A program made the position numbers and the translations under genes. The notes under the pieces are model-generated. The model made no database searches. It was not told the origin of the DNA and saw nothing but the letters and a program-made list of their open reading frames with translations. Positions 1 to 37,497 of a stretch of DNA of 37,497 nucleotides are shown here, piece by piece. The stretch is from Microcaldota archaeon. Lineage in GTDB: Archaea > Micrarchaeota > Micrarchaeia > Micrarchaeales > Micrarchaeaceae. Numbering within the stretch: the first letter of the stretch is position 1; each line of letters starts with the position of its first letter. The DNA is taken from the NCBI GenBank assembly GCA_021798935.1, contig JAJZBL010000001.1, positions 193,292 through 230,788 on the forward strand, given 5' to 3'.

Positions 1-1
1 A

Positions 2-454
2 GTACAAGCCAAAGCAAGTGGTAATTACATAAATTCCACTATAGCAAGCATAGAAGCGGATTCAGTTGGATTTGATGAGGCAATAATGCTCTCTAAAGGT
101 TATGTGGCAGAAGGGCCTGGCGAAAATATATTTTTAGTAAAAGATGGCAAGCTTATAACACCTGCAGTATCCGAAAACATATTATTAGGCATAACTAGGG
201 ATTCCATACTGCATTTTGCAGGAGACCTTGGTTACAAAGTCGAAGAACGCAGGATAAGCAGAGACGAACTCTATTCTGCAGATGAAATTTTCTTCGCAGG
301 AACTGCAGCTGAGATAACACCTATAATACAAGTTGATAACATAAAAATTGGATCTAATAAAGTAGGACAGGTCACTAGTTCAATATCAAAATACTATCAT
401 GACATAACCAGAGGCAAGAACAAAGAGTACCTTAAATGGATTACAAAAGTATAA
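2..454 (+). CDS. ilvE: Branched-chain amino acid aminotransferase, 3' part
   Basis: This is the C-terminal ~150 residues of a fold-type IV PLP aminotransferase. The frame is already open at base 2, before the first ATG at 86, and the upstream codons read KASGNYINSTIAS then EADSVGFDEAIML, which is the typical IlvE core. Further on are EGPGENIFLV, a T-P-x(5)-LLGITRDSI segment and the FFAGTAAEITP block that binds PLP phosphate. The family transfers amino groups to the 2-oxo acids of Leu, Ile and Val in the cytoplasm. The N-terminal half, including the start and the Schiff-base lysine, lies before the window. It converges on pth2 with a gap of about 56 bases. Family assignment is firm; D-amino-acid aminotransferase relatives share some motifs but fit the ending less well. 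Confidence 0.93.
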   Translation, partial: VQAKASGNYINSTIASIEADSVGFDEAIMLSKGYVAEGPGENIFLVKDGKLITPAVSENILLGITRDSILHFAGDLGYKVEERRISRDELYSADEIFFAGTAAEITPIIQVDNIKIGSNKVGQVTSSISKYYHDITRGKNKEYLKWITKV

Positions 455-510
455 GTTAGAAAACTAAAATTAATGCATCATTTGCATTTTATATTAAATA
501 TAGGAAACTG

Positions 511-876
511 TCAGAGCAGCTTAAGTTTCCCTGTAATTGGATCCAAGTCCTTACTATACCATGGCCCTATACCAAGTGCTGTCTTGCTGTTAGGAGGAAC
601 TTCAGTCAATCCTGCATCATGGACAAGGGCGCAGGGAATTTTTTTGAACTTAAATGCCTCATATAATTTTATCAAAGCATTCTCATCGCTCACTTTAAGC
701 ACTATCTTTTTCTCTCCTTCATCAAGCCAAGCCTTTGTTACTTTTTCATCTTGGCGATAAGCCTCAAAATAACTCATGAGAGAAGCATGTGCAGCCTGTG
801 CTGCTATCTTTCCCTTCCCCATATCTAAGTCTGACCTTATTATTATAACCTGCTTTATCTCATTTAATTCTTTCAT
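511..876 (-). CDS. pth2: Archaeal/eukaryotic-type peptidyl-tRNA hydrolase (Pth2)
   Basis: Pth2 releases peptides from prematurely dissociated peptidyl-tRNA. The protein has the Pth2 signature order: IIRSDLDMGKGKIAAQAAHA near the N-terminus, K-V-x-L-K-V in the middle, and CALVHDAGLTEVPP followed by T-x-LGIGP near the C-terminus. I chose the ATG at 876 (MKELNEIKQ, 121 aa), which matches the usual ~115-120 aa; the reading frame extends 15 bases further only through TTG codons. It is a monocistronic minus-strand gene converging on ilvE. Family membership is very clear and nothing in the sequence looks truncated. Confidence 0.95.
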   Translation of the reverse strand: MKELNEIKQVIIIRSDLDMGKGKIAAQAAHASLMSYFEAYRQDEKVTKAWLDEGEKKIVLKVSDENALIKLYEAFKFKKIPCALVHDAGLTEVPPNSKTALGIGPWYSKDLDPITGKLKLL

Positions 877-1090
877 GTTAATTACCAACAAATTGCCAAA
901 TTATAAAAAATTATAAAGCTTATTATCCGATTTTGGGATAAATAACTAATTAATAATGAATAATGAAGGTGCACTATTATATACTTTTAGGCTTTGTCTG
1001 ATTCTTTCCATATAAATGGAAGGTTCTATCAATAAGATAATGCATACAAGTATTTAAATATATGAAAAGGATAAAGGAAATTAATAAAAG

Positions 1091-1300
1091 TTGATATATA
1101 TGTTAGAATGCAGTATATGCCATACAAAAATATTTTTATGTGATTTATGCCAAAGAGACTTCCATGAATTTAGCCAAGTATACTGTTATGGTGGAGGCCA
1201 TTATTGTAGCCTAGAATGTGTTAAAAATGCATCTGGCCAGTCTTTGGAAGAAGTACAGCAGGATGTTATGGTGGCAACAGCACAAAAGGCGTACGATTAA
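1091..1300 (+). CDS. Small cysteine-rich zinc-binding protein
   Basis: This is a 69-residue (or 66 if started at the second Met) protein with paired metal-ligand candidates: C7xxC10, C17xxC20, C32, and an HYCSLEC segment (H37, C39, C43) resembling the YCS-x-x-C end of TRASH/FCS-type zinc fingers. The C-terminal 25 residues are Cys-free and helical-looking. The Cys/His density and spacing support a small zinc ribbon or treble-clef protein that binds nucleic acid or protein. I do not recognise a specific family. It stands alone, 199 bases after the divergent pth2 start and just before tRNA-Lys on the opposite strand. Coding is supported by the conserved-looking Cys pattern rather than length. 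Confidence 0.7.
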   Translation: MIYMLECSICHTKIFLCDLCQRDFHEFSQVYCYGGGHYCSLECVKNASGQSLEEVQQDVMVATAQKAYD

Positions 1301-1310
1301 TAACTATAAG

Positions 1311-1385
1311 CGGACCCGGTGGGATTTGGACCCACGACTTAGAGGTTAAAAGCCTCCCACTCTGGCCAAGCTGAGTTACGGGTCC
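1311..1385 (-). tRNA. tRNA-Lys (UUU)
   Basis: The minus strand folds into a standard cloverleaf. The acceptor stem is GGACCCG pairing with CGGGTCC, and the anticodon loop is CTTTTAA between GAGG/CCTC, giving anticodon UUU. The T arm has loop TCCAAAT, and the discriminator is G73 (complement of base 1311). CCA is not encoded. No intron is present. Confidence 0.95.
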
Positions 1386-1655
1386 ATAGAGAGGTATTAC
1401 AATCTAATAATAACCCAATTTACCTATTTATTCAATGAGCTCTTGATCTAACCAATATTACAAAGGCAAAATTCAAGTCTCTAAATGTTATATAATCTTA
1501 TTCTTAACATAACTATAAATTCTTTTCGTTAATGCTGCTTTTTTAGGAACATTGTAAACCTTAATCATGCTATTATATCAAGTATAGATTGAGTAAGTTT
1601 TATATTTTAAAATAGCAAAATTGTTCATATAAAAATTTATTATCTTATAGTTATA
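1386..1655. other. Gene-poor AT-rich spacer between two tRNA genes
   Basis: There is no open frame with recognisable protein features, no GC-rich fold and no repeat here. The stretch probably carries the promoter of the minus-strand tRNA-Lys and 3' sequence of tRNA-Cys. Confidence 0.5.
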
Positions 1656-1755
1656 AGCCAGGAGAGGGAATTTCGTATGATATCAAAAGATATTATAAGT
1701 CGAACCCTCCTTCGCCGCTCTGCAGGCGGCTGCATAGCCGATCTGCCATCCTGGC
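1656..1755 (-). tRNA. tRNA-Cys (GCA) with a 29-nt intron in the T loop
   Basis: Acceptor strands GCCAGGA/TCCTGGC pair fully and the discriminator is U73, as expected for tRNA-Cys. The anticodon stem is GCCGC/GCGGC with loop CTGCAGA, so the anticodon is GCA. The T stem is GAGGG/CCCTC, but 36 nt lie where 7 belong. Within them TTCG pairs with CGAA as a 4-bp helix flanked by 3-nt bulges (ACT on one strand, ATT on the other). Beyond that is a 9-bp stem with one mismatch and a TTTT loop: an hBHBh splice motif. Cutting after the second bulge nucleotide removes 1670-1698 (29 nt) and leaves the T loop TTCGACT. CCA is not encoded. The D stem is GCA/TGC with G18G19 present. Confidence 0.93.
1670..1698 (-). 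other. Non-canonical tRNA intron (T loop, between nt 59 and 60)
   Basis: The intron boundaries are set by the bulge-helix-bulge: 3-nt bulge ACT, 4-bp helix TTCG/CGAA, 3-nt bulge ATT. Excision restores a perfect 7-nt T loop. The intron body is a hairpin closed by ATATC/GATAT with a TTTT loop. Most archaeal tRNA introns sit at 37/38; a T-loop site needs a splicing endonuclease with relaxed substrate range. Confidence 0.9.
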
Positions 1756-1791
1756 AGTACTACTTAAAACATGTAATAATTCAGAAGAAAA

Positions 1792-1801
1792 ATTTATAAA
1801 T
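1792..1801. promoter_or_regulatory. Palindromic TATA-like element ATTTATAAAT
   Basis: This perfect 10-bp palindrome lies between the minus-strand tRNA-Cys (5' end 1755) and the plus-strand CBS gene (1890), so it could serve either direction. A second TATA-like stretch, CTTTATAATCC near 1853, is better spaced for the CBS gene. Promoter function is inferred from composition and position only. Confidence 0.4.
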
Positions 1802-1889
1802 ACATAGTGGAAAACCCCCGTAAAGGTGATCAAAAAGAATTCTGTTAGAAACCTTTATAATCCTAAATATCAATAAATACTTAGGTGTA

Positions 1890-3023
1890 ATGATGGATTC
1901 AATAAATGACGAAATAAAGATACCTGAAGAATTAGCTAAAGAAGTCCCAGTATCGGATTACACTGCACGGATGTCCGATTTAATACCAAAAATATCAAAG
2001 TTTGGCGCTGTTATAATCAATAAGGAAAATGAGACTCTAGGTATTATAGACAAGAAATCTATAGAGAAAATAGATCTGGAAATACCAAAAACCTTAAGTG
2101 CAGAAAAGTTTGTTGTAAGAACACCAAAGGTAAATAACAAAACTACCCTGTCTGATATTATAACCTATTTCTATAAATCCCATAGTATAGCTCTCCCTTA
2201 TGAGGTAAATGGCAAGGTTAACAAGATAGTAGATAGAATTATATTATTTAAAGTTCTCCTGTCAAGGAATGATATTAAAGATATCTTTATAAAGGACATA
2301 ATGAGTACACCAATGGTGGCGATCGATTCTAAAACGGATATCGCTAAAGCCAAAAAAGTTATGGAAGAAGAAAATGTCAGCACACTTGGGGTGCTTGAGG
2401 ATGGTAAATTCTATGGGATAATAACGTCAGAAGATATAATAAACAATGTCGTTATAAAAGAAAGATCCCCGGGTATAGAAGGCCAAAAATACTCTCCTTC
2501 AAATATACCTGTAAAAGATTATGTAAATATAAATCCTATAATGATTAAAGAAAATGATAATCTACAGAATTCTGTCCGCTTGATGGTGGAAAATGAGAAC
2601 AAACCCCTGGTGGTAACCAGCGGAAATCAGCCTGTAGGTATTGTAACCAGCACGGATATACTAGAATATTTGACATCTAATAAGAAGGATATTTATCCAA
2701 ATATATTGATATCCGGGCTGGATGAATCAACCTATATCTATGAAGATGAAATACTTTCTGAAATAAAGAATTTCAGCTACAAAATAAGCAAAATAAAGGA
2801 TATCGGCATACGCTATATATCTGCAACAATAAAAAGGATAGGGAAGAGTCAATACGAGGTCAGGCTAAAGCTCTTATCCGAAAAATATGGTTCCCTACAG
2901 GTAAATTATAGTGATTATAGGTTGGAAAGGACATTAAGCGAGGCATTGGAGAAGTTGAATGACCAGATTATCAAAGCCAAAGAAAAAAGCGAAAACATAA
3001 AGGATTATTTTAAGGAGATATAA
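1890..3023 (+). CDS. Four-CBS-domain protein with a C-terminal S30AE-like domain
   Basis: This 377-aa cytoplasmic protein has two CBS pairs. CBS units are at about residues 18-75, 80-130, 135-195 (I-M-S-T-P start, G-I-I-T-S-E-D-I end) and 207-262 (G-I-V-T-S-T-D-I-L end). CBS pairs usually bind adenosine nucleotides and regulate an attached or partner activity. The last ~110 residues (EVRLKL, then YGSLQVNYSDYRLERT and EALEKLNDQI) resemble the beta-alpha pattern of S30AE/ribosome-hibernation-factor domains; that match is inference. A GGTG motif at 1884-1887 supports the ATG at 1890 or the adjacent one at 1893. The stop codon overlaps the start of the next gene by one base (TAATG), so the two are probably translationally coupled. 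Confidence 0.85.
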   Translation: MMDSINDEIKIPEELAKEVPVSDYTARMSDLIPKISKFGAVIINKENETLGIIDKKSIEKIDLEIPKTLSAEKFVVRTPKVNNKTTLSDIITYFYKSHSIALPYEVNGKVNKIVDRIILFKVLLSRNDIKDIFIKDIMSTPMVAIDSKTDIAKAKKVMEEENVSTLGVLEDGKFYGIITSEDIINNVVIKERSPGIEGQKYSPSNIPVKDYVNINPIMIKENDNLQNSVRLMVENENKPLVVTSGNQPVGIVTSTDILEYLTSNKKDIYPNILISGLDESTYIYEDEILSEIKNFSYKISKIKDIGIRYISATIKRIGKSQYEVRLKLLSEKYGSLQVNYSDYRLERTLSEALEKLNDQIIKAKEKSENIKDYFKEI

Positions 3024-3520
3024 TGAATAAGCCTAATAGGGGTAAGAATGCAGTGCATTCAAAAAAGGGGCAATCAAGCTTAGAACTGCTTATAACCCTT
3101 TCATTCGGGCTTATAATCCTTTTGCCCATAGTAATATTGGCGTTTATACAGATTGCTTCCTCCTCTTCTACTTTATCTACTACAGAAGCCCAATCAGTTG
3201 CCAGCAAGATAGCAAGTGTAGCAGTATCTGTCGGCTCACAAGGCTATCCTGCAAAGCAGCTTGTGCTGGTAAGTGTGCCTCCTGATGTTGACAATATCTA
3301 TATAGGTGGGATAAATAATACTGTAGGGCATGAGGTAATATTTGTTGTGAGGACTGATGCGGGAGATGATTACGTTACAGCTTATAGCCCTGTTCGCATA
3401 GAAGGGTCCCCCAGCATAAGCAGCATATCGCCTCAAGGTGAGTATCTTATAAACATAAGTGCGGTTAATTCATGCCCTGGATTGCCATCTAAGACCTGCG
3501 TTTATGTGAGCCCAACCTAA
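3023..3520 (+). CDS. Secreted pilin-like protein with class III signal peptide
   Basis: The N-terminus is basic and hydrophilic, followed by K-K-G16/Q17-S-S-L-E and a ~20-residue hydrophobic stretch (about 20-45). This is the class III (archaellin/EppA-type) prepilin signal: cleavage before Gln+1 with Glu+5. The remaining ~120 residues form an extracytoplasmic domain with NIS and NNT glycosylation sequons and two Cys in a CPGLPSKTC segment that could form a small disulfide loop. The expected role is a subunit or adaptor in a pilus-like surface structure; the filament type cannot be told. It is coupled to the CBS gene by a one-base overlap. A 297-base gene-free region follows. Confidence 0.85.
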   Translation: MNKPNRGKNAVHSKKGQSSLELLITLSFGLIILLPIVILAFIQIASSSSTLSTTEAQSVASKIASVAVSVGSQGYPAKQLVLVSVPPDVDNIYIGGINNTVGHEVIFVVRTDAGDDYVTAYSPVRIEGSPSISSISPQGEYLINISAVNSCPGLPSKTCVYVSPT

Positions 3521-3817
3521 AAGTTCACGGAAACACGACACAAAAACTACATGCAGTCTGCTAATGTGATATAATTAAAGTTAAACAAAAAGCTTAAAAG
3601 CTTAAACCGTTGAAAATTTATAAAAGATGATAAAATGGTAGATTCATTCCAAACAGCAAAATTCTGCTAAATAGCAGACTGTTTAACTTATCCTCACATA
3701 TTAGGTTGCATGTAATGCTGCTTCATAAAATTGCAAACTTAAATGCATTTTTAAACTTTAACTTCAATAATTCAGAATGTAGACAGTTCAAAAATAGTAT
3801 TCTATTTGGTGAATAAT
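3521..3817. other. Gene-free leader region upstream of thrS with alternative inverted repeats
   Basis: No credible ORF is present. The stretch TAGCAGACTG (3672-3681) can pair with an adjacent TCTGCTA (3663-3669, 2-nt loop) or with CAGTCTGCTA (3554-3563), giving two mutually exclusive hairpins. Also present are AAGCTT repeated twice (near 3588-3602) and a palindromic TTTATAAA at 3617-3624. It may hold the pilin terminator, the thrS promoter, or a short RNA; nothing shows which. Confidence 0.45.
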
Positions 3818-5527
3818 ATGAAAGTACTTCAATTAGATGTAGATAAGATAAGGTATAAGCCTGTAAAGCCAGAAGCAAGTGTATATGAAGAAGCTGACGA
3901 TTCAGCTGTAGAAGAGAACAATGCAGTTGTGATGCTCGTATCCATAGAAAAGGGCGATGATGAAGATATAGGAAAGATGGCGGTAAAAGAATCCATTGAG
4001 TTTGCAAAGAAAGAAAAGGAGAAGGTTTTAGTTATCTATCCTTATGCACACTTGAGCGATAGCCTTTCAGGACTAGACAATGCACTTAGTATACTAAAAG
4101 CGATGAGAGCTGAAGCATCAAAGGAGAGCTCTATTAAAGTAATATCAGCTCCATTCGGCTGGAACAAAAAGCTCATGCTAGATATAAAAGGCCATCCACT
4201 GGCTGAAGAATCTCATTCATATAAAAGCAATATGGAGAAAGGCAATAAAGTCAAATCTGAATTAGTTGAGCATGAGCTCAAGATAGATACATCCATAGTA
4301 AGGAAGAGTGACTGGTCTAATATGCCTGATACAGACCATAGAACGATTGGGGAAAGGCAAGATCTCTATAGCTTCCAGGAAGTATCTCCCGCAATGGTTT
4401 ATTGGCATCCAAAAGGTTTTACTCTGTATAAGGAGTTGATAAATCTGATGAGGCAGATAGAGTACCAGCATGATTACCAAGAAATTTCAACCCCTGTATT
4501 GACAAACATAGCCCTTTACCAAGTAAGCGGCCACTTGCAGCACTACAAAGACGATATGTTCATGTTCAATTCATCCATCGGCGACGTCGGCTTGAAGCCG
4601 ATGAACTGCCCTTCGACAATATTGATATATAAGACTAAGAAATGGAGCTACAAAGATTTGCCATGGAGAACTGCTATATTTGATAAGCTTCACAGAAGCG
4701 AATTGAGCGGTGTAGCGAGCGGGTTATTCAGAGTGAAGGAGTTGACGCAGGATGATGGGCATGTATTTGCGAGAGAAGATCAGATAAAGAGTGAAATCTC
4801 GGACCTTTTGCAGATCGTAAAAGAAGTATATGGAGGAATATTTAAAATGCAGTATAATGCAAAGCTTTCGACAATGCCAGATGACCATATGGGAGATATT
4901 GAGCTTTGGGATAAAGCTACAAAGGCCCTGAAGGAAGCACTTGAAGAGAATAAGATAAGCTATGAGATTAAGGAGAAAGAGGGTGCATTTTATGGGCCTA
5001 AAATAGACTTTGATATAAAAGACTCTATGGGCAGGCTGTGGCAGTGCGCAACTATACAGCTTGATTACCAGTTGCCAAGGAACTTCAAGCTTGAATATAC
5101 TGATAACGATGGAAAGCCACGTACCCCTGTGATAATACACAGAGCAATATTGGGAAGCTTAGAACGCTTTATAGCAATAATGGTCGAGCATTATCAAGGA
5201 AAGTTTCCAGTCTGGCTTTCCCCTATCCAAGTAAGGGTGCTATCGCTTTCAGAAGGATCCAACGAATACTCATCTAAGATATACCAATTATTGAAGGAAA
5301 AAGGAATAAGGTCTGAACTGGATATATCTGACAGGACAATTGAGTACAAAATAAGAGATGGCAAACTTCAGCAGATACCATACCTATTGGTTATAGGAAA
5401 GAAGGAGATGGAGAAAAATTCTATATCTATAAGGGATAGATCTGGAATCCAGTCAAAAGATGTAAAGCTCGAAGACTTCATAGAGGATCTTAAAGAAAAG
5501 ATAGCTTCAAGGTCTAGTGAACTTTGA
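3818..5527 (+). CDS. thrS: Threonyl-tRNA synthetase, archaeal type
   Basis: This class II synthetase charges tRNA-Thr. From the ATG at 3818, preceded by GGTGA at 3808-3812, the product is 569 aa. The N-terminal ~140 residues match the archaeal editing domain related to D-aminoacyl-tRNA deacylases, not the bacterial TGS/SAD editing module. The catalytic core holds the three zinc ligands C264 (in M-N-C-P-S), H315 (in D-D-G-H-V) and H441 (in I-I-H-R-A), the latter next to the motif 3 G-S-L-E-R-F. The C-terminal anticodon-binding domain occupies about residues 465-569. TTG and GTG codons just upstream are possible but weaker starts. The gene is monocistronic and followed by a T-rich tract. Confidence 0.97.
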   Translation: MKVLQLDVDKIRYKPVKPEASVYEEADDSAVEENNAVVMLVSIEKGDDEDIGKMAVKESIEFAKKEKEKVLVIYPYAHLSDSLSGLDNALSILKAMRAEASKESSIKVISAPFGWNKKLMLDIKGHPLAEESHSYKSNMEKGNKVKSELVEHELKIDTSIVRKSDWSNMPDTDHRTIGERQDLYSFQEVSPAMVYWHPKGFTLYKELINLMRQIEYQHDYQEISTPVLTNIALYQVSGHLQHYKDDMFMFNSSIGDVGLKPMNCPSTILIYKTKKWSYKDLPWRTAIFDKLHRSELSGVASGLFRVKELTQDDGHVFAREDQIKSEISDLLQIVKEVYGGIFKMQYNAKLSTMPDDHMGDIELWDKATKALKEALEENKISYEIKEKEGAFYGPKIDFDIKDSMGRLWQCATIQLDYQLPRNFKLEYTDNDGKPRTPVIIHRAILGSLERFIAIMVEHYQGKFPVWLSPIQVRVLSLSEGSNEYSSKIYQLLKEKGIRSELDISDRTIEYKIRDGKLQQIPYLLVIGKKEMEKNSISIRDRSGIQSKDVKLEDFIEDLKEKIASRSSEL

Positions 5528-5539
5528 TTTCTGCTGGAC

Positions 5540-5563
5540 TTTTTAATTTTTTATTTTTCCTTT
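5540..5563. terminator. T-rich termination tract between convergent thrS and nmd3
   Basis: Three T runs (5, 6 and 5 T's) follow the thrS stop without a strong hairpin. Archaeal RNA polymerase terminates on such U tracts. On the plus strand this serves thrS; the opposite strand is A-rich. Confidence 0.5.
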
Positions 5564-5588
5564 ATTGTACTAATTCTTTACTTTTCTC

Positions 5589-6262
5589 TTATTCAAAACG
5601 CAGCGAATAGATATTCCTATATACCCTAGTGCCCCCCTTCAATCCATATAGCTCATAAGACCTTACAGGCTTCAATTTCTTGTTCGATTGGAAGAATGCA
5701 TTTGCAACCTCTCTGCTGCCTATATATATGTCGACTCCATTCTTATCCTCCTTGATCTGGGATACGAAACTGCCATTTTTGTTTACAAAATCCAAAATAC
5801 GTTTTTCCATTACCGTCAGCTTGCTGTAGATTCCTCTGAGCTGTATCTCCGCTTCATAATATCCTGAACGCTCCCTGTTGCAAAGAGGGCAGAGTATATT
5901 TGTGAACTTTATCTCTATATCCTTTGTAAACTGGACAGGTTCTCCTTCCACTTCTTTCTCAAACTGGACAACAGCTATAGAAGTAGCTTTATCATAGCTT
6001 ACAAGAGATATTTCAAAATCAGGCCTATGTATTGAAAACCTTATCGCATCATCCAATGAATCTGGGCTATCTGCTACAAAGCCAATGTGCGTTTTTATCC
6101 TGCCGCATGACCTGCACAATGGTATCTTTATCTTTTGTGGCAAATCTGAGCCTATGCGGTCTATCACACAGTATTCGCAAAATTGTCCAATAAACCTGAC
6201 GTCATCGCTTGATCTATTGCACTTAGGGCAGTACTTAGTTATAAAAACACCTTTGAATTCAT
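5589..6262 (-). CDS. nmd3: Nmd3-family protein, 5' end frameshifted or with non-standard start
   Basis: Nmd3 acts in archaeal and eukaryotic large-subunit biogenesis. From a GTG at 6167 the frame gives 192 aa, but the same frame upstream (6242-6168) encodes the family's zinc ribbon, T-K-Y-C-P-K-C and then Q-F-C-E-Y-C, so the protein must start earlier. No ATG, GTG or TTG exists in that frame back to an in-frame stop. The likely start is the ATG at 6262, which overlaps the secD TGA in the classic ATGA arrangement but reads into TAA after seven codons. A -1 shift, or one extra T in the run of five (5 A's at 6243-6247 on the plus strand), joins the frames. Two further CxxC pairs (CRSC, CPLC) are intact. 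Confidence 0.8.
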
Positions 6263-7836
6263 GAATAATGCCTGCTTATTATAGCTCCATATGCAGGCCT
6301 TGTCACTGCAATTCCCATTATCACACCTATTATCGCAGCTTCTGAAAATCCTACAATAGTAACCAATGAAGTAGAAAAGAACAATGGCAGCATTGCTATA
6401 ACGAGCAAAGCGGCATCCATCCATACTATATAGAACGCATGGCTTAATAAGAGTTTTCCATTGCTCGTTTGGCCGCTGTTTGATAACATTTCATCCGTTA
6501 TTATTATCTGCGCATCAACTCCCGTACCAACTACTGCTATTATACCCGCAAATGCTGCAAGGTCTATAGTCCCTATAAGCCCTATTATGGAGAGTATTAT
6601 GAACAACTCCATGAATGTGGTTAGCAGTATAGGACCTACCAAAAATATCTTTTTATACCTTATTGCGATGAATGCTGATAATGATAAAATAGCTAATCCT
6701 AATGCGACGAAACTTATCTCAAATGAATCAGCTCCAAGAGTTTGAGGTACAGTTGTTGGTGTTCCTACTATTATACTCACTGGCAGTGCACCTCCACTCA
6801 ATATGCTTGCTATAGTCTTTGATTCATTTGTTGCATAAGCAGTCTTTGCAGTCAAAGGCAAAGTCACTGGAGCTTCTCCTGATATCTCATAATTGTCTGT
6901 AACATTTCCGTTTGTTATCTCAGGATTTAATAATGGTGCAGATAGAAGCCCTACTAAAGGCCACGTCTCAAGTATAGTTGTGGTCGCATTTATAGTGCTA
7001 TAAGTAGGTGTCATATTCTTATTGCTCTCTAGTTTAACTGTATAATTCAGGCCTTTAATGTAATTGATCAAAGACTTATTTAAGTTGTAGCTCGCGTAGA
7101 CAACCTTATACTTGCCTATATTGTTCTTGTAAAAGCTTTCTGCACTTGCTATACTTGCATTTGAATTTGACACTGCTATTACTGGTATTGTATCATTGGT
7201 GAGAACCAAAGCCGTTTTCATAGCAGAAAGAGCTGTTGAACTTGATATTGCATCCGTAACATTGCCTAATATAGAAGAATTTATAAGGACAGTAGCGTTT
7301 AAAGGCCTATCCAAAAACATATAAAGAGGATAATTTGCATCTCCATAAACTATTTTTGCAAAACTGTTCGCAGCTGATTGTGTAGTAGAAAATGTTACTG
7401 CCCAAGTGACATTCTTGCCCGATATAGCAGGAGGAACTTGTCCTATCGTATCCCTGATTATATCAGATCCCGAAACTGCCAATTTGCCGTTCACTACACC
7501 ATCAAATCTTCCTTGGCTGTCCAATATAGAGATAGTCTTGTTTATTGTGCTATTATCTGCTTTTGGAACTGTAACATATATTTCAGAATCTCCTACTCCT
7601 TCAACCGTAACTTCGCTCAATCCAAAAGTTGAAGCCCTTTGGTCAAGCACAGATATAAGCTCAGACATCGTAGTGCTGTTGACCGGATGGGCTAATTGCA
7701 CAGGTATCTGGACTCCACCTTCAAAGCTTATCCCAAAATGAAGCCCATAATGGAGGTCTAATGCGAGCAGGGCTATAGCTATAACTACAAGCACCAGTAT
7801 ACGCTTGTCAGTCAGGTAACCATTTATCTTTGCCAT
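6259..7836 (-). CDS. secD: Protein-export membrane protein SecD
   Basis: SecD works with SecF to aid late steps of Sec translocation. The 525-aa protein has TM1 at about residues 12-31, followed by the conserved F-E-G-G-V beginning of the first extracytoplasmic domain. A large extracytoplasmic region rich in Asn sequons runs to ~370, and five C-terminal TM helices follow. The family motif G-T-G-V-D-A-Q-I-I-I-T-D-E is present in the C-terminal bundle. Its start overlaps the secF end by 13 bases and its stop overlaps the candidate nmd3 ATG by four, so secF-secD-nmd3 look like one operon. Length is normal for archaeal SecD. Confidence 0.95.
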   Translation of the reverse strand: MAKINGYLTDKRILVLVVIAIALLALDLHYGLHFGISFEGGVQIPVQLAHPVNSTTMSELISVLDQRASTFGLSEVTVEGVGDSEIYVTVPKADNSTINKTISILDSQGRFDGVVNGKLAVSGSDIIRDTIGQVPPAISGKNVTWAVTFSTTQSAANSFAKIVYGDANYPLYMFLDRPLNATVLINSSILGNVTDAISSSTALSAMKTALVLTNDTIPVIAVSNSNASIASAESFYKNNIGKYKVVYASYNLNKSLINYIKGLNYTVKLESNKNMTPTYSTINATTTILETWPLVGLLSAPLLNPEITNGNVTDNYEISGEAPVTLPLTAKTAYATNESKTIASILSGGALPVSIIVGTPTTVPQTLGADSFEISFVALGLAILSLSAFIAIRYKKIFLVGPILLTTFMELFIILSIIGLIGTIDLAAFAGIIAVVGTGVDAQIIITDEMLSNSGQTSNGKLLLSHAFYIVWMDAALLVIAMLPLFFSTSLVTIVGFSEAAIIGVIMGIAVTRPAYGAIISRHYS

Positions 7837-8987
7837 CTTGAATCCCTTTTATTTTTGTACCACAGAACCATGGAGGTGTTCCCAAGCCATGCGGTGAAGA
7901 TATCACCTATTAAGCCGAACAACACTACGCCACTGATCTCGATATATGTAGGCACAAACGCTATATACGAAACTATGAAGAGTATGCCAAAAGTTATTAT
8001 AGCAGCACCTGTCATAGTTAGACCTGTCTTCATAGACTCGAATGCTCTTTCTTCATTAGTGCCCTCTGTCCTCTTAAGTACCCTAACTGAAGATAATACC
8101 TCTGTATCTATGGCATATCCTATGAGCATCAAAAGCCCTCCTACAGATGCAACTCCAAGCTCTATATGGAATAGGCCCATTGCACCTAATGCTATTATCA
8201 TATCATTAGCTGCACCGAACACTATCGCAAATGATGGTATAGGTGTCCTGAATATTATAAACACGACAATTGCTACTATTATAAAAGCGGTTATTATAAT
8301 ATCTATAACTTTGCTTAGGAAAAATGCACCTAACGTAGGTGTTACACTATTATAGGAATAAGTGGAAAAAGGTATTATAGACCTGATTTTTGATATAATG
8401 CCTGATTGATATGCTGATGAGGCATTGCTATCTGCCGCTCTGCCTGCGTTTATCATCGATGTAGCATTGCTTGAGTTGAATGGGTAGTCCTTTGGATTTA
8501 TGAAAGGTGAAAAGTAATGCAATTCAAGGTTAAGTGTCCTGTTCATGCTTAAAAGAGTGGAAGACAACTTTCCTGTATAATTGACAAGCTCATTTTCATA
8601 AGTCAAATTTCCAGGATTTGCAGTCAAATTTCCTCTTATTATGGCTATGTCTGCGCTATAGCTCGAGTAATTTGAATTTAACGAAGTCAGGTTCAGCAAT
8701 TCAGCTTGGCCTAAAGTTATGCTTTTATTAGGGAGGATTATCAATGATACATGATTGGCGCCTCCTATCTTTGTAACCGTAACTGTAGTTCCAGGTATAA
8801 GTGCACCTATAGAGCTGGTTAAAGATTTTACATTTATGGAGTTTGCTGTAGAAAATTGGACTGTTGTACCTCCAGTTAAGGAAGTATCCATTATTATCTT
8901 TGGTATGAAAACCAAGCTTATTAAAAGCAGTACCAATGGAACTATAATGTAAAGTTTGTAATTTTTATACGTATATATGTTGAACAT
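7824..8987 (-). CDS. secF: Protein-export membrane protein SecF
   Basis: SecF is the shorter SecDF partner. The 387-aa product has an N-terminal TM (about 12-32), then D-T-S-L-T-G-G-T at the start of the extracytoplasmic domain, and five TM helices from about residue 228. These include L-I-G-Y-A-I-D-T-E-V and a R-V-L-K-R cytoplasmic segment typical of SecF. It is a little longer than many archaeal SecF proteins because of a ~190-residue extracytoplasmic domain. It is the first gene of the secF-secD-nmd3 operon; an AGGAAGGAT stretch precedes the ATG. Confidence 0.95.
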   Translation of the reverse strand: MFNIYTYKNYKLYIIVPLVLLLISLVFIPKIIMDTSLTGGTTVQFSTANSINVKSLTSSIGALIPGTTVTVTKIGGANHVSLIILPNKSITLGQAELLNLTSLNSNYSSYSADIAIIRGNLTANPGNLTYENELVNYTGKLSSTLLSMNRTLNLELHYFSPFINPKDYPFNSSNATSMINAGRAADSNASSAYQSGIISKIRSIIPFSTYSYNSVTPTLGAFFLSKVIDIIITAFIIVAIVVFIIFRTPIPSFAIVFGAANDMIIALGAMGLFHIELGVASVGGLLMLIGYAIDTEVLSSVRVLKRTEGTNEERAFESMKTGLTMTGAAIITFGILFIVSYIAFVPTYIEISGVVLFGLIGDIFTAWLGNTSMVLWYKNKRDSRWQR

Positions 8988-9153
8988 AAGATCCTTCCTA
9001 AAAATGCAAATCTATGCTTTTATTAAATCTTAAATAGGCTAAAATTATGCAATCCTGCGCCTTAGTTTTATAATAGGAAAATATATAATAAAAAGGTATA
9101 TATAACTATACCAATTGTTGAGCTTGAATTGAAAACTAAAACAAAACAAGCAT

Positions 9154-9432
9154 TTATCCATATGTTTTCATGAGCTTATGATGAAGTGCACCTGCCAATC
9201 CGTATATCATGAGGAAGACTGCAAACAGCATCATCATAAATCCAAAATATACAGTAATCTGAACCAATCCATCGGTATAAACAAGTATTGCTCCTGCTAC
9301 AAATATGAATACGCCCCAGAAAATCGATTTGAATGCTTCCCACCTAGAATGCTTTTCCAGATAATGCAGTCTCCTGCTGTATTCTCTTTCAGGATCAATC
9401 TCGACAATTATACGTTTTTCCTTTTCCACCAT
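9154..9432 (-). CDS. Small two-TM membrane protein of unknown function
   Basis: The 92-aa protein has a charged N-terminal ~35 residues (rich in E, R and K, with E-I-D-P-E-R-E-Y) followed by two hydrophobic helices at about 36-54 and 58-83 and a short basic tail. The pattern suggests an N-in membrane hairpin. A GTGAT motif sits 5 bases before the ATG. I do not recognise the family. It lies between the SpeE-like gene and secF on the same strand, with gaps of over 100 bases, so it may be its own transcript. Confidence 0.7.
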   Translation of the reverse strand: MVEKEKRIIVEIDPEREYSRRLHYLEKHSRWEAFKSIFWGVFIFVAGAILVYTDGLVQITVYFGFMMMLFAVFLMIYGLAGALHHKLMKTYG

Positions 9433-9544
9433 TGTATCACAACAGCCTTAATTTATTATTATCCTAACAAATTCCCTTTTTATTAAGCTTGGCAAGTGTT
9501 AAGCTGGGCATTTATTTCAATTTCAAACTTGGTTATAAAGATAT

Positions 9545-10342
9545 TTATAAATTTGTTTTATGCTGCCCGTCATTTATATGTATACTTACCATGTGCTCAT
9601 AAGCACTGGTTATATAGCTTTTAATCACAACCCCATTTATTATGCTGTTGCTGCTTTTAAGCTTGCCCTCTAATTTGCTAAGCATTTGTCTCTTGGTCAA
9701 CTTTTTTGAGAACAGCAATATTTGGTTTGCAGAGCTGCTCATGTAAATCATATAAATATTATATTTATTAGAAGCATTAAGCTTCAATATCTTTGAGTTC
9801 TCCTCTATAGGTATGTAGTTGATTGCCAATATGCCATTTTCACTCATCTTGCTATAAACATCAGAAAGAAACTGTTCTGTAAGGAATGCGCTTGGCATAT
9901 TGTAATTATTGTAGGCATCAAGTATTATTATGTCATAGGTATCCACGGTATTATGGATGAATTCAGCACCATCCTCAAGTGTGACCTTAGCATTTATCTG
10001 ATTGTCGAGCATCTTATTCTCTGCGGTTATCATATCCCTGTCTATATCAACCGCTTCTATATCAGGATTCTTGAAAACTTTATAATATTGGTATAAAACT
10101 GTGCCACCCCCCAAACCTATCATAAGGGATTTTGGATTGTCGTAAAGCAGTGGAAGCAGTATGAAGAAGTCCCAGTATCCGTCAACAAATACAGAATTCT
10201 CACGTATCCTAGAGAAAGGTACATCATCTACCAAAAGCACGATGTCTGTGTATCTTCTTACAATTTTTATCCTGTGGCTACCATTATGGCTGTATAAAAC
10301 CTCACCAAAGAGGCTATTCCTTATATCGTTTAAAATACCCAT
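9545..10342 (-). CDS. Spermidine synthase-like Rossmann protein
   Basis: From the ATG at 10342 (GGTGAT ten bases upstream) the product is 265 aa. It has the SpeE/methyltransferase architecture: short beta N-domain, then M-I-G-L-G-G-G-T-V-L (nucleotide-binding glycine loop), V-D-I-D-R-D acidic strand end, L-E-D-G-A-E-F, and Y-D-I-I-I-L-D-A-Y-N-N. In genuine aminopropyltransferases the last motif usually reads D-x-S/T-D/E; here it is D-A-Y-N, and the substrate-side H/D-E motif (G-x-x-Q-x-x-x-x-D-E-x-x-Y-H-E) is reduced to F-V-D-G-Y-W-D-F-F-I. It is therefore safer to call it SpeE-like; it could be a methyltransferase or a non-catalytic relative. It is the last gene of the Exo5-alaS-carS cluster. 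Confidence 0.8.
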   Translation of the reverse strand: MGILNDIRNSLFGEVLYSHNGSHRIKIVRRYTDIVLLVDDVPFSRIRENSVFVDGYWDFFILLPLLYDNPKSLMIGLGGGTVLYQYYKVFKNPDIEAVDIDRDMITAENKMLDNQINAKVTLEDGAEFIHNTVDTYDIIILDAYNNYNMPSAFLTEQFLSDVYSKMSENGILAINYIPIEENSKILKLNASNKYNIYMIYMSSSANQILLFSKKLTKRQMLSKLEGKLKSSNSIINGVVIKSYITSAYEHMVSIHINDGQHKTNL

Positions 10343-10352
10343 ATTATTATCA

Positions 10353-10850
10353 TCACCAAGGAACGTCCTTGAGTTTAAGCAAATAAGCACCAAGATTCGT
10401 AAGAGGGTGCATTATTCCTGTCAATATTATCAAGAAAATAATTCCATATAAGTCAGGCAGATGCCCTAGCGGAAGCGCAATCAGTATTGCAAGTATGAAA
10501 AATCCATATTGGTCAAGTAGAGGTGCGCTTTTGCCTGGCTTGAATGCAACCTGCCTTTTTATAAAACTGCCTAGAAGATCACCTATATTGGCTCCTATTG
10601 TAAGTAATATTGCAACTCCAAGCATAAAGTGCAGGAATGGATATTCTATCAACCCTATTATTATACCTGCAATTAAGCTGGATATAGTACCTCTTATGGT
10701 CTTGTGGTCCCCAAATATTCGCTTTCCATTAATCTTCCTGTTAAAATCCAAAGGCTTTCCACCTCCAAACAGCACGGGTGCTCCATTAGCCACGTAAGCA
10801 GGCAGAATGTAAATTATAGGGTATAAAACAATATCTATAAGATAGTTCAT
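10353..10850 (-). CDS. carS: CDP-archaeol synthase (DUF46/CarS)
   Basis: CarS transfers CMP from CTP to unsaturated archaetidic acid in archaeal phospholipid synthesis. The ATG at 10850, four bases after the alaS stop, gives 165 aa, the normal family size; a longer frame to 10910 lies inside alaS and is not needed. Five hydrophobic helices are visible, and the conserved cytoplasmic block G-K-P-L-D-F followed by G-K-R-I-F-G-D-H-K-T-I-R-G and later K-R-Q-x(4)-K-P-G-K-S-A-P-L-L-D-Q is intact. These polar motifs carry the CTP and metal contacts of the CDP-alcohol synthase fold. Its presence means the cell makes at least part of its own archaeol lipids. Confidence 0.94.
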   Translation of the reverse strand: MNYLIDIVLYPIIYILPAYVANGAPVLFGGGKPLDFNRKINGKRIFGDHKTIRGTISSLIAGIIIGLIEYPFLHFMLGVAILLTIGANIGDLLGSFIKRQVAFKPGKSAPLLDQYGFFILAILIALPLGHLPDLYGIIFLIILTGIMHPLTNLGAYLLKLKDVPW

Positions 10851-10854
10851 TAAA

Positions 10855-13533
10855 TCATTTCTTGTGTGTAAACAGCTTGCCTTCTGCAATAGATTTTGAA
10901 CCTCCACCATGGAAGTCTAAGGAATTGCCGCTTGCATAGCTCTTTAAGAATTCTAAAGCGCTTTTTCCAGAATTCTCTCCAGCACAAGCTATCGCTTCAT
11001 AATCTTTATTGTAAACAACGACTGTTTTCTCTTTTGATCTCTTAGTAACCTCAAGTGCTATACCTCTTAGCATTTCCTTGCTGTAATCTGGGAACTCTTT
11101 GACTAATTCATTGTCCTTTTCCTTTGCAAGTTTCTCTGATTCTGCTATTATCAATTTGCCTTCAAGTTCCTTCGAATATTTTGCAATAGCCTCTAAATCA
11201 GCAATCTTTGATGATATGCCAGCTTCCAGCTTGTCCGAATCTATATTAGTTATCTTTGCAACATTTTTTATCTTATTTTCAAGCAATTTTACATAATCAA
11301 AAGATGCAGGCCCAGCTGTAAATTCAATCCTATCAACACCGTCGTGTATGCGGGATGTTGATATAATCTTTACCAACCCTATTAAGGATTCTCTGTTTAT
11401 AAGATGCAGCCCTCCACAAGCTTCTGCATCTATAAGATTCCCGTTCAAGTCATCTATTTCTATTATCCTGAGTTTGCTAGATGGAACCCCATGGCCCTGG
11501 TAAATAGAGAATCCAAATTTGGATTCCGCATCCCCTCTGTCCATATCGTGCAAACTTACCTTAATTCCTTTGAATATATATGAATTAGCTTTTCTCTCTA
11601 TTTCATCAACTTCCTTGTCACTTAGCTTCTCAAAATGTGCGATGTCTATATGTGCTTTTTCTTCACCCTTATGGGCGCCTTCCTGCCATGCATGCTTGCC
11701 CAATACCTCCCTTGCAGCTGCACTTATCAGATGCGTTGCCGTATGGTGTGCCATTAGCCTTATCCTTCTGTCCATATCAACGACACACCTTACAAAATCA
11801 CCCTCTTTGAAAGATGGTTTGTCATCTAATCTATGGACTATTACACCTAGGTCTGACTGCACATCTATTACTCTTATCCCATTCATGGTTCCGTGGTCTG
11901 CTTCCTGCCCACCACCTTCAGCATAGAATGGCGTCCTGTCCAATACTACATAATTGCCAGATATCCTAAGAACTTTTGAATCTGACATATTGTCAAAATC
12001 ATAGAAAAGCTTGATTGTATTTGGAAGCCCTTCAGTGTCGACTGGCACTTTCTTTGACTTCTTCTCTTTTTCGACGAAATCTCCCTTTATTATACTCTCA
12101 TAGTAATTCTCAGGGATGCTTATAGGATGCCCGATCTTTCTGCTATACGACTCTATGAACTCAGGCGTTATGCCTTCGCTTTCATACAATACTTTTATCC
12201 TTTCTCTGGTAAGCTCCTCATTTTTATCTATGATGCCCTTGATTATCCTTTCAGATTTAGATTTCATCTGGTCATATCTTTTCCTTTCAACCTCAACTAT
12301 CTTTGATATTACATCAAGGCTATCATCCAAGTCATCATAAAGCCCTTTTAGGTCCTCGCAGTGCATCCTGAATAAATCCATAAGGTCAAATTTGAATCCA
12401 TACCTGTCCATAAAATCGAAGATCCTGCGAAGTATTATCCTAAGATTATATCCACCGCTCACATTGCTGGGAAGTGCACCATCATGTATTGCAAATAGCA
12501 AAGTCCTAGTATGGTCAACAATAGCATATAATGCCTGAGCAGGTTTTATCTCTTCAAGGTACTCCTTTTCATCTATCCCATTCCTTTTTATTATCTCAAG
12601 CTCTTTCTTCTGCCCTTCCTTGTCCTCTCCAAGATCTATTAGCCCAGATATCCCTGCAACCTTGGCATAAGTTTCTCTCTTCGGCCTGAATCCTGTCTTT
12701 TCATACAAATACTCTAATTCTCTTTGGAATACGGCATCGTAAAGCGTGTAATTGCCAGATGCAAACCAGATAAGCCTTTCAAACCCCCAACCTACATCGA
12801 CAACTTTGCCTTTGAGTTCAGATATTTTGCCTTCAGAATATGAAAACTGCGTAAACACGTTATTTACAAGTTCAAGCCCATTAGCAAACGCCTCCAAATC
12901 AGGGCCAAACTCTGAGAAATCGCCCATCGCCCACACATCCTCTATGTATGTCAATTTATTCTTATCTACGCCAAGCACTTCCGTAAGGAACCTGTAATTA
13001 AGCTCAATTGTCCTATCAATCCAATATCCTTCGGAGGGGTAGTTGAACGCATGCTGCCCCGCCATCATAAATGAAGTGAGGTGCCTTCCTGTCACACCTA
13101 CGTTTGGTATATCGTTGAACCTAAGGCAGATCTGCGGCACGATCAATGGATTTGAGGGGTATTCAAACCCCATCTTATTTCCTTCTATCCTCTGAAAATC
13201 CTGTATGCTTGCTATTGTGAAGTAAAGATCAGGCCTCCAACGGCTAACAACAGGATATTTCTCTATTTCAACATGCCCATTTTCCTTGAAAAATTCTGCA
13301 AATTTATTCCAGAAGTCCACATAGCCAATCTTTTTGGGTGAATCCTTGAAGAATGAATAAGGTTCATGCTCTGAATCCCCACAGAGCTCCCTATTCTTGT
13401 CAAGAGTCCAGAAATATTTTCCACAAGCCTTGCATCTCTTTCTGACAAATCCCTTCTCCTCAAATAACTTAGTAGAATAATACTTTTTGTAATCTTTGGA
13501 AAATTCTTCCCTCAAGCTATCTTTGTTTAGCAT
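10855..13533 (-). CDS. alaS: Alanyl-tRNA synthetase, archaeal type
   Basis: Full-length 892-aa AlaRS. The archaeal N-terminal Cys pair (C-K-A-C-G-K-Y-F-W) and later CGDSEH precede the class II catalytic domain (H-L-T-S-F-M-M-A-G motif region). The editing domain keeps the metal motif H-H-T-A-T-H-L and, near the C-terminus, A-C-G-G-L-H. C-terminal helices and a G-G-G-S-K C-Ala segment follow. I use the ATG at 13533, which is one base past the upstream TGA and has GGTGA five bases before it; a GTG at 13542 is the alternative and would overlap the upstream gene. Tight spacing to carS downstream (4 bases) indicates one transcript. Confidence 0.97.
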   Translation of the reverse strand: MLNKDSLREEFSKDYKKYYSTKLFEEKGFVRKRCKACGKYFWTLDKNRELCGDSEHEPYSFFKDSPKKIGYVDFWNKFAEFFKENGHVEIEKYPVVSRWRPDLYFTIASIQDFQRIEGNKMGFEYPSNPLIVPQICLRFNDIPNVGVTGRHLTSFMMAGQHAFNYPSEGYWIDRTIELNYRFLTEVLGVDKNKLTYIEDVWAMGDFSEFGPDLEAFANGLELVNNVFTQFSYSEGKISELKGKVVDVGWGFERLIWFASGNYTLYDAVFQRELEYLYEKTGFRPKRETYAKVAGISGLIDLGEDKEGQKKELEIIKRNGIDEKEYLEEIKPAQALYAIVDHTRTLLFAIHDGALPSNVSGGYNLRIILRRIFDFMDRYGFKFDLMDLFRMHCEDLKGLYDDLDDSLDVISKIVEVERKRYDQMKSKSERIIKGIIDKNEELTRERIKVLYESEGITPEFIESYSRKIGHPISIPENYYESIIKGDFVEKEKKSKKVPVDTEGLPNTIKLFYDFDNMSDSKVLRISGNYVVLDRTPFYAEGGGQEADHGTMNGIRVIDVQSDLGVIVHRLDDKPSFKEGDFVRCVVDMDRRIRLMAHHTATHLISAAAREVLGKHAWQEGAHKGEEKAHIDIAHFEKLSDKEVDEIERKANSYIFKGIKVSLHDMDRGDAESKFGFSIYQGHGVPSSKLRIIEIDDLNGNLIDAEACGGLHLINRESLIGLVKIISTSRIHDGVDRIEFTAGPASFDYVKLLENKIKNVAKITNIDSDKLEAGISSKIADLEAIAKYSKELEGKLIIAESEKLAKEKDNELVKEFPDYSKEMLRGIALEVTKRSKEKTVVVYNKDYEAIACAGENSGKSALEFLKSYASGNSLDFHGGGSKSIAEGKLFTHKK

Positions 13534-13534
13534 T

Positions 13535-14407
13535 TCATTCACCTAATTTTCTCTGTGGCCACCAGACTTTGCACTCGTTTCCAAAAAACATGCAGTGGTT
13601 GCATTTCCATTTTTCTTCATACGGAACAGGAAGTGCATCCCTATCCCCCTTCCAATACCTTAACGAGAAATCCAACATCTTTGATATCTCGCTGCTGCTA
13701 TATTGGAATTTCAATACTTTTATCTCTTCCTTTGTAAACTGGTTTATATACCTTAAGTAAAGGCTGCTGCCTGTATTTACTTTCCTGTACAATTCAAATA
13801 ATCTATCTGATAGGTAACTAAAAGATTTTTGATTGTCTTCCAATCCTATGCTTGAAAGCTGCTTTAGGAAATCGTCCGTGAGCTTTAGCCTGCTTATTCC
13901 ATAAACATTTTTAAAATCTTCAGAGGTATAATTACCAGTATGAATGTCATCTAGCATCTTTTTATAAGTCATAACTTGCACTTTATGTGTGATCAATTCG
14001 GCTTCTCCTGGTACCCTATCCGAAGACCTTGTCTTGTCTTCTATAATTACCGCTTGCCCTTTTAGAATCCGTATTTCATCTATCTTGCCTACAAGCTTGA
14101 ATCCATTTAGGGATCCATAAACCTGTATCTCCCTTGCCCTGTCAGTTTCACCTAAAGATTCCAATGACTTATAAGTAGTATATAAAGTTTTGAACAGCGA
14201 ATCTCCATAGCTATTTGGGGTCAATTCTATAGGCACATTTACCTCATTTTCCATCATTTCATGTATTGCCTTGCCCTTCTTGATCTCCGCTGTTGCTTTC
14301 TTGGCTTTGCTTAACTTGTAGAGCTCCATCTGCTTCTCGCACCAGTATTGTGATGCTATGTCAGTTGCAGTTATACTGCTCTTGTGTAGTCTCTCTAAAG
14401 CATTCAA
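13535..14407 (-). CDS. Exo5/Cas4-like Fe-S PD-(D/E)XK nuclease
   Basis: The 290-aa protein has RecB-family nuclease motifs: H49-E50, D110 (G-K-I-D-E-I), E123-D-K125 (I-I-E-D-K-T) and Q144-x-x-x-Y148. Four cysteines are placed as in iron-sulfur nucleases: C23 (W-C-E-K-Q) and C269, C272, C279 at the C-terminus. The W-C-E-K-Q-M-E-L start and length resemble exonuclease V (Exo5/DEM1), which degrades single-stranded DNA, more than Cas4; no CRISPR array or cas gene is visible here. The only usable start before an upstream stop is TTG at 14407, with GGCTGAT ahead of it. The gene leads the alaS-carS-SpeE-like cluster, one base from alaS, so it is probably a housekeeping repair enzyme. Confidence 0.85.
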   Translation of the reverse strand: MNALERLHKSSITATDIASQYWCEKQMELYKLSKAKKATAEIKKGKAIHEMMENEVNVPIELTPNSYGDSLFKTLYTTYKSLESLGETDRAREIQVYGSLNGFKLVGKIDEIRILKGQAVIIEDKTRSSDRVPGEAELITHKVQVMTYKKMLDDIHTGNYTSEDFKNVYGISRLKLTDDFLKQLSSIGLEDNQKSFSYLSDRLFELYRKVNTGSSLYLRYINQFTKEEIKVLKFQYSSSEISKMLDFSLRYWKGDRDALPVPYEEKWKCNHCMFFGNECKVWWPQRKLGE

Positions 14408-14493
14408 TTTAATCAGCCTGCCTACTTGTCTTCATAGCGAATTCGCTCAGCGATCATCTCATTCATCATTTAGGATAATATCAAAATCAATGC

Positions 14494-14503
14494 TTTTATA
14501 CTT
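14494..14503 (+). promoter_or_regulatory. TATA-like box for a probably leaderless gene
   Basis: TTTTATACTT lies 21-30 bases before the ATG at 14524, a spacing that places transcription start at or next to the start codon. There is no Shine-Dalgarno. Function is inferred from position. Confidence 0.5.
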
Positions 14504-14523
14504 TATTATTCTATTTTACTTAT

Positions 14524-15153
14524 ATGGCTAATAAAAAGAACCAGCCAAGAGGCAATGATGTACTTGATGATGTAGACGTTTCTGGAGTGGTAAATAAACC
14601 ATATTCAGGAAATCCTAAAATAAATAACAATATGGATCCATCAAATTATACTCCACCACCATCGCCAAGTTCATTATCAAATGTATATGAGCAGAAGGCC
14701 TATGAAACTGATTTCAGTGAAGAAGGAGAAATAAGTGGGCCTTTGATATTATGGATCGGGGCAATGGTAGTCGGGTTTGTGCTTATAATAGCTTCAACCT
14801 TCAATGTATTTGGCCCTGTACAATCAATGATGTATAAAATAGGATACTACATAATATATCTCCCAGGTGCCTTTATATTTCCTCTTATAGTGGGCGCATG
14901 GCTTGGGAATAAGACAGCAAAACGCAACATGCTGAAATCTATAAAAGCATCTCTGATAAACTCCATATACGCATCAATAATATATGCGATAGCAGTGCTT
15001 ATAATATATCTTATACTTTACTATACATCAAACCTTCTATCTAAGATAACAGTTAGCAACTTCAGCACAATGATAATTGGAATCCCTATAATTATAGTGA
15101 TAGTAGTAGGTGTAGTGATAAACTTCTTAAGGTCCGCACGCCACCATATATGA
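14524..15153 (+). CDS. Four-TM membrane protein with a disordered N-terminal tail (Yip1-like)
   Basis: The 209-aa protein starts with ~70 hydrophilic residues rich in N, P, S and D (including P-P-P-S-P-S-P-S-S-L-like low complexity), probably disordered and cytoplasmic. Four or five hydrophobic helices follow at about 73-95, 105-128, 140-165 and 178-202, with basic loops (NKTAKRN, LRSARHH). The helix pattern recalls Yip1-domain or DUF1282-type membrane proteins, but I cannot assign the family firmly. The gene is divergent from the Exo5-like gene and convergent with the YchF-like gene, ending four bases from it. Confidence 0.75.
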   Translation: MANKKNQPRGNDVLDDVDVSGVVNKPYSGNPKINNNMDPSNYTPPPSPSSLSNVYEQKAYETDFSEEGEISGPLILWIGAMVVGFVLIIASTFNVFGPVQSMMYKIGYYIIYLPGAFIFPLIVGAWLGNKTAKRNMLKSIKASLINSIYASIIYAIAVLIIYLILYYTSNLLSKITVSNFSTMIIGIPIIIVIVVGVVINFLRSARHHI

Positions 15154-15156
15154 AGA

Positions 15157-16332
15157 TCAATGCTTTGCGGCGCTTACTATTTTTATTATATCTCCATCCT
15201 TCAATACATAATTCTTAGCCAGCCTTACCTTCTTTACCGCATCGATGGCATAAAGCATGTTATTCGCTATATCTGTGTGTATTTTCATCGCAAGATCATA
15301 TGTTGTTGATCCTTCAGGTACCAATATGGCATCAGGAAGCACATTGCCAAAATGATCAGTGAATTTGTTCTCATCTTCAACAGGATATACCACAATTTCC
15401 CTCAAAAGCTTGAATACAATATAATTGATAACATCCTGCACATGCGTGCCTTCTCCCTTTATGAAATTTGCCATAAATGAGAGAGCCTTCTTCTGGTCCT
15501 CACTTATGTCATTATTAAGAATTTCAAACGATCTCATTCCTGGAGAATACTTTATCAGACCTTTTTCATTTGCTTTTCTCAGCGCATATTCTATAACTGC
15601 AGAACACCATTCCACATCCTTGAAGTTTTCTTTTAATGATTTAACATTAGCTTTGGAGGTTTCCATATCCAAGTCATACTTGTTTGCTACCACTAATATG
15701 GGTTTGGATGTCTCAATTAGCTTTTCTGCAAATTTATAAATCTGCCCATCATCCCAATTTATTCTTGAAGAAGTGAGCTTCAATTCGTTGATTGAATCTT
15801 CAATCTCCGACCGTGTTATCTTCATTCCTGTCAAAACTTCATAAAGTGCATCTATCCCATCATCGCGCTTGGATATTGTTTTTAGATGCTTCTTTATAAT
15901 GCCTGCAAGCCATTTGTGCAATTCATCTTTTACCATGTTTACATCATCAATAGGATTGCAGCTGCTGCATGGATTGCCAGCCGCATCTGTCCTGCCACTA
16001 GCATCTACCACAAGCATTAGAGCATCGGCTATGGAAAGGTCATTTAGAAATTGATTTCCCATGCCCTTGCCTTCGCTTGCTCCTTCGACAAGCCCTGCGA
16101 CATCTACTATATTTACTGGTACATATCTAGTGCCTTCAACACATAGAGAGTTCCTCGGATTGCATTTTATTCCAAGCCTCTTTTCAGGACATTCGACAGC
16201 AACATATGTAAGGCCTTTATTAGGGTCTATTGTTGTAAAAGGATAGTCCGCTATCTGTGCATCGTGCATTGTCAATGCAGAAAATAATGTGCTTTTGCCC
16301 TTGTTTGGGGCTCCAATTATTCCTATTAACAT
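15157..16332 (-). CDS. YchF/Obg-family GTPase with TGS domain
   Basis: The 391-aa protein has P-loop G-A-P-N-K-G-K-S-T (7-15), switch region Y-P-F-T-T-I, G3 motif D-V-A-G-L-V, and G4 N-K-Y-D, so GTP specificity is expected, unlike bacterial YchF where NxxE favours ATP. An insertion with C-N-P-R-N-S-L-C and a second C-S-S-C pair lies inside the G domain. The C-terminus (about 320-391) is a TGS domain ending K-D-G-D-I-I-K-I. This matches the archaeal YchF-like group (~390-400 aa), which associates with ribosomes or translation factors. It is a single minus-strand gene, divergent from the nucleotidyltransferase-like gene. Confidence 0.92.
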   Translation of the reverse strand: MLIGIIGAPNKGKSTLFSALTMHDAQIADYPFTTIDPNKGLTYVAVECPEKRLGIKCNPRNSLCVEGTRYVPVNIVDVAGLVEGASEGKGMGNQFLNDLSIADALMLVVDASGRTDAAGNPCSSCNPIDDVNMVKDELHKWLAGIIKKHLKTISKRDDGIDALYEVLTGMKITRSEIEDSINELKLTSSRINWDDGQIYKFAEKLIETSKPILVVANKYDLDMETSKANVKSLKENFKDVEWCSAVIEYALRKANEKGLIKYSPGMRSFEILNNDISEDQKKALSFMANFIKGEGTHVQDVINYIVFKLLREIVVYPVEDENKFTDHFGNVLPDAILVPEGSTTYDLAMKIHTDIANNMLYAIDAVKKVRLAKNYVLKDGDIIKIVSAAKH

Positions 16333-16508
16333 TTTATCATCTTAAGAATATGATTATCAACAAGAAACCAAAGATATATAATAAACAAATATATTTATCT
16401 ATATCCATATGGAAAGGGCAAATCGCCGTTCTTGACAAAATGTACAAAACCCAAAGCTATACAAAAACTATTAATATATGAAGGAGCGTTAAGTAAAAGG
16501 GGTTGGCT

Positions 16509-17435
16509 ATGGTATCCAAAGATAAGAAAACCTATAAGAGCAAGGCCACAGAGCTCAATTATAATGGAAATTCTATAACTTATAAAAATGGGTCCTCTAT
16601 AATGGGGAACCAATTCAAAAATGAATTTGATTACGTAAAACATGTAGCAGCCAAAGGACCAAAATTAGTCCTTGTAGGTGGAGGGGAAAGGAAAATTGAG
16701 ACTCCCTTAAAATTAGCAGGTTACTTAAATCCATCGGATGATATAGATATAGTTGCAAGAGAATCAGACGTAAACTATATATTAGACAATCATAAATCAG
16801 AAAGCTTCCGGATGATAGACAATATAAAGACTGTATGCGAAGGTATAGGAACATACAAAGAGATAATATCCTATTCTCCATTTAGCGTAGTAAAAGATAT
16901 AGAAGTTTCTGACAGAGACAAGTACATAGATATATTCACAAGAAATATAGGGCCAATACCTGTGCACGAAAGCATTTTCAAAGATGCTATCAACGCAACA
17001 ATATCATATGAAACCAGTTCTGGCAAAAACACTATAAATATAAAACTGCAGCCCCCTGAGTACAGTATTGCCACATCCCTGAACCCCCTTGTATACAAGG
17101 ATAAAAGAGCCGTTCCTGAAGTGGTATCACTATATATATTATTTTCAAAAGGGTTTATCGACTTTGATAAAGCCCTGCAAAAAGCGGTAAAGCTGCTAAA
17201 AGAAAGTGAAAGCATTGTTTCAAAGGAAATAGGCAAATATTCAAATAAAAATCCTGCACCTAATGATATGGATATGGAAAGATACCTAAATTATACAACT
17301 AGCATAAACAGGGTAAGCAGCAAATTGGAAAGTAATCGCAACAAGATTCGCAGGATATTGCGCAATGGGGATGTAGATATGGAAAAGTTTGATGAATTCT
17401 ATGAAACCTTAAGCTACACATTCAAGAATTATTAG
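16509..17435 (+). CDS. Nucleotidyltransferase-fold protein of unknown role
   Basis: The 308-aa protein (ATG 16509; a TTG lies two codons upstream) contains L-V-L-V-G-G-G at about residues 52-58 and, after a 17-residue helix region, D-D-I-D-I-V. This is the G-G/x(n)/D-x-D pattern of the Pol-beta nucleotidyltransferase superfamily. A later strand K-Y-I-D-I-F may supply the third acidic residue. The C-terminal half is helical, with a C-terminal coiled-coil-like segment rich in K, E, S and N. Such proteins include AbiEii-type toxins, tRNA or antibiotic nucleotidyltransferases and inactive relatives; the sequence does not decide. It is cotranscribed or adjacent to aglB (47 bases), with its own TATA-like box in between. 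Confidence 0.7.
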   Translation: MVSKDKKTYKSKATELNYNGNSITYKNGSSIMGNQFKNEFDYVKHVAAKGPKLVLVGGGERKIETPLKLAGYLNPSDDIDIVARESDVNYILDNHKSESFRMIDNIKTVCEGIGTYKEIISYSPFSVVKDIEVSDRDKYIDIFTRNIGPIPVHESIFKDAINATISYETSSGKNTINIKLQPPEYSIATSLNPLVYKDKRAVPEVVSLYILFSKGFIDFDKALQKAVKLLKESESIVSKEIGKYSNKNPAPNDMDMERYLNYTTSINRVSSKLESNRNKIRRILRNGDVDMEKFDEFYETLSYTFKNY

Positions 17436-17453
17436 GAGCAGTAAAATAATAGG

Positions 17454-17464
17454 TTATAAAATAC
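17454..17464 (+). promoter_or_regulatory. TATA-like box upstream of aglB
   Basis: TTATAAAATAC lies 18-28 bases before the aglB ATG at 17482, with no Shine-Dalgarno between them, fitting a leaderless transcript. Confidence 0.5.
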
Positions 17465-17481
17465 TTTTTCTTAAATAACTA

Positions 17482-19923
17482 ATGTTAATTCTAAGTGATT
17501 ACTTGGACGAAAAGCTTACGCTACTTGAAAATACTAATTCCAAAAATGCAACTAGCTATAGCACAAATACAGCCAAGGCATTAAAGCCGTCTTTCAAAGA
17601 AAATATATTAAAGAACCAAAATTTAGTAATAGCAATCCTGTTTTTGCTAATCTTAATCTTAACAATATATCTTAGGACAGGTATGATGAAGTATGAGGGG
17701 TTCTTTTCCCCAGACGGATTCTACAAGTATGCAGTGCTTGAGCAAGCGATTCTACATAATTATACAATTCCAGAAACTCTTATCTATTCAGGTTTCCCTA
17801 CCCATAATTATATATCAAATAGGCTTGGAGGATACTATGTAAGCCTCTATCCTTATATACTTCTGAAAGGATTAGGGATAAGCTTATACACGATAATGAG
17901 GGACATACCTCTTGTTTTTGCCCTTCTTGATGCAATAGCGATATACTTCTTGATGCAATATATGTCAAAAAGCAAAGTGTTAGGATTGATAGGAATGCTT
18001 ATGGTTGCAGTATCCCCAGCAAACTTATCCGTAACATCAGCGCTGGTTTATAGAGGGGACATATTCATATCTATATTTGCGATAGTTTCATCGATACTTT
18101 TCATAAAAGCCTATAGATCAAGGACTGTTAAATTGGAATTGGCCTATGCGATATCCGCTTCCATAGTTCTTGGATTTGGAACTATGATATGGGGAGGTGC
18201 ACCGTTTACGATTGCAATCTACTTCCTCGCTATAGCTATGATGGTTGTAATAGGATATATAAGGGGAGATAAAAAGACCTTGTCAATATCTTCAATTATG
18301 GCTGCTTCAATAATAATAGAGTACCTAATGGAACGTACTTTTGTAGCAAACGGCATAATAAGGATGCCAGAATTCCTTTCTGGTGTGTCTTTCTTTGTGT
18401 TCTATTTGCCTTTGACCGCAGGAGCTATAATAGCTTTCTACATAATAAGTTATAGGGAGAAGGCAGCAGCTGCAGGAAAGAAAATTAATACAATTATAAG
18501 CAAAATATCAATTTCTCCAGTATCAAGGGCAGAATTTGTAGTAGCCGTTGCTATTATTTTGATAATAGCTATCGCAATACCATTTTCCAGTGTTATAAAA
18601 ACGATAGCATCAGGAGGTGGTCTTGTCTCAGCCCAAACTGCTCTTGAGAAGACAATACAGGAACTAGAGCCTCCATCTGCAACCTTTATTTGGGACAGTT
18701 ATAACTTGGAGATTATATTATTTGCTATAGGAATAGTAGTATACCTTCTTTATGCTGGAGAATTAAACAACAAAGAATCAGCGCTCGGATATAAAAATTT
18801 ATACAAAAAGATAGCAGAGAACGTCACTCCTGAATTCGTGATATTAGTGTCTTATCTATTAATTACCGGATATCTTCAATCTCAAGCTACAAGGTATGGA
18901 TCACTATTTTCAATACCTGTTGCAATATTCTCAGCATATGCACTTTACTCAATAGCAATAATAATAAGCAGGAAGTTCAATAGCACAAATGCAAGCAAAT
19001 ATAAGATAACAAAAGAATTTGGAAGTTGGAATTACATATATTACGGATTAGCAACGGGGTTGATTATAATAATGTTGATGTACGCATTTACAACAATGGC
19101 TACATCCGCCCCTTCGGATAATATCAATTCACAGTTCCTCAGTGCATTATCATGGATGAAAAATAACACCCCAGCAAATTCAACCGTCTTAGCAGTATGG
19201 CCAGATGGTTCTGAAGTAGAGGGTTGGGCGAATAGGCAATCAGTTGTGGACAGTGTGGGAGGCCAGAACCCAAAATTTATAAAAGGTTTCTCATTGTTCC
19301 TATTCAATGATTCTCCAGATGTCCAATACCTTAATTCCGTACACAACCCTAATTACATAGTTGCAAGGAACTATTGGTGGAGCGAGATAGGAGGTATAGA
19401 GATAGAAGGTTTACTATCAAATTCAAGCAGCCCTAATTATAAGGGGAATGCAAAAAACTTCTCTGTCGCGATGTTTCCATCGACCACAGAATCAAAGTAT
19501 AAATATGGCTATGTTTTCCTGATGAACATAACCAAAGTAAACCTTTATACAGCGTTTGTATATAACAGTACAGATATCAATAAAAGTTATGCGATAAAGT
19601 ATACACCAGGCAGTAGCAGTTACCAGTATATAAAGCACATATTGATATATGACATCTCTAACTTTAATCATATCCTGATAAATTCATCAGAACCCGGAGC
19701 CTTAAACTCTACCTTATACGTTGAGACTTCGGCTGAAGGCACGCAGTTTATCTACCTGCTAGGGCCAAAATTCCTAAACAGCAATTTTGTCAAGATCGAA
19801 TCTTTGTGCAATTATTCAGAATGCAATTATGATGAAAATGGATCTGTGAAGCTGAAAATGGTATATGGCAATGACGACACAAAGATCTTTAAGGTCATAT
19901 ACGCAAACACTTCAACTCAATAA
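17482..19923 (+). CDS. aglB: Oligosaccharyltransferase AglB/STT3, catalytic subunit
   Basis: AglB moves lipid-linked glycans to Asn in N-x-S/T sequons on the outer face of the membrane. The 813-aa protein has an unusual ~45-residue Asn/Ser-rich cytoplasmic tail, about 13 TM helices (48 to ~535) and a C-terminal extracellular domain. Visible motifs are the first acidic motif F-S-P-D78-G-F-Y-K-Y, a second acidic site Y-R-G-D-I-F, and the loop motif T391-I-Q-E394 (the archaeal TIXE). The WWDYG motif that should follow a V-L-A segment is degenerate: W573-P-D-G. The catalytic acidic residues look intact, so it is probably active with altered sequon recognition. The dense sequons of the S-layer protein in this window are its likely main substrate. 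It overlaps thiI tail-to-tail by 7 bases. Confidence 0.93.
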   Translation: MLILSDYLDEKLTLLENTNSKNATSYSTNTAKALKPSFKENILKNQNLVIAILFLLILILTIYLRTGMMKYEGFFSPDGFYKYAVLEQAILHNYTIPETLIYSGFPTHNYISNRLGGYYVSLYPYILLKGLGISLYTIMRDIPLVFALLDAIAIYFLMQYMSKSKVLGLIGMLMVAVSPANLSVTSALVYRGDIFISIFAIVSSILFIKAYRSRTVKLELAYAISASIVLGFGTMIWGGAPFTIAIYFLAIAMMVVIGYIRGDKKTLSISSIMAASIIIEYLMERTFVANGIIRMPEFLSGVSFFVFYLPLTAGAIIAFYIISYREKAAAAGKKINTIISKISISPVSRAEFVVAVAIILIIAIAIPFSSVIKTIASGGGLVSAQTALEKTIQELEPPSATFIWDSYNLEIILFAIGIVVYLLYAGELNNKESALGYKNLYKKIAENVTPEFVILVSYLLITGYLQSQATRYGSLFSIPVAIFSAYALYSIAIIISRKFNSTNASKYKITKEFGSWNYIYYGLATGLIIIMLMYAFTTMATSAPSDNINSQFLSALSWMKNNTPANSTVLAVWPDGSEVEGWANRQSVVDSVGGQNPKFIKGFSLFLFNDSPDVQYLNSVHNPNYIVARNYWWSEIGGIEIEGLLSNSSSPNYKGNAKNFSVAMFPSTTESKYKYGYVFLMNITKVNLYTAFVYNSTDINKSYAIKYTPGSSSYQYIKHILIYDISNFNHILINSSEPGALNSTLYVETSAEGTQFIYLLGPKFLNSNFVKIESLCNYSECNYDENGSVKLKMVYGNDDTKIFKVIYANTSTQ

Positions 19924-21062
19924 TGATAATCCAGTACATCTGCTTTTAGCAGGCTCCTATCAGATATGTCATCTATACCCACAGAATCGGACAAATCTTC
20001 TATTTCTTTCAATCTTGTTGTGGTAACAGCATCCCTTGAGTGCATTGAGCATACATCCTTATATTTCATTATTGATCTGTCATAGGTGCCTATCTCCTTA
20101 GCTTTTGATATTATATCCTGTTTGTCAAAACCTATAAGCGGCCTCATAACTAACAGATCTTTTACACCATGAGATGTAGATATCAAATTGGATACGGTTT
20201 GAGATGAAACCTGGCTAAGGCTTTCTCCTGTAACTATGACTTTGGCACCTTCCTTTTTTGCCACTTTCTGAGCAATTTGGTAAAGCATGCGTTTGAATAG
20301 TATAATTTCAAATGAATGCTTTACATCAAGTATGGAAAGCTGGAATATATATGCAGGCACATAATACACTTTGAATTTATTATAATACTTAGAAAGGTCT
20401 TCAAGTATTAATTTCATCTTAGAGTTTTCCGCTTTGCTATTATCATCAAATGCATGAACATGCAGGTATATAGGTGCAAGCCCTCTTTTCATAGCGTAGT
20501 AGGAAGCAACAGGAGAATCTATTCCACCAGAAAGCAGTATCACAGCTTTTCCAGACATCCCTACTGGGAGCCCCCCAAGCCCTTTGAAAATATCCTTGTA
20601 AAGATATTCGAAAGTGCCTATATTAGTAGGGTTTATGAAAAGAGTTTTGTCCGAATCCTTCGAAACCTCAATTTTGTCCTGCCTTATAAAAGCAGATACT
20701 ATATCATCTGATGTAAATTTCAAGCTTTTGTCCGTCCTGTGGGCAGATATTTTGAACGGACCTGCTTCTTTATTGCATAGATGTTTGGCAGCCTCCAATA
20801 TAGAATCAATACTGTTCTCTGTAATAACTCCCTTTATGAATTTTGATATCCCAAATACATATCCAAGTTTTTCCAATATCCTATCAGTATCAGATGAGCT
20901 ATCTATATATATAAGAAACCGGTCTCTAATAGGCACAAATTCTTTATAATTCAAGCCTGAAATAGAATCTAATATATTATTCTTTAGCATTTTTATGAAA
21001 TTGGGCCTGTTTTTTCCTTTAAGCCAAAGTTCACCAAAATAAACCATTATAACATTTTGCAC
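19917..21062 (-). CDS. thiI: tRNA 4-thiouridine synthetase ThiI
   Basis: ThiI adenylates U8 of tRNA and inserts sulfur. The 381-aa protein has the N-terminal ferredoxin-like domain opening V-Y-F-G-E-L-W-L-K-G-K-N-R, a THUMP domain (about 60-165, ending S-A-H-R-T-D-K) and the PP-loop L-L-S-G-G-I-D-S-P (177-184). The C-terminal rhodanese domain of E. coli ThiI is absent, as in most archaea; a Cys in K-D-V-C-S-M may be the sulfur-handling residue. The GTG at 21062 is the start, supported by GGTGG a few bases upstream; an ATG five codons in is the alternative. Convergent with aglB, overlapping by 7 bases. Confidence 0.94.
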   Translation of the reverse strand: MQNVIMVYFGELWLKGKNRPNFIKMLKNNILDSISGLNYKEFVPIRDRFLIYIDSSSDTDRILEKLGYVFGISKFIKGVITENSIDSILEAAKHLCNKEAGPFKISAHRTDKSLKFTSDDIVSAFIRQDKIEVSKDSDKTLFINPTNIGTFEYLYKDIFKGLGGLPVGMSGKAVILLSGGIDSPVASYYAMKRGLAPIYLHVHAFDDNSKAENSKMKLILEDLSKYYNKFKVYYVPAYIFQLSILDVKHSFEIILFKRMLYQIAQKVAKKEGAKVIVTGESLSQVSSQTVSNLISTSHGVKDLLVMRPLIGFDKQDIISKAKEIGTYDRSIMKYKDVCSMHSRDAVTTTRLKEIEDLSDSVGIDDISDRSLLKADVLDYHY

Positions 21063-21095
21063 TGAAACCCACCTATAATTTTAAAATTAACCGAA

Positions 21096-21170
21096 AATAG
21101 CAGTTCTACTATCTTGCCGATGAAAGCAAACTAAAGTTATTTTGTTGTAAAAATTATTATAACTGCTATT
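21096..21170. repeat. Inverted repeat with 55-nt spacer
   Basis: AATAGCAGTT at 21096-21105 is the exact reverse complement of AACTGCTATT at 21161-21170. It lies in the gene-free divergent region between thiI and the 21326 gene. The function is unknown; it could be an operator pair or a weak stem-loop. Confidence 0.4.
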
Positions 21171-21289
21171 GAAAATCTTTTTTACCAATTTAAAAAGTAA
21201 AAATAATATCCCAAATTAAATTTATTTGATATACTAAAGTGTGAATGGTTAAGAGGTTAATTGAAGCAATAACAGACTAATGAAAACTA

Positions 21290-21300
21290 TTAAATATATA
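21290..21300 (+). promoter_or_regulatory. TATA-like box TTAAATATATA
   Basis: It is centred about 31 bases before the ATG at 21326, giving a transcription start at or near the start codon (leaderless). Confidence 0.5.
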
Positions 21301-21325
21301 TTAAAAGACAAAATTTTTGATTATT

Positions 21326-21877
21326 ATGGCAAACTATTTTGATAGGAGGGCAGCAAAAAAAAGGAAAAAGGAGCTTGAGATTGAGTATATCAAAAAAGAT
21401 AAAGAATTTGATCATTTTACATTAGATAAAGATAAATTGACTAGAAGGGCAATTTGGGCAATAGAAGCTGAAAATGATGATAAGCCATTGTCAGATGAGA
21501 AAAAAGAGGCTGTGTCAAAATTTTTGGTAAACATAATGGATTATATACAAGAGAATCGTGATCGTTATCTTGAACATTTTAAAGACGTAATAAAGAGGTC
21601 AGACGAAGTAAGCAAACAAGATCCTAATTGGTTGCAGAAAATGAGGCTGATAACATCTGAATTAATGAACCGCATAATAAGTATAGGAGAGGACTCTTTA
21701 AGCAGTGAAGATAACGCACTTTTAACTGAAACTGACAAAAGAATAATATATGTAACTATAAAAGTTGGCTTCATAAATCCATATACAAGGCATCTACTTA
21801 ACGCCAAAAAATATGGGGATATGATAAGAAGTGAAGATGCAATAATTAATAGCAAAAAGAATTACGTAGACTACTGA
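21326..21877 (+). CDS. Charged helical protein of unknown family
   Basis: The 183-aa product (ATG 21326; earlier TTG is not needed) has a strongly basic N-terminus (about 5-18, R-R-A-A-K-K-R-K-K) and is otherwise predicted helical, highly charged, soluble, without cysteine and without TM segments. I recognise no domain. It sits upstream of secE and the NFACT-R gene on the same strand (gap 150 bases). The basic start and neighbourhood suggest RNA or ribosome association, which is inference only. Codon use matches neighbouring genes, so it is unlikely to be spurious. Confidence 0.7.
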   Translation: MANYFDRRAAKKRKKELEIEYIKKDKEFDHFTLDKDKLTRRAIWAIEAENDDKPLSDEKKEAVSKFLVNIMDYIQENRDRYLEHFKDVIKRSDEVSKQDPNWLQKMRLITSELMNRIISIGEDSLSSEDNALLTETDKRIIYVTIKVGFINPYTRHLLNAKKYGDMIRSEDAIINSKKNYVDY

Positions 21878-22027
21878 AAAATATAATTTCAGATCAAGTT
21901 TGTAAAAATTGTTAGGTTTTGCAATCAATAAAAAGCTAAATAGACTACCAGAATAAATAGTAACTATTATTAAATACACTATTGTTTATTATTAATAAAA
22001 CAAATACTAACGATTAGGTCGGTATAA

Positions 22028-22225
22028 ATGAATATATATGAAAAATTCAGATCCTTTTTATCAAATTCAAGGCATATTATAGATATAAGCTACAAGCCAG
22101 AGAGCAGAGAATATGATAGAAGTGCAAAGATAATAATATTAGGCATACTGCTATTAGGTTTAGTCGGATTCATAATTGCTGTGATAATCTCTCTTTTAGT
22201 TACTGGGACTCTATCCATGGTATAA
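22028..22225 (+). CDS. secE: Preprotein translocase subunit SecE (Sec61 gamma)
   Basis: The 65-aa protein matches archaeal SecE. It has an amphipathic N-terminal helix (Y-E-K-F-R-S-F-L-S-N-S-R-H-I-I), the hinge S-Y-K-P-E-S-R-E-Y-D, and one C-terminal TM helix beginning G-I-L-L-L-G-L-V-G-F-I-I. SecE clamps SecY in the translocon. In many archaea secE precedes the nusG gene; here the next gene is an NFACT-R protein 41 bases downstream. Confidence 0.92.
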   Translation: MNIYEKFRSFLSNSRHIIDISYKPESREYDRSAKIIILGILLLGLVGFIIAVIISLLVTGTLSMV

Positions 22226-22266
22226 TTTGCTTAATATTTTACAAAATATAAGCACAAGGTGCAAAG

Positions 22267-23043
22267 ATGCAGATAAAGCTTGATTTTACTAGGTCTTCCC
22301 AGGAAAATGGAAACCACTATTATGAAGAAGCCAAGAGGCTAGAGGGTAAGATTAAGAGAGCAGAGGAAGCAACAAGTATCTTAAGGGCAAAGATAGAAGA
22401 AGCAAAATCAAAAGAATCTGAAGGAAAAACTAAAATTACAAAGATACAAGATAAAAAATGGTATGAGAAGTTTCATTGGTTTTTTACTTCAGGAAATCTG
22501 CTTGCCATAGGAGGTAGGGATGCACAGCAGAATGAGCTCTTGAATTCCAGGTACTTTGAGGATCATGACCTATTTTTCCACGCAAACATATTCGGTGCAT
22601 CTGTAGTAATATTAAAAGAAGGAATAAATGCTTCCAAAGAGGATAAGGAAGAGTGTGCGCAGTTCTCGGCATCGTATTCAAGTGCATGGAATAAAATGCA
22701 GGGGGAAGTAGATGTCTACTGCATGAAGAGGGATCAGGTCAGCAAGTCCACAAACAAAGGGTCATTAGGCACAGGAAGTTTCCTTCTCAAAGGCGAGAGG
22801 GAATGGTACCGGAACACAGGGCTTAAGCTTGTAGCTCTGATCGAAGAAGAGAAATTTGAAGTTCTGCCTTATCTAAGGTTTATGCATATAGATAATCAAG
22901 AACACATCAAAAAAGTAATAATAGATATAGGAAAGATGCAGAAATCAGATGCTGCAAAGAAAATAGCTTTAATATTAAAATACGATGATATAAACACAAT
23001 AATGCAGCAACTTCCTGCAGGAACTTTCTCTCTTACTGAATGA
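22267..23043 (+). CDS. Shortened NFACT protein (Rqc2/NEMF/RqcH relative): coiled coil plus NFACT-R
   Basis: NFACT proteins bind stalled large subunits and, in RQC, direct C-terminal tailing of nascent chains. This 258-aa protein begins where the family's central helices begin: S-S-Q-E-N-G-N-H-Y-Y, then a coiled coil at about 20-65. It continues into the NFACT-R domain: K-K-W-Y-E-K-F-H-W-F, L-L-A-I-G-G-R-D-A-Q-Q-N-E, then H-A-N-I-F-G-A. The NFACT-N and HhH domains (usually ~350 residues) are missing, and no remnant lies upstream, where secE ends 41 bases earlier. A GGTG at 22257-22260 supports the ATG at 22267. The N-terminal domain could be encoded elsewhere. The link to SecE might reflect cotranslational quality control at the membrane, an inference. 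Confidence 0.87.
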   Translation: MQIKLDFTRSSQENGNHYYEEAKRLEGKIKRAEEATSILRAKIEEAKSKESEGKTKITKIQDKKWYEKFHWFFTSGNLLAIGGRDAQQNELLNSRYFEDHDLFFHANIFGASVVILKEGINASKEDKEECAQFSASYSSAWNKMQGEVDVYCMKRDQVSKSTNKGSLGTGSFLLKGEREWYRNTGLKLVALIEEEKFEVLPYLRFMHIDNQEHIKKVIIDIGKMQKSDAAKKIALILKYDDINTIMQQLPAGTFSLTE

Positions 23044-23084
23044 TTATAGGCGCAAAAACAGAAAGCAGCAAATTTACATAAAAT

Positions 23085-23384
23085 TCAATGTTTATTTTTC
23101 TTCTCTGTTCTCTTCATTACAAGTTTTACAAAATTCCAAGAAGCAACAATAGTAAATGCCGCTTCCAATATTACAAATACATTAAGCTGAAGAATTATAG
23201 AGTATATAAAGAGCACAAAATCTCCAACTATCTGTGTAGACCAGCCTAATTTATGCTCATTTCTTCCAAGTAAATAAATAGATGCCAATAGAATGAGCAT
23301 TCCTGCATATCCTAAAACAGTAACAAAATTCAATAAATCACCAAAATTTGAAAACTTATTCTGCAAGCAAGATATAAAAAGCAA
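23085..23384 (-). CDS. Small three-TM membrane protein (PnuC/YgjV-like)
   Basis: The 99-aa protein has three or four hydrophobic helices (about 19-40, 48-66, 66-90), a L-L-G-R-N-E-H-K-L-G-W loop and a basic C-terminal tail (M-K-R-T-E-K-K-N-K-H). The G-x-L-L-Y/W-type and N-F-V segments resemble PnuC-like or YgjV-type small membrane proteins, but the match is weak. It is convergent with the NFACT-R gene and followed by tRNA-Leu on the same strand. Function not known. Confidence 0.7.
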   Translation of the reverse strand: MLFISCLQNKFSNFGDLLNFVTVLGYAGMLILLASIYLLGRNEHKLGWSTQIVGDFVLFIYSIILQLNVFVILEAAFTIVASWNFVKLVMKRTEKKNKH

Positions 23385-23418
23385 TGCCTAATAAGCAAAA
23401 CTTGTAATACATATGAGA

Positions 23419-23503
23419 TGCAGGGAGTGAGATTTGAACTCACGAACCCCTACGGGACCAGGCCCTGAACCTGGCACATTTGGCCAGACTTTGTTATCCC
23501 TGC
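23419..23503 (-). tRNA. tRNA-Leu (CAG)
   Basis: Acceptor stem GCAGGGA/TCCCTGC with discriminator A73. The anticodon arm is CCAGG-TTCAGGG-CCTGG, giving CAG. A long type II variable arm (TCCCGTAGGGG region) is present, and the T arm has TTCAAAT. The length is 85 nt, with no intron and no encoded CCA. Confidence 0.94.
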
Positions 23504-23606
23504 AAAAATTTATAAGAAACCTGTAATTAATCTATATTAAATATTAAAATACTTATTGGTACACAGTGCAAAATCCAAGCATAAATTTTATAACAAATGA
23601 AAAGTG

Positions 23607-23621
23607 TCAACTTTACGTTGA
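23607..23621. repeat. Short inverted repeat upstream of the S-layer gene
   Basis: TCAAC (23607-23611) and GTTGA (23617-23621) are complementary with a 5-nt spacer, about 15 bases before the stronger palindrome below. It may be part of the same control region. Confidence 0.3.
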
Positions 23622-23635
23622 TATAAGAAATTTAA

Positions 23636-23668
23636 TTTGACAATTCACGTAGTTTAAAAATTGTCAAA
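23636..23668. promoter_or_regulatory. Perfect 10-bp inverted repeat upstream of the S-layer promoter
   Basis: TTTGACAATT (23636-23645) and AATTGTCAAA (23659-23668) are exact reverse complements separated by 13 nt. The repeat ends 28 bases before the TATA box, the position typical of an activator site. It could also be a stem-loop if transcription starts upstream. Confidence 0.5.
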
Positions 23669-23696
23669 TAAAAGTTTGTTTACTTATGTAAATAGA

Positions 23697-23705
23697 TTTA
23701 AATAC
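23697..23705 (+). promoter_or_regulatory. TATA box of the S-layer gene
   Basis: TTTAAATAC lies 42-50 bases before the ATG, so a ~20-nt leader is expected, and this leader carries GGTGA at 23737-23741, five bases from the ATG. TATA box plus good Shine-Dalgarno fit a highly expressed gene. Confidence 0.65.
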
Positions 23706-23746
23706 TTTTGTTTCATTTACTTGATTAAATATATTTGGTGAATTGA

Positions 23747-26626
23747 ATGAAGCATATAAATGCAAAGAGAGTAGCCGCTGTCGCAGTTGGAACAGCGTTG
23801 TTAGGTATGGGATTAGCGTTTGCAGTTCCAGTATCCTTCCAGAGCGTGCCTATAGTAAGTTCAGCAGGGCAGCCAGTAGTACAGATAGCACTCGGTTATA
23901 ACGGAACTTATCCGGCAAGCATAACTGATGGAGTCGCAGCAGCTGACATTGCAGCCGCAATAGGAAACCTGGCATACACAACAACCCCAGTAACAGTAAA
24001 TGTAAATGCCTCACAGGCAAGAAGCATACTGAAGCCAGTTGTAACATCAAGTGCATACAAGCTTACAGACCAGCAGGTATGGCTTAATGAGTCAAGCGCT
24101 GCATTCGTAAGCGGAAGTTATTCATTTGGTGCATTGATAGGATCAGTATTGAACAGAGGAATAAAGCTTAATACCCTTGCAGCAACAAAGACTGTAGGAA
24201 CATCTGATGCTTATCCAAGCACATACAACCTTACAGCATCACCTACAGCAAGCCCTTACACAGCAACAGGATTTGTACCTGTATCAACTTCTGTATCTGC
24301 ATCAACAAATGGAGGTGGAGTATCTTTCTCATCATTCCTTAATGGAACAGATGCAAACATAATGAGAGTAACAAGCACAAACCTTCCTTCACTTTTCAGC
24401 AACTATGGTTCAAATGGAGAGAATGAGTACCTATGGCTTACAGGATTCCCTGTATATGATCAGGCAAACAGCAGTTTTGCACTTATGAACGCAGGAGGTG
24501 CATACCAGATAAACTTCAACAAGCCTATACCTGCATACTCATCAAGCAACTCTATAAACCACGCATCAATTATGTTCTTGGGAAAGAACTGGACAATATC
24601 AAACTACACACTTCCTTCAGGATCTGCATCATCAAGCACATATACAACAGGAGGAAAGCTTGAATTGGCATCTTCAGTATCGCCTATAACGACATTGTAC
24701 CTTGACCACTTCCTGAATTCAACACCTTTCGGAGTAGAATTGTCAGGATTTACAGAGCCAAACAGTTCAGGAATATCACAGCCAATTTACCATGTATTCT
24801 ATAATGGAACATTGGTAAACTCAACAAAAATAGATATAGGAACAACAAAGCTGTTCAATGTAAGTGGCCACAAGATATATGTATATGTAAAGAGTGCAGC
24901 AGCTGACGTTTTCGAAAGCGCAAGCTATGCAAAGACACAGCTTTACACAAACGTATTCAACATAACTGATGGTGCACAATTAAACAAGACAAGTGCTCCT
25001 GGATGGTACACAGATATATTGTGGACAAATTCAACAAGTGGAGGCAAAGCGAATGAGCTTGAAGGCATAGTATTATACAATTCAACACCTACAACATTGT
25101 ACCCAGGCCAATCATTCTCGTTCATATCCAACCCTGCAATATGGAAGCTGGATTTTGAAGGATCTTCTTTGGCATCTGGAGATTATGACCCAGTAACATC
25201 AACATTGACATCAGTATCAAATATAAAGTACCACAACGACGGAGTAAATTCCTATCAGACGAACGTAACAGAGCCTGGACAGGAATTAACAGTATCATCA
25301 ACAATCCCTAATGCATTCAGCTTTGATGGCCAAATCAACAGTACAGTAAACTATCTGTTGACACCATACGAATTGAATGACACAAAGAATGTTGGATCAG
25401 CAAATAGCGTTTCTGTCGCAATTTCAGGCGTTGGAAACTATATCTCAACAACAAATCCATTGAGTGTAGTACTTACAGGTTATCTAAGCTCAACTGCAGT
25501 ATCCCCAACATCAGCTTCAGTAACATTCAATACAACAGGTAATGTAACATCACCTCTAGACTTCTATAACCTTACAAGCATAGAACCACAGAGGGCAATA
25601 CCTAACATGAAAATAACTGCAATGTCAGGAAGCAACACAATAGGTGTATTAGCTCCAATCCCAACTGCACAGATATTGTTGACACCAGTTTCTGGAAGTT
25701 CTGTATATGGCTTAGGAAATGCAGGAAATGTAACATATAGCCAGCAGAATGGTCAGCCAACAACAACATTTGCATTGAGGGGATCACAGGATTCAAACAC
25801 TATATCAGGTAAACAGACAGCATACTACACATACACAATGAACGAGTATGATGTTCCAAGCAGTACATCCTATGCTGATAGCCTATCATATGCAATACTG
25901 AACTCATCTGCAGGCGCAGATGCAACACCTCTATTCCAGTTGAATTACTCTGCATCAGGGTATTCACACAACAACATGACCTATATGTCTTCACAAGGCA
26001 AAACAGTAAAGGCGCCTGTGGGTTTTGTAACAGAGAGAGGATCAAAGGTTGCATCAATATCTCCAGAGAGTGCAGTAGTCTACATGGCAACATCTGTAGG
26101 AGAGCTTGACTTCTATGTAGCACCTACGAATGTAACAGCAGTAGTAAGCCATGAAAAGACATATGGGCCATACTCAATTGGACAGGCAACAAACATACCT
26201 AACGTAACAATAGCAAACGTAAGCGCAAAGATATCTGTGAGCAATGCAAACTACACAATATCTGGAATAAGCAACCTCAGCTCTGCAGTAACAACAACAC
26301 CATCTGTAGCAGATGTGCCTACAAGCATAGAAAACATGACTATGCCTGGAAGTCCATCCGGATTGGTGATATTGGATACACAAGCTGCACCTACAAGTTC
26401 ATTGATACTAGTAGGAAGCGGATATGTCAACACATTGAGCGCACAGTTGCAGAAAGCTTACAATGTAAGCATAACTCCAACAAGTGCACCTATAGTAAAG
26501 GCATACCCAAGCTCTGCAACAGTAGGAGGACCTAGGATATTGGTAGCTGGATACAATGCAAGCCAGACAATGTCTGCAGCAAAGACCTTCATAGAAGATC
26601 TTTATGCAAATGCAGCAAAGTCCTGA
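23747..26626 (+). CDS. S-layer glycoprotein
   Basis: The 959-aa protein has a signal peptide (basic M-K-H-I-N-A-K-R then a hydrophobic core ending G-L-A-F-A) and is otherwise Ser/Thr/Asn/Ala-rich. It carries over 30 N-x-S/T sequons, which fits AglB glycosylation. The start and end resemble the methanogen-type S-layer N- and C-terminal domains: P-I-V-S-S-A-G-Q-P at the mature start, and a final G-G-P-R-I-L-V-A-G-Y-N-A-S-Q-T with a terminal helix. There is no obvious C-terminal TM anchor. Codon use is more regular than in neighbours (ACA, GCA, GTA dominate), as expected for a major protein. It has its own promoter and a hairpin terminator that begins inside the last codons. Confidence 0.9.
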   Translation: MKHINAKRVAAVAVGTALLGMGLAFAVPVSFQSVPIVSSAGQPVVQIALGYNGTYPASITDGVAAADIAAAIGNLAYTTTPVTVNVNASQARSILKPVVTSSAYKLTDQQVWLNESSAAFVSGSYSFGALIGSVLNRGIKLNTLAATKTVGTSDAYPSTYNLTASPTASPYTATGFVPVSTSVSASTNGGGVSFSSFLNGTDANIMRVTSTNLPSLFSNYGSNGENEYLWLTGFPVYDQANSSFALMNAGGAYQINFNKPIPAYSSSNSINHASIMFLGKNWTISNYTLPSGSASSSTYTTGGKLELASSVSPITTLYLDHFLNSTPFGVELSGFTEPNSSGISQPIYHVFYNGTLVNSTKIDIGTTKLFNVSGHKIYVYVKSAAADVFESASYAKTQLYTNVFNITDGAQLNKTSAPGWYTDILWTNSTSGGKANELEGIVLYNSTPTTLYPGQSFSFISNPAIWKLDFEGSSLASGDYDPVTSTLTSVSNIKYHNDGVNSYQTNVTEPGQELTVSSTIPNAFSFDGQINSTVNYLLTPYELNDTKNVGSANSVSVAISGVGNYISTTNPLSVVLTGYLSSTAVSPTSASVTFNTTGNVTSPLDFYNLTSIEPQRAIPNMKITAMSGSNTIGVLAPIPTAQILLTPVSGSSVYGLGNAGNVTYSQQNGQPTTTFALRGSQDSNTISGKQTAYYTYTMNEYDVPSSTSYADSLSYAILNSSAGADATPLFQLNYSASGYSHNNMTYMSSQGKTVKAPVGFVTERGSKVASISPESAVVYMATSVGELDFYVAPTNVTAVVSHEKTYGPYSIGQATNIPNVTIANVSAKISVSNANYTISGISNLSSAVTTTPSVADVPTSIENMTMPGSPSGLVILDTQAAPTSSLILVGSGYVNTLSAQLQKAYNVSITPTSAPIVKAYPSSATVGGPRILVAGYNASQTMSAAKTFIEDLYANAAKS

Positions 26627-26650
26627 TTTCAGGACTTCTTTTTTCTTTTT
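26618..26650 (+). terminator. Hairpin plus T-run terminator overlapping the S-layer stop codon
   Basis: AAGTCCTGA (26618-26626) pairs perfectly with TCAGGACTT (26629-26637) across a 2-nt loop, and two runs of six T follow. The TGA stop lies within the left arm. Stem-loop plus U tract is like a bacterial intrinsic terminator and is less common in archaea, where a U tract alone can suffice. Confidence 0.75.
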
Positions 26651-26755
26651 TAACTTTTCCTTAATTTCTCTTTCTAAATTTTAAAATTTATTTAAGTGAA
26701 GCTTATTCTTGTGTTACGTAAATCTTATTAAAATTAATAAAATTAGCAATACTTT

Positions 26756-26762
26756 TTTTAAA
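26756..26762 (+). promoter_or_regulatory. TATA-like element of moxR
   Basis: TTTTTAAAC-type element spaced about 26 bases before the ATG at 26785 with no Shine-Dalgarno, so a leaderless message is likely. Confidence 0.4.
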
Positions 26763-26784
26763 CTATACTACGTAATATTAACTG

Positions 26785-27714
26785 ATGGAAGCAACAGATG
26801 TCAAGGATATATATCAGAGAATAGAGACTGAGATAAAGAAACGTATAGCCGGAAAGCTGGACGTTGTAAAGCTTATTTTTGTAGCTATGATAGCAAACGG
26901 GCACATAATGCTTGAAGGAGCTCCAGGAGTTGCAAAGACTACAATGACAAAAACTCTTGCAGAAACGGTTCAGGCAAGCTTTGGCAGAATACAGGGAACT
27001 CCAGATTTGTCCTTTAAAGATATAGTTGGATATACTTACATGGATGACCAGAACAACGTGCAGCTAAAGAAAGGCCCCATATTTAACAATATACTGCTTA
27101 TAGATGAGCTTAACAGAGCACCCCCAAGGACAACTACTGCCCTTCTGGAATCGTTGGAAGAACGGCAGGTAACTATGGGAGATTCAACATTGCCATTGCC
27201 TAAACCATTCATAGCGATGGCGACGCAGAACCCATTGAATATAGAGGGAACTACCTCGCTTCCAAAAGTGCTTACAGATAGGTTCCTTATGAGAGTTGCA
27301 GTAGACTATCCAAGCATGGAGGAAGAGCAGCAGATGCTCAGGATAAAGGAAAGCGAAGAGCACACATCCGTAAACAAAGTCATATCTGTTGATGATATAT
27401 TGAGCATGCAGCAGCTTGTCAAATCGGTATCAATGCCTGATAAGATAGTAAAATACATAACCGAGATAGTAGATGCAACAAGGACCGATATGCATGTAGT
27501 TATGGGAGGCAGCCCTAGGGCAGAGATAAGCTTCATGCAGTGCGGCAAAGCTTTGGCTTTGGTTGAAGGTAGGACGGAGATTACCGTAGATGACATTAAA
27601 TACTTGGCAAAGCCTGTGCTTAGCCATAGGATCGCAGTGAGAGCAACAGGAGCAATAGGGGTAAATGGAATTATAGATGGTATAATAGCAAACATACCAA
27701 CTGATGATCTTTGA
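26785..27714 (+). CDS. MoxR-family AAA+ ATPase
   Basis: MoxR ATPases are chaperone-like and often help fold or assemble surface or metal-containing complexes, usually beside VWA-domain genes. The 309-aa protein shows Walker A G-A-P-G-V-A-K-T, the G-T-P-D-L-S-F-K-D-I-V-G-Y family block, Walker B L-L-I-D-E-L-N-R-A, sensor M-A-T-Q-N-P and a C-terminal lid with G-G-S-P-R-A (sensor 2). The length is typical. No VWA-domain gene is adjacent here; instead it lies eight bases before a pilin-like gene, between the S-layer gene and serS, suggesting a surface-assembly role. Confidence 0.93.
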   Translation: MEATDVKDIYQRIETEIKKRIAGKLDVVKLIFVAMIANGHIMLEGAPGVAKTTMTKTLAETVQASFGRIQGTPDLSFKDIVGYTYMDDQNNVQLKKGPIFNNILLIDELNRAPPRTTTALLESLEERQVTMGDSTLPLPKPFIAMATQNPLNIEGTTSLPKVLTDRFLMRVAVDYPSMEEEQQMLRIKESEEHTSVNKVISVDDILSMQQLVKSVSMPDKIVKYITEIVDATRTDMHVVMGGSPRAEISFMQCGKALALVEGRTEITVDDIKYLAKPVLSHRIAVRATGAIGVNGIIDGIIANIPTDDL

Positions 27715-27722
27715 GTGAAAAA

Positions 27723-28223
27723 ATGAACAGCAATAAAAAGATTAAAGCGCAATCTGCGATGGAATACCTGATGACTTATGGTTGGGCGATATTAGTAATT
27801 GCCCTTATACTTGGAGTGCTATATGCACTAGGTGTTTTTAGCCCATCTTCCCTTGCACATAACGAATGTGTATTTCCTGCAGGGTACAGCTGCCTTAGCA
27901 CCACCCTTCACCAGAATGGAAATTTCACGATAAACCTTCAGCAGGTAACTTCCTCTCCAATTAATGTAACAGGGGTTGGATGTGCTACAAATGTTTCAAC
28001 CGCCTACATAGTGAAGCTGCCCCATCCAATAACAATAGGTATAGGAGATAATTATACATTCAGGTCCAATTCAAGTTTCCCCCTCCACTGTATCGACAAT
28101 GGGACAATATTCGCAAGGCCAATAGGCAATATTTTCAATGGGTATGTGATAATAAATTATACCGATTTACAGACAGGATTTCCAGGGATAGTTACAGCTA
28201 CCTTGGTGCAGAAGGTCGATTGA
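27723..28223 (+). CDS. Pilin-like secreted protein with class III signal (KAQSAMEYL)
   Basis: From the ATG at 27723 (a TTG at 27711 overlaps moxR) the product is 166 aa. The N-terminus has K-K-I-K-A9/Q10-S-A-M-E-Y-L-M-T-Y-G-W-A, a class III prepilin signal with Gln+1 and Glu+5, then a hydrophobic helix to ~40. The exported domain has cysteines at N-E-C-V, Y-S-C-L, V-G-C-A and L-H-C-I, four in all, likely two disulfides, plus several N-x-S/T sequons. Proteins with the A-Q-S-A-M-E-Y-L-M-T-Y-G-W-A-I start are common in DPANN and related archaea; filament membership is inferred. Coupled tightly to moxR. Confidence 0.85.
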   Translation: MNSNKKIKAQSAMEYLMTYGWAILVIALILGVLYALGVFSPSSLAHNECVFPAGYSCLSTTLHQNGNFTINLQQVTSSPINVTGVGCATNVSTAYIVKLPHPITIGIGDNYTFRSNSSFPLHCIDNGTIFARPIGNIFNGYVIINYTDLQTGFPGIVTATLVQKVD

Positions 28224-28299
28224 ATAATCGCCTTTATGCTTAATGCTATACCTATACAAATAGAATAAATAAATTTGCTAAAAAATATGTATGATCTTT

Positions 28300-29601
28300 A
28301 TGTTGACTACTAAATATGTAAGAGACCATCTTGATGAAATAAAAGAATCGTTGAAGAGACGCAGGAGCGATTATCCTATAGATGAGCTTGTAAAGCTTGA
28401 TTCTGAGTGGAGGGAAAAATCTACAAAGCTGCAAGAGCTTCAAGCGAAAAGGAATAAGGAAAGCCTAAAGATAGCAGAGCTGAAGAAGAAAGGGGAAGAT
28501 GCAACTGAAATGATCAGCCAAATGTCCAGCCTAAAGGACGAGATAACGGTCTTGGAGAAAGAGCTTCCGGAGAAAGAAAGCAGGATAAAGTACCTTTTAT
28601 GGAATATGCCGAATGTGCTTGACAAATCCGTCCCTTATGGAAAGGATGACAGCGAAAATGTGGAGATAAGAAAGTGGGGAGAGATAAGAAGGAAAACTTC
28701 GAAGAGCCATGAAGAGATCCTCAACAATTTAGGGCTTCTTGATATAGAGCGTGCTGCAAAGGTGTCCGGAGCAAGGTTCTACTACCTGAAGAATGACTTA
28801 GTCCTTCTTGAGCAATCTCTAATAAGATTTGCCCTGGATGAGTTAGCTAAAAAAGGATTTACGATAATATCTCCACCATTCATGATAAAGAAAGATTACT
28901 ATACAGGAGTAACTGCATTGGGGGATTTTGAGGACGCACTTTACAAAATCGCGGACCCGAAGGAAGCAAGCGATGACAAGAGCCTTGAAAGGATCACAGA
29001 TGAGATGTTCTTGATATCCACATCCGAGCATGCTATAGCATCGATGCATGCAGGTGAGGTATTTTCCTCTAAGGATCTACCTCTAAAATATGCAGGGATA
29101 AGCCCTTGCTTCAGGAGAGAGGCAGGATCCCATGGAAAAGATACCAAAGGCATATTCAGAGTCCATCAGTTCTACAAAGTAGAGCAGTTCATATTCTCCA
29201 GGCAGGAAGATTCTTGGAAACATTATGATGAGCTGTTAAGCAATTCCGAAAGCCTTTACCAAAAGCTTGGCATACCCTATCATGTAGTTGACATATGTAC
29301 AGGAGATATAGGTGTAGTTGCTGCAAAGAAGAACGATATAGAAGCATATATGCCAAGCCAAGGAAAATACAGGGAAGTGGTATCGTGCTCTAACTGCACA
29401 GATTGGCAAGGCCTAAGGCTGGATATAAAGTATGATGAAGGTGGAGAAAGGAAATATGTGCATACTTTGAATTCCACCGCAATTGCAACAACAAGAACGC
29501 TTGTTGCTATAATAGAAAACTACTATAATGATGATGGGAGCATAACAATACCTGATGTTTTAGTGCCATATTTCGGTAAGGATAGAATAGCGAAGCATTA
29601 G
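28300..29601 (+). CDS. serS: Seryl-tRNA synthetase
   Basis: The 433-aa protein is the common (bacterial-type) SerRS, not the rare methanogen form. It has an N-terminal antiparallel coiled-coil arm (about 27-100), motif 1 region G-F-T-I-I-S-P-P, motif 2 P-C-F-R-R-E-A-G-S-x-G-K-D-T-K-G-x-x-R-V-H-Q-F, and motif 3 L-N-S-T-A-I-A-T-T-R-T-L. The ATG at 28300 (M-L-T-T-K-Y-V-R) fits the family N-terminus; an ATG three codons upstream is possible. It stands between the pilin-like gene and prf1 on the same strand with gaps of ~70-80 bases. Confidence 0.96.
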   Translation: MLTTKYVRDHLDEIKESLKRRRSDYPIDELVKLDSEWREKSTKLQELQAKRNKESLKIAELKKKGEDATEMISQMSSLKDEITVLEKELPEKESRIKYLLWNMPNVLDKSVPYGKDDSENVEIRKWGEIRRKTSKSHEEILNNLGLLDIERAAKVSGARFYYLKNDLVLLEQSLIRFALDELAKKGFTIISPPFMIKKDYYTGVTALGDFEDALYKIADPKEASDDKSLERITDEMFLISTSEHAIASMHAGEVFSSKDLPLKYAGISPCFRREAGSHGKDTKGIFRVHQFYKVEQFIFSRQEDSWKHYDELLSNSESLYQKLGIPYHVVDICTGDIGVVAAKKNDIEAYMPSQGKYREVVSCSNCTDWQGLRLDIKYDEGGERKYVHTLNSTAIATTRTLVAIIENYYNDDGSITIPDVLVPYFGKDRIAKH

Positions 29602-29680
29602 CATTAAATATCTAATTCTAGAAAATTGATACTGCTATTCTTTTATTTTTGTTTTAATCTATTATCTAAAAGTGATTTTT

Positions 29681-30880
29681 ATGAAAGATGCATATGATTT
29701 AAAAAAAGAACTTAAAATACTCAAATCTATAAGAGGATCAGGCACAGAATTGATATCAATATATGTGCCTCCAGGATTTCCAATATCTGATGAAGTAGCA
29801 AGGCTGCGATCGGAATATGGTCAGGCTTCTAACATAAAGTCTAAGACTACAAGGTTGAATGTGCAGAATGCGATTGAAAGGATAATACAATATCTTAAAG
29901 TCTATAAGGAAGTCCCACCAAATGGCCTTGCAGTTTTCTGCGGCAATATATCAAATGAGCAATCAAAGACAGATATAGAACTTTATTCTATAAATGTTCC
30001 ACAGCCCCTCAAATCAAACATATATCGATGTGATTCGACTTTCCTTCTTGAACCAATAGAGGCGATGGCCGAATCAACTGATAATTATGCACTTCTTGTA
30101 ATGGATGGAAGAGAAGCTACACTGGCAGTCCTAAAAGGCACTGAAATAGTCATAGACAAGAATATAAAATCATTTGCACACCAAAAGGTGCACAAAGGAG
30201 GGCAATCCGCAGCCAGATACGACAGGGCTATAGGGGAGAGCATAGACGATTATTACAAGTCAATTGCAGATGCGGTAAATGATCTATTTATAAAGTGGAA
30301 TTTTAAGCTAAAAGGGCTAGTAGTGGGAGGACCCGGCCCTTCAAAGGAGAATTTTGTAAAAGCAAAAAACCTTAATTATCAGATAAAGGTACTCGGCATA
30401 TTTGATACGGGATACACTGATGAAACTGTAGGCCTTAATGAGTTATTGGAGAAAGCAAAGAGCCTGCTTTCTCAGCAGCAAGCGATAATCGAAAGGACTA
30501 CTATGGACAAGTTTCTAAATGAAGTTTCCCACAATGGGCTTGCTGCTTATGGATACAAGAAGGTAAAAGACGCACTTCTTAAATCCAATGTCTCAAAGCT
30601 CCTTATAAGCGAAGATGCAGAATTATATAATGTAAGCTATAAGTGCAGCAATTGCGGATCAGAATTCACAAAGCTTGAGAAAGGGAATGAAAGACAGACA
30701 CAGCATGAGTGCGGAGGGGCATTAAGCATCACAAACGAGAAAGATGCAATAGAAGAGCTCATAGATATAGCTGACAAGAATAATATAGAGACATTATTCA
30801 TATCCGCTGACAGCCAATATGGAAAAGAGCTGCTGCTTGGTTTTGATGGCATAGGGGCATTGCTGAAGTACCGCAATTGA
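29681..30880 (+). CDS. prf1: Peptide chain release factor aRF1
   Basis: aRF1 recognises all three stop codons and triggers peptidyl-tRNA hydrolysis. From the ATG at 29681 the product is 399 aa, near the usual 400-420. Key motifs are N-I-K-S (51-54, codon recognition), G-G-Q (173-175, in H-K-G-G-Q-S-A-A-R-Y), and a C-terminal zinc-like C-S-N-C-x(18)-H-E-C region. A GTG three codons upstream is an alternative start. TAA, TAG and TGA stops all occur in this window, so standard decoding is expected. The final Q-Y-G-K-E-L-L-L-G-F and I-G-A-L-L-K-Y segment is typical of domain 3. Confidence 0.96.
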   Translation: MKDAYDLKKELKILKSIRGSGTELISIYVPPGFPISDEVARLRSEYGQASNIKSKTTRLNVQNAIERIIQYLKVYKEVPPNGLAVFCGNISNEQSKTDIELYSINVPQPLKSNIYRCDSTFLLEPIEAMAESTDNYALLVMDGREATLAVLKGTEIVIDKNIKSFAHQKVHKGGQSAARYDRAIGESIDDYYKSIADAVNDLFIKWNFKLKGLVVGGPGPSKENFVKAKNLNYQIKVLGIFDTGYTDETVGLNELLEKAKSLLSQQQAIIERTTMDKFLNEVSHNGLAAYGYKKVKDALLKSNVSKLLISEDAELYNVSYKCSNCGSEFTKLEKGNERQTQHECGGALSITNEKDAIEELIDIADKNNIETLFISADSQYGKELLLGFDGIGALLKYRN

Positions 30881-30930
30881 TCCCTAAGAAATCAAAGCTT
30901 TATAGCTTATAGAGCTTGACCATCAAAGAT

Positions 30931-31473
30931 TCAATTTAGGTCAGATAGTTCATAAGCTATTCCACAATTCTCAATAAAAGTTGGCGTACCATAATAATTT
31001 ATCTCTTTATCAGAAACAATGGTCCTATTTGTAGGTCCTTCATTTATAGCTATAGTGGGGTAGGAACTCTTATATGAAAGGCATTTTGATATGCTTGCAT
31101 TGGTATAGTTATCAACATTTACCAGCCCCTTGGAATAAACACACGAGGTGTTGTTCATTATGAACAAGTTGATATCTGTCGGAGATTTATGTATTGTTTT
31201 ATTCTCTATTATTATTTCTATAAGCGAATCAGCACACCCTAAGGTATTTACAAAAGAGCTAGAATTAGTTGCATTTATGTAAATATTTAAATAAGGGGAT
31301 GATTTGTAATAAGATTCAAAGGCTGCCAGATTATTTGGCTGTACTCCTGGATGCAGAAGTATTATTGCAATAGCTACCACTATAGCAATAATTACGACCA
31401 TTACAGGTCCAAAAATTCCCTTGTTTGAAATTATAAAATTTTTGCCTTTTTTATCTAGTTTATCGTTATCCAA
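30931..31473 (-). CDS. Single-pass surface protein with thioredoxin-like domain lacking CXXC
   Basis: The start is TTG at 31473, supported by GGTGA six bases upstream; an overlapping ATG frame stops at once. The 180-aa protein has a basic cytoplasmic stub, one TM helix (about 20-41) and an extracytoplasmic domain with sequons. The domain reads: strand (Y-L-N-I-Y-I-N-A), helix with L-G-C-A-D-S-L-I, strand (N-L-F-I-M-N-N), Cys, helix with K-C-L-S-Y, then S-Y-P-T-I-A-I-N and two short strands ending E-N-C-G. This resembles a thioredoxin fold, including the cis-Pro position, but with no CXXC. A similar domain ends the upstream gene, 26 bases away, so the two probably act together. Fold call is inference. 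Confidence 0.7.
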   Translation of the reverse strand: MDNDKLDKKGKNFIISNKGIFGPVMVVIIAIVVAIAIILLHPGVQPNNLAAFESYYKSSPYLNIYINATNSSSFVNTLGCADSLIEIIIENKTIHKSPTDINLFIMNNTSCVYSKGLVNVDNYTNASISKCLSYKSSYPTIAINEGPTNRTIVSDKEINYYGTPTFIENCGIAYELSDLN

Positions 31474-31499
31474 AATACATCACCAATGCAAAGTAAGTT

Positions 31500-33563
31500 T
31501 CAGTTGAATATGCTTCCTGCATAGCACTTGTTGCCTTCTGCAGAATTTCCATTTACGTAAAGTATATTTCCATATAACCCCTTATATATTATGGAGTTGC
31601 CAGTAGAATTTAAAACAATTGCCGGCTTGCCCGTTTCCGCAAGATAACTTAGGCAGTGTGTGTATGAAACTCCATCTATAGAGCAGCTCCCTTTATCTAA
31701 CTCTACAAGGGTAATTTTTTTATTGGCAAAATCTGATTTTATTGAATTTGCACATTCTAATTCAGATGACTCAGAAGAATTGAATGCAATGTATGCAGAA
31801 TGTGAGTTATTTAGAATTGAACTGAAGGAATAAAATGGAAGGAACTGGTTTGCGCTTGCTGCAACCGCATATGTAGCATAAGAATAAATCAGCACTATCA
31901 CGAACAGTATTATGAATATAGCCATCCATGTATTCCTGACAGTCTTATTTACTTTTAGCTTTTTATTTTTCCTTAAGCTGTAGTAAGTGAAATAGTATAT
32001 TATGAAAAGCACTATAATTCCAATTATGAATGACAGCACCATTGCGTAATAAGCTGCTGAACTCTCCTTTGAAGAGAGAGAAGTACTATACCCACTTTCG
32101 AAAGGAACAATGAAAAATGAATCTAATGACTTTACAAAGCTTGGGCTGCTGAAATAAAATCCATACACCTTGGTATGGTTATACACACTTTGCATATTGG
32201 TATTTAAAGCAAGAAGCTCGCTTTTATTCAGTCTATTACTAAATTGCTGGTCAAGCAGTTCTTGCTGCAATGCCAAATTTACTAAATTAGGTGGGGGATT
32301 TTGGTAATCAAGCTCTTTTGATACTACAAATCCTGTGGTGTTCATTGATTTGTTGTAAATAGGATTATAGATTGCAAGAACTTCATTATATATAAGCTTA
32401 TTTTTGTTCAAGCTTGAATTTATATCTCTGCCTGCTAAAGTAAGATTTTGGTTTATTCCATGGCTTAAAATATAAGAATAAACAGTCTTCAATGTTGTCA
32501 AAGAGCTGCTAAGGGAAGAATTGCTAAATTTTGCCAGCAGCGATTCAGATTCATTTACACTAACATTGTAAGAGTTGTGTGTAGAATTTATTAAATTATC
32601 AAATCTGCTTGTTTCCTGCTTAATAATGACAGGTTCAACATAAGAACTGGCAAGCTTAGTCATGTTCGCTACATATGAATCCAAATTTGAACCTGATACA
32701 GGAAGCATACTCAATGTTTGCAAGGTTGAATTTATGTTGTCAAGATAACTGAAATTAAATTGAGGTGTCGAGGTGCACAATCCCATAGAAAGGCAGTAAT
32801 AGGGGGCATTAGCCGAAACCGTACATAATTCAAGTTCTGAAGTAGGAATATCAGATGGAAGTGGGAAAAGTGCACTCTGTGGTATCTCTGAAGAAACCAG
32901 GGATATTTGAGAAACATTAGATTTTATCTCATCAATGTTTGTATTGAAATTTGTGTGGTTTAAGCTATCCAGCAAATTGGTCACATTTGTATAACTGTTA
33001 TTCAAGGCAGTAATCTGATCGGAGAATTTGAATATAGCAGTGCTTAATATTCCACCCATCCCTCCGGTAGCGGCATAATCCGCTGAACATCTAGGAACTG
33101 TTTCACATGAATAGCCACCATTTGCAACTGTAAATGTATATTCATTTAAACCTGTAGAAACCTTACAGCTGTTTATAGCAGGAGCAGCATATGATTCATA
33201 TTCAGAGATATCGTTTTTCATTGAATTTATAACAGAGCTATTTGGGTAGTAAAGATCAATAAGTATTGGAGCAATTATTGCCTTAGCTGTGCTGTTATTC
33301 ATTATAAAAGAATAATGAGAGCCAGTGACATTCAAAAGAATATGTTCGTTAGGGGTTACATTCATTAATATGTAATTTCCATTATTAAATTTGAATGAAA
33401 CAAAAGTGGAATTTTTTATAATAGAATTAGGGATATAAGTTGATAAATAGCTGTTCAATGATGCATTGGCTGAGATTGGAACTACAGGAGATGCATAGGT
33501 TGAGCTAACTCCGATTATAGACAACGAGATAATAGCGAATAATAATATCTTCAAATAAGACAT
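31500..33563 (-). CDS. Large secreted/membrane protein with a C-terminal thioredoxin-like domain
   Basis: The product is 687 aa from ATG 33563 (a GTG two codons earlier is possible). It has a signal peptide ending near T-Y-A-S-P, then ~480 extracytoplasmic residues rich in N, S and T with many sequons and eight or so cysteines clustered in N-terminal segments (for example S-C-E-T-V-P-R-C-S and C-L-S-M-G-L-C). Two TM helices (about 508-528 and 546-566, joined by basic K-K-L-K-V-N-K) follow. A final extracytoplasmic domain has L-E-C-A-N-S-I, S-C-S-I, H-C-L-S-Y, then G-K-P-A-I-V-L-N and N-K-C-Y-A. This tail aligns with the domain of the downstream 180-aa protein. The family is not recognised; roles in redox folding or surface structure are guesses. 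Confidence 0.75.
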   Translation of the reverse strand: MSYLKILLFAIISLSIIGVSSTYASPVVPISANASLNSYLSTYIPNSIIKNSTFVSFKFNNGNYILMNVTPNEHILLNVTGSHYSFIMNNSTAKAIIAPILIDLYYPNSSVINSMKNDISEYESYAAPAINSCKVSTGLNEYTFTVANGGYSCETVPRCSADYAATGGMGGILSTAIFKFSDQITALNNSYTNVTNLLDSLNHTNFNTNIDEIKSNVSQISLVSSEIPQSALFPLPSDIPTSELELCTVSANAPYYCLSMGLCTSTPQFNFSYLDNINSTLQTLSMLPVSGSNLDSYVANMTKLASSYVEPVIIKQETSRFDNLINSTHNSYNVSVNESESLLAKFSNSSLSSSLTTLKTVYSYILSHGINQNLTLAGRDINSSLNKNKLIYNEVLAIYNPIYNKSMNTTGFVVSKELDYQNPPPNLVNLALQQELLDQQFSNRLNKSELLALNTNMQSVYNHTKVYGFYFSSPSFVKSLDSFFIVPFESGYSTSLSSKESSAAYYAMVLSFIIGIIVLFIIYYFTYYSLRKNKKLKVNKTVRNTWMAIFIILFVIVLIYSYATYAVAASANQFLPFYSFSSILNNSHSAYIAFNSSESSELECANSIKSDFANKKITLVELDKGSCSIDGVSYTHCLSYLAETGKPAIVLNSTGNSIIYKGLYGNILYVNGNSAEGNKCYAGSIFN

Positions 33564-33713
33564 GGTCACACAGTAATTAATTATAGAGTAAAACTTAAAA
33601 ACATAACACAGATAAATATTAATTTGAATTGAAAATTAATCATAATCAAACAGAAACATATATATTATTAATCGCATAAATTTTATGTTAGATATTTAAG
33701 CCAAGTTGGTAAG

Positions 33714-34040
33714 ATGATTGGAGAAGAATTTAAGGAAGAAGGCTCACTTTCACTAAATGAAGTATACGAAATACTTTCTAAGCGAAAAGAAGGGTCTGAG
33801 CTTTCATATGAACAGAAAATGACATTGGAATATGTAGAGAAATTTAAAATTCCTGAAGCAAAGTTCAAAAAGATAAAAAGTGATCTGGAAGCTATGGAAC
33901 TAAGCAGCAACCTGATAAACAAGCTATTGGAGTTGGATCCTAAAAACTCAGAAGTAATAAAGTATGCGGCAGCGAGTAACCACGTTACTTTAGAAGAAGA
34001 TCAAATAAATAAAATACTCTCCGAATTCAAGAGCGTGTAA
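33714..34040 (+). CDS. rpoF: RNA polymerase subunit F (Rpb4 homolog)
   Basis: The 108-aa protein fits archaeal RpoF: L-S-L-N-E-V-Y-E-I-L near the start, S-Y-E-Q-K-M-T-L-E-Y, and an HRDC-like helical end, with E-V-I-K-Y-A and a short K-I-L tail. RpoF pairs with RpoE (Rpb7) to form the polymerase stalk. A GGT motif precedes the ATG. It is followed 40 bases on by the DUF655 gene, a common archaeal gene pair. Confidence 0.85.
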   Translation: MIGEEFKEEGSLSLNEVYEILSKRKEGSELSYEQKMTLEYVEKFKIPEAKFKKIKSDLEAMELSSNLINKLLELDPKNSEVIKYAAASNHVTLEEDQINKILSEFKSV

Positions 34041-34080
34041 TAATGCATATGAAGATGGATGTGAGAAGTGAGGTTAAATT

Positions 34081-34662
34081 ATGGAAATTCAAGAAAAACG
34101 TGAGGATTATGCAGTTGTTATTGACTACATGCCCACTGGAAAGTCTTTTTCTACAAGAGCAGAGCCAACATTGCAATTAGTTGGTACTGAGAGATTTACA
34201 TTATTAGAAGCAAAGCCAAAACCAAATACTACATTTTCGATAGGCGAAAAGGTTTATATTGGAAAGAACGAAAGGGACAAGATAGAGATTATAAAATCAC
34301 GTATTTCGTATGATGAATTAACGCAAACAGCAAAGGAAAATCTCATGTCCGTGCTTGAGAAGCTTGTGAAAGACAACGAGCAAAGATATGTAGACTTCTT
34401 CAACAATGCAAAGCCTCTCAATATAAGGCAGCATTCACTAGAACTACTACCAGGAATAGGCAAAAAGCATCTCCAAGCAATCTTAAAAGAAAGAGCAGTA
34501 AAGAAGTTTGAAAGCTTTGAAGACATAAGCAATAGGATAGAACTTCTACAAGATCCATCAAAACTTATAGTGGAGAGGATATTAGACGAATTAAAAGGAA
34601 ACGAAAGGTTCTACCTATTTACAAAACCCTTTGTAAAAAGGACAGAACAATTTGGAAGATAA
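34081..34662 (+). CDS. DUF655 nucleic-acid-binding protein
   Basis: The 193-aa protein has an N-terminal OB-like beta domain (Y-A-V-V-I-D-Y-M-P-T-G-K-S, G-E-K-V-Y-I-G-K) and a C-terminal helix-hairpin-helix around L-E-L-L-P-G-I-G-K-K-H (about 117-127). This is the DUF655 layout, a conserved archaeal family next to rpoF and rpl21e. RNA or DNA binding is implied by the folds, but the exact role is unknown. It runs as rpoF-DUF655 with a 40-base gap and meets inverted rpl21e one base after its stop. Confidence 0.88.
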   Translation: MEIQEKREDYAVVIDYMPTGKSFSTRAEPTLQLVGTERFTLLEAKPKPNTTFSIGEKVYIGKNERDKIEIIKSRISYDELTQTAKENLMSVLEKLVKDNEQRYVDFFNNAKPLNIRQHSLELLPGIGKKHLQAILKERAVKKFESFEDISNRIELLQDPSKLIVERILDELKGNERFYLFTKPFVKRTEQFGR

Positions 34663-34663
34663 A

Positions 34664-34948
34664 TTATATTTTTTCTAAATGCACTACAGGAACTACAAGT
34701 TTTCTTGTTGCATTCATTATTCTGACTCTTACTACATATGCAGAGCCTCTTTTCTCTATGACTTCACCTATCCTGCCCTTATATCTAGGGTGTGGTGAAT
34801 CCCTGTAATTACTTTTAGGCACTATTGCTACCTTATCTCCTATCTCAAAAGTCTTTATTTTATCAGCAATTGATAATGTGGATAATTTGTGATGCCTTAC
34901 CAAATTTCTTGTCTTTCCATGAAACTGTCCTCCAGATCTTTTTGTCAT
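34664..34948 (-). CDS. rpl21e: Large-subunit ribosomal protein eL21
   Basis: The 94-aa protein is eL21: M-T-K-R-S-G-G, K-T-R-N-L-V-R-H-H, then G-D-K-V-A-I and the P-H-P-R-Y-K-G-R-I-G block, and basic tail. A GGTAAT precedes the ATG. It normally precedes rpoF in the same direction in archaea; here it is on the opposite strand and tail-to-tail with DUF655, with one base between stop codons. Confidence 0.95.
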   Translation of the reverse strand: MTKRSGGQFHGKTRNLVRHHKLSTLSIADKIKTFEIGDKVAIVPKSNYRDSPHPRYKGRIGEVIEKRGSAYVVRVRIMNATRKLVVPVVHLEKI

Positions 34949-35126
34949 TTTATTACCTTTAAATGTTTATTCTTTAATTCAAATTAAATAGCATAATATT
35001 CTTGTAGTAAGCATATTTATAATTTATGTTTTCCTGTTGCTATAAATAAAGCAGATTCGCAATTAAAAACTTTCAAGAGTTATTCGTCTATTTTAAAAGT
35101 GTGATTTACCAAAATGTATTTATGCC

Positions 35127-35154
35127 TTTAAATCGTAATATTTAAATAGGTGGA
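35127..35154 (+). promoter_or_regulatory. TATA-like box and GGTGGA of the TBP gene
   Basis: TTTAAAT at 35127-35133 lies 25-31 bases before the ATG, and TTTAAATA at 35141-35148 is nearer. GGTGGA at 35149-35154 precedes the ATG by three bases. If transcription starts from a box further upstream (TATTTATG, near 35116) this would be a real Shine-Dalgarno. Confidence 0.45.
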
Positions 35155-35157
35155 GAT

Positions 35158-35508
35158 ATGCCAAAGAAAATTGAATCAAACGATTTAATATTACCTGATT
35201 TACCTCATAAAAAGAATGTGGAACTTAAGCCAACTTATAAGGTTGTGAATATAGTAGCAAGCGCAGATTTGAACACTGACCTCGACCTATATGGATTAGC
35301 AAAGCTTTCATTTGATATAGACTATGAACCCGAGCAGTTTCCAGGTGCTATATTGAAGATACATGATCCAAAGTCTGCGCTTCTACTGTTCAAAAACGGA
35401 AAAGTTATATGTACAGGGGCTAGGACAGAAGACGAAGTCCGTAGGTCCATAATGCAGGCAGTAGACCTTGTCAAGAAGTACCTTAAGCAATATGGAGGAA
35501 AATCCTAA
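35158..35508 (+). CDS. tbp: Single-repeat (half-length) TATA-binding protein
   Basis: TBP normally has two ~90-aa repeats forming a saddle on TATA-box DNA. This 116-aa protein has an N-terminal tail (1-25) and then exactly one repeat: V-V-N-I-V-A-S-A-D-L (29-38), Y-E-P-E-Q-F-P-G (56-63), L-L-F-K-N-G-K-V-I-C-T-G-A (76-88) and a helix (90-110). F61 and F78 fill the places of an intercalating phenylalanine pair, and N31 that of a groove-contacting Asn. CTGA and the following R-R-S-I-M-Q-A-V look most like repeat 1 of archaeal TBPs. The stop codon TAA is clean and no TBP-like sequence follows in any frame. It could dimerise to give a symmetric saddle; a second, longer TBP elsewhere in the genome cannot be excluded. 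Confidence 0.9.
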   Translation: MPKKIESNDLILPDLPHKKNVELKPTYKVVNIVASADLNTDLDLYGLAKLSFDIDYEPEQFPGAILKIHDPKSALLLFKNGKVICTGARTEDEVRRSIMQAVDLVKKYLKQYGGKS

Positions 35509-35653
35509 AATGCCTAATTGCTTGGCCTATATAAGCACTTAGTTTACCTATAGTTTAAATGGTATGAAGATGGTTCTTTTATAAATTTTTATATTTTTCA
35601 AGTTTGCTAACAATAATTAAATAGTTTTCCTATAAAAGTTATCATAATATTGT

Positions 35654-35726
35654 GCGATTGTAGTCTAGCCTGGTAGGACATCGCCTTGCCAAGGCGGTAA
35701 CTCGGGTTCAAATCCCGGCAGTCGCA
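35654..35726 (+). tRNA. tRNA-Gly (GCC)
   Basis: Acceptor stem GCGATTG/CAGTCGC with one G-U pair and discriminator A73. The anticodon loop is TTGCCAA in stem CGCC/GGCG, so anticodon GCC. The T loop is TTCAAAT in stem TCGGG/CCCGG. 73 nt; no intron and no encoded CCA. Confidence 0.95.
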
Positions 35727-35966
35727 TTTATACTATTGCTATAATATCAGATTTAAATATTTCCTCTATTTTATATTTTAAAGTGCTGTTTAACCACCAC
35801 AATAAACCACAGATTTATACTTTATATATAAGTACAATAAAAGTAAACAAAGATGCAATGTTAAATTTGCTAAAATTATGACAAAGTTCTTTTTGTATCT
35901 AAAAGTATAAATCTGGCATATCCATCTTTAAATTTTTTTGTTTCATACTTTTAATTGGTGAGCTTA
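35727..35966. other. AT-rich spacer
   Basis: No gene is visible. A TTTAAATTT stretch near 35930 and GGTGA at 35957-35961 probably form the promoter and Shine-Dalgarno of the NifX-like gene. Confidence 0.4.
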
Positions 35967-36284
35967 TTGGAAATAAAAAATATACTAGCTACGATAGATG
36001 AAAGTGGCAATTTGACAGGAATAGGGAGAGCACCAAGAGTAGCGATAATACATATGAAAGATGGAAAAGCTGAAGATAGTGAATATATAGATGTCAAATG
36101 GGGTGAATCGCATGAAACTGAACAGGAAGGTATGCATCATGCGAATATTGCCAAGTTTATTATAGCTAATAAAATAAACGAAGTAATAGCAGGAGGTGCT
36201 GGACCAGATATGTGCAATATGCTTGAAAAGCTTGGATTAACTGTAAGGATAGAAAGCGGCAATTACAAGGATTTCATAAAATAA
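35967..36284 (+). CDS. NifX/NafY-type dinitrogenase-cofactor-domain protein
   Basis: The 105-aa protein has the NifX/Mo-nitrogenase-cofactor domain layout: I-L-A-T-I-D-E-S-G-N-L, a G-R-A-P segment, H-H-A-N-I-A-K-F-I, then V-I-A-G-G-A-G-P-D-M and a final strand with G-L-T-V-R-I. Members bind metal clusters or are small stand-alone proteins of unknown role in non-diazotrophs; there are no nif genes here, so nitrogenase work is unlikely. GGTGA at 35957-35961 points to TTG at 35967 as start (M-E-I-K-N-I-L-A); TTG 35955 and GTG 35958 are possible. A single Cys (D-M-C-N-M) is present. Stand-alone gene. Confidence 0.85.
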   Translation: MEIKNILATIDESGNLTGIGRAPRVAIIHMKDGKAEDSEYIDVKWGESHETEQEGMHHANIAKFIIANKINEVIAGGAGPDMCNMLEKLGLTVRIESGNYKDFIK

Positions 36285-36431
36285 ACAAAGAAAAGTTAAA
36301 TTTAAATCTTATAGAAACCTTTTTCAAAATAACTAATTCAGGTTAAAAAGCGTAAAAAGAATTAAATATAATAAACATTAAAGAGAATAACTGATAATTA
36401 ATTAGGCAGATAAATAGCAAATATTGATAAT

Positions 36432-37497
36432 ATGAGCATTTTAAAATCCGATAAGTCAAATACGGTATTAATAAGTCAACTTAGGCTATTGAAGACCCTA
36501 TTTGCACTAATCCTATTTTCTTCAATCATTTACCTCTCTTATTCGGTTCAAATTGGCTATGCTTCATCTACAATGGCTGCTTTAAGTAACAATAGCCAAA
36601 TAAATTTAAGCAGTGTCTCTAATACTTTAATCGATAATAGCACCAGAGGACTTTTGCAAGATCCATTCACCGATCAAAAAAATAATAGCACTAGCGCTAC
36701 AAAGTTAATATCTGATCCATCATTCTCCCCACCAGGCTGTAGTTGGAATTTTTATTTGCTCTACTGGTCTTGGACTTGTTATGTAGAGATGAATGTATCG
36801 CAATCTGGATATGGAACTGCCACAGCTTCACCAGGTGGATCTACAACTAGCAATGCTACTTATAGTATATCTGCAGGTAGCTACGGAACACATGCTAGTT
36901 ATTCCGTAACTATATCAGAAAAACCTTCAACCGGCTATGAATTTACTGGTTGGACCTGCAGCGGCAGCGGCTGCTATTCAGGTACTAATCCATCTGACAA
37001 AATGAATGGTTTAAGCAGTTCTATAGAAGAGACTGCCAATTTCAAACTTATACCTGAAACTTTGACTATGAATGTTAACCCTTCTTCAGGAGGAACAACA
37101 AACCCATCTGTCGGTACTCATACGTACAACTATGGAACTTCTGTCACTATATCCGAAACTCCATCAACTGGATATGAATTTACTGGTTGGACTGGGAGTG
37201 GAAGTGGCAGTTATTCTGGAAGTGCTACATCTACAACCATAACAATGGACAACGCAATAACAGAAACTGCCAATTTCAAACTTATACCTGAAACTTTGAC
37301 TATGAATGTTAACCCTTCTTCAGGAGGAACAACAAACCCCTCTGTCGGTACTCATACGTACAACTATGGGACTTCTGTCACTATATCCGAAACTCCATCA
37401 ACTGGATATGAATTTACTGGTTGGACTGGGAGTGGAAGTGGCAGTTATTCTGGAAGTGCTACATCTACAACCATAACAATGGACAACGCAATAACAG
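36432..37497 (+). CDS. Secreted InlB-type repeat protein, 3' end beyond the window
   Basis: An open frame runs from the ATG at 36432 through the window end (355 codons). Residues 1-45 are a basic start and a hydrophobic segment (F-A-L-I-L-F-S-S-I-I-Y-L) ending near I-G-Y-A, a signal peptide or anchor. A Ser/Asn-rich linker follows with a C-x(12)-C region (C-S-W-N-F ... W-T-C-Y). Then come repeats with V-T-I-S-E-x-P-S-T-G-Y-E-F-T-G-W-T: the Divergent InlB B-repeat pattern, typical of extracellular adhesin-like proteins. The first unit has C-S-G-S-G-C, lost in the later ones. The last two 78-aa units are nearly identical at DNA level, so copy number is probably variable. Confidence 0.88.
   Translation, partial: MSILKSDKSNTVLISQLRLLKTLFALILFSSIIYLSYSVQIGYASSTMAALSNNSQINLSSVSNTLIDNSTRGLLQDPFTDQKNNSTSATKLISDPSFSPPGCSWNFYLLYWSWTCYVEMNVSQSGYGTATASPGGSTTSNATYSISAGSYGTHASYSVTISEKPSTGYEFTGWTCSGSGCYSGTNPSDKMNGLSSSIEETANFKLIPETLTMNVNPSSGGTTNPSVGTHTYNYGTSVTISETPSTGYEFTGWTGSGSGSYSGSATSTTITMDNAITETANFKLIPETLTMNVNPSSGGTTNPSVGTHTYNYGTSVTISETPSTGYEFTGWTGSGSGSYSGSATSTTITMDNAIT
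37030..37497 (+). repeat. Two near-identical 234-bp tandem repeats
   Basis: The sequence from about 37030 to 37263 repeats from 37264 to the window end with period 234 (78 codons). I found only two base differences: CCA/CCC in the T-N-P-S segment and GGA/GGG in Y-G-T-S. Both are silent. The high identity indicates recent duplication or gene conversion, and the window ends exactly at a unit boundary. Confidence 0.9.

Follow-up and report, generated by a model that had tools for sequence, protein, structure and literature searches.

A half-size TATA-binding protein with a single repeat, probably acting as a dimer, in the Micrarchaeota

The gene at positions 35158..35508 (+ strand) of the window, that is, of the whole 37,497-nt stretch of DNA analyzed here, encodes a TATA-binding protein (TBP) of half the usual size. 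This observation is real and is larger than first thought, as a half-size general TBP occurs across much of the phylum Candidatus Micrarchaeota, and a second half-size gene is present in the window's own genome. We consider it likely that the encoded protein (A) is the orthologue of the general archaeal TBP in one-lobe form and that it acts as a dimer, and we infer that this dimer would bend DNA and recruit TFB.

The reading frame of A runs from ATG to TAA and specifies 116 aa. Against the Pfam TBP family PF00352, A scored 86.7 bits (E 9.7e-25) in one stretch only, which covered profile positions 2-85 of 85 and lay above the curated cut-off of 22.9 bits over the whole repeat; approximately half of each NCBIfam TBP model was covered, with scores far under the cut-offs. 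The Pfam boundaries and residue conservation placed a single TBP repeat at residues 27-108 (35236..35481, + strand; N31, V33, E57, E59, F61, F78, K82, and T86), instead of the two repeats per chain of ~180-200 aa that are the general archaeal format. The relatives of A in the PDB were TBPs without exception, with that of M. jannaschii (2z8u) at the top, and A aligned once to each of their two lobes. An alignment-based AlphaFold model from 24 homologues, which replaced a poor single-sequence model (pLDDT 38), reached a pLDDT of 84 (core ~94-96) and superposed on one lobe of 2z8u at 0.8 Å over 77 columns. No second TBP repeat was revealed when the six reading frames between 35100 and 37497, the last position of the window, were scanned with an HMM. 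Thus, the original prediction of a clean 116-aa protein with one TBP repeat, including N31, F61, and F78, a TAA stop, and no second repeat downstream in any frame, was borne out, and these three residues proved invariant across 181 aligned repeats. Compared with its counterpart in a genome of the same genus (G071), the gene differed at 48 nucleotides, yet only 4 amino acids were changed (dN 0.02, dS 1.04), which indicated strong purifying selection.

The functional surfaces of an ordinary lobe are retained in A. Every DNA-face residue tested (N31, V33, F61, F78, K82, and T86) was present in A, and essentially all were retained in the second half-size protein (B) and in the lone halves of relatives, the T86 position being Thr, or Ser or Ala in some relatives. 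We take these residues to be the minor-groove Asn and Val, the two intercalating Phe, and the DNA-face Lys and Thr. The pair E57/E59, invariant in A and the lone halves and also kept in B, corresponds to C.L3.2/C.L3.4, the acidic contacts to TFB (PMC7221094). In per-lobe fold, in minor-groove and intercalating residues, and in the TFB-contact glutamates, A resembles the canonical archaeal TBPs (M. jannaschii 2z8u, S. acidocaldarius 1mp9, and P. woesei 1ais); it differs from them in having one repeat per chain instead of two, in reading FKNGK where they have FxSGK, and in its DLY motif, and the repeats of its clade group with neither the canonical repeat 1 nor repeat 2. The closest sequence relatives of A are the two-repeat TBPs of Micrarchaeota families f3-f13 and of Diapherotrites, which share the FKNGK and DLY signatures and the gene locus but, unlike A, carry two lobes, 49-80% identical, in a chain of ~190-210 aa. 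Bacterial TBP-like domains (the RNase HIII N-domain and DUF3378) likewise have one TBP-fold domain per chain, but differ in function and are very distant in sequence, and A matched neither in the Pfam, NCBIfam, and PDB searches.

The window's genome (G000) is an 857-kb draft in 10 contigs, 96% complete. A search of this whole genome with PF00352 gave exactly two matches, namely A and the half-size B (119 aa; L002:1483-1842, - strand; match at C10:37988-38233), and no full-length, two-repeat TBP; a TBP too divergent for PF00352 might escape such a search, although this is unlikely given two closed genomes of the family. A and B are 48% identical over the repeat, and the B gene lies between a glycosyltransferase gene and a GGR-like oxidoreductase gene. 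The genome encodes a single, ordinary TFB with a zinc ribbon and two cyclin repeats, and one full TFB was also found in each of G071, G208, and G209. It had been proposed that A, if it were the only TBP of the cell, would act as a symmetric dimer, a view that would have been overturned by a frameshift hiding a second repeat or by a full-length TBP elsewhere. Neither was found, and a dimer of one-lobe chains is still the best reading; however, the genome search did find B, and because of this second half-size paralogue a symmetric A:A dimer and an A:B heterodimer are equally possible in this genome. The situation of an only TBP is realized instead in many of its relatives.

The loci related to A belong to Candidatus Micrarchaeota. 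Two culture genomes of the window's family (f1) are closed: that of 'Ca. Mancarchaeum acidiphilum' Mia14 (G071; 952,257 bp; circular chromosome published in PMC5498576), from the same genus as the window's genome, and that of Ca. Micrarchaeum A_DKE (G075, which carries the A_DKE TBP; 989,838 bp; circular chromosome published in PMC8975820). Each encodes exactly two half TBPs and no other TBP, and since both closed genomes show these same two halves only, assembly artifacts and incompleteness are excluded. Within f1, 80 of the 85 genomes gave a match, in nearly every case comprising a pair of separate ORFs with one repeat apiece. In the sister family f2, almost all genomes carry type A, B occurs in some genera only, and A stands alone in G208 (one 771,545-bp contig), G209 (97% complete), and further genomes. 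A single half TBP is the usual complement in families f14-f27, and families f3-f13 have a two-repeat TBP of ~190-210 aa. By our own count, a lone half TBP with no other TBP is found in 24 Micrarchaeota genomes of at least 90% completeness and at most 5% contamination. Beyond this phylum, half TBPs also dominate in another small phylum, represented by 19 genomes around G307, and both half and two-repeat TBPs are found in genomes named Diapherotrites. In the literature, we found no description of a half-size or single-domain TBP in archaea, though a passing mention may exist; TBP has been described as conserved in ~88.8% of DPANN genomes, with no comment on its size (PMC8407392).

Several individual genomes departed from these patterns. 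A full-length TBP on an 8.4-kb contig of the family genome G068 (L003) was not accepted as its own, as it probably represents Thermoplasmatales contamination; this TBP (L399, G068:C43) is of euryarchaeal type, and its contig shares cytochrome b, MFS, and transposase-like ORFs. Three half TBPs were observed in G174 (f15, 96% complete; L137, L138, and L139), two of them nearly identical and located away from the L21e locus described below. A very divergent single TBP-like domain (L141, G180:C12:19300-19539; 42 bits) was observed in G180, which also has an ordinary half TBP. In G349, which also has a two-repeat TBP, an ORF of 726 aa (L397; G349:C8, ~1964, + strand) contains four divergent TBP repeats, then a hydrophobic segment, and finally a tail of extracellular appearance, and is possibly a membrane-anchored TBP-like protein.

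The gene neighborhood of A is conserved across half and two-repeat TBPs alike. In the window, it comprises the genes for ribosomal protein L21e (34664..34948, - strand; PF01157), a DUF655 protein (34081..34662, + strand; PF04919), and the RNA polymerase subunit Rpo4 (Rpb4; 33714..34040, + strand; PF03874). These three genes adjoin the type-A halves in f1, in f2, and in further families with half TBPs, the two-repeat TBPs of f3-f13 and Diapherotrites, and also the halves of the phylum around G307; they were absent from the canonical-archaeal TBP loci examined (1.5-kb flanks). The locus shared with two-repeat TBPs indicated that, within this region of the tree, the half is by position the orthologue of the principal TBP gene. 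Further along the window, from 36432 to 37497, lies a large protein of secreted appearance that contains InlB B-like repeat units (PF18998) and runs past the window end.

Other explanations for the half-size gene were weighed against a dimer of one-lobe chains. An assembly or sequencing artifact, in which a frameshift or the loss of a second repeat had shortened an ordinary TBP, could be invoked for a draft genome in 10 contigs, but we rejected it as having practically no probability in view of the lack of a second repeat in any downstream frame, the strong purifying selection, and the single-repeat TBPs in ~80 family genomes as well as in the two closed culture genomes. It is also very improbable that the general TBP is something other than the half TBPs, with these symbionts using the TBP of the host or none. 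Mia14 and A_DKE do live with Thermoplasmatales hosts; nevertheless, the half TBPs hold the orthologous position and have invariant functional residues, the organisms have their own TFB and Rpo4, and lone halves are distributed over numerous families within the phylum and also occur outside it.

Two further readings concern the role of B. Gene fission could have split a TBP such that A and B represent lobes 1 and 2, respectively, of an obligate A:B heterodimer, and the near-constant retention of the pair in f1 agrees with this, as does the slight score margin by which f1 A proteins favored the canonical repeat 1 (17/18) and B proteins repeat 2 (20/20). However, these differences amounted to only ~4-6 bits, and the earlier impression that A resembles repeat 1 (95.1 vs 89.2 bits) holds only weakly. 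A tree arrangement of A with repeat 1 and B with repeat 2 was 13 lnL units worse, though not rejected (p-AU 0.32); A and B formed one clade (support 99) separate from the canonical repeats, and many f2 genomes, some at least 90% complete, have A without B. We thus regard a split TBP as unlikely. Alternatively, B may be a regulatory or promoter-specific variant, with A:A as the general factor and A:B as a second form. More than one TBP gene per genome is also found in haloarchaea (e.g., TbpA-F of Halobacterium), where each is a full two-lobe TBP. B arose before the split of f1 and f2 (clade support 100), has its own conserved locus between the glycosyltransferase and GGR genes, and is dispensable in several f2 genera, but a role beyond an accessory one is suggested by its retention across nearly all of f1; we consider such a variant a reasonable possibility, short of an even prospect.

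The history of the repeats was addressed with a tree of 181 single repeats. The repeats of Micrarchaeota and Diapherotrites, comprising the halves and both repeats of the two-repeat TBPs, were placed apart from the canonical repeats 1 and 2 (support 99). Forcing all repeat 1s together was rejected (delta lnL 101, p-AU 0.0005), with p values of 0.003-0.19 when the grouping was tested lineage by lineage, and the two repeats of any one lineage always grouped together with 99-100% support. This grouping of repeats with their own partners would fit re-duplication from a half, and would also fit homogenization between repeats. Gene conversion between lobes is directly visible in the two-repeat TBP of G369 (L422, G369:C31:18982-19503), where both repeats have in common a perfect run of 84 nt with diverged flanks. 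This conversion, together with a single duplication within Micrarchaeota that was not rejected (p-AU 0.21), weakened the claim of a clean re-duplication. Mapped on an AlaRS tree, five changes were needed between the half and full states, and the half may be ancestral to the branch, or a reduction may have been enabled by interchangeable lobes. We propose only tentatively, and with some doubt, that the general TBP of this branch is or long was a one-lobe homodimer and that its relatives re-made their two-repeat TBPs from the half, independently of the duplication behind ordinary TBP. At a contig end in G205 (L129, G205:C39), the contig opens with 99 nt that are identical to the 3' portion of that genome's own half TBP and are joined in frame to the complete repeat; this is a possible fresh tandem duplication of the half TBP or, alternatively, an assembly-graph edge, as 99 nt may be the k-mer size.

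Because a saddle is impossible from a single lobe, two half TBPs must pair across the lobe-lobe interface. We propose that two one-lobe chains would associate across the interface that joins both lobes of an ordinary TBP, that the four Phe (F61 and F78 of each chain) would intercalate into the TATA box and bend it, and that the E57/E59 stirrup would be offered to the one full-size TFB, which would set the promoter direction through its contact with the BRE, as is reported for archaea by Bell et al. in 1999 (cited in PMC4041446). In relatives with one gene, the dimer would have to be A:A, whereas in the window's genome A could partner A and/or the divergent paralogue B. We give an even chance to A:B being a regular partnership there, and the active unit may be asymmetric, B being conserved in nearly all f1 genomes. 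A symmetric saddle is nonetheless plausible, since YEPEQFPG occurs in both lobes of most archaeal TBPs, the lobes within this clade are similar, and TFB-BRE contact sets direction; the two repeats of the clade's two-repeat TBPs show a median identity of 66% (up to 77-80%), compared with 47% in other archaea, and such near-symmetric lobes in two-repeat relatives indicate that a near-symmetric saddle is functional. At promoters, W-rich boxes near -30 were sharp in two-repeat genomes and broader in G000, and they were present between -45 and -16 of 7/7 tRNA genes in the lone-half genome G208, for which the genome-wide background windows overstate significance. A claim of an unusually symmetric promoter box was dropped, as two-repeat genomes likewise show a peak of TTTAAA-type boxes near -30 and clear ORF-start sites were too few in the lone-half genome.

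To our knowledge, all TBPs described in textbooks have two lobes in one chain, an architecture attributed to the duplication of a half-size ancestor thought to be extinct. Here, entire lineages of living archaea yielded no TBP genes other than half TBPs, with sister TBPs of two lobes encoded at the same locus; the arrangement of a dimer of halves has long been proposed only for the ancient ancestor. This opens several questions to direct testing: whether bending of TATA DNA and recruitment of TFB are within the capacity of a symmetric one-lobe dimer, what share of promoter polarity comes from TBP asymmetry, and whether the halving and re-duplication of a core transcription factor are reversible. 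Two of the half-TBP species are in laboratory co-culture. If the general TBP of this branch is indeed a one-lobe homodimer from which relatives re-made their two-repeat proteins, it would correspond, among living organisms, to the ancestor proposed to have existed before the duplication, and the duplication itself would have been replayed.
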